NCBI GenBank assembly: GCA_963169915.1
Contig: CAUJEM010000125.1
Coordinates: 1 to 64,000, forward strand
Direction of reading: 5' to 3'
DNA: 64,000 bases
Source: Myxococcota bacterium
Lineage (GTDB): Bacteria; Myxococcota_A; Polyangia; Polyangiales; Polyangiaceae
Positions within the stretch are counted from its first letter, which is position 1, and the number at the start of each line of letters is the position of its first letter. The translations under genes and the position numbers were made by a program. Shown here one piece after another: positions 1 to 64,000 of this stretch. The notes beneath the pieces are model-generated. The model was not told the DNA's origin and ran no database searches. It worked only from the letters and a program-made list of their open reading frames with translations.

Positions 1-117
1 CACCGTGGCAGAGTGCTCCGCGCTCAGGCGGATAGTGTCTCCGCCCTCCACCAGCAGACTCTGGCAGCAGTCTTCGTCGTGGCCGGGGCCGCAGCTACCG
101 CGGCCGTCGCCGCCCAT
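1..117 (-). CDS. Formylglycine-generating-enzyme-like (SUMF1) protein, N-terminal fragment cut by window edge
   Basis: Only the N-terminal part is inside the window and the gene runs off the left edge. The first in-frame ATG gives a Gly/Asp-rich stretch, a Cys-Cys pair (DEDCCQS) and then LLVEGGDTIRLSAEHSATV. This resembles the start of myxobacterial SUMF1-type modules, which read roughly CC...LVPGGTF...ATVS...EVTVGRF. The frame stays open upstream to a TAG at 304-306, adding an Ala/Gly/Ser-rich linker-like stretch, but there is no ATG, GTG or TTG in that extension and no signal peptide. The true N-terminus is therefore unclear; a frameshift is possible, as in the neighbouring membrane gene. 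Family members usually sit in the envelope or outside the cell. The family call rests on a short stretch. Confidence 0.45.
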   Translation of the reverse strand, partial: MGGDGRGSCGPGHDEDCCQSLLVEGGDTIRLSAEHSATV

Positions 118-422
118 GGCGCAGCTTGGAGCGCTGGTGGGGTATCCATCCGCCCAACCGTACCCTGACGCGGACGCGGTCGTGCCTCCCGCTGGAGCCT
201 CGCCATCGCGGGCAGCGCGCCCGAGGTGAGTGAGCGGTGGCGGCCGATGGACGGCGGAGTACGCGCAGAGGCTGCTCGAGCGGTGGGAGCAGCGCGGGCA
301 GGGCTAGCCTGTGGACGCACAGCGCCTCGGCGTGCGGGCCCAACGGCGGGACTGGTGGCGGCACCGCCTGATCGCGCACAGCGCGCTTGCCTTGGGCGCC
401 GGTGAGCGCCGCGGCACCGACA

Positions 423-825
423 CTACGCACACTGACCACCTGATTTCCCGAGTGCGGCAGTGTCTTCACAAGGCGAGGACAGCACAGCGATGAGCACCGC
501 TGACACCGCGAGCACCAGCAACAGACGCTCCACGCGATTCCAGGTGCGGGACCAGTCAGCCCGGCCCCCCGACGTGGCGCACCTCGACCACCGCCTCCAC
601 CACGAACACGAGCGTGATGAGGTCCTCCACCCCCGTGAGCCAGCGCGTCGGCACCAAGGAGAGCTGCGGGAAGGCTGCGATGAACAGCACCACCCATTTG
701 AGGACGATGACGACCAAGAGGCTACGGGCGTCCAGGAAGAACCGGCGGAGCCTGGCTCGTCTCTGGGGCGCCGAGCCAGAGGCACCCCCAGAGGGCATCG
801 TGGAAGAGCGCGCCGCGGTGCGCAC
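423..825 (-). pseudogene. Small membrane protein interrupted by a one-base frameshift in a six-base homopolymer
   Basis: A GTG start preceded by AAGGG opens a frame with two hydrophobic stretches (LLVVIVLKWVVLFIAAF and GVEDLITLVFVVEAVVEV) that stops at a TGA just after a run of six G on the coding strand (C565-C570). Removing one G joins it cleanly to the next frame, which continues RADWSRTWNRVE and adds a third hydrophobic segment (LLLVLAVSAVLIAVL) before a TAG. The restored product is 133 residues, a likely inner-membrane protein with three helices and no recognised family. The break may be a sequencing or assembly error, a real lesion, or slippage on the G run. It lies upstream of, and on the same strand as, the SUMF1-like fragment. 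Confidence 0.5.
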
Positions 826-881
826 TGCCCTTGGCCCCTCGCCCGCGCTCGATGCTAGGCTCGAGCGCTGTCGAGGTGAGC

Positions 882-1985
<1,104 letters not shown>

Positions 1986-2040
1986 GGGCCGGCGCCCGGG
2001 GTCGCCAGGCGTGGACGCGACGTGCTAGGCCGGCGTCAGC

Positions 2041-2673
2041 GTGTCTCCCTCTCGCCCTCTCCTGCTCGCGCTCTCGACCGCGTCACTGCTCGCGTGCGCG
2101 CCGGACGCTCCCGTCGCCCAGCGGCCAGCCCCCAGCGCTGCCGCCACGGCGCCCCCCACCCCGCCGAGCGCCACGGCCGGCGAAGCGCTCAGCGCCGACC
2201 GCCCCTTCCGCCCCGCGACCGCCCGTGAGCTGCGTCGCCTCGGGGAGCAGCTCGAGGCCCGCGCGGTCTTCATCAACGTGTGGGCTAGCTGGTGCGCCTC
2301 CTGCAAGCACGAGCTCCCCATGCTGGACCGGCTGGCCCAGCGCTACCGCGCCCGCGGGATCGCCTTCGTCACGCTCACCGTGGATGAAGACGCGGCGCTG
2401 CCCGCCGCCGCGCGCGTCCATCGGGAGCTGGGGCTCTCGCTACCGACGTACCGCGTGGCCGAGCCGCTGGAGGTGCTCAAGCCCGCGCTCAACCCCGCGT
2501 GGCCCGGGATGCTCCCCGCCTCCTTCTTGTACGACGCCACCGGCAAGCTGCGCTACTTCTGGGGCGGGGAGGCCTACGAGCATGAGATCACGCCCATCTT
2601 GGACGGCCTGCTCGCGGGTCGGCCCATCGACGGCGCCGCGCAGGTGGGGCTCGCGCCCGGCCGCACGGAGTAG
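2041..2673 (+). CDS. TlpA/ResA-like thioredoxin-fold lipoprotein
   Basis: A 210-residue thiol-disulfide oxidoreductase anchored by lipid. The GTG start gives a classic signal with lipobox LLAC at Cys18, followed by a Pro/Ala-rich spacer. The redox-active site is WASWCASCKHE, a CxxC in the usual place after FINVW, and it is followed by the family pattern of a LAQRYRARGIAFVTLTV segment. A downstream GMLPASFLYD contains the cis-proline region expected of TlpA-type redoxins. It probably reduces or oxidises extracytoplasmic protein thiols, as in cytochrome c maturation or envelope repair, but no cytochrome genes lie nearby. It lies 55 bp after the beta-helix lipoprotein on the same strand and may be co-transcribed with it. 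Confidence 0.85.
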   Translation: MSPSRPLLLALSTASLLACAPDAPVAQRPAPSAAATAPPTPPSATAGEALSADRPFRPATARELRRLGEQLEARAVFINVWASWCASCKHELPMLDRLAQRYRARGIAFVTLTVDEDAALPAAARVHRELGLSLPTYRVAEPLEVLKPALNPAWPGMLPASFLYDATGKLRYFWGGEAYEHEITPILDGLLAGRPIDGAAQVGLAPGRTE

Positions 2674-2700
2674 CGACGCCACGGGGCCGCGCGCTCGACG

Positions 2701-3294
2701 CTAGCGGTGCGCCATCCCCACGACGAACACCTCGCTGCTGTTGGGTCGGGTCGCCTCGGCGCGGATCGTCTTCACTTGCGCGTAGACCTCGCCGACGGCG
2801 CGCCGCAGCGCAGGGAAATCTCCGCTCATGAACAGCTTGGCGACGAAGGCGGAGCCAGGGGCGCCGTGCTCCCGCCCGACCTCCAGCGCCCTCGAGAACA
2901 GCTCCGCCGAGAGCGCCTGATCTCGCAGCTTGTTGCCGCTGGTGCTGGGCGCCATGTCGCTGAGCACCACGTCGAAGGGGCCGTGGCGCACCAGCAGCTC
3001 GGAGCCGAGCTCGAGGGCGTCGCCTCGAACGGCGGTGACGTGCGGCGCCAACGCGAGGCTCAGCTCCTTCAGATCGATGGCGAGGACGCTGCCCTGCGGT
3101 CCGACCCGCTCCGCGGCCCAGAGCGTCCAGGAGCCCGGCGCGGCCCCCAGGTCCACCACCCGCTGCCCCACCCTCAAGAGGCGCACCCGCTCGTCGATCT
3201 CGCGGAGCTTGAACACGCTCCGCGCGGGGTACCCTTGGGCCTTGGCGCGCTGGGTGTGCTGATCAGCGCCCAAGTAAGGGTTCTTGCGCTTCAT
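2701..3294 (-). CDS. rlmE: 23S rRNA (uridine-2'-O-)-methyltransferase RlmE (FtsJ/RrmJ)
   Basis: A 197-residue RlmE family enzyme, which uses SAM to methylate the 2'-OH of the A-loop uridine of 23S rRNA (U2552 in E. coli). The full K-D-K-E catalytic set is visible: Lys29 (SVFKL), Asp113 (LSDMAPSTSG), Lys153 (FVAKLF) and Glu188 (NSSEVFVVG). SAM motif I is VVDLGAAPGSWT at residues 46-57. Length matches the family. Its ATG lies five bases after the stop of the pseudouridine synthase/methyltransferase fusion, so it is the last gene of a three-gene ribosome operon starting with rplC. No strong Shine-Dalgarno is present, which suggests translational coupling to the gene upstream. Confidence 0.93.
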   Translation of the reverse strand: MKRKNPYLGADQHTQRAKAQGYPARSVFKLREIDERVRLLRVGQRVVDLGAAPGSWTLWAAERVGPQGSVLAIDLKELSLALAPHVTAVRGDALELGSELLVRHGPFDVVLSDMAPSTSGNKLRDQALSAELFSRALEVGREHGAPGSAFVAKLFMSGDFPALRRAVGEVYAQVKTIRAEATRPNSSEVFVVGMAHR

Positions 3295-3299
3295 GGCGT

Positions 3300-4952
3300 C
3301 TAGGCTCGTACCACGCGCGGCGCGGCGGGAGAAACCACCGCCACGGCGCTCTTGCTCGGACTCGGCCCCTCCTCGGGGCTCGGGCAGTCCGCGCCCGGCG
3401 CCAGGCTCTTGACGCTCTCCACCGCCACGCCGGCCTGCGCCGCCGCGCGTCGCAGCAGCGCCCTCAAGGCCCCCTCGGAGGTGCCGCGGTGGTTGGTGAC
3501 CGCCAAGATCCGCCCCCCGGGGCGCGTCACCTGGAACGCGCTCTCGAGGAGCGCCGCGTAGTCCTTCGTGACGCTGAAGCTGCGCTGGCCGACGGTCGCG
3601 AAGCTGGGTGGATCGATCACCACGAGCCCCCAGCGCTCACCGCGGCGCGCGGCGCCACGGAGCCACTCCACCGCGTCCCTCCGCACGAAGCGGTGCCGCT
3701 GCTCATCGAGCGCGTTCGCTCGAAAGTTCTCACGCCCCCGCTCGAGCGCTCGCCCGGCAAGGTCCACGCTGGTCACCTCCGTGGCGCCTCCGAGCGCCGC
3801 CGCCACGCTGAACGAGCAGGTGTAAGAGAACAGGTTGAGCACCCGCTCGCCTCGAGCCCACTCACGCACCCTCGCGCGGTTGTCCCGCTGATCGACGAAC
3901 AGCCCGGTGGAGAGCCCGTCTCCCAGCGACACGAGCGCCCACTGCTCACCCTCGCGCACACGCAGCGGCTCCGGGGCTGGCGCTCCCACGAGCGGGGTGG
4001 GCGACGCCAGCTCACGCACCTCGAGCCGTCTCAGATCGGCTCGCGCGCGCTGCTTGAGATAGACGCCACGGGCGCCCAGCTCCACGAGGGCCTGCGCCAG
4101 CTCGGGAGCGCGAGCGGCGGCGTCGGGCGTCGACACGCAGAGCACCGCGAAGTCGCCATAGCGGTCGACCACCACGCCCGGCAGCCCATCGCCGAGCTCG
4201 TTGACCCAGCGGTGCGCGTCGCCCAGCCGCTCGAGCCCCCAGCGCCGCCAGAGCGCGACCTGGAGCGGCTGGGCGAGCTGCTCGGGGAGGCTGGGGGCGC
4301 GCCCCTCGAAGCACTCGCGCAGCGTCGCGGGCAACGGCGCCGTGAAGCGCTGGCCCTCGAGCGTCAGCGCTTCGGCATGCAGGCACAAGCGCCACCACGG
4401 CGCGCCGCCGTACAGGCGGTCTCCAGCGATGGGCGCACCCCGCGCGGCGAGCTGGACCCGGAGCTGGTGCGTGCGGCCCGTCTCTGGGAGCAGCTCGACG
4501 AGCGCGCGCCCGGCGTGGCGCGCCAGCACCCGGTACCTCGAGCGCGCCAGCAGCCCACCGCGCGGCACCACCCGAGTGACGCCACGCTCGTGCAGCAGGT
4601 GGTCTTCGAAGGCGCCCGCGGTGGGCAGCCCGGGATCGGTCACCACCGCGAGGTAGCGGCGCTCCGTGCGGTGCTGCTCGAACAGCGGCGCCAGGCGGCG
4701 CGCCACCGCTGGCGTCCGGCTCAGCGCCAACACCCCGCTCGTCGCCAGGTCGAGGCGCTGGTGCACCCCGAGATAGCTCGGCTGGCCCCGACGCTCGAGC
4801 CACCGCGCCACGCGACCCACCACGTCCGACACGTCGCCGTCTCGGCCGCCATGGACCGGCACGCCATGTGGTTTGTCCAGCACGAGCAGCGACGAGCTCT
4901 CGAAAAGCACGAGGCCCTCGAGCCAGTCGGTGAGACACGACTCGAAGGCCAC
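3300..4952 (-). CDS. Fusion of RluA-type pseudouridine synthase and RlmI-like SAM methyltransferase
   Basis: A 550-residue two-domain RNA modification protein. Residues about 12-215 are an RluA-family pseudouridine synthase: LDKPHGVPVH, catalytic Asp68 in HQRLDLATSG, RTHQLRVQ at 160-167 and LHAEALTL. Residues about 240-520 are a class I methyltransferase of the RlmI/RlmK type: NELGDGLPGVVVDRYGD, GLFVDQRDNRARVRE, SAM motif VLNLFSYTCSFSV, and DPPSF at 447-451. RlmI makes m5C1962 in 23S rRNA and normally has an N-terminal PUA domain; here a synthase domain takes that place. The GTG start has GGAGGA seven bases upstream. The gene sits between rplC and rlmE, so rRNA is the likely substrate for both activities; target sites are unknown. 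Confidence 0.85.
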   Translation of the reverse strand: MAFESCLTDWLEGLVLFESSSLLVLDKPHGVPVHGGRDGDVSDVVGRVARWLERRGQPSYLGVHQRLDLATSGVLALSRTPAVARRLAPLFEQHRTERRYLAVVTDPGLPTAGAFEDHLLHERGVTRVVPRGGLLARSRYRVLARHAGRALVELLPETGRTHQLRVQLAARGAPIAGDRLYGGAPWWRLCLHAEALTLEGQRFTAPLPATLRECFEGRAPSLPEQLAQPLQVALWRRWGLERLGDAHRWVNELGDGLPGVVVDRYGDFAVLCVSTPDAAARAPELAQALVELGARGVYLKQRARADLRRLEVRELASPTPLVGAPAPEPLRVREGEQWALVSLGDGLSTGLFVDQRDNRARVREWARGERVLNLFSYTCSFSVAAALGGATEVTSVDLAGRALERGRENFRANALDEQRHRFVRRDAVEWLRGAARRGERWGLVVIDPPSFATVGQRSFSVTKDYAALLESAFQVTRPGGRILAVTNHRGTSEGALRALLRRAAAQAGVAVESVKSLAPGADCPSPEEGPSPSKSAVAVVSPAAPRVVRA

Positions 4953-4990
4953 GGCGCTTCCTCCGACGGAGCTAGGCGCTCCCGCCGGTG

Positions 4991-5659
4991 CTACGGAGCC
5001 GCAGGCTTGCCACCACGGCGCTTGATGGCGCCGCGCACCTCGACCAGCGCGTCGCGCGGCCCCGGGATGCCGCCCCGGATGAGCAGCAGGCCCTCGTCCA
5101 CGAGCACCTTCATCAGTTGCTGGTTGAGGACGCTCACGGTGTGGTTGCCGTGCTGACCCGGCATCTTGGTGCCGAGCTTCACGCGGCCCGGCGTCATGTT
5201 GGTGCCGATGGACCCGCCGTGACGCTTGTACTCGTGCGCGCCGTGGCTGGAGACGGCACCGGCGAAGCCGTGACGGCGCATGACGCCGGTGAACCCGCGG
5301 CCCCGCGAGACGCCGCGGACGTCCACGATTTGACCCTCTTGGAACAGCTCGTCGAGCTTGAGCGTCTGGCCCACCTCGAACTTGGCGGCGTGCTCCGCGC
5401 TGCAGCGCAGCTCCCGCAGGTGCTGCTTCGGCGTCAGTCCGGCCTTCTTGAAGGCGCCGAGCTGCGGCTTCGAGGTGCGGCTCTCTTTCCGCTCCCCCAG
5501 GCCCAACACGAGCGCGTCGTAGCCGTCCTTGGCCTGCGTCCGCTTGCCCACCACCACGGGCTTGGCCTCCACGACGGTGCAGGGGACGACCGTGCCGTCG
5601 TCGATGAAGATCTGCGTCATGCCGAGCTTACGGCCGAAGATGCCGGGGTATTGATTCAT
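4991..5659 (-). CDS. rplC: 50S ribosomal protein L3
   Basis: A 222-residue L3. The N-terminus (PGIFGRKLGMTQIF) and the central block (DVRGVSRGRGFTGVMRRHGF, HGAHEYKRHGGSIG, PGRVKLGTKMPGQHG) are the diagnostic parts of bacterial L3, including the loop that reaches the peptidyl-transferase centre. The ATG is preceded by GAGGTGAGCC, a good ribosome site. L3 is normally the second gene of the S10 operon after rpsJ; here rpsJ, rplD and rplW are absent. Instead the gene heads an operon with two rRNA-modifying enzymes and faces rplS across about 200 bp. It may be the only, relocated copy or a second copy; the window cannot tell. Confidence 0.93.
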   Translation of the reverse strand: MNQYPGIFGRKLGMTQIFIDDGTVVPCTVVEAKPVVVGKRTQAKDGYDALVLGLGERKESRTSKPQLGAFKKAGLTPKQHLRELRCSAEHAAKFEVGQTLKLDELFQEGQIVDVRGVSRGRGFTGVMRRHGFAGAVSSHGAHEYKRHGGSIGTNMTPGRVKLGTKMPGQHGNHTVSVLNQQLMKVLVDEGLLLIRGGIPGPRDALVEVRGAIKRRGGKPAAP

Positions 5660-5865
5660 GGCTCACCTCGAGACCGGCGTCTTGGCGGGGCCCCGGACCA
5701 CCCGGAGACCCCCGACTCACCGGGGGCAGGCCCCGTACCGCCCGGAGCCCGGGGCGTCAAGCGACGGGCCCACGCCCGAGGCCGCTGCGGCGGGGCGGCT
5801 CCCCGTTGACGAGGCCGCCAAGGGGTGCTTGAGTGCGCGGCCCCAAGACCTTTGGAACGAAACCG

Positions 5866-6225
5866 ATGGCTGCCACGCTCTCCAAGATCGCACACCTCGA
5901 GACCCAAAACCTCCGGACGGATCTACCGGAGGTGCGCGTCGGCGACACCGTCGCCGTCCACTACAAGATCAAAGAGGGGGACAAGCTGCGCGTGCAGGTC
6001 TTCAAGGGGACCATCATCAAGCGCCACCGCGCGGGAGCTCGCTCCACCATCACGGTGCGCAAGACGAGCTTCAACGTCGGCGTGGAGCGTATTTTCATGA
6101 TCCACACGCCCCGGCTGGAGAAGCTGGAGCTGGTGTCGCGTGGCGTCGTGCGGCGGGCCCGGCTGTTTTACCTCCGTGGCCTCAAGGGCAAGGCCGCGCG
6201 CATCCAGGACGTCAAGGACCGCTGA
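5866..6225 (+). CDS. rplS: 50S ribosomal protein L19
   Basis: A 119-residue L19, a protein at the 30S-50S interface. The pattern is typical: [20 protein letters not shown], a KGTIIKRH strand, [15 protein letters not shown], and the C-terminal [19 protein letters not shown]. The ATG is chosen because family members start just before this point; an in-frame GTG at 5833 would add eleven residues not found in L19. In most bacteria rplS ends the rpsP-rimM-trmD operon, but none of those genes is next to it here. It is divergent from rplC, so the gap of about 200 bp between them should hold promoters for both ribosomal genes. Confidence 0.93.
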
Positions 6226-6353
6226 ACGCACGCCTCGGCGCCGGCGGCTCGCGAGGGCGCGGCGCTCGGCACGGCGACGGCGGCCCGGGGCGCTCGGAGG
6301 CGCTGGCTCGCCGGGCAGCGTCGTGCCCCACTGCGCCCGTGCGGACGGCGCGC

Positions 6354-6378
6354 TAGGGAGCCTCGCCGAGGCTCCCTA
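6354..6378. repeat. Perfect 25-bp palindrome (12-bp arms, one-base centre)
   Basis: The arms TAGGGAGCCTCG and CGAGGCTCCCTA flank a single C. The element lies 129 bp after rplS and about 130 bp before the first FHA gene, in a 284-bp stretch with no gene. It could be the rplS terminator hairpin, although no T run follows, or an operator for a dimeric regulator of the downstream signalling cluster. The symmetry is exact; the role is inference. Confidence 0.6.
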
Positions 6379-6509
6379 CGCAGGTGCGCACGCCCACGCG
6401 TCGGCCGCGCACGAAGTTTCGGCTCCCCTCGCGAGGGATTCTCGCTATGCTGCCATGCGCTTCGACGCACGACGAAGCGCCCCTTATTGCGTGGTCCTCG
6501 GAGGAGTAC

Positions 6510-7397
6510 ATGGTCACCTGTCAGCGGTGTGGCGCCAACAATCAGCCGACCAACAAGTTTTGCCTGTCTTGCGGTAACGCCATCGCCGCTGCGCCGCCGC
6601 CTGGCCCCGCGCCGGGAGGCTGGGGCGTCCCGCCCGCACAGCCTGGCTGGGGCGGACCACCCGCGCAGCCGGGAGGCTGGGGAGCCCCTGGTCCAGAGGC
6701 TCCGCCGCAGCCCGGCTGGGGTGCGCCGCCGCCCGGCGCGCCTCCCGTGGCGCCGGCTGGTTGGGGCGCACCGCCTCCTGGGGCTCCTCCAGCGCAGCCC
6801 GGCGGCTGGGGCCCTCCGCCCGCACAGCCTGCGGGCTGGGGAGCACCGCCCCCAGGCGTGGGCGCGCCGCAGGCCCCCCTGCCTCAACCGCCGTATGGAG
6901 CCCCCGCGCCTGCCCCGGAGCCCTATCAGCGTGTCGGTGAGCCTGCGGTGGGGCTCAACCCCTACGGTGCCACCATGTCGCCGGACGCAGAGCAGCACGG
7001 CGCCCGGATGGCGGCGCAAGCCAACACCACCCCGGGCGGCGGGCTGGACGCCGACCACGTGCCCAGCGACGCCCCGCGGCTGCTCACGGGCTTCCTCGTC
7101 AGCTTCGACGACAACGAGCTGGGCGCCTTCTGGCCGCTCTATCAAGGGCAGGCCATCGTCGGTCGCAAGGACGCCGCGGACGGCCTAGACATCGAGATCG
7201 ACCACCCCACCACCTCGTCGCGCCACGCCGTCTTCTATGTGGGCGCCAAGCCTGGGCGCGTCATGGTGGAGGACACCGGCTCCACCAACGGCACCTTCCT
7301 CAACGACGAGAAGCTCCCGCCCGGCGCTCGCCGCGCGCTGCCCAACGGCGCCACGGTGCGCTTCGGTGGCTTCAACGTCACGCTCTACCTCATCTAA
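6510..7397 (+). CDS. Zinc-ribbon and FHA domain protein with Pro/Gly repeat linker
   Basis: A 295-residue cytoplasmic protein, first of the phospho-signalling cluster. The ATG follows GAGGAG by three bases. Residues 1-22 form a zinc ribbon with Cys4, Cys7, Cys18 and Cys21 (CQRCG, CLSCG). Residues about 25-150 are a flexible linker of repeated GWG/PPAQP units. Residues about 205-295 are an FHA domain: VGRKD, SSRHAVF and DTGSTNGTFLND supply the expected phosphothreonine-binding Gly-Arg, Ser-x-x-His and Ser-Thr-Asn-Gly residues. FHA domains bind phosphothreonine, so this is a likely reader of the kinase encoded about 7 kb downstream. The next gene starts 17 bp later on the same strand. Confidence 0.85.
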   Translation: MVTCQRCGANNQPTNKFCLSCGNAIAAAPPPGPAPGGWGVPPAQPGWGGPPAQPGGWGAPGPEAPPQPGWGAPPPGAPPVAPAGWGAPPPGAPPAQPGGWGPPPAQPAGWGAPPPGVGAPQAPLPQPPYGAPAPAPEPYQRVGEPAVGLNPYGATMSPDAEQHGARMAAQANTTPGGGLDADHVPSDAPRLLTGFLVSFDDNELGAFWPLYQGQAIVGRKDAADGLDIEIDHPTTSSRHAVFYVGAKPGRVMVEDTGSTNGTFLNDEKLPPGARRALPNGATVRFGGFNVTLYLI

Positions 7398-7414
7398 GGA
7401 GCCCGTCAGCTCGC

Positions 7415-9637
7415 ATGTCGTCTAGTGCCTCGCTCTTCGCCCGCTGCCGTCGCGCCGCCCTCGCGGCCGCGACGGCAGCCCTGGCCTTCGCTGCCCCTCG
7501 GGTGGCGTCCGCCGCGCCCGAAGCACGGATCATGCGGGTGGATCCGCGTGCCAGCCAGGAGGGGGGCGCCCCCATCCTCACTACGGTCATCTCCGTGGTG
7601 GAGAACAAGCGCCTCAGCGACGCCGTCGCGGACTGCGCGGCCCTCACGGGCAACGCACAGTTCGACTGCATGGCGCCTCGCCTGGAGGCCCCCAAGGCGC
7701 TCTACACGCCCTTCCCCTTCCCTGAGCAGAACGCCATCTTCACCGTGAAGATCGACGGCGCGGATCAGCCTGGGAAGTTCGTCAGCTCTACCAGCTGGGG
7801 GACGAGCCAAGCGCAAGCGGGCGTCGGGACGGCCTGGCTCATCATCATCGACGCCGACCGGAGGATCGGCGGCGGCTTCGAGGACGCCAAGCAGATCGCC
7901 GCGCGCTTCGTCTCGAGCATGGGCGCGAACGACATCGTCAACATCATGTTCATCAACGACCGCCAGGTCGTGAAGGACTCCAAGTGGCTCCCCGCGGCCG
8001 AGCGCGCCAAGGCCAGCAGCTTCATCACGTCCGTCCCGGACACCTACCCCAACTCCGGGCGCAACCGCTCGCTGCTCACCATCATCAAGAACGCCGCCAC
8101 GGACGGCTTCAAGTCCCTCGGCAACGTCAGTGAGCGCATCACGGTGCCACTGCACCAGGCCATGGTGGTGCTGTCCACGGGCTTCGGTGGGACGGACCCC
8201 TCCACCACCGGCCCGGGCGGCCTGCAGGTGGCGCAGTACATGACGGGCGGGCGCTTCCCGGAGGACAACACGGCGCTGCCGAAGGCGCCGGTGCCGGTGA
8301 TCAGCATCTACATCCCTGCCACCAGCACCTACGACGAGTTCCGGCAAAACTCCTTCGACTTCATGCAGAACCTCGCCAACCCCGAGATTGGCGGGTTCTT
8401 CACCATCGTCCGCGCCGGCGGCAGCGCGCGCGCGGCGGACATCGTCGGCTCCGTGCGCAAGCGCTTCGACAGCATGTACCTCGTGCGCTGGCGGGTCGCC
8501 TGCGTGGCGCCCAGCGTCACCCAGACCTTCGGGCTGGTCTTCAACAACGTGAAGCCCCCCATCACGGGAGACAACAGCTTCCGCGACGTGCCCGTGGGCA
8601 TCGACCCCAGCACCTGGCCCCTGGACGTCAACGTCACCTACACCGTGGACATGGCCAAGCGCTCCCCGGTCTACCCGGGCGGAAAGCTCAAGGTCTACGG
8701 GGACTTCTGCTGGGGCGGGGACAAGTCTCGCGCCGAGGTCTACTTCCTGCCCGCCGGCCAAGCGGCGCCCAAAGATCTCGGCGGGGCGGACCTCGAGAAG
8801 GCCAAGCGCCTGCAGCAGCAGCTCATCGCGCAAGGCATGAAGGGGGTCACCACGGACGCCAACCAGACCTCCGTGGAGTTCGAGGCGCCAGACAAAGAGA
8901 AGATCTTGCACGGCAGCGGGGAGTCCGCGGTGGTGCGGGTGGTGGTCTACGACAGCGGCGCGCGCCGCACGAGCGGCGTCACTGCCGACAGCATCCTCAC
9001 GCTCAAGGGCACCACGGCGCCGTTCCCCATCCTCTGGGTGCTCGGGGGGCTGTTTGGACTCACGGTGGTGACGCTGCTCGTCGTCGTCATCGTGCGCAGC
9101 GGGGGCAAGCGCCGTGGGGGGGGCGCGCCAGCCCCGGCGGTGATGCCCTACCCGCCCAGCCCCGCCTACCCTGGCCCCAGCTACGGCGCCCCGCCCGCAG
9201 CCCCCGCGGGCTACTCGCCGCTCGCCGCTGGAGGCTTCGCTCCCACGCCGGCGGCGCCGCCCGCCGCCGCGCCGCACTTCGGGCTCACGGGCGGCATGCC
9301 GCAGCATGCCGGCGCTCCGCCGCCCAACCCCTACGGCGCGGCCGCCTCCCGGGCGACGCTCGTGGGTAGCGCCGGGACTTACTCGGTCGTCCCTGGCGTC
9401 GAGCTCCGCGCGGGCCGTGACGGGGCTCAGTGTGGCATCCCGCTCGCTGAGCCGCGGGTGTCGGCGGTGCACGCCTCGCTCAAGCTGGAGAGCGGCACGC
9501 TCTACGTCCGCGACGAGAACAGCAACAACGGGACGCTGCTCAACGGGATGCGCCTCGACGCCGGCGCCTGGACGCCAGTACCGAACGGCTCGCTCTTGCG
9601 CTTCGGTCCGGTGGAGTTCAGCGTGCGGCTCGACTGA
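7415..9637 (+). CDS. Exported vWA-like protein with one membrane helix and cytoplasmic FHA domain
   Basis: A 740-residue protein. A signal peptide ends near RVASAAPE (about residue 34). Residues about 125-330 look like a von Willebrand A fold (WLIIIDADRR, FVSSMGANDIVNIMFIND, AMVVLSTGFGG), but the metal site is degenerate: DADRR replaces DxSxS. A second, beta-rich region carries a few cysteines. One transmembrane helix lies at about 536-560 (FPILWVLGGLFGLTVV), then a Pro/Ala/Tyr-rich linker, then a C-terminal FHA domain (LRAGRDG, VSAVHASL, NSNNGTLLNG). The sensor part is therefore outside and the phosphothreonine reader inside. AAGGAG lies 12 bases before the ATG. It sits between another FHA gene and the phosphatase, which suggests a transmembrane signalling role. 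Confidence 0.75.
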   Translation: MSSSASLFARCRRAALAAATAALAFAAPRVASAAPEARIMRVDPRASQEGGAPILTTVISVVENKRLSDAVADCAALTGNAQFDCMAPRLEAPKALYTPFPFPEQNAIFTVKIDGADQPGKFVSSTSWGTSQAQAGVGTAWLIIIDADRRIGGGFEDAKQIAARFVSSMGANDIVNIMFINDRQVVKDSKWLPAAERAKASSFITSVPDTYPNSGRNRSLLTIIKNAATDGFKSLGNVSERITVPLHQAMVVLSTGFGGTDPSTTGPGGLQVAQYMTGGRFPEDNTALPKAPVPVISIYIPATSTYDEFRQNSFDFMQNLANPEIGGFFTIVRAGGSARAADIVGSVRKRFDSMYLVRWRVACVAPSVTQTFGLVFNNVKPPITGDNSFRDVPVGIDPSTWPLDVNVTYTVDMAKRSPVYPGGKLKVYGDFCWGGDKSRAEVYFLPAGQAAPKDLGGADLEKAKRLQQQLIAQGMKGVTTDANQTSVEFEAPDKEKILHGSGESAVVRVVVYDSGARRTSGVTADSILTLKGTTAPFPILWVLGGLFGLTVVTLLVVVIVRSGGKRRGGGAPAPAVMPYPPSPAYPGPSYGAPPAAPAGYSPLAAGGFAPTPAAPPAAAPHFGLTGGMPQHAGAPPPNPYGAAASRATLVGSAGTYSVVPGVELRAGRDGAQCGIPLAEPRVSAVHASLKLESGTLYVRDENSNNGTLLNGMRLDAGAWTPVPNGSLLRFGPVEFSVRLD

Positions 9638-9649
9638 GCTGGGTCCCTC

Positions 9650-10774
9650 ATGAGCGAGCACGCCGTCCGAGGGGTGGTGTCGGACTGCGCCAGCGCGACC
9701 GATCCCGGGCTCGACCCCGCCAAGCAGATCAACGAAGACGCAGAGCTCGTCGTGGAGACGCCCCTCGGGCTCGCGCTCATCTTGTGTGATGGGATGGGCG
9801 GGCACGTCGGCGGACGTCAAGCCAGCACGCTGGCCGTCCGCATCATCGGCGACGCCCTCGGCGGCGCGGACGCCGCCGCCTCCCCGGAGCAGGTGCTCCG
9901 GGACGGCATCGTCACCGCGGGGCGCCGCGTCTACGAGCTCGGCGACAGCCCGGACATGCCGGCGCGCCCCGGCTCCACGGTGGTCGTCGGCGTGCTGCAC
10001 GAGCGCGGGCTCAGCGTGGCGCACGTCGGCGACTCCAGGCTCTACCTGCTCCGCGCCGGCCGGCTCTACCCGCTCACGCGCGATCACTCCCTCGTGCAGC
10101 AGCTGCTCGACAGCGGGCAGCTCACGCCCGAGCAGGCCAAGGAGCACCCGGACACGAACATCATCACGCGCGCGCTCGGCATGCAGCCCAGCGTGGAGGT
10201 GGAGGTCCGTGAGCAGCCGGTGCCGCTGGCCTTAGGGGACGTCGTGCTGCTCGCCAGCGACGGTCTCACGGATCTCCTGCGCGACGACGAGCTCGAGCAG
10301 GTGCTCGGCCTACACCTCGCCACCGGCCTCGAGGCCGCCGCGGCGGCGCTCATCCGCGTCGCCAACGCGCGCGGCGGACACGACAACATCACCGTCCAGC
10401 TCGCGCGGGTCCGTGAGCAGGGCACGGTCATGGAGGCCGCCGCGCCCGCGGCCAAGAGCCCCACCGCCCCCACGCTGGTCGACGGCCTCACGACGACGGC
10501 GCAAGGCGCGCCGCCCACGGTGGCGGACCTCTCCACCGCCGTGGCTCCGGACCCGCTGGAGCGGACCACACAGCCCGCGTTCTTGCCGGCCGGCTTCGGC
10601 GCGAGCGCACCGCGGCCGCCTGAGTGGCCCTCCCCGGAGCCGCCTCCTGGCCTCGTGCCCCCGCCGGGCCGTGCGCTGGTCTGGCTGCTGGCGCTCGCTG
10701 GTCTGCTCGTCGCGTGCCTGCTCGCGGCCGTGTTGGGCTGGTGGCTGTACCGGCTCAGCCATGGCTCGAGCTGA
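9650..10774 (+). CDS. PP2C-family Ser/Thr protein phosphatase, membrane anchored
   Basis: A 374-residue phosphatase. The metal-binding motifs of PP2C are all present: NEDAELV, LCDGMGGHVGG, VAHVGDSRLYLL, LASDGLTDLL and GGHDNITVQ. It dephosphorylates phospho-Ser or phospho-Thr using two metal ions. After the catalytic domain (about residues 5-265) comes a Pro/Ala/Thr-rich linker and one C-terminal transmembrane helix (ALVWLLALAGLLVACLLAAV), so the enzyme faces the cytoplasm from the inner membrane. It starts 12 bp after the upstream FHA gene and is followed after 48 bp by the FHA-ABC transporter. It is the obvious antagonist of the Ser/Thr kinase that closes the cluster. Confidence 0.92.
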   Translation: MSEHAVRGVVSDCASATDPGLDPAKQINEDAELVVETPLGLALILCDGMGGHVGGRQASTLAVRIIGDALGGADAAASPEQVLRDGIVTAGRRVYELGDSPDMPARPGSTVVVGVLHERGLSVAHVGDSRLYLLRAGRLYPLTRDHSLVQQLLDSGQLTPEQAKEHPDTNIITRALGMQPSVEVEVREQPVPLALGDVVLLASDGLTDLLRDDELEQVLGLHLATGLEAAAAALIRVANARGGHDNITVQLARVREQGTVMEAAAPAAKSPTAPTLVDGLTTTAQGAPPTVADLSTAVAPDPLERTTQPAFLPAGFGASAPRPPEWPSPEPPPGLVPPPGRALVWLLALAGLLVACLLAAVLGWWLYRLSHGSS

Positions 10775-10822
10775 GCGCGTGCGCCATTCCCAGAGCGGTG
10801 ACGCTCTGTTAGCTACAGCATC

Positions 10823-13768
10823 ATGATCCCCGGGTTCGGCAAGCAGAGCATCACCCTGGGCAGCGCGCCCACCTGTGACATCCGCCTCGGAGGCCCGGGC
10901 GTCGCCGCCGAGCACGCGCGCATCATCCATCAAGGCAACGGCAGCTTGCTGTTCCAAGACGGCGGGACGGGACAGACGCTCGCCAACGGACAGCCGATGG
11001 CGCCGGGCAGCGCGCTCCCCTTCGATTTCCGAACGCAATTCGTCGTCGGCCAGATGCCCGTGCCGGTGGACGCTCCAGCCATCGCGCTGATGTTGATGAG
11101 CGCCGGCGCAGCCCCGGTGGTACCTCAACAGCTCAGCGTCGGGCGAGATCCTGCCCGCGTGAACGTGGTCGTCCACCACCCCAGCGTGTCCGGCCACCAC
11201 CTCACGCTCCAGCTTGCGCCGCTCAGCGTCACGGACCAAGGCTCCAGCACCGGCACCTGGCTCGGGCAGCAGCAGCTCCCGGCGCTGCAGCCGGTGCCGG
11301 TCGATCCCGTCGCGACGCTGGCGGTCGGCCCGGTCCCGCTCCCGGTCACGCTGGCCATCCAGCTCGCGCAGGCGCTGTCCGGGGGACACGCGCCGGCGAG
11401 CCTGGGGGGCGCCGCCGCGGCCGCCGGTGCCAGCGGCGCCAGCGGGGCCAGCAAGCCTCGCCACAAGACCGTCATCGGCCAAGTGCAGCTCAGCGGCGGC
11501 GCGCTGGGCAAGACCATCGGGCGCACCGCCAGCAACGACATCGTCATCCAGCACCCTCAGGTCTCCAGCCGACACGCCGTGCTGCACCACCAAGGCGGGC
11601 AGCTCTTCCTCGAAGACAGCGGCAGCGCCAACGGCACCTACGTGCGAGGCCAGCGCATCCCGCCAGGCGCGAGGGTCCCCGTCGCCAACGGCGAGAAGGT
11701 CTTCATCGGCCCCATGCCCCTGCTCATCCAGGTGGAGGGCGCGGCGGTGGCCATGGTGGTGGAGGACTTCTCCGCGGACTGGGCGGGGCGTCCCCTCTAC
11801 GAGATCGAGGCGTGGGATCTGGTGGTCGAGGTCCCCGATCGCGACGACTCCAGCAAGATGAAGACCCTGCTGGAGCACGTCAGCTTCAAGGCGCTCCCGG
11901 GAGATCTCATCGCGCTCATGGGGCCGAGCGGCGCCGGCAAGACGACGCTGCTGCTCACGCTCAACGGCTACCTGCCCCCCACCGCCGGCCAGGTGCGCAT
12001 CAACGGGGAAGATCTCTACACCATCTACGACGCGCTGCGCGGCAGCATCGGCTACGTCCCGCAGGACGACATCGTCCACCCGGAGCTCACCGTGTACGAG
12101 GCCGTGCGCTACAGCGCCCGCTTCCGCCTCCCCCCGGACTACTCGGACGAAGAGATCGATCGGCGCGTGCAGACCACGCTGGCGCAGCTCGGGCTGGAGG
12201 CCGTGATGCACCTGCAGATCGGCAAGCCCGAGAAGAAGGTGCTCTCCGGCGGTCAGCGCAAGCGCGTCAACATCGCGATGGAGCTGGTCACCGATCCTGT
12301 GATCATGTTCCTGGACGAGCCGACCAGCGGGCTGGCCGCGGACGACACCAGCGCGCTCGTCTCGCTGCTGTCCGAGCTGGCGCGCAAGACGGGCAAGACC
12401 ATCATCTGCACCATCCACCAGCCGGCCAAGGACGAGTACGAGAAGTTCAACCTGGCGCTCATCCTGGGCGCCGGCGGTATCCCCATCTACTACGGCCCCA
12501 CGCGCGACGGCTACGGCTTCTTCGGCTCCTACCTCCCCAAGCTGGGGCGCCCGAACGACGTGGACAACCCGCGAGACATGTTCGACATGCTCAACCAGCG
12601 GGAGCGGCCGCTCTTCGACGCCCTCCGCGCGCAGAACCCCTACGCACAACGCTCGGAGGCGCGCCAGCTGGCGGCCCGAGAGTGGAACCGGGAGTTCTTC
12701 GAGCCCAGCAACCCCGTCTTCCAGCAGATGTACTCGGGCCGACGCGCGGTGGGCCAGGGCTCGCAGAGCGGCGGCGTCCCACGCGGGCGCGGCAAGACCT
12801 CCGGCCAATTCTGGCTGCTGCTCAGCCGCTACTTCCGCGTCAAGACGCGGGACGTCAGCGGGACGGTGATCATGCTGGCCCAGGCGCCCATCATCGGCGT
12901 GTTGCTCGCCTTCGTGTTCGGCGGACAGAAGAGCTCCATCCCGTACTGGTGCCTCGGCGCGCTCCAGGAGCTCGCCAGAAAGTCCGGCGGACTAGGCACG
13001 GGCTCCAACGAGCTGCTCTCGAGCATGACGCCGACCCAAGACAACTCCGCGGCGCTGTTCTTCCTGGTGGTCAGCGCGGTGTGGTTCGGCACCAGCAACG
13101 CCGCCCGTGAGATCGTCAGCGAGCGCGCCATCTACCTGCGCGAGCGCATGGTGAACCTTGGCCTCTTCAACTACGTGTTCAGCAAGTTCCTCTTGCTGTC
13201 GGTGTTCTGCGTCATCCAGTGCACCGTGCTGCTGGCGATCGTGTTCTTCGCGCTCGGCTTCAACGGCGGGCCCGAGGCCTTCGTCCTGGAGCTCGCGGTG
13301 CTCGTCGTCACCGCCATGAACTCCGTCGCCATGGGCCTGCTGCTCTCCACCTTGGTGGAGAGCAGCGAGGCGGCCATGGCGCTCACCCCCATCGCGCTCA
13401 TCCCCCAGGTGGTGCTCGGGGGCCTGATGGTGCCCATGACCACCAACCCCATGCTGGAGTGGTTCATGTACGTCATGCCCGCGCGCTGGGGCTTCCAAGG
13501 GGTCATCGCGCAGGAGCGCGCCGCCATCGTCAGCGACCCAGCGTGGGTGATGGATCTCAAGAAGCCCGACATGACCAGCGTCCCGGATTTCGTGACGGCC
13601 GGGAAGTTTCGCTGCGCGGAGGCGCAGATCGCCAGTAACGACATCGTGGGCGCGTGGGGCTTCGAGAGCCATGACCTCTACTGGCTGCCGCCCGCGGTCC
13701 TCGGCGGGCTCATGCTGGGGATGCTCCTCATCATCCTCATCATCCTCAAGCGCCGCGACCGCATCTGA
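10823..13768 (+). CDS. ABCG-type ABC transporter with three N-terminal FHA modules
   Basis: A 981-residue half-transporter. N-terminal modules: a weak FHA at about 1-75 (LGSAPTCDIRLGGPG, AEHARII), a second at about 92-165 (SVGRDPARVNVV, VSGHHLTL) and a clear third at about 215-310 (IGRTASNDIVI, VSSRHAVL, DSGSANGTYVRG). The nucleotide-binding domain (about 335-560) has Walker A GPSGAGKTTLL, signature LSGGQRKR and Walker B IMFLDEPTSGL, the ABCG style with the ATPase before the membrane domain. Residues about 680-980 hold an ABC2-type membrane domain with six or so helices. Rv1747 of M. tuberculosis has the same order with two FHA domains and is controlled by the kinase PknF. The substrate here is unknown; export of a lipid or cell-wall component is plausible. 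Confidence 0.9.
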   Translation: MIPGFGKQSITLGSAPTCDIRLGGPGVAAEHARIIHQGNGSLLFQDGGTGQTLANGQPMAPGSALPFDFRTQFVVGQMPVPVDAPAIALMLMSAGAAPVVPQQLSVGRDPARVNVVVHHPSVSGHHLTLQLAPLSVTDQGSSTGTWLGQQQLPALQPVPVDPVATLAVGPVPLPVTLAIQLAQALSGGHAPASLGGAAAAAGASGASGASKPRHKTVIGQVQLSGGALGKTIGRTASNDIVIQHPQVSSRHAVLHHQGGQLFLEDSGSANGTYVRGQRIPPGARVPVANGEKVFIGPMPLLIQVEGAAVAMVVEDFSADWAGRPLYEIEAWDLVVEVPDRDDSSKMKTLLEHVSFKALPGDLIALMGPSGAGKTTLLLTLNGYLPPTAGQVRINGEDLYTIYDALRGSIGYVPQDDIVHPELTVYEAVRYSARFRLPPDYSDEEIDRRVQTTLAQLGLEAVMHLQIGKPEKKVLSGGQRKRVNIAMELVTDPVIMFLDEPTSGLAADDTSALVSLLSELARKTGKTIICTIHQPAKDEYEKFNLALILGAGGIPIYYGPTRDGYGFFGSYLPKLGRPNDVDNPRDMFDMLNQRERPLFDALRAQNPYAQRSEARQLAAREWNREFFEPSNPVFQQMYSGRRAVGQGSQSGGVPRGRGKTSGQFWLLLSRYFRVKTRDVSGTVIMLAQAPIIGVLLAFVFGGQKSSIPYWCLGALQELARKSGGLGTGSNELLSSMTPTQDNSAALFFLVVSAVWFGTSNAAREIVSERAIYLRERMVNLGLFNYVFSKFLLLSVFCVIQCTVLLAIVFFALGFNGGPEAFVLELAVLVVTAMNSVAMGLLLSTLVESSEAAMALTPIALIPQVVLGGLMVPMTTNPMLEWFMYVMPARWGFQGVIAQERAAIVSDPAWVMDLKKPDMTSVPDFVTAGKFRCAEAQIASNDIVGAWGFESHDLYWLPPAVLGGLMLGMLLIILIILKRRDRI

Positions 13769-14009
13769 GCCGACCACCCAGGCGCCTGCGCAGGGGCGCA
13801 GAGTGGGCGCTCGCGGCGCGGCGTGCGGCTCTGCCGGCGTCGGCGCGCCGCATGGCGCGGGCGCGGCAGAAACACTCAGCAATTCATCGACATGGCCCGG
13901 CGGCGCGTCGCGCTGGGCTGGGACGCGGCGCGGCGCCCCCGGCGCTGCCGCCCGCGGGCGGGCTGCGCTGGGTGATCTCCCGCGCCGCAGCTCGTGTATC
14001 CTCTGGAGA

Positions 14010-15599
14010 GTGCCTCATGACACCTTCGGGATCGTCGGGACGACGCAAGCGGGGAGCTTCCTCGTGGAGGAGGCCGTCGCCGAGGGTGGCTTCGCGGTGG
14101 TGTACCGCGCGCTGCACACGGGGTTCCGCGCGCCCGTGGCGCTCAAGTGCCTGAAGATCCCGGAGGCCCTGGACCACGAGGCGCAGGCAGAATTTTTGGA
14201 TCGCTTTCGCGCGGAGGGAGAGCTTCTATTTCGACTGTCCACGCGGCTGCCCACGGTGGTGCGGCCGCTGCACTTCGGGACGCTCGAGCCGCACGCCCAG
14301 TTCGTCCCCTTCATCGCGCTGGAGTGGCTGGAGGGCGACAGCCTGGACGCCATCCTCCGCCAGCGGCTCGCCGACGGCCTGAAGCCCTTCTCGCTCAAGC
14401 GCGCGGTGCGGCTGCTGGAGCCCATCGCGCTCGCCCTGCGCGACGCTCACCATTTCCCCACCCCCGAGGGTGAGCACTCGATTTTGCACCGAGATCTCAA
14501 GCCGGAGAACGTGCTGCTCGCGAGCATCAACGGCGAGCTCGTCCCAAAGATCGTGGATTTTGGGATCGGCGCCGTCAAGAGCACGGCCTCGCAGGTCGTG
14601 GGGCGACGCTCGGCGGGCAACGCCGCGATGACCCCCTTCACGCCTGCCTACGGCGCACCAGAGCAGTGGCTCCCCAAGCGCTTTGGTCAGACCGGGACGT
14701 GGACGGACGTGTGGGGCTTGGCGCTCACGCTGGTGGAGATGGTGGTGGGGCGCCCGGTCATCGATGGAGACGCGGGCGCCATGATGGGGACGGTGATCGA
14801 CCCTACCCGACGCCCGACGCCGCGCGCAGAGGGCCTCGACACCACCGACGCCGTGGACGCCGTGTTCCAGCGGGCGCTCGCGGTGGACCCTCGGCAGCGC
14901 TACCAGGAGGTCGCGGTGTTCTTCACCGATCTCCAGCAGGCGCTCGGGCTGCCGACGGGTGAGCTCGGCGCCTTCCCGGAGGTCGTCCGAGCGCGGCCCG
15001 CGGTCGCGACCCCGGCGCTGGAGCCCGCCGAGCTCCCCGCCTCGTCCACGGCTCCGCCAAGGGCCGCCCGAGATGCCCTGGAGCTCGGGCCCAGCTCCAC
15101 GGTCACGCTGCAGAGCACCTCCACGACCCCCGGCGCGCTCTACGGCGGGGTGGTCCTCGACGACGACAGCGCCACGCTATCCATCGCGCTGGAGCCGAGC
15201 GGCGCGGCTCCAGCGCCGTCCTCGGCCGGCACGCCTCTCAGCAGCGCCAGGGGCGCCAGCGGCGGCCACCCTCGGCTCCCCCTCGCGTCGCCGCCCAGCC
15301 TACGTCCCGGCCACGCGCCCCGTGGTCCGTCGCCGGCCGCCACCTCCGCGCTCGTCTCGGCGCGGCGCGCGCCGTCATCGAGCGGGAGCACGGAGCGACT
15401 GCTCCGGGAGCGCTTCGGCCGCCCCTTGGCGCTCGTGGTCGTCGGCTCGCTGGTGGCGGCGGCGGACTTTCTCTGGACAGGCTCGCGCGGCAAGGTGCTC
15501 ATGCTCGGCCCGGTGCGCGTCTACTTCCTCGCCGCCCTGCTCGTCGTCGTGGGGATCGGGCTGGGGGCCTACCGCCTGCTCGCCGACGCGGACTCCTAG
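14010..15599 (+). CDS. Ser/Thr protein kinase with C-terminal membrane helices
   Basis: A 529-residue kinase, end of the FHA/PP2C/ABC cluster. The GTG start is tentative: GGAGA lies directly against it, but no better in-frame start precedes the domain. The catalytic core has a Gly-poor nucleotide loop (VAEGGFAVVYRA), Lys in VALKCL, HRDLKPEN near residue 160, DFG (IVDFGIG) near 185 and an APE-like GAPEQW. All catalytic residues are present. A Pro/Ser/Ala-rich linker leads to two closely spaced hydrophobic segments at about 470-527, so the kinase is on the inner membrane with its catalytic end in the cytoplasm. It is separated from the transporter gene by 241 bp and may have its own promoter. 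Probable substrates are the clustered FHA proteins and their partners. Confidence 0.85.
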   Translation: MPHDTFGIVGTTQAGSFLVEEAVAEGGFAVVYRALHTGFRAPVALKCLKIPEALDHEAQAEFLDRFRAEGELLFRLSTRLPTVVRPLHFGTLEPHAQFVPFIALEWLEGDSLDAILRQRLADGLKPFSLKRAVRLLEPIALALRDAHHFPTPEGEHSILHRDLKPENVLLASINGELVPKIVDFGIGAVKSTASQVVGRRSAGNAAMTPFTPAYGAPEQWLPKRFGQTGTWTDVWGLALTLVEMVVGRPVIDGDAGAMMGTVIDPTRRPTPRAEGLDTTDAVDAVFQRALAVDPRQRYQEVAVFFTDLQQALGLPTGELGAFPEVVRARPAVATPALEPAELPASSTAPPRAARDALELGPSSTVTLQSTSTTPGALYGGVVLDDDSATLSIALEPSGAAPAPSSAGTPLSSARGASGGHPRLPLASPPSLRPGHAPRGPSPAATSALVSARRAPSSSGSTERLLRERFGRPLALVVVGSLVAAADFLWTGSRGKVLMLGPVRVYFLAALLVVVGIGLGAYRLLADADS

Positions 15600-15629
15600 C
15601 GGCCGCCCCCTGCACCCGCCAAGGCGGCC

Positions 15630-16982
15630 TCAGCGCAGCGTCACGAGCTCCTCGGCGGCGGTGGGATGGATGGCCAGGGTGCGGTCGAAGTCCCGCTTCG
15701 TGGCGCCCAGCTCCACCGCCACCGCGAAGCCCTGGAGCATCTCGTCCGCACCCAAGCCGATCACGTGCAGGCCCACGACGCGCTCCTCGTGCCCCGCGCA
15801 CACGAGCTTCATCACGGTCTCGGTCTTACGCATGGTGAGCGCGTGGTACATGTTGGTGAACTGGGTGGTGTAGATCTTGACGTTCGCGTCACCGTGGCGC
15901 TCACGCGCGGCCTGCTCGGTGAGGCCCACCGTCCCGATCGGCGGGTGGGTGAACACCACGGTGGGGACGCAGTCGTGGTTGAAGGTGCTCGCCGGCTGAC
16001 CCCCGAAGAGGCGATCGGCCAGCCGCCGCCCGTTGGCGATGGCGGCCGGGGTGAGCTGCTCCTGCCCCGTCACGTCCCCCACCGCATAGGTGCCGGGCGC
16101 CGTCGTCGCGAACAGCTCGTCCACGGAGACGTAGCCCTCCGCGTCTCGGGCCACGCCCGCCGCCTCGAGCCCCAGCGCGTGGGTGAGCGGCTCTCGCCCG
16201 ATGGCCCAGAGCACGTGGCTGAAGCCACCGTAGGCCTCGCGCTCGCGCAGCACGACGCGCAGGCTCTGGCCGTCCCCCTCCCGCTCCACGGCGCTCACCT
16301 CCGCCCCGCTCACGAGGCGCACCCCCTGCGCCGGGAGCTGCCGTGCCAGGCTCTGCCGCAGGCACACGTCGAAGCCGCGCAGGAACTCCTCGTGGCGGTA
16401 GAGGAGGCTCACCTCCGCGCCGAGCGCGCTCAGCACGCCGACCAGCTCGAGCGCGATGTAACCCGCGCCCACGACGGCCACCCTGCGCGGCAGCTCCGCG
16501 AGCTCGAAGAACCCGTCGCTGTCGAGCCCCAGCGCCGCGCCGGGCAGCGCCGGGCGGCGCGGCTGGCCCCCCACGGCGATGAGCACCTGCTCCGCTTCGA
16601 GCCGGCGCCCCGCCACCTCGACCTGCCGTGGCCCCGAGAAGCGCGCCGTCCCCTCGATCACGGTGACGCCGGCCTGCGACAGCAGCCTCGCGTACACGCC
16701 GTTGAGGCGCGCCACGTAGGCGTCACGGCCGGCCCGGAGCTTGCCCCAGTCCACGACCCGCGGCGCCAGCGCGAAGCCGTAGTCCGGCGCGTCCGCCAAG
16801 GCGTGCGCGAGGTTGGCGGCGTTCCACATCACCTTCTTCGGCACGCAGCCCACGTTGACGCAGGTGCCGCCAAGCCGCCCCCGCTCCACCAGCGCCACGC
16901 GGGCGCCGTAGGACGCCGCGCGGCGCGCGCTGGCGATGCCGCCGCTGCCTCCCCCCAGGACCAAGTAGTCGAAGCGCTCCAC
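15630..16982 (-). CDS. gor: Glutathione-disulfide reductase
   Basis: A 450-residue FAD-dependent pyridine nucleotide disulfide reductase. FAD motif [13 protein letters not shown] is at the N-terminus. The redox pair is Cys41 and Cys46 in [13 protein letters not shown], the form seen in glutathione reductase rather than lipoamide dehydrogenase. The NADPH fold [13 protein letters not shown] is followed by [11 protein letters not shown], with two Arg suited to the 2'-phosphate of NADPH. The C-terminus has the catalytic HPTAAEE. Lipoamide dehydrogenase is less likely given these signatures. The GTG start is preceded by AGGGTG. It maintains reduced glutathione or a related low-molecular thiol. Its stop faces the stop of the kinase gene about 30 bp away, so the two are convergent. 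Confidence 0.9.
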
Positions 16983-17120
16983 GCGCGCACCCTAGCGCCA
17001 GCGGGTGCGCCGTGCCCAGCCGCGCGCGGCGAGCGGCTCTGGGGGCGCTTCGGGGAGCCGCGCCACGCTCGCTGCGGTCACCCAGCGGCTCCCACCTCGA
17101 GGGCGTGCTAGGAAGCCGCC

Positions 17121-17456
17121 ATGAGCGACTGGCAAAGCAAGATTGGCCGGCTACGCCTCGTCGGGCTGCTCGAGGGCGTCTCGTTCCTCGTCTTGTTGGG
17201 CGTCGCCATGCCGGTGAAATACCTGCTCGGGCAACCGCTCGCGGTGCGCCTCGTGGGCAGCGCCCACGGCGCCCTCTTCCTCGCCTTCGTCTACTTCTTG
17301 GGCCGCGCCGCGCGCGCCCATGGGTGGCCGTGGCAGCGGACGCTGGTGGCGTTCCTGGCTTCGCTCGTCCCGCTCGGCCCCTTCCTGCTCGACCGCCGGC
17401 TGAAGGCGGAGCAGCTCGGCGACGCTCCGGGAGCGCCGCCGAGCGCGTCGGCGTGA
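17121..17456 (+). CDS. DUF3817-family small integral membrane protein
   Basis: A 111-residue inner-membrane protein with three hydrophobic helices. The pattern RLVGLLEGVSFLVLLGVAMP, then KYLLGQP, then GSAHGALFLAFVYFLG and a last helix ending PLGPFLLDRRL matches the DUF3817 family, whose function is not known. AGGA lies about eight bases before the ATG. It is transcribed alone between gor, which is divergent, and a convergent outer-membrane protein gene whose stop is two bases away. Confidence 0.8.
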   Translation: MSDWQSKIGRLRLVGLLEGVSFLVLLGVAMPVKYLLGQPLAVRLVGSAHGALFLAFVYFLGRAARAHGWPWQRTLVAFLASLVPLGPFLLDRRLKAEQLGDAPGAPPSASA

Positions 17457-17457
17457 C

Positions 17458-18111
17458 TCAGAGCAGCCCGGTCATGCCGAAGGTGATCCCCCACATCTTG
17501 TTCCGGAAATCCTCAGAGACCGTCTTCCCTGCCACCTCGCTCTCGATGGAGCCCGCCACGCCCAGATCACCCACGAGACCCACGAGGAAACCCAGGGACT
17601 TGGTGGGCGCGATCACGAGGTTGAGCTCACCACCCAAAGAGAACTGAGAGTAGTCCGGGTTGTTGGTATCATAGAAGCTGAAGCCCAGGCGCGGCCAGAA
17701 GCCGAAGTGATCGCCCAGCCCGAGCAGGTAGCCGGCGCGGGGCGTGAACACGAAGCCCGAGTACTTCTCGCTGTTCTCGTCGTTGAACGAGGTGCTCACG
17801 TAGCCGAGGGAGCCACCCACGCTCAGGCCCTGGAGCGGAAAATAGTCCATGGTGAGGCGGGGCTGCGAGTAGAGGTTGCCGGAGTGAGAGCCGGACCAGA
17901 GCATGCCGAGCGAGCTGTAGTCCGTGTCGTGGTCGTCGACGGACATGGTGCCGCGGTTCCAGCCGAACATGCGCTCGGCGCCGATGGCGAAGGTGCCCTT
18001 GCTCCCGAGCCCCTCCGAGGCGGGCGCCTCCGGAGCGGGGTCGGCCGCGAAGGCGGTGCCGGTCATGGCGAGGGCGAAGAGGCCAGTGGCGAGGGTGGCG
18101 ATGGTGCGCAT
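17458..18111 (-). CDS. Predicted outer-membrane beta-barrel protein
   Basis: A 217-residue protein. The ATG at 18111 is chosen because AAGGAG lies ten bases upstream and a textbook signal peptide follows (MRTIATLATGLFALAMTG, cleavage near AFAAD). The mature part alternates aromatic and polar residues in short strands separated by Gly/Asp turns (LYSQPRLTMDYFPLQG, FVFTPRAGYLLGLGDHFGF, LGFSFYDTNNPDYSQF), as expected of a small eight- to ten-strand barrel. No enzyme signature is seen. It stands alone; the 165 bp upstream hold its promoter. Possible role: structural or pore protein of the outer membrane. Confidence 0.7.
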   Translation of the reverse strand: MRTIATLATGLFALAMTGTAFAADPAPEAPASEGLGSKGTFAIGAERMFGWNRGTMSVDDHDTDYSSLGMLWSGSHSGNLYSQPRLTMDYFPLQGLSVGGSLGYVSTSFNDENSEKYSGFVFTPRAGYLLGLGDHFGFWPRLGFSFYDTNNPDYSQFSLGGELNLVIAPTKSLGFLVGLVGDLGVAGSIESEVAGKTVSEDFRNKMWGITFGMTGLL

Positions 18112-18276
18112 GCTGTTGATACTCCTTGAAAGCAAGCCGAAGGCCGAGATTGGCCAGCGTGCAACGCGCGGCAACATGGGGTCGGCGGGGCCCGTCCCGC
18201 AAGCCCAATTGACGGCACTGCCTTTGGGTGGCTCGTGGCCTTCGCGGTGCGGCGGACACGACGCGCGCGCTCAGCG

Positions 18277-20151
18277 CTAGGGCTGCGTCCAGCTAGCCTG
18301 TAACTCCCGGGCGATCCGCGCGCGCTCCGCGGCCAACCCGGCGAGCGCCGGGGGGACCTCGCCCCAAGCCGTGAGCTTTCCTTCCAGCTCCAGCGGATGC
18401 CCGAAGCGGACCCAGTACTCCAGCATCGCGAGCCGCAGCGCGGCGGGCGTCTCTGGCGCGCGCAGGCTCGCGTCGGCGAGCCTGAGCGCCTCCAGTCGCC
18501 GGCCGGACCAGCTCAGCAGCTCGAAGTCTTGGGCGAGCCGCTCACTGGGAGCGCCGGACGCCTCCGTGGCCCGCTGTCGAGCTTCCTGCACCCGCTGCAC
18601 TCGTTCCAGCGCCGCCACCGCGTCGGGGTAGCCAGGGCTCCGCGCCAGCGCGCGCTGCAGCAGCCGCTCCGCGCTCTCGAGGTCCAGCCGGTGCAGCGCG
18701 GTCAGCCCCGCGTCGAGGCAAGGCTTCGCGAGCTGCGTGGAATGGCACAGCGGGTCCAGTACGGCCTGGGCCTCTTCGTAGCGGCCCAGGGCGTCCAGGC
18801 CGTTGCCGTAGTTGGAGAGGGGGGTTCGACGCTGACTTCGCGCCGCTGCGTGCTCGGTCGCGGCGCGATAGAGCTCGGTCGCCTCCGCGTAGAGCCCCGC
18901 TCGGAAGTAGACGTTGCCCAGCTCCGTGGCGGGGAGCGGGTTGGTGGGGGACACCTGGCGATAGGTCTTGGTCCAGAGGCGCACCTCGCTCGTGGTGTCG
19001 CTGACGCGCAGCCAGGTGGCGCCGACGAAGCTGAGCAGGAGCAGGCCGAGCGCGAGCTGCCAGCGGTGTGCCGTGCGCCGGGGTCGACGCAGGTGCCGGC
19101 CCATCGCCAACGCCAGCCCGGCGAGCGGCAGGTAGAGGAAGCGATCCGCCGCGACGACCTGGATGGGGATCCGCACGAGGTGCAGCACGAGCAGCCAGCT
19201 CGTGCCCGCCAGCGCCAGCCCCGCCACGAGCCCCCACCCCGCGCGGCGCCACCGCCGGCGGTGCCGCAACCCGAGCGCGACCAAGCCGGTCACGACGGCG
19301 AGCCCGGCGAGCACGTAGCCCCGCGGGACGTCCCACAGCTCCCCGAGCTGGAGGCGCGGCGTCCACGGCACGAGCAGCATGGAGGCGTAGTACCCGACCG
19401 CGCCGAAGCTCGCCGAGGCGCGCTCGAGGCCCGTCAAGACGAGCGGAGGCTCACTCGCCGGCGGTGCGCCGCCGAGCGCCACGCTGCGCAGCGCCCAGTA
19501 GAGGCCCAAGGCCAGGAGCGGCGGCGCGGCGCCGCGCGCCCGAGCGGCGAGCGGCACCCCATGGCGGGGCCAGAGCTCCAGCGTCGTCACGGCGACCACC
19601 CCTGCCAGCGCCGACTCCTTCGAGAGCAGCCCCAGCGCGAGCAGCACGGCGGCGAGCGCGCTCCGCCCGAGGCGCCCCGGGCGCTGCACGACGAGCGCCG
19701 CGAGCACGAAGAGACCCGCGAGCACGTCGGTGCGCCCCGAGATCCACGCCACCGCCTCGGTGAGCCGCGGGTGCAGCGCCCAGCCGAGCGCCGCGAGCAG
19801 GCTCCCTACGACCCCCGCCCGGTAGCGCCGCAGCAAGGCGAGCAGGCACAGGCTGGCGGCGACGTGCAGCGCCACGTTCGTGAGGTGATAGCCGGCGGGG
19901 TTGCTCCCGTGCAGCGCCTTGTCCACCGCGAAGCTCAGCAGCGTGAGCGGGCGGTAGTAGACGCGCACGTCCCCTGCCTCCTGCTGTGACCAGAACGCCT
20001 CGCCGAACAGCTCACCCAGCCGCCCGAGGTCCAGCCTGGTAGACTCCACGATGAGCGCGCGATCATCCCAGAAGAACGGCGCCTCCAGCACCTGCGCGTA
20101 GACGACCAGCACCGCCAGCGCGGTGATGAGCCAGGCGAGCTTGCGGAGCAT
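18277..20151 (-). CDS. TMTC-like polytopic membrane protein with C-terminal TPR repeats
   Basis: A 624-residue protein. The N-terminal two thirds hold about ten membrane helices. The first loop carries FFWDDRAL near residue 26, the acidic signature seen in PMT/TMTC-type O-mannosyltransferases and their bacterial relatives (DUF1736-like). Other typical pieces are YYRPLTLLSFAVD, GYHLTNVALHVA and GWALHPRLTEAVAWISGR. Residues about 400-560 form tetratricopeptide repeats (NVYFRAGLYAEATELYRAA, ALGRYEEAQAVLDPL). It is thus a candidate membrane glycosyltransferase using a lipid-linked sugar, with a protein-binding arm. It starts nine bases after the PHP esterase gene on the same strand, so the two are probably co-expressed. 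Donor and acceptor are unknown. Confidence 0.75.
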   Translation of the reverse strand: MLRKLAWLITALAVLVVYAQVLEAPFFWDDRALIVESTRLDLGRLGELFGEAFWSQQEAGDVRVYYRPLTLLSFAVDKALHGSNPAGYHLTNVALHVAASLCLLALLRRYRAGVVGSLLAALGWALHPRLTEAVAWISGRTDVLAGLFVLAALVVQRPGRLGRSALAAVLLALGLLSKESALAGVVAVTTLELWPRHGVPLAARARGAAPPLLALGLYWALRSVALGGAPPASEPPLVLTGLERASASFGAVGYYASMLLVPWTPRLQLGELWDVPRGYVLAGLAVVTGLVALGLRHRRRWRRAGWGLVAGLALAGTSWLLVLHLVRIPIQVVAADRFLYLPLAGLALAMGRHLRRPRRTAHRWQLALGLLLLSFVGATWLRVSDTTSEVRLWTKTYRQVSPTNPLPATELGNVYFRAGLYAEATELYRAATEHAAARSQRRTPLSNYGNGLDALGRYEEAQAVLDPLCHSTQLAKPCLDAGLTALHRLDLESAERLLQRALARSPGYPDAVAALERVQRVQEARQRATEASGAPSERLAQDFELLSWSGRRLEALRLADASLRAPETPAALRLAMLEYWVRFGHPLELEGKLTAWGEVPPALAGLAAERARIARELQASWTQP

Positions 20152-20160
20152 GCCGCGCGC

Positions 20161-21816
20161 CTAGCCCCGCTCACGCGGTCCGCGGCGGCGCCCCGCGAGC
20201 AGCCCCAGCGCGCCGAGCGCGCCGACGAGCCCGGCCCTGCTCCGCGCCGGCGTCGAGCGAGGCAGCGTGCAGGCGCAGCCGCTCGACTCCGACCATTTCG
20301 GATCGGGTCCGCCCGGGGGACGCCCACGCTCGATCCACAGGTGGCTGGTGAGCGTGCGCGGCTTGCCGTCCACGCGCAGCTCCGCGCGCACGCGGCGCTG
20401 CCCCGAGGCGGGAGGGCTGACGACGGCCGTGAGCTCGCAGGGATCCGACGTGACGGCCTGCTCCTCGCGCTCGACGCCGTCTTCGACGATGACCACGGTC
20501 ACGTCCGTCAGCGCACGGAGCCCGCTGACGGTGAGCACGAGGGTGACGGGCGCGTCCGCGCGCACCCGATCGCCCTCGATGCCCTGGAGCGCGCTCAGCT
20601 CCAGCATTGGATCTTCTGGTCCCTCCAGCTTCACCACCGTCCGCCCGGCGCGGAGCCCCTGCAGCAGCCCAGCGACGGACAGCTCCGGAGCGTAGACCAG
20701 GGTGGTGGGCGAGCCGATGGGGCTCTGGGTGCCGCTGAGCTCGACGCCGGCGCGGTGGTCGTCGCTGCCCCCCACCGGCACCACGTGGTGCCCCAGCGCC
20801 GCGAGCCCTTCCCAAAACGCGAGGGCGCTCGGCGTGAACAAGAAGCCTGATTTCGTCCACGCGCCCGTCCCGACCTCGACGGCTCCGACCCAGCTCGGCT
20901 CGAGCGGCTGCTTCCAGGCGCACCCGATGCAGGCCTCCCCCAGCTCCAGGGTGGGGTGGTTGATGGACAAGAGCGCGCCCGCTTCCCGGATGGCCTGGGC
21001 CGCGCTCTCTGCGGTGACACCCGGTTGGCCCACGCGCGCGTCCACCCAGCGCGTGAGGCCGATGGCGTTGGCGTGCCCCGCGTAGCTCGTCCACTCCATG
21101 CCAGGGACGAGCAGCACCTCGGGGTGGGCCGCCTGGGCGGCGCCGATGAAGTCGAGCTGCGTGAGCGTGTTGTGATCGGCCAGCATCACGAAATCCAGGC
21201 CACGCCCTCGCGCGAACTGCGCGATCTCCTCGAGCGACGGGCGCGCGTCGCCGCTCTCCCGTGAGTGGACGTGGAGGTCACCCGCGTACCAGCGCGGCTC
21301 GCGGCGCAGCGGCTCCACGGGCCCGTAGGGGCGGCGCTCCGGCTGCTCCGGCAGCGTGGCGGCGTCGCGCAGCACGATGTCCACCGAGTAGCCCGGAGCG
21401 GCGCTCACGAGCTTGGCCTTGCCCACCACGAGCTTCCAGGTGCCGGGCTGGATGGGCCCGGGCACGTAGCTGCGCGACGCGGCGCGCAGCCCCACCACGG
21501 CGGGCTCCGTGTTGCCTCCACCCCAGCCACGGAAGCCAGCCTGGTCTTCGAGTCCCCAGTCGAGGATGTCGCCCTCGCCCACGCTCCGGTGACGCACCTC
21601 GATCTCCACCGTGCCCGCCGGCACCTCGAAGGGCACCGTGAAGTGGCGCGGCCCGCCGGAGTCGACCCTGTCCTCGAGGTGCAGCACCCGCTCCGCGCCG
21701 AGCGCGGGCGGCGCCAGCACACCCCCTACCAGCAGCGCGCCGGCGCCGAGCGCCCAGCGCTCAGCCCGCGCCCTGGATCTCCAGCTCCTCGAGGAGCGCC
21801 TCGGCGAGTCGTTCAT
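20161..21816 (-). CDS. CehA/McbA-type PHP metallo-esterase with MYXO-CTERM-like tail
   Basis: A 551-residue exported protein. The ATG at 21816 overlaps the end of the aminotransferase gene but gives a good signal peptide (ALGAGALLVGGVLAPPALGA). After a beta-rich N-terminal module, the PHP domain starts at about residue 180: GDLHVHS (His182, His184), MLADHN, GMEWTS, INHP and GGSDDHRAG supply metal ligands. CehA/McbA-like members hydrolyse phosphate or carbamate esters. The C-terminus has Cys-Ala-Cys (SGCACTLPRS), a hydrophobic stretch (LVGALGALGLLAG) and an Arg cluster, matching the MYXO-CTERM sorting signal used for surface display. The gene lies between a class V aminotransferase and a TMTC-like protein. 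A related protein without this tail occurs at 34194-35786. Confidence 0.8.
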   Translation of the reverse strand: MNDSPRRSSRSWRSRARAERWALGAGALLVGGVLAPPALGAERVLHLEDRVDSGGPRHFTVPFEVPAGTVEIEVRHRSVGEGDILDWGLEDQAGFRGWGGGNTEPAVVGLRAASRSYVPGPIQPGTWKLVVGKAKLVSAAPGYSVDIVLRDAATLPEQPERRPYGPVEPLRREPRWYAGDLHVHSRESGDARPSLEEIAQFARGRGLDFVMLADHNTLTQLDFIGAAQAAHPEVLLVPGMEWTSYAGHANAIGLTRWVDARVGQPGVTAESAAQAIREAGALLSINHPTLELGEACIGCAWKQPLEPSWVGAVEVGTGAWTKSGFLFTPSALAFWEGLAALGHHVVPVGGSDDHRAGVELSGTQSPIGSPTTLVYAPELSVAGLLQGLRAGRTVVKLEGPEDPMLELSALQGIEGDRVRADAPVTLVLTVSGLRALTDVTVVIVEDGVEREEQAVTSDPCELTAVVSPPASGQRRVRAELRVDGKPRTLTSHLWIERGRPPGGPDPKWSESSGCACTLPRSTPARSRAGLVGALGALGLLAGRRRGPRERG

Positions 21817-23032
21817 ACTGCTGGAGCTCATTGTACACCTGCGCGCTGACGCGCAGCAGCCGGCCGCCCGCCGCGGGCCAGGAGAACACCGGCACCTCGA
21901 TGCGGTGCCGCTGCCAGAGGCGCTCCGCCAGCGGATCCTGCGCGCCGGCGGCGCCAGGCGCGCAGGCGCTGGGCCCTGGGAGCGGGAGCGAGGCGAGCGC
22001 GCCCACCGCCCCATCCGGGCACGGCAGGCGCAGCCCGAGGCGCTCCGCGATGAGCCGGCGCGCCGCCAGCGCGAGCGCGCGGTTGCGCGCGTAGAGGCCC
22101 GGCAGTCCCCCCGGGACGAGCCCCTCGAGGAACGTCAGCGCCGCTGGCACGCTGAGCACCGCGCTCGGGTCGAAGGTGCCCGTCCAGTCGAACTCCAGCC
22201 AGAGCCGGGGCCGATCCGCGCGCGGAGAGCTGGCGCCGTGCGAGAGCACCAGCGGCCGGAGCCCGGCCTGGTGCCGCCGAGGGACGTGCAGGAACGCCGC
22301 CGTCTTCGGCGCGCACAGCCACTTGTGCAGGTTGCCCGTGTAGTAGTCGGCGCCGAGCCGTTCGAGATCCAGCTCGAGCATCCCCGGCGCGTGGGCGCCG
22401 TCCACCAGCGTGAGCACGCCGCGCTCGCGCAGCGCCGCCACCATCGCGGCCAGCGGGAAGATCAGCCCCGTGGGGCTGGTCACGTGGTCGAGCAGCGCCA
22501 CCCGGGTGCGCGGCGTGACGGCGGCGAGCAGCGCCTGGGTGAGCTGCTCGGGCTCGCTGAACGGGAAGGGCAAGGCGGCCACCGTCACGCGCGCGCCGGC
22601 GCGCTCCGCGTAGAAGCGCGCGGCGTTGTTGCAGGCGTTGTACCCGTGGTCGGTGATGAGCAGCTCGTCCCCCGGCGAGAGCCGCAGCGACGCCAGCACC
22701 GTGCTCACGGCGGTGGTGGCGTTGGCGACGAACACCAACTCCTCCGGGGGCGCGCCCACCAGCGCCGCCACCCGCTCCCTCACCCGGTCGAGCTGCGGCT
22801 CGAGCTCATGCACGAGAAAGCGCGTGGGCTCCTGCTCCAGCCGATCGCGGTACGCTTGCTGCGCCGCCTGGACGACGCGCGGCGCGGCGCCGAAGGCCCC
22901 GTGGTTCAGGTAGCTGACGCTGGGGTCCAGCGTCCATGGCGCTTCGACCGGGGCCAGGTGGCGGCTCCTCTCTGCGCGGGCGCCGAGCGGCGGACCGCTC
23001 AGACCTCTCCCGCCTTGGCCTTGGCGATCCAC
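21761..23032 (-). CDS. Class V aminotransferase, isopenicillin-N epimerase-like
   Basis: A PLP enzyme of up to 423 residues. The conserved core is clear: YLNHGAFGAAPR near the N-terminus, VFVANATTAVSTVL, a DHVTSPTGLIFP block, LTLVDGAHAPG with the Asp that pairs with the PLP nitrogen, and the Schiff-base Lys in YYTGNLHKWLCAP. The isopenicillin-N epimerase and cysteine desulfurase-like branches share these features; the substrate cannot be read from sequence. The start is uncertain: the GTG used here overlaps the preceding gene by 34 bp and has AGGA directly against it; the conserved part begins about 34 codons later and no ATG lies between. The gene belongs to a minus-strand run that continues into the PHP esterase. 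Confidence 0.82.
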   Translation of the reverse strand: MDRQGQGGRGLSGPPLGARAERSRHLAPVEAPWTLDPSVSYLNHGAFGAAPRVVQAAQQAYRDRLEQEPTRFLVHELEPQLDRVRERVAALVGAPPEELVFVANATTAVSTVLASLRLSPGDELLITDHGYNACNNAARFYAERAGARVTVAALPFPFSEPEQLTQALLAAVTPRTRVALLDHVTSPTGLIFPLAAMVAALRERGVLTLVDGAHAPGMLELDLERLGADYYTGNLHKWLCAPKTAAFLHVPRRHQAGLRPLVLSHGASSPRADRPRLWLEFDWTGTFDPSAVLSVPAALTFLEGLVPGGLPGLYARNRALALAARRLIAERLGLRLPCPDGAVGALASLPLPGPSACAPGAAGAQDPLAERLWQRHRIEVPVFSWPAAGGRLLRVSAQVYNELQQYERLAEALLEELEIQGAG

Positions 23033-23310
23033 TCCTGGACGGTGTCGTTGATGATGCCGATGGCCTTGCCCTGGAAGGGCTTGAGCAAGAACGGCACGTC
23101 CAGCTCGACGTCCATGCTGCTGGCCTTCACCACGATGGTGCCCTTCAGCGCGATGCCCTTGGCCTTGAAGCCGATCTCACAGGTGTCGTCCCGCGTCCAG
23201 CGCGCGGTCGGGGAGTACTGCTCGAACTTGACGCGGTAGGTCTCGAAGGCCTTCTGGGCGACCAGCTTGGCCTTCTCCTGGCCAAGATCATGAGAGATGG
23301 TGTGCTTCAT
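22999..23310 (-). CDS. Polyhydroxyalkanoic acid system (PHA_gran_rgn-like) protein
   Basis: A 103-residue cytoplasmic protein. The ATG is preceded by GGAAAGA. The start MKHTISHDLGQEKAK, the centre DDTCEIGFKAKGIALKG and the end ELDVPFLLKPFQGKA then VQEWIAKAKAGE resemble the small family found near polyhydroxyalkanoate granule genes. Members are of this length and their biochemical role is poorly known. There is no PHA synthase or phasin in this window, so a link to PHA storage is by family only. Its 3' end may overlap the start of the downstream aminotransferase. Confidence 0.7.
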   Translation of the reverse strand: MKHTISHDLGQEKAKLVAQKAFETYRVKFEQYSPTARWTRDDTCEIGFKAKGIALKGTIVVKASSMDVELDVPFLLKPFQGKAIGIINDTVQEWIAKAKAGEV

Positions 23311-23427
23311 GCTCGTCTTTCCGTGGCTCGACGCCGAGGTCGAGGGGCGCCAGGCTAGCCTCAGCCCGTCAGGCTGACCAGCGGAGCTCGCACCCGGCGC
23401 CGGCGCTGCGCCGCGCACGTGCGCCGC

Positions 23428-24270
23428 TCAGACGGCCAGCTCGACCAAGACGCCAAAGTGATCGCTGACCCAGACGGGCCCCTCGCGGGTCGCGAGGGGG
23501 ACGGTCCCGACGAGCCGCGCCGCCAAGGGCTCTCCGCGGAGCCGCGCGTCCGGCCCGCGCACGAGCACGTAGTCGATGCGCCGCGACGGCTCATGCGCGA
23601 GCGCCGCGTAGGCGTTGCTGCGGTCGAAGGTGTAGCCCGGCGAGCCGTCCCCCGCGGCCAGCCAGGCGTCGCAAAAATAGACGCTCTTGCCCCCGAGCGT
23701 GGCGAGTCCTCGCAGATAGCGCAGCTCGTCGCTGTCCGGCTCCGCGTTGAAATCTCCGAGCAGCACGGGCGGGAGCGCCGCCCCTCCGACCGGAGCGCGC
23801 TCGAACACCAGCTCGACGAGGCGCTGCACCTGCTCGAGGCGCAGGCAGCCGTGGTGCAGCCTCCAGTGCAGGTGCGTCACGAACACGGGGAGCTCGCCGG
23901 TCGGTGTGGCGAGGCGCGCGAACAGCACGCTGCGCCGCTGCCCGTCGACCTCGTGCGGCAAGGGCAGCACCTCCTGCTCCACGACGGGCCAGCGCGTGAG
24001 CAGGCCGTTGCCGAGCCAGAGCCCACCCCCCAGATCGGTCGCGCCGCCGAAGCTCGCCGTGTAAGGCAGCTCGTCCACCAGCTCCGCGAGCTGGTCTCCC
24101 CCCGGCGTCGGGGCGCCTCGCTCGTCCTGGAAGCGCAGCACCTCCTGCAAGCCGACGACGTCTGGCGCCTCCTCCCGCAGCAGCGCCCGCAGCGCCGTGC
24201 GCCGTTGCTCCCACGGCCCAGACTTGTTCCAGAGGTTGAGCGTCAACAGCCGCAGCGTGGCCCTCGTCAT
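23428..24270 (-). CDS. Endonuclease/exonuclease/phosphatase (EEP) family hydrolase
   Basis: A 280-residue enzyme with the EEP fold. Motifs in order: LLTLNLWNKSG, catalytic Glu in DVVGLQEVLRF, FVTHLHWRLHHG, Asp-Asn pair in LLGDFNAEPDSDEL, RRIDYVLVRG and the terminal VSDHFGVLVEL with the general-base His. The family includes DNases, sphingomyelinases and inositol phosphatases; the substrate cannot be deduced. There is no signal peptide, so it is probably cytoplasmic. It lies between asd and the PHA-system gene on the same strand with gaps of 65 and 117 bp. Confidence 0.88.
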   Translation of the reverse strand: MTRATLRLLTLNLWNKSGPWEQRRTALRALLREEAPDVVGLQEVLRFQDERGAPTPGGDQLAELVDELPYTASFGGATDLGGGLWLGNGLLTRWPVVEQEVLPLPHEVDGQRRSVLFARLATPTGELPVFVTHLHWRLHHGCLRLEQVQRLVELVFERAPVGGAALPPVLLGDFNAEPDSDELRYLRGLATLGGKSVYFCDAWLAAGDGSPGYTFDRSNAYAALAHEPSRRIDYVLVRGPDARLRGEPLAARLVGTVPLATREGPVWVSDHFGVLVELAV

Positions 24271-24335
24271 CGATCGATCGTTTCCCCATCACGGCGCGAG
24301 GTAAAGCGCGCGAGGCGCGCGCGCTGACCTCGGGC

Positions 24336-25454
24336 TCACTGGCGCTCGAGCAGCTGGACGAGCACCCTCCGCAGCGGCTCCGCGGCGCCCCAGAGGAGCT
24401 GATCTCCCACGGTGAACACGCCCAAATAGCCGGGCCCGAGCTTGAGCTTGTGGAGCCGCCCTACGCCGATCTCCAGGCTGCCCGAGAGCGTGGCGGGCGT
24501 CAGCCGCTCCCGCGTGAGCCTAGGCTCATTGGGGACCAGGCGGATCCAGGGGTGGCTCTGGGCGATGGCGGCCTCGATGTCCGGCAAGGGGACGTCCTGG
24601 CGCAGCTTCACCGTCAGCCCCTGGCTGTGGCAGCGCAGCGCTCCCACGCGCACGCACAGGCCGTCCACCGGGACCTCGGGGCTCAGCCCCAAGATCTTGT
24701 TGGACTCTGCGTGGCCCTTCCACTCCTCCCGCGTCTGCCCCTCGTCCACGGCCTTGTCGATCCAGGGGATGAGGCTCCCGGCCAAGGGCGCGCCGAGGTG
24801 CTGGGTAGGAAAGCGCGGCGCCCCGAGCTCCGCGTGGACCTTGCGCTCGAGCAGGAGCGCGCTCGTGGCTGGGTCGTCCAGCTCCGCGGCCGCGGCGGCG
24901 CCGAGCGCGCGCATCTGCGCGACCAGCTCCTTGACCTGCGCGGCGCCGGCGCCGCTCGCGGCCTGGTAGGTCATGCTGCTGACCCACTCCACCCAGCCCC
25001 GCCGATAGAGGCCCACGAGCGCCATCAACATCAAGCTGACCGTACAATTGCCGCCGATGAGATCTCGCACGCCGCGCGCCAGGGCGGCGTCGATGACGGG
25101 CTGGTTGACGGGGTCGAGCACGATGACCGCGCCGGGCTCCATGCGCAGCGTCGAGGCCGCGTCGATCCAGTAGCCGCGCCAGCCCGCCGCGCGCAGCCGC
25201 GGGTGGACGCTCTTCGTGTAGTCCCCACCCTGGCACGACACGACGATGTCTTGTGAGCCGAGCACCTTCAGGTCGTCCGCCGCGACCAGCGGTGGCGCCT
25301 CGAGCCCCACCTGGGGCGGCGCCCCACCGGGCTGGGAGGTGGTGAAGAAGGTCGGGGCAAACCCCTTGAAGTCCCCCTCCTCCTGCATCCGCTGCAGGAG
25401 CACGGAGCCCACCATCCCTCGCCACCCTACGAAACCCACGCGCTGCTCGGCCAT
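24336..25454 (-). CDS. asd: Aspartate-semialdehyde dehydrogenase
   Basis: A 372-residue enzyme of the long E. coli type. It reduces aspartyl phosphate to aspartate semialdehyde with NADPH, feeding lysine, diaminopimelate, threonine and methionine synthesis. Evidence: the N-terminal VGFVGWRGMVGSVLLQRM dinucleotide loop, the catalytic Cys in GGNCTVSLML, the FFTTSQPGG block and the substrate-binding region VRVGALRCHSQGLTVKL with its catalytic His. Length and motif spacing match E. coli Asd. It stands with no other pathway genes beside it. The 155 bp upstream separate it from the HmuY operon end, where its promoter should lie. Confidence 0.93.
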   Translation of the reverse strand: MAEQRVGFVGWRGMVGSVLLQRMQEEGDFKGFAPTFFTTSQPGGAPPQVGLEAPPLVAADDLKVLGSQDIVVSCQGGDYTKSVHPRLRAAGWRGYWIDAASTLRMEPGAVIVLDPVNQPVIDAALARGVRDLIGGNCTVSLMLMALVGLYRRGWVEWVSSMTYQAASGAGAAQVKELVAQMRALGAAAAAELDDPATSALLLERKVHAELGAPRFPTQHLGAPLAGSLIPWIDKAVDEGQTREEWKGHAESNKILGLSPEVPVDGLCVRVGALRCHSQGLTVKLRQDVPLPDIEAAIAQSHPWIRLVPNEPRLTRERLTPATLSGSLEIGVGRLHKLKLGPGYLGVFTVGDQLLWGAAEPLRRVLVQLLERQ

Positions 25455-25558
25455 CGTCCGCGTCCTTGGTCAGAAAACGCGCCGGACGCAATGCCGACCG
25501 GCGCCCCCCGCGCCCGCCTGAGCCGCCGCCCGCGCGCGCGCGACCCCGCGCGGCCCGA

Positions 25559-25573
25559 GCGCCCGGTGGGCGC
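25559..25573 (-). terminator. Possible short hairpin after the heme-uptake operon
   Basis: GCGCCC and GGGCGC arms enclose a three-base GGT loop 37 bp past the stop of the last HmuY-like gene. There is no T run, and such hairpins arise easily in this GC-rich DNA, so the role as a terminator is only a suggestion. Confidence 0.25.
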
Positions 25574-25609
25574 CCGGCCCTGCGGCGAGCGCCCGCACCG
25601 GCGCGCCCG

Positions 25610-26371
25610 TCAGTCCCTCAGCTTGGCGATCCTCAAGAGGAAATGCGCACCCGTCCCGCCGACGCTGCCGTCCTCCATCCCGTAGAAGCTCCGGATGGCG
25701 AGCTTGTACACCGCGCTGCCCGTGGCCGGCCGCACCAAGAACACGATGGGCTTCGGGGTGACCCTCATGGTCTCACCGTCGTAGTCGTACCAATTGCTGA
25801 AGCTGGTGACGTACTTGCCGGCGGCGTCCTTCGTCACCTGGCACGCTCCGTCGATGAACTCGTCCGTGGCGAAGCTCGCGCCGGCGATGCGGTCCGCCGT
25901 GACGTCGTCGAACGCGACGTCGCTCAAGACCGCCACCGCGCCAGCGCCCGGGCCGCTGTCTCCCCCGTTGACACGGATGACGTCACGCTTGAACGCCAGA
26001 TCCCAGCCCGTGGAAGAGTCCGCACCCAAGTCCGAGACGTCCACCCGCGTGAGATCCGAGAGCCTGACGTAGAGCGCCGGGTTGTTGATGGCCTCCGTGA
26101 AGCCGCCGGCGGTCGCGTCCACGTACACGTAGGGTTGACCCTCGAACTCCCCCGTGAGGATCTGACCCGAGGACACCCCATCGATGGGGCCGAGCGCCTC
26201 CGTCCGCTCCGCCGAGCAGTCGGCGGCGCCGCCGCCCCCCGCCGCGCCAGCGCTCCCCGCCACGCCAGCGGCGCCAGCGCTCCCCGCCGCGCCCTCGCCG
26301 CCGTCATCGTCACTGCAGGCAGCGACCCCCAGCGACAACACTCCGACCAAGCTCAACACGGACCACTTCAT
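25610..26371 (-). CDS. HmuY-like heme-binding lipoprotein (second copy, operon gene 3)
   Basis: A 253-residue lipoprotein. GAGGAGGTGAGCC precedes the ATG. The signal ends with lipobox GVAAC at Cys19, then a Ser/Asp/Gly-Ala-rich tether leads to the folded part. The pattern of a beta-rich domain with GWDLAFKRDVIRVNGGDSG, FDFxD-like FDDVTAD and a late SVYKLAIRSFYG strand is that of the HmuY family, which bind heme at the cell surface and pass it to a TonB receptor. It is the third gene after the receptor and a longer HmuY-like gene, with a 37-bp gap to the latter. Heme ligands are not identifiable by eye. Confidence 0.75.
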   Translation of the reverse strand: MKWSVLSLVGVLSLGVAACSDDDGGEGAAGSAGAAGVAGSAGAAGGGGAADCSAERTEALGPIDGVSSGQILTGEFEGQPYVYVDATAGGFTEAINNPALYVRLSDLTRVDVSDLGADSSTGWDLAFKRDVIRVNGGDSGPGAGAVAVLSDVAFDDVTADRIAGASFATDEFIDGACQVTKDAAGKYVTSFSNWYDYDGETMRVTPKPIVFLVRPATGSAVYKLAIRSFYGMEDGSVGGTGAHFLLRIAKLRD

Positions 26372-26408
26372 GGCTCACCTCCTCGATGGATACCGACGAC
26401 CACGCTCG

Positions 26409-27527
26409 TCACGGCCAGCTCCGAACGCGCAGCGTGACCTGACCGGCGCTCTCGGGCGTCGACCGCTGGATGTCCGAGAACATCAGCAAGAACCGGCGCG
26501 CGCCGGCGGCGTCGGCGATGAGCCAGGTGCCGGGCGCCGGACGGCGCGGCTCGCTGGCAAGCTCGAACCACACGTCCGAGAACATGTTGACGATGCGGTC
26601 ACCGCGCATCCGGCCGCGCACCGCGTCCACGGCCGCCTGGTCGATGGCCTCGAAGCGCGCCAGCTCCCCCGCCGGCGTCAGCTTGCGGACGGCGTCCAGG
26701 GTCTCGCTGGCGCGGCGGGCCTCGTCGAGATCCGCCGCCACCACGCTCCCGGGACCACCCAGCTCGCCGTTGACGCCGACCTGATCCCGCCGAAAGCAGA
26801 GGTCCCAGTCGGTGCGCGCCGCGACGTCTGCAGGTGCCAGCATCTTGACCTCGCCGGTGGCGAGCACCAAGCACCCGCTCGGCGCGTCCGCGGCGCCGGT
26901 AGGTCCGCCCGCCGTGCCGTCCACGCTGAGCTCTTGCGTCGCGCCGCCCAGCGCGGCCCAGCGCACGCGGTAGAGCCCCGGGATGGGCGCGCCGTCGCGC
27001 TCGCCGTAGTACGACAAGATCTGCACCTTGTAGTCGTGGTCCTGGGACCGCACCGCCACGATGTGCATCCGGCTCCAGAGCACGTGGCCGCCGGCTTGAT
27101 CGTAGAAATTCCAGCCGTGAAAGGCGCCGCCCGTGGTGTCGAGCGGGAGGAAGGGGACGTCTTGCACCGTCCGCGGGTGCGCGAACTCGCTGGCGTCGAG
27201 CGGGCCGAAGCCAGCGCCCTGCCCGGGCCCAGAGAGCCCGCCGTTGGTGAACACGTCCCAGCCGCCGAGCGCCAGCTCCCAGTCCAGGGAGTCTGCCGCT
27301 CCGTCGTCCATCACGCTGGGTCCGTCGAGATCCACGAGGCGGCGCCCCGTGGCGGGGACGTCCACCACCAGCTCATCCCCCGGCAGGGTAGCGCCTCCGC
27401 CGCTGCCGCTCACCCCCGCGGCGCCACCACCGCCACCAGCGCCGCCCGTGCCCGAGTCGCCCTCGACCTCGTTGCTGCACGCCAGCGCCAGCGAGCCCAT
27501 GAACATCACAGTCAGCCACGCCTTCAT
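26409..27527 (-). CDS. HmuY-like lipoprotein, long form (operon gene 2)
   Basis: A 372-residue lipoprotein with signal MKAWLTVMFMGSLALAC and a Gly/Ala-rich tether. It seems to hold two related beta-rich halves: LDWELALGGWDVFTNGGLSG with YKVQILSYYGE in the first, and TDWDLCFRRDQVGVNGELGG with an RRFLLMFSDIQ strand in the second. Each half has the WDLxF...NGGxSGPG pattern of HmuY-like proteins, so this looks like a tandem duplication within one chain. Its ATG overlaps the receptor stop as ATGA, giving translational coupling. It probably works as an extracellular heme collector beside the receptor; binding itself is not shown. Confidence 0.72.
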   Translation of the reverse strand: MKAWLTVMFMGSLALACSNEVEGDSGTGGAGGGGGAAGVSGSGGGATLPGDELVVDVPATGRRLVDLDGPSVMDDGAADSLDWELALGGWDVFTNGGLSGPGQGAGFGPLDASEFAHPRTVQDVPFLPLDTTGGAFHGWNFYDQAGGHVLWSRMHIVAVRSQDHDYKVQILSYYGERDGAPIPGLYRVRWAALGGATQELSVDGTAGGPTGAADAPSGCLVLATGEVKMLAPADVAARTDWDLCFRRDQVGVNGELGGPGSVVAADLDEARRASETLDAVRKLTPAGELARFEAIDQAAVDAVRGRMRGDRIVNMFSDVWFELASEPRRPAPGTWLIADAAGARRFLLMFSDIQRSTPESAGQVTLRVRSWP

Positions 27528-29560
27528 TGCTCTGCTTCTCCTGGCCAGTCGGCGGTGACGCCGAGGTAGACGCTCCGCCCCACGATGGGGCGCTGGTCGC
27601 CGGTGCGATACGGCTCACGGCGAGCGCCCAAGGCATCTAGCACGCCCGCGTAGACGTGAAAGGTGTCGCCCAGCGGGCGCTCGAGGCGCGTGTCGAGCGA
27701 CATCCACCCCGGCGCGTCCACGCCCACGTCCACGAACGCGCTGGTGATGGCACGCCAGCGGATGGACAGGCTCAGCTCCGCCGGCAGCGGCGCGTCCAGC
27801 GAGGCCGTGACGGTGTGCGGCGGCCGGCTCGGCAGCGGCCGGTGGTTCGTGTCATCGCGCGCGAAGAGGTACGCGTAGCCCAAACGCGTGTGGACGCCAC
27901 CCGCCGGGTGGTGGCTGAGCTGCACCTCCGCCCCGGCCGTACGGGCGCTGCCCACGTTGACGTAGCGGTAGTCCGCGACGCCAGGGATCATCCCGGCGCC
28001 GGCCAGCTCCAGGTCGATGAGCTCGCTCACGGTGTTGGCGAAGACGCCACCGTGGAAGGTGAGCGCGGGCTCGACGTGCGCGGTGACGTCGAAGTTGCCG
28101 CCCCACGAGCGCTCCGGGTGGAGGTTGGGGTTGCCGAGGACGCGATAACCGAGAAAGGAGTGATCGAAGGCGAAGCCGTACTCGTTGGCGGTCGGCGCTC
28201 TGAACCCTCGCCCGGCGGCGAGCTGAACGGTCAGCCAAGAGCTCGGCCGGAGCGCCGCCGCGAGCCGCGGCGCCACCACCCCACCGAAGCGCCGGTGCTG
28301 CTCCCCGCGCACGCCCCCCATCAGCGTGAGGCTCTCCAGCGCTCGCCAGCTGACCTGCCCGAAGCCCGCCACGCTCGCGAGCAGGGCAGGCGTCACCTCG
28401 TCGGAGACCTCGGTGTCGCCAGACGCTTGATACTTGCTGAGCTGCTGCGAGAGGTGCTCGGCCTCCACCCGCGCCCCGACGACGGTGGTCACCGCGCCGC
28501 TCACGAGCACGCTGCTCAGCTCGAGGCTCTGTAGGCGTTGCTGCCGAACGCTGCGCTCGTCCACCGGGGAGTTCCGCCGGTCTTTGTCGACCTGCGCGCG
28601 GGCCCACTGGCTGTTGGCGCTGACGCGGACGCTGGCCCCCGACGAGACCCGAGACTCGCTGCTGAGCTGCAGCACGTACCGCTCACCCAGCTCTGGGGTG
28701 TCGACCAAGTACAGGCCCAGCCCCGGGAAGGACTGGGAGATGAGCCCGTCGCGCTGCTCGCGCAAGTAGCGCGCGCGCAGGCGCAAGTCCGTGCCCTGAC
28801 CCAGGTGTGTGCCGGCGCGGAGCCCAACGGCGCTCCGTCTCAAGGCGGGCAGCGTCAGATCTGGCCGGCTGAGATCGAGACGCACGCCCTCGCTCCGACG
28901 CTCCGAGGCGTCCAGCACGAGCCAGTCGTCGCCCCCACGCCACGCGCCGCGCGCCTCCGCGGTGGCGGCCCACGGGTAGCGCCCCTCGAGCCGGCCTCGC
29001 AGCGCGACGCCCTCTTGCTGGGGCGGCGCCGTCAGCAAGTTGACCACCCCGCCGAGGGCCCCGGTGCCGTAGAGCGCGCTCGTCGGGCCCGTGACCACCT
29101 CGATGCGCGCCAAATCCACGAGGGGGACGGCGCCGAGATCGATGGCGCCGGCCGTGTCGCCGATGATGCGCTCCCCGTCCTCCAGGACGAGCACCCGCTC
29201 GAGATCGAAGCCCTGGATCTGGATGGCGCTACGGTGACCGAGGTAGTCGTAGGCGCCGGGGTTGACCTGCACGCCCAGCTCCCCGGAGAGCGCCTCGGCC
29301 GCGTCCCGTGCACCACGGCGCCGCATCTCCTCTTCACTGATCACCGTGGTCCGCACCGTGGCGCGCTGGACGGACTCCGGCGTGCGGCTGCCCGTGACGA
29401 CCACCTCGACGCCCTCGTCCTCGGCGTCAGCGGTCGACGCAGCGGGCGCCCCGGACTCCGGGGACGCCTCTGGCGTGGGCTCCGCCGCGTGGAGCGGGAG
29501 CGACCACGCGAGCGTCCCCGCGAGCAGGGCCGCGCCGACGCCGGTGCGCGGCGAGCCCAT
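27524..29560 (-). CDS. TonB-dependent outer-membrane receptor, probable heme/siderophore importer
   Basis: A 678-residue receptor. The ATG at 29560 is chosen because AGGGAGG lies ten bases upstream; a GTG seven codons earlier is possible. Signal peptide cleavage is near LPLHAAEP. A TonB-box-like EVVVTGSRTPE is followed by the plug domain (AEALSGELGVQVN, IQIQGFDLERVLVLEDGERI, IEVVTGPTSALYGTGALGGVVN). The rest is a 22-strand barrel with RGFRAPTANEYGF and a C-terminal strand ending in an aromatic-rich SVYLGVTADW. It imports an iron chelate or heme using TonB energy. The two HmuY-like lipoproteins directly downstream make heme the likeliest ligand. A Fur-like box lies about 140 bp upstream. Confidence 0.9.
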   Translation of the reverse strand: MGSPRTGVGAALLAGTLAWSLPLHAAEPTPEASPESGAPAASTADAEDEGVEVVVTGSRTPESVQRATVRTTVISEEEMRRRGARDAAEALSGELGVQVNPGAYDYLGHRSAIQIQGFDLERVLVLEDGERIIGDTAGAIDLGAVPLVDLARIEVVTGPTSALYGTGALGGVVNLLTAPPQQEGVALRGRLEGRYPWAATAEARGAWRGGDDWLVLDASERRSEGVRLDLSRPDLTLPALRRSAVGLRAGTHLGQGTDLRLRARYLREQRDGLISQSFPGLGLYLVDTPELGERYVLQLSSESRVSSGASVRVSANSQWARAQVDKDRRNSPVDERSVRQQRLQSLELSSVLVSGAVTTVVGARVEAEHLSQQLSKYQASGDTEVSDEVTPALLASVAGFGQVSWRALESLTLMGGVRGEQHRRFGGVVAPRLAAALRPSSWLTVQLAAGRGFRAPTANEYGFAFDHSFLGYRVLGNPNLHPERSWGGNFDVTAHVEPALTFHGGVFANTVSELIDLELAGAGMIPGVADYRYVNVGSARTAGAEVQLSHHPAGGVHTRLGYAYLFARDDTNHRPLPSRPPHTVTASLDAPLPAELSLSIRWRAITSAFVDVGVDAPGWMSLDTRLERPLGDTFHVYAGVLDALGARREPYRTGDQRPIVGRSVYLGVTADWPGEAEQ

Positions 29561-29699
29561 CACCGGCGCGCCTCCCTCCACGCCCCGGCGCGCGGCGAGG
29601 CGCAGCGCGGCCCTTCACGGCGCTGGCCGATCAGCACCGAGGAGGTCCACACGAGCCGCGCGTCCATGCCAGGCGCTCCGTACCGAAGAGAGTTGAAAA

Positions 29700-29714
29700 G
29701 GACAATCACTTTCA
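29700..29714 (-). promoter_or_regulatory. Fur-like box upstream of the TonB receptor
   Basis: Read on the receptor strand the 15 bases are TGAAAGTGATTGTCC, which match the 7-1-7 Fur consensus TGATAATGATTATCA at 11 of 15 positions. The site is in an AT-rich island that stands out from the surrounding DNA, about 140 bp before the receptor start. Iron-dependent repression by Fur would fit a heme-uptake operon. The match was scored by eye only. Confidence 0.45.
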
Positions 29715-29819
29715 TCAAGAACCCGCCAAGAACGCTGGCAATGTTCCGTTGCGGAAGTTTTCTCGGTCACTCCCGGCCCAGGGCTCGCGGTGACGCCGAG
29801 GCGCCCTGCTCTCGCCTAC

Positions 29820-29831
29820 TTTCCGCGGAAA
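29820..29831. promoter_or_regulatory. Perfect 12-bp palindrome in the divergent intergenic region
   Basis: TTTCCGCGGAAA is self-complementary and lies in the 376-bp gap between the TonB receptor and the His/Arg-rich gene. It is a candidate operator half-site pair for either gene. The remaining intergenic DNA holds the AT-rich Fur-like region and nothing else recognised. Confidence 0.3.
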
Positions 29832-29936
29832 ATCAAACCGTCCCGCGCGCTCCACGCCGGGCCCGCGACCCCCACCGCAGCGCCGCTGTAGGGGTGCGGC
29901 TGGAAGGTGCCCCGCTCCCCACGGTAAGCTCGGCCC

Positions 29937-30446
29937 ATGTCCCGCGATCATCACCAGCAGCGTCAGCGTCCGCACCGGCTCGAGCGCGGGAGGGAGACCG
30001 CCCACGACGACGCGGGCGAGCGCTGGCGCGAGGGCCGTGGGCCGCACGAGGAGCGCGGCCACGGGCGACGCCACCATGACGAGCGCGAGCGAGGGGGCAG
30101 GGCGCACCACGACGGCGAGCGCGGCCCCCAGGGCACGGAGTTCCTCGACTTGGAGATCAGCCAGGTCATCGCCGGCGAGGCCGCCGCGCTGACGCGCGAG
30201 GTGGTCCGGGAGCTGCTGCGGGAGGCGCTCCGGGGCCGCATCCGAGAGCGGCTCGGCGAGCGCCTCGACGCCGTCGCCCGCGTGGCGGCGGACGCCTTCG
30301 TCGACGACGTGGAGGCCAGCTTGGCGGTGGAGGCGCGCATCCAGCAGCGCCAAGCGCTCGGCGCGGACCAAGCGGCGCGCCTGCGCGCCGCCATGACGAG
30401 CCAGCCCACCGACGCGAGCGAGCGCCCCGCCAAGCGTCGTCGCTGA
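29937..30446 (+). CDS. His/Arg-rich small protein of unknown function
   Basis: A 169-residue protein with no recognised family. Residues 1-65 are very rich in His, Arg, Glu and Asp (clusters such as RDHHQQRQRP and GRRHHDERERGG) and likely unstructured; they could bind metal or nucleic acid. Residues about 66-150 are predicted helical (EFLDLEISQVIAGEAAALTREVVREL and on), amphipathic and possibly coiled-coil, followed by a basic tail ending AKRRR. The ribosome site is weak. The gene ends 25 bp before an acyl-CoA dehydrogenase on the same strand, so co-transcription is likely. The opposite strand is also open but reads as a low-complexity shadow. Confidence 0.55.
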   Translation: MSRDHHQQRQRPHRLERGRETAHDDAGERWREGRGPHEERGHGRRHHDERERGGRAHHDGERGPQGTEFLDLEISQVIAGEAAALTREVVRELLREALRGRIRERLGERLDAVARVAADAFVDDVEASLAVEARIQQRQALGADQAARLRAAMTSQPTDASERPAKRRR

Positions 30447-30471
30447 GCCCCCCAGCCCAACGGTCACCACC

Positions 30472-31617
30472 ATGCTGCTGTCCGCGCCGCCGCTGTCCGA
30501 GTCCCACGAGCTGTTCCGCAAGACCTGCTTGCGCTTCGCCGAGGAGCACATCGCGCCCTTCGCCGTGGAGTGGGAGGAGGCCGGGACCTTCCCGCGAGAG
30601 CTCTACCGGCTCGCGGCGCAAGCCGGGCTCATGAGCGCCTCGTTCCCCGAAGCCGTGGGGGGCGGGGGCGGGGACCTGTTGCACAGCCTGGTCGCCGCGG
30701 AGAGCCTGCTCCGTGGCGGCTCGAGCGGCGTCGTCGCGAGCCTGGGCTCGCTCGGCATCGCGCTGCCGCCCGTGATGTACCTCGGGACGGACGAGCAGCG
30801 GGAGCGCTTCGTCCGCCCCACGCTCGCCGGCGAGACCATCGCCGCGTTGGCCATCACCGAGCCCGGGACGGGCAGCGACGTCGCGGGGATCACGACCCGC
30901 GCCGAGCGCCATGGCGAGGACTATCTCATCACGGGCAACAAGCTCTTCATCACGAGCGGCGTCCGCGCGGACTTCATCACCGTGCTCGCGCGCACCAGCC
31001 CGGACAAGCACGCGGGGCTCACCTTCTTCATGGTGGAGCGCACCATGCCCGGCTTTCAGGTCTCGCGCGCGCTCAAGAAGACCGGCTGGTGGGCGAGCGA
31101 CACGGCGGAGCTCTCGTTCGATGGCGTCCGGGTGCCCGCGGCCAACCGCCTCGGCGACGAGGGCTCGGGCTTCGTGGCGCTGATGCAGAATTTCCAGAGT
31201 GAGCGCCTCGCGCTCGCCTTCTACGGCCACGCCACCGCCGAGATCGCGCTGGAGGACGCGCTGGCCTACACCAAAGAGCGACGGGCCTTCGGCCGCCCCG
31301 TCGCGGGGTTCCAGGTCACGCGCCACAAGCTCGCGCACATGGCCACCCAGGTGCAGGCCGCCAAGACCTTGGACTACGCGGTCGCGCAGCGCGTCGCCGC
31401 GGGTGAGTACCTCGTCGGTGAGGTGAGCATGGCGAAGAACTTCGCCAGCGAGGTCGCCCAGCGGGTCTGCTACGACGCCGTGCAGCTCTTGGGAGGGATG
31501 GGCTACATGCGCGAGACGCGAGCGGAGCGCCTGAGCCGAGACGCGCGCCTCTTGCCGATCGGCGGGGGCACCACCGAGATCATGAACGAGATCATCGCCA
31601 AGTCCCTGGGACTCTGA
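30472..31617 (+). CDS. Acyl-CoA dehydrogenase
   Basis: A 381-residue FAD flavoenzyme of the common short/medium-chain acyl-CoA dehydrogenase length. It oxidises an acyl-CoA to the trans-2-enoyl-CoA and passes electrons to ETF. Signatures: ALAITEPGTGSDVAGI, GNKLFITSG, LGDEGSGF near the FAD site, YTKERRAFGRPVAGFQ, and the C-terminal QLLGGMGYMRE then GGTTEIM. The chain-length preference cannot be read; isovaleryl- or glutaryl-type members look similar. It is followed after 170 bp by a longer paralog on the same strand, which points to a fatty-acid or branched-chain degradation locus. Confidence 0.92.
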   Translation: MLLSAPPLSESHELFRKTCLRFAEEHIAPFAVEWEEAGTFPRELYRLAAQAGLMSASFPEAVGGGGGDLLHSLVAAESLLRGGSSGVVASLGSLGIALPPVMYLGTDEQRERFVRPTLAGETIAALAITEPGTGSDVAGITTRAERHGEDYLITGNKLFITSGVRADFITVLARTSPDKHAGLTFFMVERTMPGFQVSRALKKTGWWASDTAELSFDGVRVPAANRLGDEGSGFVALMQNFQSERLALAFYGHATAEIALEDALAYTKERRAFGRPVAGFQVTRHKLAHMATQVQAAKTLDYAVAQRVAAGEYLVGEVSMAKNFASEVAQRVCYDAVQLLGGMGYMRETRAERLSRDARLLPIGGGTTEIMNEIIAKSLGL

Positions 31618-31787
31618 GCGCCGGCGCCGCCCCGGCCGCGCGGCCTGGCGATGGTGAGCCGCGAGGCGCTCAGCCGCTCCCGGCTCGCCGGCCCGGTTGG
31701 AAAGCGGTCGGAGAGCTGCAAATATGGCGGGTCCGTCCCCGGCCCCAAGCGGTGGACGAGCTATCCCGTGCCCCCCAGGAGGTTACC

Positions 31788-33530
31788 ATGGCCGACGCCG
31801 ATCTCAGCTTCATGAGCTCACTCTGCATGGGGCTGATCGAAGAGTCGATCCTCTTACCCTACCCCACCCTCTCCCCCGAGCGCAGAGAGACGCTCCAGGG
31901 GGTCATCGGCTCCCTCGACCAGCTGCTGAGCTCACACGCGGAGGACTTCCGCAAGTGGGACCGCGCCGGGGAGATGCCGCTGGAGTTCGTGGAGCAGCTC
32001 AAGGACTTTGGGCTCTTCGGCCTCGTCATCCCCGAGGAGTACGGCGGGCTCGGCTTCGACAGCGCGTCTTACGCGCGGACCCTCCAAGAGATCGCCAAGC
32101 ACGACGCGTCGGTGGCGGTGACCGTCGGCGCGCACTCCAGCATCGGCATGCGGGGGCTCCTGCTCTTCGGAACGCCGGAGCAGAAGCAGCGCTACTTCCC
32201 GCGCTTGGCCACCGGCGAGCTCTTGGCGGCCTTCGCGCTCACCGAGCCGGGCGCCGGCTCGGACGCCGCGGCCATCCGCACGAGCGCCGTCAAGCAGGGC
32301 GACGAGTGGGTGCTCAACGGCGACAAGCTGTGGATCACCAACGGTGGCTTCGCCAACTTCTTCACCGTCTTCGCGCGCACGGGGGAGACGGAGGGGCGGC
32401 CGCACCTGACCGCCTTCATCGTCACCCGCGACATGCCCGGGGTCAGCAACGGCCCGCACGAGGACAAGATGGGCTTGCGCGCCAGCTCGACCACGACGGT
32501 CCTCCTGGACAACGTCCGGGTCCCGGAGGCCAACGTCCTCGGCGAGGTGAACAAGGGCTTCAAGGTCGCCATGGCCATCCTCAACAGCGGGCGCACCGGG
32601 CTCGGTGGTGGCGCCATCGGGGGCATGAAGAAGCTCATCCAGCTGTCCACCAAGTACGCGAACGAGCGCCACACCTTCGGCAAGCCCATCAAGGACTACG
32701 GGCTCGTGAAGATGAAGGTGGCGCAGATGGTCGTCGACTGTTACGCCACCGAGGCCACCGTGGAGATGGTGGCCTCGCTCATCGATCGCGGCTTCACGGA
32801 CTACGCGGTGGAGGCCGCCATCAGCAAGGTCTACGGCACGGAGGCCCTGTGGCACTCCGCGGACGAGGCGCTGCAGATCGCCGGAGGCAACGGCTACATG
32901 TGCGAGTTCCCGTTCGAGCGGATGCTGCGGGACGCGCGCATCAACCGCATCTTCGAGGGCACCAACGAGATCCTACGGCTCTTCATCGCGCTCACCGCGA
33001 TGAACGACGTGGGCAGCCAGCTCCAAGAGCTCTCGCAGAGCGTCCGCGGCATCTTCGATGACCCCATCAAGGGCTTCGGCTTGATGCGCAGCTACGCCCT
33101 CAAGCACGTCGGGCTGGTCGCCGGCATCGCCCGCCCCAAGAGCCGCTTCACGGGGCTGGAGCCGCCGCTGTCCGAGGCGGCCGCCGTGTTCGAGGGTGCC
33201 ACCCGCCACCTCGCGGCCGCGGTGGATCGCGTCCTCCGCAAGCACGGCAAGCACATCATCGGCAAGCAGTTCGCGTCCCGTCGCCTCGCGAACATCATGA
33301 TCGACCTGTTCGTGCTCGCGTGCGTCATCAGCCGCGTCGACGCCTCGGTCAAGGCACAGGGCGAGGAGAGAGCGAGAAAGGAGCTCGAGATCCTCACCAT
33401 CTTGACCAGCCAGGTCGAGCGCCGCGTGCGGCACAACTTCAGCCTCGTCGACATCAACGACGACGAGCTGCTCAAGGGGCTGGCCGATCACGCCTTCGCG
33501 GCGGAGGGCTACTCCTGGGACAACCTCTAG
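31788..33530 (+). CDS. Acyl-CoA dehydrogenase, long form with C-terminal extension
   Basis: A 580-residue acyl-CoA dehydrogenase. The ATG at 31788 has AGGAGG five bases upstream, the best ribosome site in the window. The catalytic part (about 40-420) has FALTEPGAGSDAAAI, GDKLWITNGGFANFF, NERHTFGKPIKDYGL, IAGGNGYMCEFPFERMLRD and FEGTNEILRLFIA. About 150 extra C-terminal residues form another helical domain, as in the VLCAD/ACAD9 group, which act on long acyl chains as membrane-associated dimers. Long-chain preference is therefore inferred. The gene starts 170 bp after the shorter dehydrogenase; between them no other feature was seen. Confidence 0.92.
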   Translation: MADADLSFMSSLCMGLIEESILLPYPTLSPERRETLQGVIGSLDQLLSSHAEDFRKWDRAGEMPLEFVEQLKDFGLFGLVIPEEYGGLGFDSASYARTLQEIAKHDASVAVTVGAHSSIGMRGLLLFGTPEQKQRYFPRLATGELLAAFALTEPGAGSDAAAIRTSAVKQGDEWVLNGDKLWITNGGFANFFTVFARTGETEGRPHLTAFIVTRDMPGVSNGPHEDKMGLRASSTTTVLLDNVRVPEANVLGEVNKGFKVAMAILNSGRTGLGGGAIGGMKKLIQLSTKYANERHTFGKPIKDYGLVKMKVAQMVVDCYATEATVEMVASLIDRGFTDYAVEAAISKVYGTEALWHSADEALQIAGGNGYMCEFPFERMLRDARINRIFEGTNEILRLFIALTAMNDVGSQLQELSQSVRGIFDDPIKGFGLMRSYALKHVGLVAGIARPKSRFTGLEPPLSEAAAVFEGATRHLAAAVDRVLRKHGKHIIGKQFASRRLANIMIDLFVLACVISRVDASVKAQGEERARKELEILTILTSQVERRVRHNFSLVDINDDELLKGLADHAFAAEGYSWDNL

Positions 33531-33647
33531 AGCGCTGCGCGCTCACCCTGTCACCGCCCCTCGGCTCGTTCACCAACCCTTCACGTCACGCATCGGTCCT
33601 GCTGGCGGCGCGTCGCCACCGAGGCAGGTCCACCCTGGGAGTTCATC

Positions 33648-34172
33648 ATGTCGTCCTCTGCTGCTCGTCACGGTCGCGCCGTCGCCACCCTCTGCTTGAC
33701 CACGCTCGCGCTCGGCGCGCTGCTCGCCTGCAAGCTGGGCAAGAAGGAGGAGGCCCCGGAGGCCGGCGCCACCGCCGCACCCCCCACGGACCTGAGCCCC
33801 ACCCCGGAGCCCACCACCCCGGCGCCCACGCCGCCGGACACCGCTGCGGCGCCCGGCACCCCTGCCCCCAACGCCACCACGCCGCGCGGGGCCACGCCCA
33901 AGGCCACCACCACCACCGCGACGGCCTCCGCCACCGCCACCACCACCACCACCGCGACGGCCTCGGCCACCACCCCGCCAGCGCCGACCGCCTCCACCAC
34001 CGCGACGGCGACGGCCACCGCCACGGCGTCCCACTGCGCACCGAAGTGCCAAGGCGTCCTCACCAATTGCCTGAAGCCGGCGACGACGGACGGCGGGCTG
34101 CCCACGCTCGCCGATCCTACGGCCTGTCAGAAGGCCTTCAACGACTGCGTGGCCGCGTGCTCGGCGCCCTGA
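33648..34172 (+). CDS. Thr/Ala/Pro-rich lipoprotein with small Cys-rich C-terminal domain
   Basis: A 174-residue lipoprotein of unknown function. The signal ends LGALLACKLG. Residues about 35-125 are almost only Thr, Ala and Pro, a long flexible tether, coded by repeated ACC and GCG codons. The last 45 residues hold five or six cysteines (HCAPKCQGVLTNCL, ACQKAFNDCVAACSAP) that probably form disulfides in a small compact head. The head is the only part likely to be conserved. The repeat-rich DNA could vary in copy number by slippage. It lies between the acyl-CoA dehydrogenase and a convergent PHP-domain gene. Confidence 0.65.
   Translation: MSSSAARHGRAVATLCLTTLALGALLACKLGKKEEAPEAGATAAPPTDLSPTPEPTTPAPTPPDTAAAPGTPAPNATTPRGATPKATTTTATASATATTTTTATASATTPPAPTASTTATATATATASHCAPKCQGVLTNCLKPATTDGGLPTLADPTACQKAFNDCVAACSAP
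33902..33978 (+). repeat. Imperfect direct repeats coding for a Thr/Ala tether
   Basis: Two near-identical blocks of ACC codons followed by GCGACGGCCTC(C/G)GCCACC occur in tandem, inside a longer run of Thr and Ala codons. They encode part of the lipoprotein tether and are likely prone to expansion or contraction by slippage. Confidence 0.55.
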
Positions 34173-34193
34173 GGCGCAGCGGCAGGCAGGCCC

Positions 34194-35786
34194 TCAGCCG
34201 CGCGGCGGCAGCGGAGGGGTCCACTGGCCGTCACCGTCCGCGTCGAGCCAAATCGGGTTGGTGAGCGCCATGGGCAGCAGCCGCAGCGCGTCCCCACCCC
34301 CGACGATCGGCGCCAGATCTCGATCCCCTTCCACGCGCAGCACCACGAAGTCATCCTGCTCTACCGCCAAGGGCAGCTCGAGCGAGAAGCGCAGGGGCTG
34401 ATCGCTCGCCGGCACCTCGAACCAGAGCGGCGGCTCGAGGCTGCGGTAGACCGCGACGCGGCGCACGTCGACCCAAGGAGCGGCTCGCACCGCCAGCTTC
34501 AGGACGCTGGTGGCGCGCTCCACCTTGACCAGTGCGCCGAGCTCCGCGCCGTCCACCTGGACGTCGAGCAGGGGGCCGCTCGTGACGTAGCTCCGCCCGG
34601 CGCGGAGCGCCGCCACCAGCTCGGCGCCAGGAGCCGCTCCCGGCGCCTGCGAGAGCGCGACGTAGTTGCGTGGATAGCCCGCTTGATTGAGGTCCAGCCG
34701 GTGGGTGTCGCTGTTGCCCGTCATGACCACGCGATGCCCCCGCGCCAAGAGCGAGAACCAATCGCGCAGCACGGGCTCCACCGCCGGGGTGTCCACGTGC
34801 GCGTAGCCGTTGAGCAGCTCGATGGCGTCGAAATCCAGGCTGCCCTCGCGGCGGCCGAAGCTCCCCCGGGCCGGCTCGTACGCGGCGTGGTTGAAGTAGC
34901 CGATCCGCCCGAAGCGCGGGTGCATCACCGTCAAGAGCGCCCCGGGCGCGCGCGCCCTCACCTCCTTGAACAGGCTGCCGGGCCGCCACTGGCTGACCTC
35001 GCCCCCGCTGAAGAGCGCCCCCCCCGGTGAGGCCGGCACGGGGAAGGCGCCGAAGTGGCCCCAGTCCTTCGTCGTGACCTCACTGCCCCGCACGACGTCG
35101 AGCACCCGCGTGAGCTGCTGGCGCGCGACGGCGGGCGTGTAGTCGGTGGCCACGTTGTGATCGGTCGCCACCAAGAGGTCCAGCCCCTCGGCGGCGAACT
35201 CCACGACGCGCGCGTCGAGCGGGACGACCGAGTCGAACGACGGCGCGGAGTGCACGTGGAAATCCCCCCGCCGCCACCCCGGGGCGCTCACCACGTGCGC
35301 GAGGGTGACGGGGAGCTTCGTGACGCCCTGGTCGATCCGCACGGCCTCCACGCTGCGAACGCTCCACTCGATGCCGTGGCTCACCTGCACGTCGTAGAGC
35401 CCGGGCGGCACGTGGAGGCTGCCCGCCCCCGTGCGCGCGAGCACCCGGTGGTAGACCGCGAAGCCGCCGTCGATGGGGCGCGCGTGATCGCCGCGCGCGA
35501 AGTGCGGCGTCGGCGTGTCCTGGACCCCCTTGAAGCTCAGCTTGCAGGGGATGAGCGCGCCGGTCGCCGCGTCTCGCACCTCGAAGGCAAAATTGGGGGG
35601 ACCCTCGGCCACCTTCTGCGCGGAGGACCTCGCGGCGGCGCGCGCCGCCGCGGCCTCGGCCGCCGACACCTCATCGTACACGGTGGGGGTCGGATCGACC
35701 TCGAGCTCCCGCCGCCGAGCGCAGCCCTCGGAGCCGAGGAGGAGCCCCACCGCCAGCAGGCCGAGCCATGAGCGCGGAGCCGTCAC
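34194..35786 (-). CDS. CehA/McbA-type PHP-domain protein, envelope-associated
   Basis: A 530-residue protein. The GTG start overlaps the ferredoxin stop as GTGA, so translation is coupled. The N-terminus has a hydrophobic signal (SWLGLLAVGLLLGSEGC) with an imperfect lipobox. A beta-rich module follows, then the PHP domain with GDFHVHSAPSFDS, LLVATDHN, VMHPRFG, ELLNGY and MTGNSDTHRLD as probable metal ligands. It is related in order and motifs to the product of 20161-21816 but lacks the MYXO-CTERM-like tail and ends in a Pro-rich stretch (WTPPLPPRG). Phosphoesterase or other hydrolytic activity is expected; the substrate is unknown. Confidence 0.78.
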   Translation of the reverse strand: MTAPRSWLGLLAVGLLLGSEGCARRRELEVDPTPTVYDEVSAAEAAAARAAARSSAQKVAEGPPNFAFEVRDAATGALIPCKLSFKGVQDTPTPHFARGDHARPIDGGFAVYHRVLARTGAGSLHVPPGLYDVQVSHGIEWSVRSVEAVRIDQGVTKLPVTLAHVVSAPGWRRGDFHVHSAPSFDSVVPLDARVVEFAAEGLDLLVATDHNVATDYTPAVARQQLTRVLDVVRGSEVTTKDWGHFGAFPVPASPGGALFSGGEVSQWRPGSLFKEVRARAPGALLTVMHPRFGRIGYFNHAAYEPARGSFGRREGSLDFDAIELLNGYAHVDTPAVEPVLRDWFSLLARGHRVVMTGNSDTHRLDLNQAGYPRNYVALSQAPGAAPGAELVAALRAGRSYVTSGPLLDVQVDGAELGALVKVERATSVLKLAVRAAPWVDVRRVAVYRSLEPPLWFEVPASDQPLRFSLELPLAVEQDDFVVLRVEGDRDLAPIVGGGDALRLLPMALTNPIWLDADGDGQWTPPLPPRG

Positions 35787-36088
35787 GTGCCGATGGGCTT
35801 GATCTTCAGCAGGCCAGGCCCCGGCTTGACCTTGGCTTGGCAGGCCAGGCGGCTGGAGGCTGGGCCCTCGAGGACGTCCAGCAGATCCTGCTCTTCCTCT
35901 GCTGGTGGCTCCAGCAGCTCGGCGCCCTCGACCACCTCGATCTGGCACGTGGCACAGCTCGCCGAGCGACAAGAGAACGGGACGGGCGCGCGCTGGCGAT
36001 CACAAATATCGATGAGCGCCCCTCCCGAAGGCGCCTCCAGGGTCTTGCTGGCCCCGGCGCTGGTCTCGACGACGACGATGGTCGGCAC
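35783..36088 (-). CDS. [2Fe-2S] ferredoxin
   Basis: A 101-residue plant/adrenodoxin-fold ferredoxin. Cluster ligands are Cys40, Cys45, Cys48 and Cys83 (FSCRSASCATCQ and RLACQAK), spaced as C-x4-C-x2-C-x34-C. It carries single electrons in the cytoplasm; the partner is not evident here. The strongly acidic segment (PPAEEEQDLLD) is typical of the docking surface. Its stop overlaps the start of a PHP-domain gene, an odd pairing with no obvious metabolic logic. Confidence 0.9.
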   Translation of the reverse strand: MPTIVVVETSAGASKTLEAPSGGALIDICDRQRAPVPFSCRSASCATCQIEVVEGAELLEPPAEEEQDLLDVLEGPASSRLACQAKVKPGPGLLKIKPIGT

Positions 36089-36256
36089 GCCGGCAGGCTA
36101 ACCAGCGCGGTGCGCGCTGACAACCACCGCCCGCTCGAGCCAAAGGTTCGGCGCGGGGGCGCATGGCGACGCGCCCCTCGAGCACGGCCCGCGCCGCCGC
36201 GCCGCAGCTCCGTCGAGGGCCTGTCAGGCCCGCCCAGCCGGTGTAAGCTGCGCCCC

Positions 36257-36682
36257 ATGTCAATCAGCCCGATGCAAGCGGCCGACCTCGACGCCGTGGG
36301 ACAGCTCTACCTCGACGCCTACGCGGTGAAGGACTGGTCGCTCGAGGGAGCGGTGCGCTACGTGAAGAAGTTCTTCGACTTTGAGCCCGAGCGCTGCCGC
36401 GTCGTTCGCGAAGAGGACGGCAGCATCACCGGTGCCATCCTCGGCTTCACCTTCGAGCGCGAGAAGGGCATGACGCTCTTCATCCAGGAGCTCATCGTGG
36501 CGCCCTCCGCGCGCAACCGCGGCTACGGCAAGAAGCTGGTGAGCGCGCTGCGAGAGAGCACCAGCCACCGCGGCAAGGTCCGGGTGAAGCCGCTCGTCAA
36601 GGCTGACACCAGCGTCCTCAACTTCTACAATTCGCTCGGCTTCGAGCGAGACAAAGTGGTCAGCTTCACCATCGAGGACTAG
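36257..36682 (+). CDS. GNAT-family N-acetyltransferase
   Basis: A 141-residue acetyl-CoA-dependent acetyltransferase. The start region PMQAADLDAVGQLYLDAY, the central beta strands, the acetyl-CoA pyrophosphate loop (VAPSARNRGYGKKLV) and the late strand NFYNSLGFERD are the four classic GNAT blocks. The acceptor is unknown. Its TAG stop shares the palindromic CTAG with the stop of the convergent patatin gene. Confidence 0.85.
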   Translation: MSISPMQAADLDAVGQLYLDAYAVKDWSLEGAVRYVKKFFDFEPERCRVVREEDGSITGAILGFTFEREKGMTLFIQELIVAPSARNRGYGKKLVSALRESTSHRGKVRVKPLVKADTSVLNFYNSLGFERDKVVSFTIED

Positions 36683-37977
36683 GCGCCGCGGCGCGTGGGC
36701 TCCGCAAAGAACTGCTGGATGTCGGCCGCGCGACTCAGCGCGTCCGCGCGGCCCATCTCCACCAGCTCCCCCGCGAACTCTCCGTCGAACAGTAGGTAGC
36801 TAGCCAGGTCCGCCTCCACGAAGGAGCTGAGGTCACCGCGGCTCGCCAGGTGCCGGCTGAGCCAGGTGCTCGAGCCCACCCGCGAGACGAGGCGCCGCAA
36901 GTGCTCACCCGCCACTCGGCCGATGTCGCGCGTCGGGTGAAACACGAGCGTGCGGATCCTGCGGTAGGGAGCGCCCCGGGTCTCCATCAGGGTGCGCTGG
37001 ACCCCCTCGAGCTCTCGACGATCCAAGGTGTTCTCCACCGTCTCCATCAGCCGGTTGAGGCGCTCGAGCACCTGCAAATCATAGGCGACTGGGTCGAGCA
37101 GCAGCGCGTTGAGGAGCTTGCCCGCCAAGAAACCCAAGCTCGGATAGTGATCGAGCTCCACCTCCGCCGGCAAGGGTCGGAAGCGCTCCGAGAGGAGCGA
37201 GATGACGACGATGCGCGTCGCGCCCGCGCGCAGCGCTGGCGCGATGGGGGTGTTGAAGCGGAGGCCACCATCGCTGTAGTAGCTGCGCCCCACGCGGCGT
37301 GCTGGGAAGACGACCGGGATGGCCGCGGAGGCGAGCACGTGCTCGGGGGTGATGCGCTCACGTCGGACGATGTGCCGAGGCGCGCGCGGCTCACGGTAGA
37401 TCACCCCAGGCGCGAGGTGCGTGAACAGCGTGGTGTTCCCGCTGGCCACGTTGAGCGCCGCGATGATGAGCGCCCGGACGGTGCCGGCGCCGATGTTGGC
37501 GTCGAGCGCTCGCCAGTCCGCGGCGGTCTTGATGAGCTCCTCGAGCGGGCGCGGATCGACCAGCGAGCGCCCTACGCGCTCGGGGGGTGGGGCGCCCCAG
37601 CGTAGGCGCGCCCGCCGCAGGAGCTCTCCTCCGGGCAAGACGCTCCAGGGGTTGAGCCGGAGGTGGTCACGGATGTCGAGGCGCTTGTAGACGCGCACCA
37701 GCTCCTCGGCGCCCAAGTGCCCCTGCTGCGCGTTCGACGCGAAGAACGCGGCGTTGATGGCGCCCACGGACGTCCCCGTGAAGACCTTGAACGGAGAGGG
37801 GTCCGTCGCGTGCAGACCGAGCACCTCCACGATGCCCGCCACGACCCCCGCCTCGTAGGCGCCGCGCACCCCTCCCCCGGACATGACGAGCCCCGTCACC
37901 TCCCGCTTTGGCGTCGGCGAGAGGCTCAGCGGCGGGGGCTCCAGTGAGGCCCGGAGTGGCTCAGGCACGTCCGTCAC
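36679..37977 (-). CDS. Patatin-like phospholipase
   Basis: A 432-residue lipid acyl hydrolase with a Ser-Asp dyad. The oxyanion loop is SGGGVRGAYEAG, the nucleophile Ser70 sits in GTSVG, and the Asp is in YYSDGGLRFNTP. The C-terminal half is less conserved and mostly helical. Such proteins cut phospholipid or neutral lipid acyl chains and may be exported effectors or housekeeping lipases; there is no signal peptide here. The GTG start is at the left edge of a divergent-free gap before a DUF420 gene on the same strand. Confidence 0.9.
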   Translation of the reverse strand: MTDVPEPLRASLEPPPLSLSPTPKREVTGLVMSGGGVRGAYEAGVVAGIVEVLGLHATDPSPFKVFTGTSVGAINAAFFASNAQQGHLGAEELVRVYKRLDIRDHLRLNPWSVLPGGELLRRARLRWGAPPPERVGRSLVDPRPLEELIKTAADWRALDANIGAGTVRALIIAALNVASGNTTLFTHLAPGVIYREPRAPRHIVRRERITPEHVLASAAIPVVFPARRVGRSYYSDGGLRFNTPIAPALRAGATRIVVISLLSERFRPLPAEVELDHYPSLGFLAGKLLNALLLDPVAYDLQVLERLNRLMETVENTLDRRELEGVQRTLMETRGAPYRRIRTLVFHPTRDIGRVAGEHLRRLVSRVGSSTWLSRHLASRGDLSSFVEADLASYLLFDGEFAGELVEMGRADALSRAADIQQFFAEPTRRGA

Positions 37978-38032
37978 GACGCCTCAATCTACCGAGAAGC
38001 GCGCTGTGCGTCACCCATCGAACACCGACGAC

Positions 38033-38587
38033 TCAGACTGGCCAGTGGTAGAGCATGAAGTACACGGCCACGCCGCTGGCGGACACGAACAGCCATATGG
38101 GCAGCGCCCAGCGGGCAATCCGCCGATGCGCCGCGATCCTCCCCGTCCGCCCTCGGTACACGGTCAGCAGCGCCAAAGGGACGACGGGCGCGGCCATGGC
38201 AATGTGCGGGAGGAGCAGCGAGAAATAGAGCGTGCGAGCGAGCCCCTGACCCTGAAACTTCACCGTGCCCACCTGCGCGTGGTGCGCCAAGTAGGTGAGC
38301 AGAAAGACGCAGGAGAGGGCGAAGGCCGCCATCATGCAGCGCCGATGGTGGACCACGGCCCGGCGCTTGATGAACACGGTGCCCGCCACGAGCAGGAGCG
38401 TGATGGTGCCGTTGAGCAGGGCGCCCAGGGAGGCGAGCAGGGTGGGGCCGCTGGGCGCGGCGCGCGGTGCGGGCACGGTGAGCGCCAGCAGCACCAACCC
38501 CAAAATGACGACGGTGACTCCGGAGAAGAGCCAGCGCAGCCGGGGGGACTCCACCGGGCTCACCGGCTCTTCGGAGGGTAGAGACAT
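38033..38587 (-). CDS. DUF420-family membrane protein
   Basis: A 184-residue inner-membrane protein with about five helices. The pattern NGTITLLLVAGTVFIKRR, then HHRRCMMAAFALSCVFL, a conserved His-rich loop (YLAHHAQVG) and a HRRIARWALPIWLFVSASGV block matches DUF420, members of which act in cytochrome oxidase assembly in some bacteria. The several His residues near membrane faces could bind heme or copper. No oxidase gene is in the window. The ribosome site is weak, so the exact ATG is a best guess. Confidence 0.78.
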   Translation of the reverse strand: MSLPSEEPVSPVESPRLRWLFSGVTVVILGLVLLALTVPAPRAAPSGPTLLASLGALLNGTITLLLVAGTVFIKRRAVVHHRRCMMAAFALSCVFLLTYLAHHAQVGTVKFQGQGLARTLYFSLLLPHIAMAAPVVPLALLTVYRGRTGRIAAHRRIARWALPIWLFVSASGVAVYFMLYHWPV

Positions 38588-38645
38588 GGCGTGGGGCGAC
38601 GTGAGCGGCACCCGCTGGGCGCCGGCGAGGCCAGGGGGTGAAGGG

Positions 38646-40283
38646 TTACTTGCAGGGGTTGATGAAGGTACCGCAGTTGCTCTTGGGCTTCGGCGTGAGA
38701 GGGCCCGTGGTCTTCTTCTGCTCCACCAGCGTCACCTCGTGCTTCTGAGCCTCTCCCGCCTCGACGGTGAGCTTCACCGTGGCGGGGGCGTGCCCCGGCT
38801 TGGAGAAGACGCAGCGGTGGCCCCCCGCCGTCAGCCGCAGCGCCGAGTCCTTCAGCTCGACCGCCTTGCCATCGCACTGCACGCTCCCGCAGTCCGGCTT
38901 GCACTCGAAGCTGATGAGTGCGTCGGTGGCGGGGGCCGCCGGGGGGGGCTGCTCGGCGACTGCAGCGCTCGCCGGGGGGGGCGCCACGGCCTCGACCGCG
39001 CTGGCGGCGGCCTGTGCCGCGGCGGCGCTCGCCGCCGCCGAAGCGCTGGCGGCCTGCGCCGCCGCCGAAGCGCTGGCAGCGCTCGCCTCGGCGAGCCGGC
39101 TCGCTTGCCCCCGCTGATAGAGCAGCCAGCCACCGCCGCCGCCGAGGCCGCACAAGAGCAGCGCCCCGACGACGAGGAGCGGGAGCATCAGGCCCCGCTT
39201 CGTGGGCACGCCCGCCAAGGCGAGCTCCTCGCTCGTCTGTGGCCCCGCCGTGCTCGCGGCCTGCACCGCAGCGGGAGCGTCGAACCCCATCATCGGCGGC
39301 GCCGAGGTCGGCTGCGCCATCGCGCCAGCCGGCGTCCCGTAGTCGAGCGACGTCGCCGAAGGCGGCGCGATGGGGCCGATGTCTCCCATGATCATGGTGC
39401 CGCCGAGCGCCCGCTGCGGCGTCCCCGGCCTGGGCCCAGCGAGCGCAGCGAAGGCGCCCGCCAGCTCCGAGACGCTGGCGTAGCGGTCCGCTGGCATCGG
39501 CGCCAACGCGCGGGCAAAGAAGGCGTCCCACGCCGGGGCCAGGTGTGCCCCGAGCCGCTGCGCTTGCTGGGCCGCCGACGCGATGGGGACCTGCAGCTCA
39601 GCCCAGAGCGCGTTGATGTCGAGCCCCTGGGGGCTGGGCTGCGCCGACAGCAAGGGCGAGCGACCCGTGAGCGCATAGAACGCCAAGGCGCCAGCCGCGT
39701 ACACGTCCATGCTGGGCTGCGCGGGCTGCGCGATGTTGGCCGCGTCCGGCCCACAGAAGCCGGGCTCCCCGCCCCAACCGGGCTCCACGAGCGCCCGCGC
39801 CGCCGCCACGCCGAAGTCCCCGACGCGCACCACGCCCAGATCTCCGTTCACGAAGACGTTGTCCGGCCCGAGGCTCCGGTGCACGAGCTGCCGCGCGTGG
39901 GCCGCCGAGAGCGCCTCGGCCAGGGCCGTGAGCAGCCGTGAGGTCTGTCCGGCGTCCAGCGGCCCAGCGCCAACGCGCTGGCGTAGGCTCATCAGCTCCA
40001 CCTTGGCGCTGACCGCGTAGGCGACCCCAAGCTGCGGGTCCACCTCCACCTCCAGCGTCCGCAGGACGTGCGCCTCGGGGAGGGCCTGCGTGGCCTGCGC
40101 GTCCTGCTTCAGCGCTTGCCAGGCCGCTGGGTTCTGCGTGAGCGCCGCCAAGAACACCGTGACGGTGTAGGCCTGTCCCGTGGCGTCGCGTGCTTCATAC
40201 CGGTGCCCCATGGGCAGCGCCTGCACCTCGGCGACGAGCTGCCAGCGCCCCGATAAAATCGTGCCGAGCGCCGGCTGGGTCAA
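38646..40283 (-). CDS. Membrane pseudokinase with C-terminal PEGA-like domain
   Basis: A 545-residue protein with a Ser/Thr kinase fold lacking key residues. The nucleotide loop is degenerate (AEVQALPMGHRYEA), the ATP-binding Lys of the VAIK strand is Phe44 (TVTVFLA), and the catalytic loop reads HRSLGPDN (Ser137 for Asp); only Asn142 and DFG at 156-158 remain. It is likely catalytically dead and acts as a scaffold or ligand sensor. One membrane helix (LPLLVVGALLLCGLGG) is followed by an Ala/Ser-rich coiled linker and a Cys-bearing PEGA-like beta domain outside. The TTG start overlaps the stop of the upstream lipoprotein as TTGA, so the two are translated together. Confidence 0.75.
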   Translation of the reverse strand: MTQPALGTILSGRWQLVAEVQALPMGHRYEARDATGQAYTVTVFLAALTQNPAAWQALKQDAQATQALPEAHVLRTLEVEVDPQLGVAYAVSAKVELMSLRQRVGAGPLDAGQTSRLLTALAEALSAAHARQLVHRSLGPDNVFVNGDLGVVRVGDFGVAAARALVEPGWGGEPGFCGPDAANIAQPAQPSMDVYAAGALAFYALTGRSPLLSAQPSPQGLDINALWAELQVPIASAAQQAQRLGAHLAPAWDAFFARALAPMPADRYASVSELAGAFAALAGPRPGTPQRALGGTMIMGDIGPIAPPSATSLDYGTPAGAMAQPTSAPPMMGFDAPAAVQAASTAGPQTSEELALAGVPTKRGLMLPLLVVGALLLCGLGGGGGWLLYQRGQASRLAEASAASASAAAQAASASAAASAAAAQAAASAVEAVAPPPASAAVAEQPPPAAPATDALISFECKPDCGSVQCDGKAVELKDSALRLTAGGHRCVFSKPGHAPATVKLTVEAGEAQKHEVTLVEQKKTTGPLTPKPKSNCGTFINPCK

Positions 40284-40942
40284 AGCTTCCCTCCGAGCGT
40301 CTGGACCGCCTTCATGACCTCGGCCGCGAGCTCCGGCGTGCTCCCCTCGAGCACGAAGGCCAGGCCGACCACGGGCGGCCCGTCGTGCTCCGCCGCGATC
40401 ACGAGCAGCGTCCCGGGGCGCCCCTTCATGGTGGGCTGGGCAGGCTTCTGCGTCGCCTTGCTGACCTCCCAGAGCCTCACCTTGGCGCCGCGCGCCTCGA
40501 CGCGGGAGTCGGGCTTACCGAGCCGCCTCCGCAGCACGTCCGTCTTGACCTGCGCCACCTCGAGCCGCGTCATGAGCGCGGGCAAGGCGGCGAAGACGTC
40601 GTCCGGCTGGGTGCCACGGGCCGCCACCCAAGCGAGCGCGGCGCTCTCGGTCGCGTGGAAGCTGACCGGCCCGGCCGCTTCCGTCGCGTAGTGCCACCCG
40701 GTCGGTGGCTGGACCCAGAGGCCCGTCTCAGCGATGGGCTGCTGCGTCTGGGCATCTGCCGTGCACCCCTCGCTCAGGCTCTCGCACTTGGGAGGAGGAG
40801 GAGGTTCCGGTGGCTTCGGTGACGAGGCGATGGGCGCGGTGGGCGCCGCCGCCACCGGCGCCTCCGCGGGACGGCGCCGGCAGCCGCCGAGCGTGAGGCC
40901 AACGATCAACCCAACGAACAGGAGAGGCTTGAAGTAGGTCAT
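40280..40942 (-). CDS. Lipoprotein coupled to the pseudokinase gene
   Basis: A 220-residue lipoprotein without a recognised family. The signal (LLFVGLIVGLTLGGC) ends at a Cys followed by Arg residues and a Pro/Ala spacer (PEPPPPPKCES). The mature domain of about 150 residues is mixed alpha/beta (ETGLWVQPPTGWHY, VSFHATESAALAWVA, GTLLVIAAEHDGPPVV, ELAAEVMKAVQTLGG). Its stop overlaps the start of the pseudokinase gene, so the pair probably forms one envelope complex with the lipoprotein outside and the pseudokinase spanning the inner membrane. An ATG four codons after an alternative GTG was chosen. Confidence 0.65.
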   Translation of the reverse strand: MTYFKPLLFVGLIVGLTLGGCRRRPAEAPVAAAPTAPIASSPKPPEPPPPPKCESLSEGCTADAQTQQPIAETGLWVQPPTGWHYATEAAGPVSFHATESAALAWVAARGTQPDDVFAALPALMTRLEVAQVKTDVLRRRLGKPDSRVEARGAKVRLWEVSKATQKPAQPTMKGRPGTLLVIAAEHDGPPVVGLAFVLEGSTPELAAEVMKAVQTLGGKL

Positions 40943-41034
40943 CGGACGGCGCACAGCTTAGGCCAGCGCCTGGCCCCTGGGTAGGCGACCCCCCTCGTTT
41001 CCGCGCCGACCTCGGGGTCACCCGACCGGGAGCC

Positions 41035-41436
41035 TCAGCCGGCCGCCAACCGCCGAGCCACCTCGGCGGCCAGCGCCACGTCCGCCGGCACCCACTCCAA
41101 AGTGAGTAGCTCCGCTGCGGTGCACCACCGCGAGGCCTGGTGCTCTCGAAGCTCGGGCTGCTGCCCCACGGCGAAGACCTCGAAGAGCACCACGCGCACG
41201 GGGCGCCCCCCAGGGGTCCGCCCCACGCTCTCCGCCCACCGCGCTCCAACGGTGGCCTGCAGCCCCAGCTCCTCGGAGAGCTCCCGCCGGAGCGCCTGGG
41301 CAAGCGTCTCCCCGGGCTCCACCTTGCCCCCTGGGAACTCCCAGCGCCGCTCGTGAGCGGAGCCCTCGGGTCGCTGCGCCGCGAAGCAACGGCCACGGTC
41401 GCACCAGGCCGCCGACACCACCAGTAGTTCCTGCAC
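41035..41436 (-). CDS. NUDIX hydrolase, MutT/8-oxo-dGTP diphosphatase-like
   Basis: A 133-residue NUDIX enzyme. The full box is visible: GGKVEPGETLAQALRRELSEELGL matches GX5EX7REUXEEXGU. The preceding WEFPGGK is typical of the MutT group, which sanitises oxidised nucleotides. The start is a GTG; there is no good ribosome site and an earlier ATG would run into the divergent corA promoter. Other NUDIX substrates (dinucleoside polyphosphates) cannot be ruled out. Confidence 0.85.
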   Translation of the reverse strand: MQELLVVSAAWCDRGRCFAAQRPEGSAHERRWEFPGGKVEPGETLAQALRRELSEELGLQATVGARWAESVGRTPGGRPVRVVLFEVFAVGQQPELREHQASRWCTAAELLTLEWVPADVALAAEVARRLAAG

Positions 41437-41485
41437 CGCGGGCCAGCGTATGATGCGCCCGGCGCCGACGCCAGCCTCCACCCCC

Positions 41486-42448
41486 ATGCTGCGGATCCTC
41501 GACATCAGCGAGGCGGACACGACGGCCGCCGCCAGCGACCACTCGCTCTTGGTGCGCCCGCCGCTCGGGGTCACCCGCTGGATCGACCTCACCGCGCCCA
41601 CCACCGAAGAGCTCGAGCGCCTGCGGGTCGGCTTCGATTTCCATCCCCTCGCCATCGAGGACTGCGCCCAATTCGATCAACGCCCCAAGCTCGAAGAGTA
41701 CCAAGATCACCTCTTCATCGTGACGCACACCTTCGAGAGCGCAGGCGACGCCATCCCCAAGCTCAGCCTCGAGCTGCACGCCTTCCTCGGCCAGCGCTAC
41801 CTCGTGACCGTGCACGACGACCCCTGCGCTACGCTCGATCAGGTCTTCGCGCGGGCGGGGAGAGAGCCGCGCCTCGGCCAGCGCGGGCCCGACTACCTCT
41901 ACTATCTCGTGGCGGACGCCTTGGCGGACGCCAACCTCCCCGTCCTGGATCTCATCACGGAGGAGATGGCGCACATCGAGGACGCCACCGTCGGGCACGC
42001 CCCCAGCAAGCAGGACATCGCGCTCATCCTCACCCTCAAGCGCGAGCTGCTGGCCATGCGCCGCGTCATCGCACCTCAGCGCGAGGTCTTCGCGCGGCTC
42101 GCCAAGAGCGACATCCCCCAGGTCAGTGAGCGCACCGCTCCCTATTTCCGCGAGGTCTTCGACGCCGTCCTGCGCGTCACCGACGGCATCGAGGCCGCCC
42201 GAGAGCAGCTCACCAGCACCATGAACGCCCACTTCGCCGTCGTCTCCAACCGCACGAACGAGGTGATGAAGAGCCTGACGCTGTTGTCGGCCATCTTCCT
42301 CCCGCTGACGTTCATCACGGGCTTCTTCGGTCAGAATTTCACGCACCTCCCGTTCGACTCCAAGCTGCTCTTGGGGGTCATGGGGCTCACCTGTCTCGGG
42401 GTGCCCGCCGTCATGCTCTGGTGGTTTCGGCGCCACCACTGGCTCTGA
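41486..42448 (+). CDS. corA: CorA-family divalent metal ion transporter
   Basis: A 320-residue transporter of the 2-TM-GxN family, which forms pentamers carrying Mg2+ or related ions. The cytoplasmic N-terminal domain has HPLAIEDC and QRPKLEEYQDHLFIV; the C-terminus has the two helices, with GFFGQNF at the pore entry instead of the canonical GMN. The Gln variant occurs in CorA relatives that may prefer other ions such as Zn2+ or Co2+. An ATG twelve codons upstream is also possible. It is divergent from the NUDIX gene and is followed two bases later by a DUF2238 gene, probably in one transcript. Confidence 0.87.
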   Translation: MLRILDISEADTTAAASDHSLLVRPPLGVTRWIDLTAPTTEELERLRVGFDFHPLAIEDCAQFDQRPKLEEYQDHLFIVTHTFESAGDAIPKLSLELHAFLGQRYLVTVHDDPCATLDQVFARAGREPRLGQRGPDYLYYLVADALADANLPVLDLITEEMAHIEDATVGHAPSKQDIALILTLKRELLAMRRVIAPQREVFARLAKSDIPQVSERTAPYFREVFDAVLRVTDGIEAAREQLTSTMNAHFAVVSNRTNEVMKSLTLLSAIFLPLTFITGFFGQNFTHLPFDSKLLLGVMGLTCLGVPAVMLWWFRRHHWL

Positions 42449-42450
42449 CC

Positions 42451-43146
42451 ATGACCGGGACGCTCGCCATCAAGACCCCTCGGCGGGGCACCTGGAGCCA
42501 CGCTCGGCTGCCGCTAGCCCTGCTGGGCGCGTTCTGCCTCCTCAGCGTGGTCACGCTCTGGGCGCCGCCGGCGGGGCGCGTCAGCTGGCTCTTGGAGGTC
42601 GGGCCTGGCGTCGCTGGGGTGGTGGTCCTCCTCGCGGTGTACCGGCGCTTCCCCATGAGCCACCTCGTCTACGGCATGGTGTTCCTCCACCTCTGCGTGC
42701 TCCTCTACGGCGGCTACTACACCTACGCGCTCACCCCGCTCGGTGACTGGGCCAAGGAGACCTTCCAGCTCTCACGCAACCACTACGATCGCGTCGGGCA
42801 CGTCGCGCTCGGCGTCTTCCCTGCCTTCATCGTGCGGGAGGTGTTGCTCCGGCGCACCCCGCTCGAGCGAGGAGGCTGGCTCTATTTTCTCATCGTCAGC
42901 GTGGTGCTCGCCATCGCGGCGTTCTGGGAGCTGCTCGAGTGGTGGGTCACCCTGGTCGTCGCCTCGGACACGGGCACCGCCTTCCTCGGCTCGCAGGGCG
43001 ATGTCTGGGATGCCCAGTGGGACATGCTGTTGGCGCAGCTCGGGGCCATGCTGGCCTTACCGCTGCTCAGCAGCGCCCACGATCGTTCCATCGCGAAGAT
43101 CCCCGTGGACCACGCGGCGCCAGCCCGCTCCGGGGCGCCTCACTGA
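42451..43146 (+). CDS. DUF2238 (YjdF-like) inner-membrane protein
   Basis: A 231-residue protein with six or so helices. The family signature is clear in HLVYGMVFLHLCVLLYGGYYTYA, NHYDRVGHVALGVFPAFIVRE, AAFWELLEWW and the metal-like QGDVWDAQWDM near the end. The function of DUF2238 is unknown. The ATG follows the corA stop by two bases, so it is likely a partner of the metal transporter. Its last codons overlap the 3' end of the convergent PHAX-domain gene by seven bases. Confidence 0.83.
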   Translation: MTGTLAIKTPRRGTWSHARLPLALLGAFCLLSVVTLWAPPAGRVSWLLEVGPGVAGVVVLLAVYRRFPMSHLVYGMVFLHLCVLLYGGYYTYALTPLGDWAKETFQLSRNHYDRVGHVALGVFPAFIVREVLLRRTPLERGGWLYFLIVSVVLAIAAFWELLEWWVTLVVASDTGTAFLGSQGDVWDAQWDMLLAQLGAMLALPLLSSAHDRSIAKIPVDHAAPARSGAPH

Positions 43147-44114
43147 GGCCCGAAGCGGCGCAGGAGCGCCTCCAGCGCTTGCTGGCGGAGCAGCTCCCCG
43201 ATGTCCTCCGCAAAGGCGCGGGCCAGCCGCTCGACCTCGGCCTCGAGATCCACCTCGCCGAGGCTCTCGGTCGCCGCCGGCAACACGAGCGACACCACCT
43301 CCTGCTCCGCCGACCCCCCGGTGCCCTCCCGTTCCACGTCGGGCGGCGCCACGCGCTGCGCCCGCGAGCTCCGAGCGCGCGCGGCGCGCGCCGGCTCCCC
43401 GCGCGACGCCGCTGGGCTCGCCTCTTGCTCCAAGAGCGACGGCGCGACGATGATGCGCCGGCGGCGCACGCCGAGCTCGGCCTCGACGGCGTGCTCCGCA
43501 TCGTCGGGAGCCGGAGCATCGCCCTGGAGCGCAGCCTCCGGAGCCTCCGCAGGGAAGGCGCGCTCCAGCGCCGTCGGTAGGTGCAGTGAGCGGGCCGTCG
43601 GCGGGGGCACCGTCGGCGGGCGCGGCGGCAGGCCGGCGTCGGTGGGACGGGCCGCCGACGGCGCCGGGGCGGCGGCCTCTCCGACCGACGCGCCGCGCGG
43701 ACGCGCCCGGAGGACTTGGACCTCCACCGGTCGTGACGAGCTCGGCGGCGGCGGGATGGGGCGCGTGGAGCTCTCGCGCGAGCGCTGCTCGAGCAGCGCG
43801 GGATCGTCACTCCGGCGCACCTGGCTGTCCACGCCGAAGACGGTCCGACGATCCCGGCGGGAGAGCCGCCGCCGCGCGAGCACGAAGAAGACCCCTCCCA
43901 AGGAGCGGCGCTGGAGCCCGTCAGCCGTGAGCAGGCCCTCGCCGGCGTCGAGCCGCTGAGCCTCCTCCAGCAGCTCCCACGCGACCGCCTCGCCCAAGAG
44001 GGCGACGATCGACGTGAGCTGCTCGAGGGGCTTGCTCTCGCTCTCCCCGAGCGCTCCCGCGAGGCGCGCGGCGACGGCCGCCTGTGGCTCTGGTTGCTGG
44101 TCTTGCTCGCCCAC
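43140..44114 (-). CDS. Protein with PHAX-like RNA-binding domain and long low-complexity tail
   Basis: A 324-residue protein. Residues about 18-85 (LARRLAG-like start, IVALLGEAVAWELLEEAQ, LLTADGLQRRSLGGVFFVLARRRL) resemble the RNA-binding domain of the phosphorylated adaptor for RNA export (PHAX), a helical module described in eukaryotes and found in some bacteria. The middle is Pro/Ala/Arg-rich and probably disordered. The end (VDLEAEVERLARAFAEDIGELLRQQALEALLRRFG) is a helical segment that could oligomerise. The protein has no signal peptide and is likely cytoplasmic, possibly binding structured RNA. A tRNA-Thr gene lies immediately upstream on the same strand. No RNA target can be named. 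Confidence 0.65.
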   Translation of the reverse strand: MGEQDQQPEPQAAVAARLAGALGESESKPLEQLTSIVALLGEAVAWELLEEAQRLDAGEGLLTADGLQRRSLGGVFFVLARRRLSRRDRRTVFGVDSQVRRSDDPALLEQRSRESSTRPIPPPPSSSRPVEVQVLRARPRGASVGEAAAPAPSAARPTDAGLPPRPPTVPPPTARSLHLPTALERAFPAEAPEAALQGDAPAPDDAEHAVEAELGVRRRRIIVAPSLLEQEASPAASRGEPARAARARSSRAQRVAPPDVEREGTGGSAEQEVVSLVLPAATESLGEVDLEAEVERLARAFAEDIGELLRQQALEALLRRFGPQ

Positions 44115-44286
44115 TCAGCGACTCTCCGTCTGCACTGGGTACACCGCTCAACAGTTCAAGCATGGTCCCCAGTCTCGCGCCATCGGAAACCCAGCTCACC
44201 GGGCAGCGGGGGCTGGGTCCGTGACGAGCGTCGGCAGGGCGCCCCCTGCCGGTGGCCGTCGCGGGGTGGCAGAATGCCAGCCGCCC

Positions 44287-44361
44287 TGGAGCCGATTTGG
44301 GGATTTGAACCCCAGACCTGCGGTTTACGAAACCGCTGCTCTACCGCTGAGCTAAATCGGC
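44287..44361 (-). tRNA. tRNA-Thr (anticodon CGU)
   Basis: A complete cloverleaf can be folded: acceptor GCCGATT with AATCGGC, D-loop GCTCAGCGGTAGAGC, anticodon stem GCGGT/ACCGC around loop TTCGTAA (anticodon CGT), and T-arm CTGGGGTTCAAATCCCC. The 3' CCA is encoded, following discriminator T. It reads ACG codons, which are frequent in this GC-rich DNA. It is transcribed towards the PHAX-domain gene. Confidence 0.95.
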
Positions 44362-44553
44362 CGAAAAGCCGCGGCAGCATACGCTGGCGCGCGTCACGGT
44401 CAAGCACGGAAGCGGCTCCGCGAGCGGATCCTCCCGAAACCCAAGGGGGCTCCGGCCACGCGCCGAGCGCTCCCCAGGGCGGCGGCGCTCGGCGGAGCGC
44501 GGCGCCGCTGCCCTGGGCGCCCCCGGCGCCCTCCTGTATCATGCCACGCCCTC

Positions 44554-45792
44554 GTGGCAGCTCCTCTCCCCTCCCCCCCGCTCGCCGGCGTCGCTGGCCT
44601 CCGCTTCTCTTCGGTCGCGGCCGGGATCCGCGCCGACGGGCGCCCGGACCTCGCGCTGGCCGTCAGTGACGCCGACGCCACCGTCGCCGCGCTCTTCACG
44701 AAGAACCGCGTCGTGGCCGCCCCGGTGACGCTCGCGTGCGAGCGCGTCCCCAGCGGACGGGCGCGCGCCCTGCTGGTCAACAGCGGCTGCGCCAACGCGG
44801 TCACGGGACTCGCGGGCGCCCGCGCTGCCGAGCAGAGCTGCGCGCGTGTCGCCGCCGAGCTGGGCATCGCCGCGGAGCTCGTGCTCCCCGCCTCCACGGG
44901 CGTCATCGGGCAGCTCCTGCCGGTCGAGCGCCTGAGCGCGGCCGTCCCCGCCCTCGTCGAGGGCTTGAGCGCGGACCGCGCCGGGGACTTCGCTGCCGCC
45001 ATCTGCACGACCGACGCGTTCACCAAGACCGCCGAGGCGACGCTCGAGGCCGACGGCGGAACGTGCCGCCTGCTCGTCATCGGCAAGGGCGCAGGGATGA
45101 TCCACCCGGAGCTCGGTCGCGTGAGTGAGCTGCCCTCGTGCCCCACGCGGCCGCCCACCGCCACCATGCTCGTGTTCGTCTTCACCGACGCCAAGCTCGA
45201 CGCCGGGACCCTCGAGCAGGCCCTGGCCAGCAGCGCCGCTCGCACGCTCTGCGCGTGCACGGTCGACGGTGACACCAGCACCAACGACACGCTGCTCGCC
45301 GTGGCCACGGGGGCCTCTGGCCTCAGCCCTCGCCCCGGAGCGCTGGAGCGAGGCCTCGACGCGACGCTCGGCACCATCGCGCGCTTGATGGTCCTCGACG
45401 GAGAAGGCGCAGAGCACGCCGTCGAGCTGCGCGTCTCGGGGCTCGCCACCGACGCGGAGGCGCGCACCATCGCGAAGACGGTCGCGTGTTCCTTGCTGGT
45501 CAAGACGGCCCTCCATGGGCGCGACGCCAACTGGGGGCGCCTGCTGGCCGCCGCCGGGCGCGCCGGCGTCACCTTCGATCCCACGCAGGCGAGCGTCAGC
45601 ATCGCAGGGACGGAGATCGTCCGTGGCGGCCTGGCGCTCGGCGCGGCGCCCGAGGCCGAGGCCGAGCGGGGCATGGCCGCGCGCGAGTACGCCATCGACC
45701 TGAGGCTGGGTGAAGGTCCGGGGCGAGCCAGCTACCTCACGTCCGACTTGGGGCACGGCTACGTGAACGTCAACGCGAGCTACCGCTCGTGA
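44554..45792 (+). CDS. argJ: Glutamate N-acetyltransferase / amino-acid N-acetyltransferase ArgJ
   Basis: A 412-residue enzyme of arginine synthesis that transfers acetyl from N-acetylornithine to glutamate. Family blocks: SVAAGIRADGRPDLAL, SGCANAVTG, the STGVIGQLLP region, VIGKGAGMIHP, and the self-cleavage site PTATMLVFV with nucleophile Thr204. ArgJ cuts itself at this Thr into alpha and beta chains. In most ArgJ proteins GMIxP runs straight into NMATML; here about 15 extra residues (ELGRVSELPS and on) separate them. The C-terminus has LVKTALHGRDANWGR and ends GYVNVNASYRS, both conserved. The GTG start has no strong ribosome site. The PDZ gene starts inside its stop codon. Confidence 0.92.
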   Translation: MAAPLPSPPLAGVAGLRFSSVAAGIRADGRPDLALAVSDADATVAALFTKNRVVAAPVTLACERVPSGRARALLVNSGCANAVTGLAGARAAEQSCARVAAELGIAAELVLPASTGVIGQLLPVERLSAAVPALVEGLSADRAGDFAAAICTTDAFTKTAEATLEADGGTCRLLVIGKGAGMIHPELGRVSELPSCPTRPPTATMLVFVFTDAKLDAGTLEQALASSAARTLCACTVDGDTSTNDTLLAVATGASGLSPRPGALERGLDATLGTIARLMVLDGEGAEHAVELRVSGLATDAEARTIAKTVACSLLVKTALHGRDANWGRLLAAAGRAGVTFDPTQASVSIAGTEIVRGGLALGAAPEAEAERGMAAREYAIDLRLGEGPGRASYLTSDLGHGYVNVNASYRS

Positions 45793-46124
45793 GGGGCGCG
45801 TGGTCCGTGGCGTTGGGGGTCGCCATGGCCTGCAGCCCGCAGCGCGGGACCATCGGCGCGGTGCTGTCGCGCAGCCCCACGGGGCGCATCGTGATCCAAG
45901 AGGCCCCGGCAGATCTTGCGGCCGCGCGCGCCGGGCTGGCACCTGGGGACGAGCTGCTGCTCGTGGACGGACGTGACGCGCGCGCCATGGACGACCCTGA
46001 GCTCCGCCGCGCGCTCCAGGGCGAGCCGGGGACCGTCGTCCACCTCACGGCGCAGCGCGGCGAGGCGGTGGTGCGCGCCTCGGTGCGGTTGACGCCCGCG
46101 CGTCACCGGCGCAAAATTCCGTGA
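45789..46124 (+). CDS. Small PDZ-domain protein, probable lipoprotein
   Basis: A 111-residue product starting with GTG inside the argJ stop (GTGA). The N-terminus (MRGAWSVALGVAMACSP) looks like a short lipoprotein signal ending AMAC. The rest is a single PDZ-like domain: RSPTGRIVIQEAPADLAAARAGLAPGDELLLVDG is the carboxylate-binding and turn region, followed by DPELRRALQGEPGTVVHLTAQRG. Free-standing PDZ domains bind C-termini of other proteins. Coupling to a biosynthetic gene is odd and may just reflect tight packing. Confidence 0.7.
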   Translation: MRGAWSVALGVAMACSPQRGTIGAVLSRSPTGRIVIQEAPADLAAARAGLAPGDELLLVDGRDARAMDDPELRRALQGEPGTVVHLTAQRGEAVVRASVRLTPARHRRKIP

Positions 46125-46166
46125 TAGGCTCCGGGGCCCGCGGACGCTCCGGCCAAATCACGCACG

Positions 46167-46781
46167 ATGGCAAAGTACTGCATTCGCTACGAGGATGTCG
46201 TGCATCTCCTGCGCCACCGCGAGACCCTGATCGGCCGCAGCTCGAGCTGCCCCATCTCGGTCAACCAGAGCAAGGTGTCGCGCGTCCACGCCATGCTGCG
46301 CCGCTCGTCGGAGGGGGTCGAGCTCGTCGACCTCGGCAGCATGAACGGCACGCTCGTCAACGGGCAGCGCCTGCGGCGGCCGCGCCTGCTCTCCGACGGC
46401 GACGTCCTCCGCGTCGGCGACCTGGATCTCCGCTTCTGCGTGGAGGCCGACGACCACTACGCCGAAGACACCACGGTGAGCAGCCTCGAGAGCCGTGCCC
46501 CCATCGAGCCCGGCCTCACCATGGACGCCGCGGAGATCCTCGTGGCCCAGGCCGAGCAAGACCCCACCAGCCTCTCGAGCGCCCGCGCTCTCCTCGATGG
46601 CCTGCTGTCCCGGCTCGAGCAATCGGCGAGCGGCCTGACCCCAGCTCAGCTCTCTCGCTTGCAGCAGCTCCTCCCCAGGGCGGTCGCGGATCTGAGCGCG
46701 GCGCCGGCGAGCGCCCAGCGAGAGCGGCTCCAGCGCCGCGCCGAGGCGCTCGCCGCGCGCCCCCCCACGGGCTTGGACTGA
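46167..46781 (+). CDS. FHA-domain protein
   Basis: A 204-residue cytoplasmic protein. The FHA domain fills residues about 8-95: TLIGRSSSCPISV, SRVHAMLRRSSEG, DLGSMNGTLVNGQRL and GDVLRVGDLDL give the phosphothreonine pocket. The C-terminal 100 residues are helical (GLTPAQLSRLQQLLPRAVADL). It lies nine bases before the CheA-like kinase gene, so it may bring a Thr-phosphorylated partner to that complex. Confidence 0.85.
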   Translation: MAKYCIRYEDVVHLLRHRETLIGRSSSCPISVNQSKVSRVHAMLRRSSEGVELVDLGSMNGTLVNGQRLRRPRLLSDGDVLRVGDLDLRFCVEADDHYAEDTTVSSLESRAPIEPGLTMDAAEILVAQAEQDPTSLSSARALLDGLLSRLEQSASGLTPAQLSRLQQLLPRAVADLSAAPASAQRERLQRRAEALAARPPTGLD

Positions 46782-46790
46782 GCGGCGCCC

Positions 46791-49421
46791 GTGGCTGGAG
46801 ACGCCCAGGCTGCCTTCGAGCTCTTCTTGGTGCTCACCCCGCCCCGCGTCGCCGCGGCGGAGCAGGCGCTCCAGCTCGCCGACCCGCGCGCGCGCCACGC
46901 GGCGCTGTCGGGCGCCCTCGTGCCGCTGGCCGTCGACGCGCTGCTGCTCGGCGCGGAGGGCCCCAGCGCGCTCGCGCTCGCGCTGGTCGAGGCCACGCAC
47001 GCCTCGCCCTCCGCGCTCACCGAGGCCCTGGCCTCGCTCCGCGACGCCGCCCAGTCCCTCACGCACGGCGACCGCTCCGGCGCTCGGGTGGACGAAGGGC
47101 GGCTGCTGGAGCAGGCCGCGCGTCTGCGGGCCGGCGCGCCGAGCGCGGTCGAGCCCGCCGCGCCGAGCGCACCGTCGCCGCGCCCCGCGGCCGCGCCGCT
47201 CGCCGCGGCCGCGCCGCTCGCCGTGGCCGCGCCGGACGAGGCGTGGTCGCCCCCCATCGCGGACGATCTCGTCGCGGCCTTCCTCGACGAGTGCACCGAG
47301 CGCATCGACGGGGTGGCGGAGAAGCTGCTGGAGCTCGAGCAGCACCACCAGGACGCAGCGCTCATCGACGCGCTGTTTCGCGACCTGCACACGCTCAAGG
47401 GGAGCAGCGCCTTCGCGGGCCTCACCCGCCTCAACCGCGTGGCCCACCGCGCGGAAGATCGGATGGGGGAGCTGCGCGAGGGCAAGCGTCGGGTGGACCG
47501 CCCGCTCATCGACGCGCTGCTCGCCAGCCTCGACGTCATGAAGGCCATCGTCGAGAGGGCGCGCGCCGGCCACCCCATCGACGTCTCCATCGACGCCGTG
47601 CTCGCCCGCCTGGAGCGCCCCGAGGCGGCGGCACCGGCGAGCCCCACGGCGCCCCAGCCCGCCCCGCCAGCCGCCGCGGAGCCGGGTCGAGCCAGCGGCG
47701 CCTCCACGCTCCGCATCGACTTCGAGAAGGTGGATCTGCTCCTGAACCTCGTCGGAGAGATCGTGCTGGCGCGCGGGCGCCTCAACGGCGCGGCGGAGGT
47801 CCAGAGCGCGCTGCTCCGCGAGGTGGGCGCTTGGCGCAAGGGCGCCACCCCTACCACGAGCGCCGACCCTCCGCCGCAGCTCGTCGAGGAGCTGACGCGC
47901 GCCGAGCGCGTCCTGCGAGAGAGCTGGACGGATCTGGAGCAGGGCCTCGGCGGCCTCGGGCTCGCGCTCGGGCAGCTCCGAGACACGGTCATGAAGCTGC
48001 GCATGGTGCCGATGGCGCGGCTCTTCGGCAAGTACCAGCGGACGGTCCGGGAGCTGGCCGGTCAGCTCGGCAAAGAGGTTCAGGTCGAGCTCCTGGGTGG
48101 CGACACGGAGCTCGACAAAGTGCTGGTGGAGCGCCTGGACGATCCGCTCCTGCATCTGGTCCGCAACGCGGTGGATCACGGCATCGAGCCCCCCGACGTG
48201 CGAGCGCGGGCGGGCAAGCCGCGCCAGGGCCGGCTCGTCCTGAGCGCGGCCCAGCGCGGGGGGCGCGTCCTCGTCGCCATCACCGACGACGGAGCCGGGA
48301 TGTCGCCGGAGCGGCTCCGCGCGAAGGCCCTCGAGAAGGGCCTGCTCGATCAAGAGTCCGCCAGCCAGCTCTCCGATCAAGAGAGCCTCTCGCTGATCTT
48401 CCGCGCGGGCTTCTCCACGGCCGCCACGGTCTCCGACGTCTCCGGGCGCGGCGTGGGCATGGACGTGGTCAAGGACGCCATCACGCGCCTGAAGGGCGAC
48501 ATCCGGTTGAGCTCGACGCCGGGCGAGGGGACGCGCCTCGAGCTCAGCCTCCCGCTCACGCTGGCCATCACCCAGGTCCTCACGGCGCGAGTGGGCACCG
48601 AGACGATCGCCATCCCCCTGGACGCCATCGTCAGCACGCAGCGCGTCGCGCCGAGCACGCTCGAGCGCGTCGGGCTCGGCTCGACCCTGCGCTTCGGGGA
48701 GGCGCTGGTGCCCGTCGCGGAGCTAGCGCCGCTGCTCGGGCTCGACGCCAGCACCTCGCTCGGCGGCGCCGACGAGGCCCGCAGCGTGGTCATCGTGAGC
48801 CTCGGGGAGCAGCAGCTCGGGCTGCTCGTGGACCAAGTGCTCGGACGCCATGAGGTCGTGATCAAATCGCTCGGTCCGCTCCTCGCCGCGGCGCCCTGCG
48901 CGGCGGGGGCGACCCTGATCGCCGATCAGGTGCTCCTCGTCGTGGACCTCGCCGCGGTCGCGGCGCGCGCCGCCTCGCCCTCGGTCGGGTCACCCTCGCC
49001 AGCGTTCGCTCGCCCCCCCACCTCCGGCGCGCGGCACGCGCGCGTCCTCGTAGTCGAGGACGCGGAGGCCACGCGCGAGGCGCTGCGCCGCGAGCTCAGC
49101 TTCGCCGGCTTCGACGTGGTCACCGCCGATGACGGCCAGCACGGTCTGGAGCTGGCGCTGGCCCAGCGCTTCGACGCCGTCGCCACGGACGTCGTGATGC
49201 CTCGCCTCGACGGGCACGCGCTCGCGCGCGCCCTGCGCAGCTCCCCACACTACGCGGCCGTCCCCATCGTGATGCTCACCAGCCGGGACTCTCGAACCGA
49301 CGCCCTCCGTGGGCAGGACGCAGGCGCGGACGCCTACCTCACCAAGCCCACGGCGGCCGGCGAGCTGGTCCAGGTCTTGGACACGCTGCTCGGCCGCGCG
49401 CGCGCCGCAGCTCGGCGCTGA
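46791..49421 (+). CDS. CheA-like hybrid histidine kinase with HPt, kinase core, CheW and REC domains
   Basis: An 876-residue hybrid kinase. Residues 1-150 are Ala/Leu-rich helical and unassigned. The HPt domain carries the phospho-accepting His200 in [10 protein letters not shown]. The P3 dimerisation and kinase core follow ([44 protein letters not shown]). A CheW-like domain (about 565-700) precedes a C-terminal receiver domain with the acceptor Asp in [12 protein letters not shown] and Lys in YLTKPT. It has the layout of CheA proteins that pass phosphate to their own receiver, used in some pili or development circuits. No CheY, MCP, CheR or CheB gene is near. The GTG start is a best guess. 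Confidence 0.88.
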
Positions 49422-49513
49422 GGCGCCGGCCGCTGGCCCCGCGGGGCGACCCCCGCGCCAGCGTCAGGGCGGCTAGTGTAGCTCGCCTCTGGGTGGTAGC
49501 GTGCGCGCTCACC

Positions 49514-50812
49514 ATGAGCCGTTACCTGTTCACCTCAGAGTCTGTAGGAGAAGGCCACCCCGACAAGATCTGTGATCAGATCTCGGACGCCGTCTTGGAT
49601 GCGGCGCTCCTCGGCGACCCCAAGAGCCGCGTCGCGTGCGAGACCCTGTGCAAGACGGGCTTCGTCGTCATCGCTGGAGAGGTGAGCACCTCCACCTGGC
49701 TGGACTTCGGCACCATCGCCCGAAACGTCATCCGCGACATCGGCTACGACAGCTCCGACAAGGGCTTCGACTACGCCACCTGCGGCGTGCTCACCGCCAT
49801 CGAGCCGCAGAGCCCGGACATCGCCCAGGGCGTGACGGAGGGGCAAGGGCTCCACAAAGAGCAAGGCGCTGGAGATCAGGGCCTGATGTTCGGCTTCGCC
49901 TGCGACGAGACCCCGGAGCTGATGCCCGCGCCCATCATGTATGCGCACGCGCTCATGAAGCGCTGCACCGAGGTGCGCAAGGGCGGCAAGGCGAAGTTCC
50001 TCCGGCCGGACGCCAAGAGCCAGGTCACCGTCGAGTACGAAGACGGCAAGCCCCTCCGCATCGACTCCGTGGTCATCTCCACCCAGCACTCTCCGGAGGT
50101 CAGCCACCGCCAAATCGTGGAGGCCATGCAGGAGCTGGTCATCAAGCGGACGCTCCCCAAGCACCTGTTGGACAAGAACACCAAGTACTACATCAACCCC
50201 ACCGGCCGCTTCGTCATCGGCGGTCCCTACGGGGACGCTGGGCTCACCGGCCGGAAGATCATCGTAGACACCTACGGCGGGATGGGGCGTCACGGCGGCG
50301 GCGCGTTCAGCGGCAAGGATCCCACCAAGGTGGACCGCTCCGCCTGCTACTACGCGCGCTACGTCGCCAAGAACCTGGTCGCCGCGGGGTTGGCGCGCCG
50401 CGCGGAGGTGCAGATCGCGTATGCCATCGGCGTGGCCAGGCCGATGGGCGTCTACGTCGACACCTTCGGCACGGGCGTCGTCAGCGACGAGGTGCTCCAG
50501 CGCTACGTCATGGAGCACTTCGACATGCGCCCGAAGGCGCTCATCGAAGAGCTGGGGCTCCTCCGCCCCATCTACCGCGCCACCTCCACCTACGGCCATT
50601 TCGGGCGCCGGGAGTTCCCGTGGGAGGACACCTCGCGGGCCGCGGCGATGGCCGCGGATCTGCTCGGCGTCGCCGGGCGCGGCAAGCCTGCGCGCGCCGC
50701 GGCCACCGCTCCCTCGAGCCCCACCCGCGGGCGCAAGGCGAGCGCACGCGGGAAGGCCCAGCCCGCGGCGGCGCCGCGCCGGGGCGCCGCCGCGCGCTCC
50801 AAGCGCTCGTGA
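49514..50812 (+). CDS. metK: S-adenosylmethionine synthetase
   Basis: A 432-residue MetK making SAM from methionine and ATP. Signatures: [47 protein letters not shown], and the nucleotide loop [27 protein letters not shown]. Length to residue about 388 matches the family. The last 40 or so residues are an Ala/Arg/Lys/Ser-rich tail ([26 protein letters not shown]) not found in typical MetK. The ATG at 49514 is chosen over an ATG-like GTG further up because the conserved [12 protein letters not shown] begins here. No SAM riboswitch could be seen in the 92 bp upstream. Confidence 0.94.
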
Positions 50813-50873
50813 GCGCACGCTGGCCCTAGCCCCCTGGCCGGAGCCGCCCGCATTCACTATGCTCTCTAGGATC

Positions 50874-52133
50874 ATGCCGCGACCTTGGCTCGGCTTCGCC
50901 TCGGCGTGCGCCCTGGGCTGGGCCTGCTCGGCGGCGTCGCCTGCGCAGGACGCCGAGCCGGGTGGCCAGGCCGGGGCGGGCGCGGCCAGCGGCGGAGTGG
51001 CCGGCGGCGGCGCCACGGCCGGCAGCAGCGGCAGCTCTGGCCGCGGCGGGAGCGCCGGGGCGCTGGTCGTGGACGCGGGCGGCGCGGGGGGCTACGGCGC
51101 CGCGGGCCCTCGGCTCGACCGAGAGCCCCCCTGTCACGTCACCGGCCACGTGGACACCGACGGGGACGGCTTCTACGCCGACGAGGGCGACTGCAACGAC
51201 TGCACCGCGCAGATCAACCCCGGCGCCCTCGACTGGCCCGGCAACGGCGTGGATGAAGACTGTAGCGGCGCGGCAGACGATGAGCCGGAGACCTGCGACA
51301 CCATCACCCTCCCCATCGGCGTGACGGACAGCAGCGTGGCGCTCCGCGCCATGGGGCTGTGCAAGCGCCAGAGCGGTAAGAGCTGGGGGGTCATCCGCTC
51401 GGCGTTCACGCTGGCGGACGGGAGCGGAGAGAGCGTCCCGCTCCAGCGCGGCATCTTGTCGAGCTTCGGCCGCGTCACCCCCCGTGAGGGGCGCAACCTC
51501 TTCATGCTCTCCACCGGGAGCGCGCGGCGCCCGGGTGATCCCGGTTACTCCAGCCCCAAGGACACCGACACCGGGACCAAGGGCGTCACCCCACCCGGCT
51601 ACCCCATCGACTCGCCGAGCTGCTCGGTCGTCACCCGTGACGACCGCGTGGCCTGGAACCCCTCGGCGCTGGAGGTGACCTTGCGGACCCCCAGCAACGC
51701 CAACCTCCTGCGCTTCCGGTTCAACTTCTACACCTACGAGTACCCGCGCTTCGTGTGCAGTGAAAACAACGACTTCTTCGTCGCGCTCCTGAGCCCCGCC
51801 CCCGAGCAGGCGCTCGAGGGGAACGTCAGCTTCGACGGACAGGGCAACCCCATCAGCGTCAACAGCAGCTTCCTCGAGGTCTGCACGCCCGGGACGCACT
51901 ACGGCAAGGAGTTTCTCTGCGCCAGCGGCACGGGGGACCTCCAAGGCACCGGCTTCGAGCCCGGCGCCGCGACGGGCTGGCTCACCACCAGCGCGCCGGT
52001 GCCGCCTGGCACGGACATCACCCTGCGCCTAGCCCTCTGGGACATGGGGGACGCCTTCTATGACTCCTCGGTGCTCCTCGACGCGCTCGGCTTCGACATC
52101 GGCCAGAGCGACACCGTCACCGTCCCGGAGTGA
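50874..52133 (+). CDS. Lipoprotein with MopE-type metal-binding motif and anchor-domain-like body
   Basis: A 419-residue surface lipoprotein. The signal MPRPWLGFASACALGWAC ends at Cys18 and is followed by a Gly/Ala/Ser tether. Residues about 88-138 hold the MopE-like repeat: HVDTDGDGFYADEGDCNDC and GNGVDEDCSG, an Asp-rich site that may bind copper or calcium. The rest is beta-rich (LPIGVTDSSVALRAMGLC, LRFRFNFYTYEYPRFVCSENNDFFV, DMGDAFYDSSVLLDALGF) and resembles the choice-of-anchor type domains of exported myxobacterial proteins. It shares no strand or operon with its neighbours beyond chance. The function is unknown; it is probably exposed outside the cell. Confidence 0.72.
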   Translation: MPRPWLGFASACALGWACSAASPAQDAEPGGQAGAGAASGGVAGGGATAGSSGSSGRGGSAGALVVDAGGAGGYGAAGPRLDREPPCHVTGHVDTDGDGFYADEGDCNDCTAQINPGALDWPGNGVDEDCSGAADDEPETCDTITLPIGVTDSSVALRAMGLCKRQSGKSWGVIRSAFTLADGSGESVPLQRGILSSFGRVTPREGRNLFMLSTGSARRPGDPGYSSPKDTDTGTKGVTPPGYPIDSPSCSVVTRDDRVAWNPSALEVTLRTPSNANLLRFRFNFYTYEYPRFVCSENNDFFVALLSPAPEQALEGNVSFDGQGNPISVNSSFLEVCTPGTHYGKEFLCASGTGDLQGTGFEPGAATGWLTTSAPVPPGTDITLRLALWDMGDAFYDSSVLLDALGFDIGQSDTVTVPE

Positions 52134-52156
52134 GCGGGGCCACGAGCGGCGGGGCC

Positions 52157-53074
52157 TCAGCCCGAGACGCGGTTTCTGCCCGCTGCCTTCGACTGGTAGA
52201 GCCTTCTGTCGGCCTCTTCATAGAGCGCCTTCGGGTGCTCGTGAGCGGCCCACACGGCCAGCCCCAGGCTGAGCGTGACCGAGAGCTGGAGCTCCCCGAA
52301 ATGACACACCGTCTGCTCGACGCGCGCCCGCACGCGCTCCGCGAGCTCGCGCGCGGCCGCGGCAGGCCCCTCCATCAACAGGGCGAACTCCTCACCGCCC
52401 ACCCGCGCCAGCACGACCTGCTCGGGCAGCTCTAGGCGGACCGCCGCGACCACCTGCCGCAGCACGGCGTCGCCCGCTGGGTGCCCGTAGGTGTCATTCA
52501 CGCGCTTGAAGTGGTCCAGATCGAGCAAGACGAGCGCGACGCTCGCTGCTGGGGACGCTGGCGACTCCAGGCGCTGAGCGAGCAGCTCCTCGAAGCGCGC
52601 CTTGTTGTACGCGCCGGTGAGGCCGTCGTGATGGACGAGGCGCTGCACCTCCTCGTGGTACGCCGCCTCGACGTTCTGCCGGTACAAGTATTTGAGCAGA
52701 CACTTACCGATCCCGAGGCGATCTCCGTCCTTCAACAGCGCGCCGTCCCCCACGCGCTGCTCGTTGAGGAAGGTGCCGTTCGTCGAGCCCAGGTCCACCA
52801 GGTAGTGTCGCCCGTCGGTGCGCAGCTCCACGCGCGCGTGCTGCCGACTGACGGAGTCCGCGTTCAGCTGCAGCTGACACCCTGCACCACGCCCGAGCAA
52901 CACCGGCAGACTACCGACCACGGCACGCTGCCCCAGCTTGGCGCCCGCGATGACGATGAGCACCGCCTGGCCGCCGCTCGCCGTCCTCAACGAGAGCGGC
53001 GCCGGACCACAGACCGTCACCTCCACCGTGGAATCGAAGAGCTCCTTGGGCACGCTGACGTACAAGCCTAGCAC
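52157..53074 (-). CDS. FHA-GGDEF diguanylate cyclase-like protein
   Basis: A 305-residue cytoplasmic protein. The FHA domain (about 35-120) has LLGRGAGCQLQL, VSRQHARVEL and DLGSTNGTFLNEQRV. The GGDEF domain (about 145-305) has DGLTGAYNKARFEELL, LLDLDHFKRVNDTYGH and the active-site loop VGGEEF, a functional variant of GGDEF. No RxxD inhibitory site is seen five residues before it. It probably makes cyclic di-GMP when a Thr-phosphorylated partner binds the FHA domain. The start is uncertain; a GTG was chosen and another lies seven codons on. It converges with the lipoprotein gene to its left. Confidence 0.82.
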   Translation of the reverse strand: MLGLYVSVPKELFDSTVEVTVCGPAPLSLRTASGGQAVLIVIAGAKLGQRAVVGSLPVLLGRGAGCQLQLNADSVSRQHARVELRTDGRHYLVDLGSTNGTFLNEQRVGDGALLKDGDRLGIGKCLLKYLYRQNVEAAYHEEVQRLVHHDGLTGAYNKARFEELLAQRLESPASPAASVALVLLDLDHFKRVNDTYGHPAGDAVLRQVVAAVRLELPEQVVLARVGGEEFALLMEGPAAAARELAERVRARVEQTVCHFGELQLSVTLSLGLAVWAAHEHPKALYEEADRRLYQSKAAGRNRVSG

Positions 53075-53177
53075 AAGCCGCAGAGCCGCAGAGCCGCGCC
53101 CGCGGAGGGCGAGGCCAGCGCTCGCGCGGCGGCCCGGGAGCTGCCCCCCTACGCCCCGCAGCCCTCGCCCCCCAGGA

Positions 53178-54590
53178 TCAGCCGTCGTAGTAGAGCTGGT
53201 ATTCCATGGGGAGCGGGTACTTCCGCACCTCCGCGAGATCTCGCTCGCGCTTGAGCTCCACCCAGGTGTCGATGACGTCTCTCGTGAAGACATCACCCTG
53301 GAGGAGGTAGTCGTGGTCCTCCTCGAGCCCTAGCAGGGCCTCCTCCAGAGACAGCGGCATCCGTCGGACGTCCTTCAGCTCCTCGGGGGACAAGCTGTAG
53401 ATGTCCTTGTCCAGAGGATCCCCCGGGTCGATCTTGTTCTGGATGCCGTCGAGCCCCGCCATCATCATTGCGGAGAAGGCCAGGTAGGGGTTGCACATCG
53501 GATCGGGGAACCGCACCTCGATGCGCTTGGCCTTCGGTGAGGTGCTGTAGGTGGCGATGCGCAGCGCCGCCGAGCGATTGCGGCTCGAGTACGCCAGGTT
53601 GATGGGGGCCTCGTACCCTGGGACCAAGCGGCGGTAGCTGTTGGTGGTGGGGTTGGTGAACGCCGCTAGGCTCTTGGCGTGCTTGAGGATGCCGCCGATG
53701 GACCAGAGCGCCAGCTCGCTCAAGCCAGCGTAGTTCTCGCCCGCGAACAGCGGCTTGCCGCCCGCCCAGAGCGACTGGTGACAGTGCATCCCGCTGCCGT
53801 TGTCCCCGTACAGGGGCTTGGGCATGAAGGTGGCCGTCTTGCCGTGCTGCTTGGCGACGTTCTTGACGATGTACTTGAACCACAGCAGCTTGTCCGCGCA
53901 GGGCAAGAGCTTGTCGTAGCGGAAATCGATCTCGTTCTGGCCGGCCGTAGCGACCTCGTGGTGGCTGACCTCCACGTGCAACCCGCACTGCTGCATCACC
54001 TTCACCATGTCCGCCCGCAGATCGACCATGGAGTCGACGGGGGACACGGGGAAGTAGCCCTGCTTGAGCCCGATCTTGTAGCCCAGGTTCGGTCCCTCGT
54101 CCTTGCCGGTGTTCCAGGCAGCCTCCGAAGAGTCGACCGACCAGGAGCAGCCCCGCGTGCTCAGCTCGTACCGCACGTCGTCGAAGACGAAGAACTCCGC
54201 CTCGGGGCCGAAGAAGCAGGTGTCCGCGATGCCCGTGGTCTGCAGGTAGGCCTGGGCCTTCTTGGCGATGTAGCGGGCGTCACGGGAGTAGCTCTGGCGC
54301 GTGAGCGTGTCCTGGACGTTGCAGATGAGCGACAAGGTAGGGTGCTTCATGAAAGGATCCATCAGCGCGCTGGACGGATCCGGGATGAGCAACATGTCGC
54401 TGGCGTTGATCGGCTGGAACCCCCGGATGGACGAGCCGTCGAAGCCGAAGCCCTCCTCGAAGGAGTCCTCCTCGAGCTGCCAGATGGGGACGCTGGTGTG
54501 CTGCCACTGTCCCAGCAGATCCACGAACTTCAGATCCACCATGAAGGTGTCGTGCTTCTTCGCGAACTCCAATACTTCTCTCGGTGTCAT
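53178..54590 (-). CDS. glnA: Glutamine synthetase, type I
   Basis: A 470-residue GSI making glutamine from glutamate, ammonia and ATP. The ATG at 54590 has GGAGGAG six bases upstream. Signatures: [23 protein letters not shown], the metal site [37 protein letters not shown], and [17 protein letters not shown]. The adenylylation Tyr is conserved in [11 protein letters not shown], so activity is probably controlled by covalent adenylylation (GlnE), sensed through PII. The glnB gene lies 110 bp upstream on the same strand, forming the usual nitrogen pair. Confidence 0.96.
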
Positions 54591-54700
54591 CTCTCGCTCC
54601 TCCACCGCTGCCCCGCGGTGCGCACCTCTCGCCACGCCGCGCGGGCTCCGCGGCGACGACCACGTCACGACCCGCGCCCCCAACGCGGGGCGCGGCGCTT

Positions 54701-55090
<390 letters not shown>

Positions 55091-55101
55091 CTAATGGGAC
55101 T

Positions 55102-55132
55102 CATGTTTCCAGCATGTTTCCGCCATGCGTCC
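55102..55132 (-). repeat. Tandem direct repeat, 11-bp period, upstream of glnB
   Basis: CATGTTTCC occurs twice, 11 bp apart, and a third copy CATGCGTCC follows at the same spacing with two changes. The period is close to one helical turn, so a protein could bind the same DNA face three times. The array is 63-93 bp before the glnB start and in the gap shared with a divergent kinase gene. Confidence 0.5.
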
Positions 55133-55246
55133 CGACAGATTTTCGTCGGCGGAGCGTCGCCGAGCGCCGCTGGCGCGAGCGAGGCTATTCCTAGAGCCGG
55201 GCTCCCCCTATAGTGAGGGTCGCCCCCCGCCCCCCGCTCCGCCTGC

Positions 55247-57849
<2,603 letters not shown>

Positions 57850-57853
<4 letters not shown>

Positions 57854-58437
57854 CCAAGGTGGTGCCGCTCGCCATCCCGCCGCGCGCCAGCGCTCGCCAG
57901 CACCCCCTGGAGTCGCCCCGGCTGCTGCTCCAGCCCCTGGACACCACGGACGCCCAGGAGCTCTGGGCTGCCATCGAGGGCTCCCGACAGCACCTGGGGC
58001 GCTGGCTGCCGTGGGTCCCCTTCACGGACTCGCTGACGGCCACCCTGCGCTTCATCGAGGCCAGCGCCATCGACTGGGACACGGGGCGCTCGCTGCGCTA
58101 CCTCATCAGAGAGCGCGGCTCGCGCAGGCTGCTCGGGGTGGTCGGGCTCGACGCTTGTGTCCACCTCCACCGCGCCGCCGAGCTCGGCTACTGGCTGAAG
58201 CGCGACGTGACGGGGCACGGCTTCATGACGGAGGCCGCGCGCACGCTCGTCGACGCGGGCTTTCAGCGCCTGCACCTGCATCGGATCCGCTGCGCCGCCG
58301 CGACGGACAACCACGCCAGCCTCCAGGTCATCGCTCGGCTCGGGTTCCGCTTCGAGGGGCTCGCTCGTCACGCGGAGTGGGTCGACGCTCGCTGGCTCGA
58401 CCACGCGGTGTTCGCCAAGCTGGCGACGGACGACTGA
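57850..58437 (+). CDS. RimJ/RimL-type GNAT acetyltransferase
   Basis: A 195-residue GNAT enzyme of the RimJ/RimL branch that acetylates protein N-termini or small amines. Blocks: SPRLLLQPLDTTDAQELWAA, WLPWVPFTDS, LGVVGLDACV, and the acetyl-CoA region AELGYWLKRDVTGHGFMTEA, ending in RIRCAAATDNHASLQVIARLGFRFEG. The ATG overlaps the kinase stop (ATGA), so it is translated with the Ser/Thr kinase and may modify a member of that pathway. Confidence 0.88.
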
Positions 58438-58446
58438 GGGCTCGCG

Positions 58447-59943
58447 ATGACGGCTGTGCGCTCCACGGCAAGCGCCCCCCTCCCCTTCGCGCCCTTGGCC
58501 CCGCTGCTGGTGCTGCTGCTCGGCGTCCTGTCGGCGACGCTGCTCGCTCATCAAGGGACCACGGCGCTCGAGGCGCAGGGGCGGAGCGCGGCGCTCCTGC
58601 GCGCCCGGGTCCTCGGCGCGGCGCTCGCGGCGCGGCTGGCGGGGACGTCACGGGAGCACTTCGCGCCCTTGCTCGAGCGGGCGGCGCGGCGCTCCGGCGC
58701 GGAGCTGCTCCTCATCGATCCGGGCGGGCGCGTGCTCGTGGACGTCAGCTTGACCGCGCCGCCGCCCGCGCAGCTCCGGGCGCTGCTCGCGCGGCCGGAG
58801 GGTGACGCCGAGACGCGCCTCGGCGCCACGCAGTACACGGTCACCGCGCTCCCCGCCCCGCACGCCGAGCTCCGCCTCGCCACCTTCGTCCGCCCTCCGG
58901 GCACCCCCTTCGCCAGCAGCTCGCTCATCGGCTCGATCGGCGCGCTCACCCTGATGCTCCTCGGCACGGCCGTCCTCGCCGCGCTGTCCATCACGCGTGA
59001 CGTCAAGCGAGACCTCGCCTTCGCCACCGAGCGGATCACCGCCTTGGCCAGCTCCGAGGGCACCCCGGACGCGAGCGCGCTCCCCCTCCGCGGCATCGAC
59101 CAGGTCGCCGTGCTCACCGCGGCCCTGGGCGTGCTGGTGGACCGCTTCGGGGCCGCCGAGCAGGCCTACCGCGCCGATCTGGCCCGCGCGCTCGCCTCCG
59201 ATCGCCAGCGGAGCGCGTTCTTGGCGGCCCTCAGCCATGAGCTGCGCACCCCCCTCAATTCCATCTTGGGCTTCACGGACGTCTTGCTGGCGGAGGTCGA
59301 CGGGCCGCTCAGCGAGGAGGCCCGCGAGAACCTCGAGGTGATCCGCTCGAGCGGCCAGCACCTGCGTGGCCTCATCGCGGACGTGCTGGATCTGACGGCG
59401 CTGGAGTCCGGAGAGCTGCACCTCACCTGCCACCTCGCCAACGTAGCGGAGGTGGTGGCGGACGTGGTCCGCGAGCAGGAGCTGGCCGCGCGCGACAAGC
59501 TGGTCACGCTGCGCCTCGAGACGGAGCCGGCCATGGCCGAGGTGGACCTCCGGCGCGTCCGACAGATCGCCAGCAACCTCATCGGCAACGCGCTCAAGTT
59601 CACCCAGCACGGCGAGGTCCGCGTCCGCGTGCTGAGGGAGGAGGAGGAGGTCCTGCTCATCGTCGAAGACACGGGCCCCGGGATCGCCGCCGCGGAGCTG
59701 CGCGCCATCTTTCAGGTGTTCCGGCAGTCCGGCGACGCCTCGAGTCGCCACGTCGGGACGGGCCTGGGGCTCGCCATCACCCACCGCCTCGTGCAAATGC
59801 ACGGCGGGAAGATCGACCTCAAGAGCGACCTCGGCAAGGGGGCGCGCTTCACCGTGCGCTTCCCCATCCAGGCGGCGAAATTCGTAGACACGCTGGGCTA
59901 CGGCCGGAGCGTGCTGCGGCAGGTCGGGACGAGCACGCGATGA
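58447..59943 (+). CDS. Membrane sensor histidine kinase
   Basis: A 498-residue histidine kinase. An N-terminal helix, a periplasmic domain of about 125 residues and a second helix (IGALTLMLLGTAVLAAL) are followed by a HAMP-like linker. The DHp domain has the phospho-His264 in LSHELRTPLNSILGF; the ATPase domain has NLIGNALKFT (N box), EDTGPGIAAAEL (G1) and HVGTGLGLAITHRLV (G2), so it is catalytically complete. It follows the GNAT gene by nine bases and overlaps the second kinase by ATGA. No response regulator gene is adjacent. Confidence 0.9.
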   Translation: MTAVRSTASAPLPFAPLAPLLVLLLGVLSATLLAHQGTTALEAQGRSAALLRARVLGAALAARLAGTSREHFAPLLERAARRSGAELLLIDPGGRVLVDVSLTAPPPAQLRALLARPEGDAETRLGATQYTVTALPAPHAELRLATFVRPPGTPFASSSLIGSIGALTLMLLGTAVLAALSITRDVKRDLAFATERITALASSEGTPDASALPLRGIDQVAVLTAALGVLVDRFGAAEQAYRADLARALASDRQRSAFLAALSHELRTPLNSILGFTDVLLAEVDGPLSEEARENLEVIRSSGQHLRGLIADVLDLTALESGELHLTCHLANVAEVVADVVREQELAARDKLVTLRLETEPAMAEVDLRRVRQIASNLIGNALKFTQHGEVRVRVLREEEEVLLIVEDTGPGIAAAELRAIFQVFRQSGDASSRHVGTGLGLAITHRLVQMHGGKIDLKSDLGKGARFTVRFPIQAAKFVDTLGYGRSVLRQVGTSTR

Positions 59944-61889
59944 CGTCCGCGCCGCGCGCACCGCTCCGCCGACTGCTGCTCGGCCTCGCGCTGGGCGCCG
60001 CCGTCGTCAGCGCGACCATCACCCTGCTGGTGCCGCCGCTGCTCCTGGTCCGAGGCACGGTCTCCGCCATGTTGCAGCGCTCGCTGATCGTCAGCCTGAG
60101 CCTCGGCTACACCATCAGCCTGGGGCTCATCACGCTGCTCCTCGCTCGCCACGCGGAGGCGGTGCGCGTGCTGACCACGTCACCCTCGCGGGCTCGTGGC
60201 TTCGAGCTCCTGGAGCTCGCGGCGCTCCCTGGGCGGCTGGCGCGGCTCTGGGTCGTCGCCCCGCTCTGCTCGCTCATGGCCAGCCTGCTGTTCGCGGCGC
60301 CGGCGGGGGTGGACCTCACCAGCATGATCAGCGCGGTGTCCCTGGCCGCGTCCATGCTCATGACCTCGGCGCTCCCGCTGTTCGCCGCGCTGCGCGCGCA
60401 CATCGGGCACCTGCTCGAGCGAGCTCCGGCGGACGTCTGGGGAGACCAGCTCCTCGCGCAGGAAGGGAGCGGTCGGCCGGCGCTCTACCTCACGCGGCGC
60501 GTGACGCTCGCGGTGGTCGCCCCCGTGACGCTCCTGGCCCTCGGCGCCGCGCTCATCGAGGGCGCGCACGTCCGACGCGCCGACGAACGGCAGCGAGAGG
60601 AGACGGCGCGCGCCGTCGCGCGGGCCGTGCTGGAGCCGGGCCCCGAGGGCCCCCTCGAAGGCAGCCTGGAGTCAGTCCGAGCTGCGATGAACGCCCACGG
60701 GTTCGAGGGGGGCTGGGAGAGCCAAGCGTCGAGCTACGGCGCCGAGGTGCTCGGCTCGGGTGACGTGCTGCTGCACGTGCCGTTGGACGAGGGGACGGCG
60801 ATCCTGCGCTTCGCCCCGTCCACCGTCTGGCCCCTCGATGCAAGGTCCGTCGTCTGGGTGCTCGCCATCCTCGGCCTGGCGAGCTTGAGCGGCCTGTGGC
60901 TGGGCCGTGCCCTCCTCAGAGACCTCCAGCTCGCGACCGAGGCTCTGCGCACGCTCGGGACCGACGCGCTGCTGCTCGGCACTCGCTCCGAGCGCGCTCC
61001 CCCCGTCTTTCATGCCGTCGCCGAGCTCCGCCGCGCCGTCGACAGGCTCGCTGAGCGCTTCGTGGATTTCGCCCAGGGTGAGGAGCGCGCCATCGTGGCG
61101 CGGGAGGCGACCACGCGCGCCAGGGGCCTCTTCTTCGCGAGCGTCAGCCATGACCTCAAGAGCCCGCTGAACGCCATCTTGGGGTTCACCGAGCTGCTCC
61201 GGAGCACGGAGCTGCTGACGAGCGGGCAGCGTGAGAACCTCGCCATCATCGACCGCAGCGGCCGGGAGCTGCTGGCCATGATCGAGACCATCTTGGACTT
61301 TGCGCGCGTCGAGGACGGCCAGCTCAGCCTCTACGTGGAGCCCACGCCGCTGTCCGCCCTGCTCTCGAGCGCCGAGGAGCAAGGCACCCAGCTCGGCGGC
61401 AGCGCCACCGTCCCGCTGCAGGTGTCTCCCCTGGACGTCGACGCCATCATGGACGTAGACCGAGCGCGGCTCGCGCGCGTGCTCGCGGCGTTCATCGGGC
61501 ACGCCCTCCGTAGCTGTCAAACCCACTCCCCGAAGCTCGCCGCCCGGCTCGAGGAGGACACCGTTCGGTTCGTGGTCACGGTGCCCTCCCGCGGCACGTC
61601 GGTCGAGTCCCTGCAGGCGCTGCTCGAGCCCACGCAGGCCGAGGGCGCGAACGTCGAGCGTGGGCTCGCGCTCGCGATCGCCTTGGCGCCGGCGCTGCTC
61701 CGGCTCCACGGAGGCACGGTGACGGTCACGCGGCGCCGCGTCGGAGCGGCCTTCGAGCTGCGCCTCCCGCGCAGCGCGGCGCATGACCCTCCGGCTCGAG
61801 CGGAGCCCGCCCCACCACCCAGCAACGCTGGGGCGGGCGCGCCTCAGGAGGCCTCGGGCGCCGGTGGTGGCGTCCTCCCAAGAAGCTGA
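59940..61889 (+). CDS. Second histidine kinase with degenerate ATPase domain
   Basis: A 649-residue membrane protein starting inside the stop of the first kinase (ATGA). It has about six helices before residue 230, a short sensor stretch, another helix (VVWVLAILGLASLSGLWLG), and a good DHp with His404 in SVSHDLKSPLNAILGF. The ATPase domain is damaged: the N box reads AFIGHALRSCQ without the Asn, the G1 box with its catalytic Asp is missing (VPSRGTSVE), and the G2 Gly-rich lid is only partly kept (VERGLALAIALAP). It may accept phosphate or dimerise with the first kinase rather than phosphorylate by itself. Translation coupling supports a heteromeric pair. Confidence 0.75.
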   Translation: MTSAPRAPLRRLLLGLALGAAVVSATITLLVPPLLLVRGTVSAMLQRSLIVSLSLGYTISLGLITLLLARHAEAVRVLTTSPSRARGFELLELAALPGRLARLWVVAPLCSLMASLLFAAPAGVDLTSMISAVSLAASMLMTSALPLFAALRAHIGHLLERAPADVWGDQLLAQEGSGRPALYLTRRVTLAVVAPVTLLALGAALIEGAHVRRADERQREETARAVARAVLEPGPEGPLEGSLESVRAAMNAHGFEGGWESQASSYGAEVLGSGDVLLHVPLDEGTAILRFAPSTVWPLDARSVVWVLAILGLASLSGLWLGRALLRDLQLATEALRTLGTDALLLGTRSERAPPVFHAVAELRRAVDRLAERFVDFAQGEERAIVAREATTRARGLFFASVSHDLKSPLNAILGFTELLRSTELLTSGQRENLAIIDRSGRELLAMIETILDFARVEDGQLSLYVEPTPLSALLSSAEEQGTQLGGSATVPLQVSPLDVDAIMDVDRARLARVLAAFIGHALRSCQTHSPKLAARLEEDTVRFVVTVPSRGTSVESLQALLEPTQAEGANVERGLALAIALAPALLRLHGGTVTVTRRRVGAAFELRLPRSAAHDPPARAEPAPPPSNAGAGAPQEASGAGGGVLPRS

Positions 61890-61906
61890 TAGGCCCTGAG
61901 CTCATC

Positions 61907-62755
61907 GTGCCCGCACCGCTGCCCACCCAGCCACCTCAGGGGCGCCGGCCTCGGCTCGGCCTCGCCCCACAGTGCCTGCTGCTGGCGCTCTCGGTCACCG
62001 CGCCACTCACCGCCGCGCCTCCCGACGCACCTCCGGCCACCGCGCCACCCGCGGAGGAGAGCACGCCGCCGGCGCCACGCTGGTGCGTGGACTCCCAGGA
62101 GCAGCTCGAGAGCCAGAGCTGCGTCGCGAACGTCGACGCAGAAGAAGACACGCTCATCCTGTTTTTGCACGGGGTCATCGCGCCGGACACGACCTGGCAG
62201 TGGACCCAGCAGCGCGCCGCGGCGCGCGCCGGCCAGCGCCACCACGCGGTGGTGCTCAGCCCGCGAGGGCGGCGCGGGCACGGGCCGCGCGGGATGGAAG
62301 ACTGGTGGACGTGGCCCACCAGCGCCAAGGCCCAGTCCTTGCTCGAGCAGGAGCTGCTCGCCGAGTGGCGACGGGACCTCCAGCAGCTCGAGCAGCGGCG
62401 CGAGCGCCCCTTTCAGCGGGTGTACGTGCTCGGCTTCTCCAACGGCGCCTACTACGCGACCTCCCTGGCGCTGCGCGGCGCGTTCGCAGCCGATGGCTAC
62501 GGCCTCTTCGCTGGCGGCGCCGCCGGCGCCTGGCTCGAGCGCAGCGCCAAGCGCCTCCAGCGCCGCCCCCCCATCTACGTCGGCTGGGGCAGCCAAGACC
62601 GGGCGCGCCGTGATCCGTCAGGGCTGCTGCGGCTCCTCCGCGCGCTAGGCTGGCCTGCTGCGGGGCAGGAGCGCAAGCAGGTGGGGCACACCATGACCGA
62701 CTCCATGGTGGACGCGGCCTTCACGCTCTTCCACGCGCGCCAGCGTGAGCGCTAG
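61907..62755 (+). CDS. Alpha/beta-hydrolase-fold protein with signal peptide
   Basis: A 282-residue exported protein with a GTG start. A long basic N-region and hydrophobic core (CLLLALSVTAPLTAA) form a signal peptide. The fold is an esterase/hydrolase: LILFLHGVIAPDTTW (oxyanion strand), VYVLGFSNGAYYAT with the nucleophile Ser in GFSNG, a PIYVGWGSQD strand carrying the acid, and a late QVGHTMTD with the catalytic His. The PHB-depolymerase/esterase branch has a similar layout; the substrate is unknown. It lies 17 bp after the second kinase and may belong to the same operon. Confidence 0.78.
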   Translation: MPAPLPTQPPQGRRPRLGLAPQCLLLALSVTAPLTAAPPDAPPATAPPAEESTPPAPRWCVDSQEQLESQSCVANVDAEEDTLILFLHGVIAPDTTWQWTQQRAAARAGQRHHAVVLSPRGRRGHGPRGMEDWWTWPTSAKAQSLLEQELLAEWRRDLQQLEQRRERPFQRVYVLGFSNGAYYATSLALRGAFAADGYGLFAGGAAGAWLERSAKRLQRRPPIYVGWGSQDRARRDPSGLLRLLRALGWPAAGQERKQVGHTMTDSMVDAAFTLFHARQRER

Positions 62756-62823
62756 CGCGACCGTCGGCGCGCCGGGGCCCCACCGACCTCATGGGGGCAT
62801 CGACCACGCGTCGGCCGCGCGGC

Positions 62824-64000
62824 TCAGCGCACCATCCGGATGCGCGCGTCCACGGCGATGGCGCCCGTGGGGGTGGCGATGACCGGGTTCAGATCCAGCT
62901 CGACGAGCTCGGGATGCTCTTCCACGAGCTGACTCACGCGCAAGAGCAGCTCGACGAGCGCCGCCTTCTTCACCACGGGCCCCGACCGGAAGCCCTCGAG
63001 CAGGGCCTTGCCGCGGATGGCCCCCAGCATGTCGGTGGCGTCGTCCGCGCTGACCGGCGCAGCGCGGAACACCACGTCGCGCAGCAGCTCCACCTGCAGG
63101 CCACCGAGCCCGAAGCCTACCAGATGACCAAACTGTTCGTCGCGGGTGGCCCCCACGAAGGTCTCCACCCCGCCCGTCACCAGCTCTTGCAGGAGCACGC
63201 CCTCCAATTCCCCAGCGCGCCCTAGCGCCGCGAGGCGAGCCTCGAGCTCGGCGTAGGCCGCGCGCAGCTCCTGTTCGTCCCGTAGGCCGACGCGCACGCC
63301 GCCGACGTCGCTCTTGTGGAGGATGGTGCTGGAGACCAGCTTGAAGACGAGCGGATAGCCCACCCGTCCGGCCTTGGAGACGGCGTCGTCGACGCCGTGC
63401 GCGACCGCCTGGCGCGGCGTCGGGATGCCATAGGCCTCGAGGAGCCGGCGCACGCGCTCCGGGGAGAGCCAGCGCGCTCCCGTCTCCTCCTGGAGCTGCT
63501 CCGCGAGGACGCCCTGCGCGGCGCTCCGATCCACGGACAGCGGCGGGAGGAGCGCGGGGACGCGCTCCCGGTACACCCCGTAGCGCGCCGCGCGCGCCAG
63601 CGCCGCGGCGGCAGCCTCCGGGAAGGCGTAGGTGACGACGCCGTGCTGGCGTAGGTGCTCGAGCGCCTCCGGCACCCCTTGGCTGCCCATGAAGCAGGCC
63701 GCGACCGGCTTGGGGCTGCCCTCGGCGACGCGGGTCACCGCGCGCGCCACGTCGAGCGCCGCCGTCACGATGGGCGTGACGAACAGCACCAGCACCGAGC
63801 CGATGGTCTCGTCCGCCAAGAGCAGGCGCAGGCTCCGCTCGTAGTCCTCTGCCGTGGCGCTCGCGATCATGTCCACCGGGTTGCCCACCGAGGCCGCGGC
63901 CGGGAGGTACTCGCGCAGGGCCGCGCGCGTCGGCTCGGCGAGCGGTGGGACGGCGAGGCCGCGCGTCTCGCAAGCGTCCGTCGCCATGATCCCCGGGCCC
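62824..64000 (-). CDS. ADP-forming acyl-CoA synthetase (acetate-CoA ligase-like), C-terminal part
   Basis: A partial protein; the 5' part lies beyond the right edge. In-frame codons reading GPGIMATDAC occur before the first ATG (position 63987), and this GGPGxMATDAxE pattern is internal to NDP-forming acyl-CoA synthetases, so the real start is outside. Visible parts are the end of the succinyl-CoA synthetase alpha-like domain (VGNPVDMIASAT, VLFVTPIVTAALDVARAV, FMGSQGVPEAL), then an ATP-grasp domain (LEAYGIPTPRQ, YPLVFKLVSSTILHKSDVGGV, LLQELVTGGVETFVG, and a late ELDLNPVIA). It makes acyl-CoA with ATP, or the reverse. Its stop faces the hydrolase gene stop 68 bp away. Confidence 0.9.
   Translation of the reverse strand, partial: GPGIMATDACETRGLAVPPLAEPTRAALREYLPAAASVGNPVDMIASATAEDYERSLRLLLADETIGSVLVLFVTPIVTAALDVARAVTRVAEGSPKPVAACFMGSQGVPEALEHLRQHGVVTYAFPEAAAAALARAARYGVYRERVPALLPPLSVDRSAAQGVLAEQLQEETGARWLSPERVRRLLEAYGIPTPRQAVAHGVDDAVSKAGRVGYPLVFKLVSSTILHKSDVGGVRVGLRDEQELRAAYAELEARLAALGRAGELEGVLLQELVTGGVETFVGATRDEQFGHLVGFGLGGLQVELLRDVVFRAAPVSADDATDMLGAIRGKALLEGFRSGPVVKKAALVELLLRVSQLVEEHPELVELDLNPVIATPTGAIAVDARIRMVR

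Follow-up and report, generated by a model that had tools for sequence, protein, structure and literature searches.

A conserved PP2C-FHA-ABCG gene unit of Polyangiaceae as a candidate phosphothreonine-assembled exporter module

Can a short run of genes for phosphothreonine readers, a phosphatase, an ABCG pump and a kinase amount to a self-contained exporter controlled by phosphorylation? The question is raised by a locus of a soil-type myxobacterium of the Polyangiaceae, within the 64,000-nucleotide stretch of DNA analyzed here (the window). The original prediction described five same-strand genes with their domains, and Pfam matches in all five, here called A to E, bear this description out. 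The genes, with the ribosomal protein gene that precedes them, are as follows.

5833–6225, + strand: rplS, ribosomal protein L19 (TIGR01024 match), directly upstream of the module
6510–7397, + strand: gene A, N-terminal zinc ribbon, Pro/Gly-rich linker and C-terminal FHA domain (Pfam)
7415–9637, + strand: gene B, signal peptide, extracytoplasmic ectodomain of predicted vWA fold, one transmembrane helix (TM), cytoplasmic Pro-rich linker and FHA domain
9650–10774, + strand: gene C, PP2C Ser/Thr phosphatase (PF00481) with a C-terminal membrane anchor (TM residues 343–361)
10823–13768, + strand: gene D, FHA1-FHA2-linker-FHA3-ABCG half-transporter (three FHA stretches, ABC_tran and ABC2_membrane in Pfam)
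14010–15599, + strand: gene E, Ser/Thr kinase (Pkinase in Pfam; HRDLKPEN, DFG) with two C-terminal TM helices

Domain and synteny analysis delimits a conserved unit of four genes, A-B-C-D, which we think probably constitutes a phosphothreonine-assembled, PP2C-erased module around an ABCG exporter, with transport switched by phosphorylation. The predicted tight spacing of 12–48 bp applies to these four genes, with gaps of 17 bp (A-B), 12 bp (B-C) and 48 bp (C-D), but not to the kinase. The open reading frame of E opens at 13671, inside D; the credible start, however, is the GTG at 14010, which follows the ribosome-binding sequence TCTGGAGA, and the D-E gap is thus 241 bp, which is not operon-tight. 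No sigma-70-type promoter or terminator between the genes scored above shuffled sequences, a test made uninformative by the GC-rich genome. An L19-like gene, judged from sequence, also lies upstream in seven other loci (L031, L032, L033, L039, L042, L051 and L053); we regard rplS as a positional marker and do not think that it has a role in the mechanism.

The unit is conserved across the family. Orthologues of D, called like the others by tblastn/HMM in genomes many of which are drafts, are full length, share 59–76% identity and occur in nearly all genera of Polyangiaceae. Among the 21 D loci whose upstream sequence reaches 6.5 kb or more, A is found upstream in 17, B in 19 and C in 18, and the exact A-B-C-D order is kept in 14, an association above chance across genera. 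B and D are near-universal in the family; G013, of a genus (g13) with small or reduced genomes, has no strong match to either. The B ectodomain is single-copy, present in almost every Polyangiaceae genome and in another family of the order (f8); elsewhere in the 241 sampled genomes of the class, just weak vWA-level matches were found. In three relatives (L038, L039 and L040) C is not beside D. In the same-genus genome G001, oxidoreductase-like ORFs are inserted between C and D (L035, 5412–8689). Co-organization of kinases and phosphatases has been reported to be very rare in myxobacteria (PMC2887360); despite this, they keep a syntenic unit of phosphatase, FHA proteins and exporter.

Conserved gene order was the touchstone that the original prediction set for itself; the first four genes bear it out, but the kinase does not. 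According to that prediction, the system may be self-contained with its own kinase, and E would then be the cognate kinase for D and its partners in a five-gene system. E is indeed intact, membrane-anchored, on the same strand and the next gene; adjoining kinases are usual in other phyla; and other, non-orthologous kinases lie near D in two relatives, directly after D in G026 and twice between C and D in G011. In addition to the 241-bp gap, however, no E orthologue adjoins D in any Polyangiaceae relative checked, the same genus included, and E stands beside D in the window's genome only. Relatives of E with 48–62% identity sit at unlinked loci in the four relatives searched, mostly without FHA or ABCG neighbors (one has a PP2C nearby). 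Furthermore, the window's 4.2-Mb genome holds about 60 kinases, which makes a chance neighbor plausible. E as a conserved member was therefore rejected, its membership in the module is uncertain, and we consider the five-gene reading unlikely. The lack of a kinase within the conserved Polyangiaceae unit counts against the exporter-module reading that we prefer as well. The kinase PpkA of the type VI secretion system (T6SS) has a periplasmic domain; unlike it, E has by hydropathy no ectodomain and a TM hairpin near its C-terminus.

The protein around which the unit is built, D, can be divided into the following parts.

10826–11071, + strand: FHA1, degenerate (alignment of orthologues)
11108–11350, + strand: FHA2 (alignment of orthologues)
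11468–11470, + strand: codon of Thr216 (alignment, model)
11486–11731, + strand: FHA3, canonical and most conserved (alignment of orthologues)
11870–12328, + strand: nucleotide-binding domain, NBD (Pfam, alignment)
12806–13510, + strand: ABC2_membrane domain (Pfam)

The predicted triple FHA is present as three FHA stretches, but in nearly all orthologues FHA1 has lost the Arg and the Ser that bind phosphothreonine: the Arg is replaced by Ser in 30 of 35 and the Ser by Ala in 26 of 35, while a conserved motif of its own is kept, and its role is probably structural. FHA2, by comparison, retains both residues in 34 of 35 (R108, S123 and H126 in D), and in FHA3 the residues G233, R234, S248, H251 and N270 are invariant in 35 orthologues; most invariant residues of the N-terminal region fall in this domain. 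Thus, judged by these residues, phosphothreonine binding looks feasible for FHA2 and FHA3 only. The ATPase motifs (Walker A, LSGGQ, DEPTSG and H-loop) are invariant in 29 orthologues.

Thr216 is invariant in all 35 orthologues, within the motif KHxTV[IL]G directly after a hypervariable Pro/Ala linker. The model (mean pLDDT 88.7) has Thr216 within the opening strand of FHA3, and its invariance may thus be structural; for this reason we do not accept it as a proven phosphosite, and regard it as either a candidate site of phosphorylation or a part of the structure of that strand. A phospho-motif shared by B and D, KxT[VL][IV]G, was likewise considered and rejected: its Thr varies in B, and distant FHA-ABCG proteins do not have the motif.

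What is known of bacterial FHA-ABC exporters comes mainly from Rv1747, a single mycobacterial protein with an unsettled substrate and set of partners. In M. tuberculosis, the kinase PknF, encoded in the operon of Rv1747, phosphorylates it at specific threonines (PMC3908365), and threonines of its linker and partners are regulatory sites (PMC3908365, PMC5549992). D resembles it in having FHA domains N-terminal to an ABCG-type half-transporter and, in the window though not in relatives, a kinase gene alongside. Unlike Rv1747, D has three FHA modules, the first degenerate, and its conserved partners are the genes for the PP2C, the vWA-TM-FHA and the zinc ribbon-FHA proteins rather than a kinase. 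The sequence match between the Rv1747 FHA and FHA3 of D is weak (6ccd/6cah, E about 5e-5). D has the FHA-NBD-ABC2 order, the intact ATPase motifs and at least one intact FHA domain that define the Rv1747 type of FHA-ABCG protein; since no adjoining kinase is conserved, we file it as an FHA-ABCG exporter and not as a PknF-Rv1747-type operon. Most likely, the module is related in kind to Rv1747-PknF. By its kinship with ABCG transporters, the substrate of D may be a lipid or glycolipid, or a hydrophobic metabolite.

The partners carry further FHA domains, which together with the other parts of B are located as follows.

7155–7367, + strand: FHA domain of A (PF00498, 1.3e-14)
7802–8479, + strand: vWA-fold part of B, residues 130–355, with degenerate MIDAS (VIA-align of the model)
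9038–9094, + strand: transmembrane helix of B, residues 542–560 (hydropathy)
9407–9607, + strand: FHA domain of B, canonical GR/S/H/NNGT (Pfam, alignment)

B had been predicted to be an exported FHA protein. The hydropathy-based topology contradicts this: a signal peptide, an ectodomain of about 500 residues and a single TM precede the C-terminal FHA, which must hence be cytoplasmic. The vWA-like part fared better. Pfam gives no match to it in the window's protein, but VWA_2 is matched in 4 of 20 orthologues. Since none of the solved structures matches the ectodomain by sequence, a fold comparison was used. The AlphaFold (AF2) model of the ectodomain (mean pLDDT 83.6) aligns with the vWA domain of the calcium channel alpha2/delta subunit with a VIA-align Z of 18.4 (model residues 61–323, most rows 98–323); the comparison with alpha2/delta, integrin I and other vWA domains gives Z of about 18 over 170–195 residues. 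On the strength of this model, residues 130–355 of the ectodomain are assigned the vWA fold. Its MIDAS motif (DxSxS) is degenerate, with D146 invariant and S148 and S150 variable; an intact motif is common in vWA domains but not obligatory. Outside-to-inside signaling through B is possible.

In A, the zinc ribbon gives a Zn_Ribbon_1 match just below the Pfam cut-off, and the FHA domain carries the signature LxGFLVSF, which zinc ribbon-FHA proteins of other phyla share as LxG[FW]LVS[FY]. In C, the PP2C motifs DGMGGH and GD are present, and a match to NF033484 (Stp1-like) lies below the cut-off. Two known systems combine similar partners. The first is ArnA-ArnB of Sulfolobus, a zinc finger-FHA protein and a vWA protein that interact in a phosphorylation-dependent manner (PMC6509490); the pairing of A with B is alike, and a Foldseek comparison with the B ectodomain has the ArnAB structure 8s05 among its top matches. 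Unlike our module, however, ArnA and ArnB control archaellum expression and involve no transporter, whereas B is exported, spans the membrane and has an FHA of its own. The second is the gene sets described with GAP1-N2 GTPase systems, in which a kinase, often fused to a zinc ribbon or TM, is linked to a PP2C and a vWA protein (PMC7159879). These differ in belonging to GTPase-centered conflict systems and, in the description consulted, have no FHA-ABCG transporter.

FHA-ABCG genes were found in many phyla, and their neighborhoods differ from those of plain ABCG genes. In a pattern-limited sample of the best 80 loci, 26 of 42 FHA-ABCG genes have a kinase or PP2C gene no more than 5 kb away, as against 2 of 22 ABCG genes without FHA (Fisher p 5e-5, ignoring phylogeny). 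Seven Bacteroidota loci (L090, L094, L097, L099, L207, L208 and L216) hold, in this order and thus with A-B-C arranged as in the window, genes for a zinc ribbon-FHA protein, an ectodomain-TM-FHA protein, a PP2C and a kinase, with an FHA2-ABCG gene further on; a Holophagales genome has vWA-FHA, DZR-FHA, PP2C, kinases and FHA-ABCG together, supported by Pfam; and in the BMS3Abin03 genome zinc ribbon-FHA, PP2C, FHA-ABCG and kinase genes are clustered. In two Bacteroidota with small genomes (G256 and G260), all matches listed for the A profile, five in each, are on the cluster contig, mostly through the FHA. Profiles of B from Polyangiaceae and from Bacteroidota or Holophagales share only weak, co-linear vWA similarity (hhalign probability 7%), and we therefore do not treat the B proteins of different phyla as one-to-one orthologues.

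These clusters with adjoining kinases strengthen the predicted idea of a phosphorylation-run FHA-ABCG exporter with a vWA-FHA membrane partner, though not the part in which the system is self-contained with its own kinase. As comparable gene sets, usually accompanied by kinases, are present in Bacteroidota and Acidobacteriota too, we probably see a widespread, unstudied envelope exporter controlled by phosphorylation. More tentatively, and with slightly less than even confidence, we suggest one dedicated envelope export machine that is shared by several phyla and put together by way of phosphothreonine marks, composed of an FHA-ABCG pump, a zinc ribbon-FHA adaptor, a vWA- or metalloprotease-TM-FHA protein, a PP2C and a local kinase; in Polyangiaceae it would be a core system.

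How might the module work? The steps that we infer start from the parts, their topology by hydropathy, the catalytic and FHA motifs, which are intact, the conserved gene order and the recurrence across phyla. A kinase (E here or one of the about 60 others; the adjoining one in other phyla) would phosphorylate linker threonines of D, of its partners or of both. The FHAs of D (mainly FHA3, also FHA2), of B and of the cytosolic zinc-ribbon protein A would then bind these phosphothreonines. A complex would thereby form at the membrane, and within it B would couple its extracytoplasmic vWA domain to the pump. Finally, the membrane-anchored PP2C would strip the phosphates, the complex would come apart and transport would thereby be switched. 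As precedents we take Rv1747-PknF for the pump, the T6SS pathway for the logic and ArnA-ArnB for the pair of zinc finger-FHA and vWA proteins. With the conserved set naming a reader, an eraser, an ectodomain partner and a pump, in free-living bacteria (Sorangium/Polyangium and Bacteroidota), Ser/Thr control of an exporter becomes directly testable.

The same parts could instead serve as a scaffold, the FHAs recruiting the pump, the vWA protein and their partners to one envelope site, with phosphorylation controlling assembly or clustering and not the transport cycle. Five FHA domains over three proteins, with long disordered linkers, would suit this, as would the recurrence of TM proteins that pair an ectodomain with a cytoplasmic FHA, be it vWA (L085, L090, L212), M48 (L094, L097, L207) or M4 peptidase (L095). 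What a scaffold leaves unexplained is why FHA domains are fused specifically to an ABCG pump in many phyla; nor is it truly exclusive of gating. We give it the same low standing as the cognate-kinase reading.

Somewhat less probable again is that A-B-C forms a general phospho-reader/eraser module of which D is merely a frequent neighbor. In three Bacteroidota loci (L212, L213 and L214), the stretch examined holds A-B-C but no FHA-ABCG gene, and the trio may thus have other targets; in L047 D has no A, B or C alongside. However, D itself bears FHA domains, and the linkage of FHA-ABCG with A-B-C recurs in Myxococcota, Bacteroidota and Acidobacteriota.

That the module is the threonine-phosphorylation branch (TagQRST-PpkA-Fha1-PppA) of a T6SS, which has similar parts in a kinase, a PP2C, an FHA reader and the ABC transporter-like TagTS (PMC10482370), is very improbable, and was rejected for the window's genome: no TssC/VipB (PF05943) match was found there (G000, assembly 90.7% complete), in the same-genus G001 or in several other module-bearing genomes, no T6SS gene was seen beside D, and, unlike in the T6SS pathway, the FHAs are fused to the pump, an ABCG exporter, and the kinase gene is not conserved.

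No description of the gene set behind the exporter module that we favor was found in the full-text literature searched, the coverage of which leaves out most subscription papers.

Several minor observations were made along the way. In three of the Bacteroidota loci, a gene for an FHA-TM-Peptidase_M48 protein lies between the kinase and the pump (L094, 8664–9884; L097, 7737–9017; L207, 10170–11570). In Alteromonas sp. 1_MG-2023 (L095, 5501–9821), the FHA-ABCG gene has among its neighbors one for an M4 metallopeptidase-TM-FHA protein and one for a PP2C whose tail is a thermolysin propeptide (FTP), the enzyme and the propeptide thus being carried on separate phospho-signaling proteins. In the window, two more FHA-matching ORFs lie outside the module (46167–46781, + strand; 52157–53296, − strand). 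Finally, at 3300–5659 (− strand), a gene for ribosomal protein L3 stands apart from an S10-type operon; the gene next to it reads as a pseudouridine synthase-methyltransferase fusion, and the pairing recurs in relatives.

Follow-up and report, generated by a model that had tools for sequence, protein, structure and literature searches.

Why would a bacterial genome encode a domain best known from eukaryotic snRNA export, and what would such a protein do? The question is raised by a 64,000-nucleotide stretch of a Myxococcota genome (contig CAUJEM010000125.1; the whole stretch is called the window here), in which a sequence-only reading had recognized the pattern of the PHAX RNA-binding module in a protein encoded next to a tRNA gene. 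The features under discussion are as follows.

43140..44114, minus strand: gene for a 324-aa protein with a GTG start, whose N-terminal PHAX RNA-binding domain (PHAX-RBD) is followed by a disordered tail and then a helix at the C terminus
43833..44072, minus strand: PHAX_RNA-bd domain (PF10258), residues 15 to 94, assigned by Pfam, AlphaFold2, and Foldseek, with a predicted five-helix fold
43440..43466, minus strand: linear motif RRRRIIVAP, within the disordered tail; its RRR[VIT][VIF] pattern is common to all myxobacterial tails compared
43152..43247, minus strand: predicted C-terminal helix, residues 290 to 321 (pLDDT block means of 81 to 87)
44287..44361, minus strand: tRNA-Thr (anticodon CGU; Rfam RF00005), 172 bp upstream of the PHAX-RBD gene on the same strand

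A PHAX-type domain in a myxobacterial protein

The open reading frame is present where it had been placed, and it is a real gene, as evidenced by a GC content at the three codon positions (0.843/0.568/0.892) similar to that of argJ (0.731/0.585/0.920) and by a GGAGAG sequence 7 nt ahead of the GTG start. A profile search matches the protein to Pfam PF10258 (PHAX_RNA-bd) with an E value of 1e-10 and 41.9 bits against a cutoff of 25, and a six-frame profile search of the genome to which the window belongs found one copy (45.1 bits). The strings on which the module was first recognized, GEAVAWELL, GLLTADG, and RRSLGGVFF, are found at about residues 41 to 49, 60 to 66, and 69 to 77; the domain thus lies where it was read, although its limits had been given as residues 18 to 85 and are 15 to 94 by Pfam. 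PF10258 stands alone at an E value of ≤1e-3, with RRM, CSD, OB, and ankyrin domains absent; the protein has no match in PHROGs, and an NCBIfam search gave nothing notable. A single-sequence phmmer search against PDB sequences also returned human and Cryptosporidium PHAX-type domains (2w4s, 2xc7, and 8pnt; E values of 2.9e-4 to 1.6e-3), which, besides the Pfam match, indicates that the domain assignment exceeds chance.

The model agrees. AlphaFold2, supplied with an alignment of 62 family proteins (L004, L005, L006, L007, L010, L065, and L068 were left out), gave pLDDT values of 95 to 98 across residues 11 to 93. Foldseek matched this model to 2w4s (TMt, 0.76; E value, 7.5e-4; probability, 1.00) and to 2xc7, titled "PHAX-RBD in complex with ssRNA" (TMt, 0.62; E value, 1.1e-3; probability, 1.00). 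We conclude with high confidence that the 324-aa protein carries a PHAX-type RNA-binding domain. The long disordered tail and helical C terminus described from the sequence are likewise seen in the model: pLDDT is <50 at 122 of the 324 residues, the tail is predicted to be disordered, and the helix at residues 290 to 321 is possibly an oligomerization or partner-binding helix.

Across the 62 aligned family rows, E24, G60, R69, G73, G74, V75, F76, and F77 are invariant, and the window copy retains all of them. Its core motif, LQRRSLGGVFF, departs from the consensus SRRRTPGGVFF by Gln for the first Arg and Leu for Pro, and its net charge is slightly acidic (−3 in the domain part and −5 in the tail). 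The motif departures and the acidic charge, the latter unusual for a nonspecific RNA binder, count against the reading that we favor below. Together with a long branch (1.3) in the domain tree, they might instead signify an acquired gene that is drifting toward loss, its RNA binding already gone. We regard this explanation as very doubtful, because the open reading frame is intact and has coding-type codon usage, the fold is predicted with high confidence, and both the invariant residues and the tail motif have been kept. The RRR[VIT][VIF] pattern is found in 9/9 of the myxobacterial tails compared, against a mean of 0.02 and a maximum of 1 in 2000 composition shuffles; the comparison is descriptive, the motif having been picked once the sequences had been seen and several of the rows being closely related.

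A rare and patchily distributed family

The PHAX-RBD proteins are a rare, patchily spread bacterial family and not a single odd gene. Among 377 genomes of the Myxococcota, the phylum to which the window belongs, 5 exceed the PF10258 cutoff, as do 16 of 301 Chloroflexota genomes, which hold up to 4 copies each. A sixth match in the window's phylum (G314, locus L006) scored 24.2 bits, under the cutoff, and was judged false. Matches in no more than 1.6% of the Myxococcota genomes sampled exclude a role for the protein as a chaperone general to this phylum. A scan of 84,980 species genomes identified 60 loci, which are by label 50 Chloroflexota (Thermomicrobiales included), 9 myxobacterial (one of them labeled Proteobacteria), and 1 Nitrosomonas; a hit had to contain either the core R[RK][TS][PL]GGVFF or a single alternative pattern, and thus further groups are possible. 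The contig labeled Nitrosomonas (L049) has the top profile score seen, 95.3 bits, and may be a misbinned Chloroflexota contig.

Two IMG/VR viral contigs also encode the domain (L008:7956-8480 and L009:7938-8627), and the C terminus of the L008 protein matches phrog_15216. A tblastn search of 50,697 phage and 72,556 plasmid records found no match. The literature search turned up nothing on PF10258 or PHAX_RNA-bd, on a bacterial PHAX domain, or on phosphorylated adapter RNA export in Chloroflexi, and the papers listed by a broader query were unrelated, in keeping with the initial remark that the role of such proteins is largely unexplored.

Relation to eukaryotic PHAX

A profile made from bacterial sequences alone finds human PHAX (E values, 1.6e-23 and 3.3e-23) and, at an E value of 2.6e-17, the Cryptosporidium domain; the PHAX RNA-binding module therefore has bacterial relatives. 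A 2011 comparative study presents PHAX as a lineage-specific innovation with strong matches in animals only (PMC3032688). The existence of bacterial relatives turns the origin of one step of snRNA export into a testable question.

A first loop that is three residues shorter is found in 6 of 75 bacterial rows (L040, L049, L052, L063, L064, and L101) and in both eukaryotic rows. The domain tree comprised 77 rows and 82 columns; L010, L024, L065, L068, L069, L096, L100, L103, L104, L109, L117, L119, and L120 were dropped from it, and L002, L004, L006, and L007 never entered. In this tree, 44 of the 73 inner branches are open, and the placement of the window protein is unsettled. Both eukaryotic rows join the Chloroflexota protein L062 (98/58), which itself does not have the short loop, and given that the tree is unrooted and poorly resolved, we claim no direction of transfer as shown.

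An orthologue of the export adaptor was considered and rejected, as the significant phmmer match to 8pnt covers only residues 244 to 326 of that protein and is accompanied by one nonsignificant stretch. The segment that binds the cap complex and CRM1, which in human PHAX spans residues 112 to 162 (PMC12350170), and its nuclear export signal were not detected in the window protein by the same phmmer comparison.

Domain architectures of relatives

Relatives of the window protein combine the domain with other modules. PF10258 is found in 62/62 family proteins searched against Pfam, RRM_1 in 7/62, CSD in 5/62, and IF2_N in 1/62. Four RRM-like repeats were read in L041, and three cold-shock-like repeats in L118. 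Tandem PHAX-like domains within single proteins were also read, with degenerate second copies (L057:1644-2663 and L066:7965-8534); in genome G386, a second match fell under the cutoff. At the other extreme are L105 and L106, which consist of the domain alone (about 118 aa) and are suited to biochemistry.

Many Chloroflexota members share a conserved C-terminal segment (GRPxxV...LPKGxPxPP...KQW...EG) that has no Pfam match. In a model of one such protein (L028:7914-8687, plus strand; mean pLDDT, 91.2), this segment forms a mostly stranded domain at about residues 140 to 248, with pLDDT values of 89 to 98 in most blocks and matches to PriB (Z, 8.7) and SSB (Z, 7 to 8). The L028-type C-terminal domain is thus predicted to have an OB-like (PriB/SSB) fold. 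Since Z values near 8 may reflect no more than a common arrangement, this is a fold assignment and does not demonstrate binding to DNA or RNA.

The fusions to RRM, cold-shock, and OB-like domains support a function in RNA handling, not the chemistry of nuclear export, and point to a class of bacterial RNA-binding proteins that is apparently undescribed in the literature searched. In the window protein, RRM, CSD, and OB-like partner domains are missing by Pfam, and the tail is predicted to be disordered. Based on homology and on the fusions in its relatives, the window protein is nonetheless likely to bind RNA.

Genomic neighborhoods

In the window, the gene order is corA, a DUF2238 gene, the PHAX-RBD gene, tRNA-Thr, and argJ, with the PHAX-RBD and DUF2238 genes convergent and overlapping by a few bases. 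The adjacency to a tRNA gene had been remarked on and is real, but a conserved tRNA link was rejected: of 73 loci, 5 have a tRNA at most 1 kb away, the isotypes being mixed (Thr, SeC, Gly, Leu, and Leu), and the copy in the congener G056 lies elsewhere. Judged by the outer flanks of these loci, 0.8 such cases would be expected (Poisson P, 0.0013; conditional binomial, 0.013). The count approximated gene edges for up to 12 loci, omitted L002, L024, L065, L068, L069, and any locus whose gene position was not set, and included the window locus, itself picked partly for its tRNA. The excess, the shared strand, and the 172-bp spacing without a called terminator-like site could suggest that the protein processes, modifies, or shields the adjacent tRNA-Thr. 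Such a partnership is hardly credible, however, considering that the isotypes differ (Leu appears twice), that at 68 of the 73 loci no tRNA was called that close to the gene, and that the mild excess is explicable by integration at tRNA genes.

The congener G056 keeps tRNA-Thr and argJ together, and a remnant of a Mu-type portal gene lies about 0.5 kb beyond its tRNA-Thr (G056:C41:8601-8816, with an E value of 6.6e-10; about 8039-8816 of L090). Because of this fragment, the tRNA-Thr site of G056 resembles a hot spot for integration, and the window tRNA-Thr is perhaps one as well. An integration end repeat was sought in the window, and the search yielded just a 12-base match to the tRNA at another position, of a length that chance would give.

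The PHAX-RBD gene of G056 (L070:7801-11157, contig 41) is on the same strand as, and between, FtsJ and PseudoU_synth_2/Methyltrans_SAM genes, a position that would suit a factor for the ribosome or for rRNA maturation acting together with RNA-modification enzymes. This role is quite improbable. The arrangement comes from a single genome, the window counterparts of the flanking enzymes (2704-3294 and 3303-4952) adjoin with no PHAX-RBD gene between them, and an all-against-all comparison of flanks (3857 ORFs from 69 loci, with L002, L004, L006, and L007 dropped as duplicate or spurious) shows no such conserved neighbor. The same comparison led us to reject a conserved operon: widely common neighbors are limited to a ParA-like cluster (9 loci) and an antirepressor-like cluster (7 loci), and the remaining clusters consist of near relatives, overlapping antisense frames, and common families, such as ABC transporter, kinase, and response-regulator types.

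Another alternative is that the gene is cargo of mobile elements or defense islands, its product binding invader or host transcripts for defense, counterdefense, or element regulation. Among 70 neighbors scanned with Pfam, a hand-picked set taken entirely from the plus strand of the loci and in great majority from 204 near neighbors, the top family was P22_AR_N (5 matches), and phage-type integrases had 2; a second set, 131 of 168 further neighbors, gave ParA-type (4), P22_AR_N (2), and prim-pol (2) matches. These tallies name families rather than members, and the matching neighbor was sometimes deduced from position. Moreover, in two Oscillochloris metagenome-assembled genomes, BREX genes come before the PHAX-RBD gene, as BrxHI-PglZ-BrxA directly upstream with a 4-base overlap (L060:2261-8296) and as PglZ and a probable BrxL (L042:3593-8435). 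The mobile-element neighbors in Chloroflexota flanks, the BREX linkage, and the two viral contigs all favor cargo. Nevertheless, the P22_AR_N, ParA, integrase, and BREX figures are raw counts, uncorrected for background; PADLOC matches around the loci are mostly single, and both BREX-linked copies are cut off by contig ends; many loci, including the window with its argJ, corA, and DUF2238 genes, lie among housekeeping genes; and the phage and plasmid records had no match. We therefore consider cargo with such a function unlikely.

Proposed function

We favor, with moderate confidence, the reading that the window protein is a soluble, stand-alone RNA-binding protein, in which a single-stranded-RNA-binding PHAX domain is joined to an accessory tail and helix, and that it is a trans-acting chaperone or regulator whose gene travels between genomes. 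The N-terminal helical domain would bind RNA, most likely single stranded and with little sequence specificity, through the conserved RRR[ST]xGGVFF helix and loop, as the human PHAX domain does. The disordered tail, rich in arginine and proline and carrying the RRR[VIT][VIF] motif, might add low-affinity contacts with RNA or partners, and the C-terminal helix may form oligomers or dock a partner. In this reading, the protein would be a trans-acting accessory factor, either an RNA chaperone or a regulator, and its gene would move singly or as the cargo of small elements.

Is there room for such a protein? Hfq and ProQ were under the cutoff in 24/24 genomes examined, with and without PHAX-RBD; G397 had one weak Hfq match. 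Hfq absence does not, therefore, predict PHAX-RBD presence, and strict replacement of Hfq or ProQ was rejected, as both are also absent from genomes without PHAX-RBD; their absence allows a vacant niche but is not proof that the PHAX-RBD family fills it. A link to Ro60 was rejected too, with TROVE found in 3/24 genomes, one with PHAX-RBD (G383) and two without (G032 and G089).

A broader scenario is more speculative, and we think it rather unlikely as a whole. In it, an old, horizontally moving bacterial family would have diversified mainly in Chloroflexota by mixing with RRM, cold-shock, and new OB-like domains and would perform trans-acting RNA-chaperone or regulator work in genomes without Hfq or ProQ; the eukaryotic PHAX module, in print an animal or opisthokont innovation, would descend from its short-loop branch.

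Comparison with known systems

The RNA-binding domain of human and metazoan PHAX (2xc7 and 8pnt) is the same domain with the same fold, and its RRRTPGGVF core is common with the bacterial consensus. The solved human complex holds single-stranded RNA, according to the title of 2xc7, whereas small structured RNAs had been proposed as ligands for the bacterial protein. Mourao et al. (2010) reportedly found the affinity of the PHAX domain for single-stranded RNA to be modest and its specificity low. Human PHAX and the window protein are also alike in being mostly disordered beyond the domain; in the structure of the human export complex, the domain is not visible (PMC12350170).

The nearest solved fold to the window model is the "novel RNA-binding domain" of Cryptosporidium parvum (2w4s). 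That chain is named an ankyrin-repeat protein in the PDB, whereas the window protein has no ankyrin match.

Among bacterial RNA chaperones, Hfq and ProQ have folds unrelated to the PHAX-type domain; the likeness, which is hypothetical, is that of small trans-acting RNA binders.

Finally, the PHAX-RBD proteins of Chloroflexota, for instance that of Thermosporothrix hazakensis (L017), resemble the window protein in the domain, the stand-alone gene, and the patchy distribution. Many of these Chloroflexota members carry a C-terminal domain predicted to be OB-like, and some carry RRM or CSD domains, whereas in the window protein a disordered tail and a single helix take their place.
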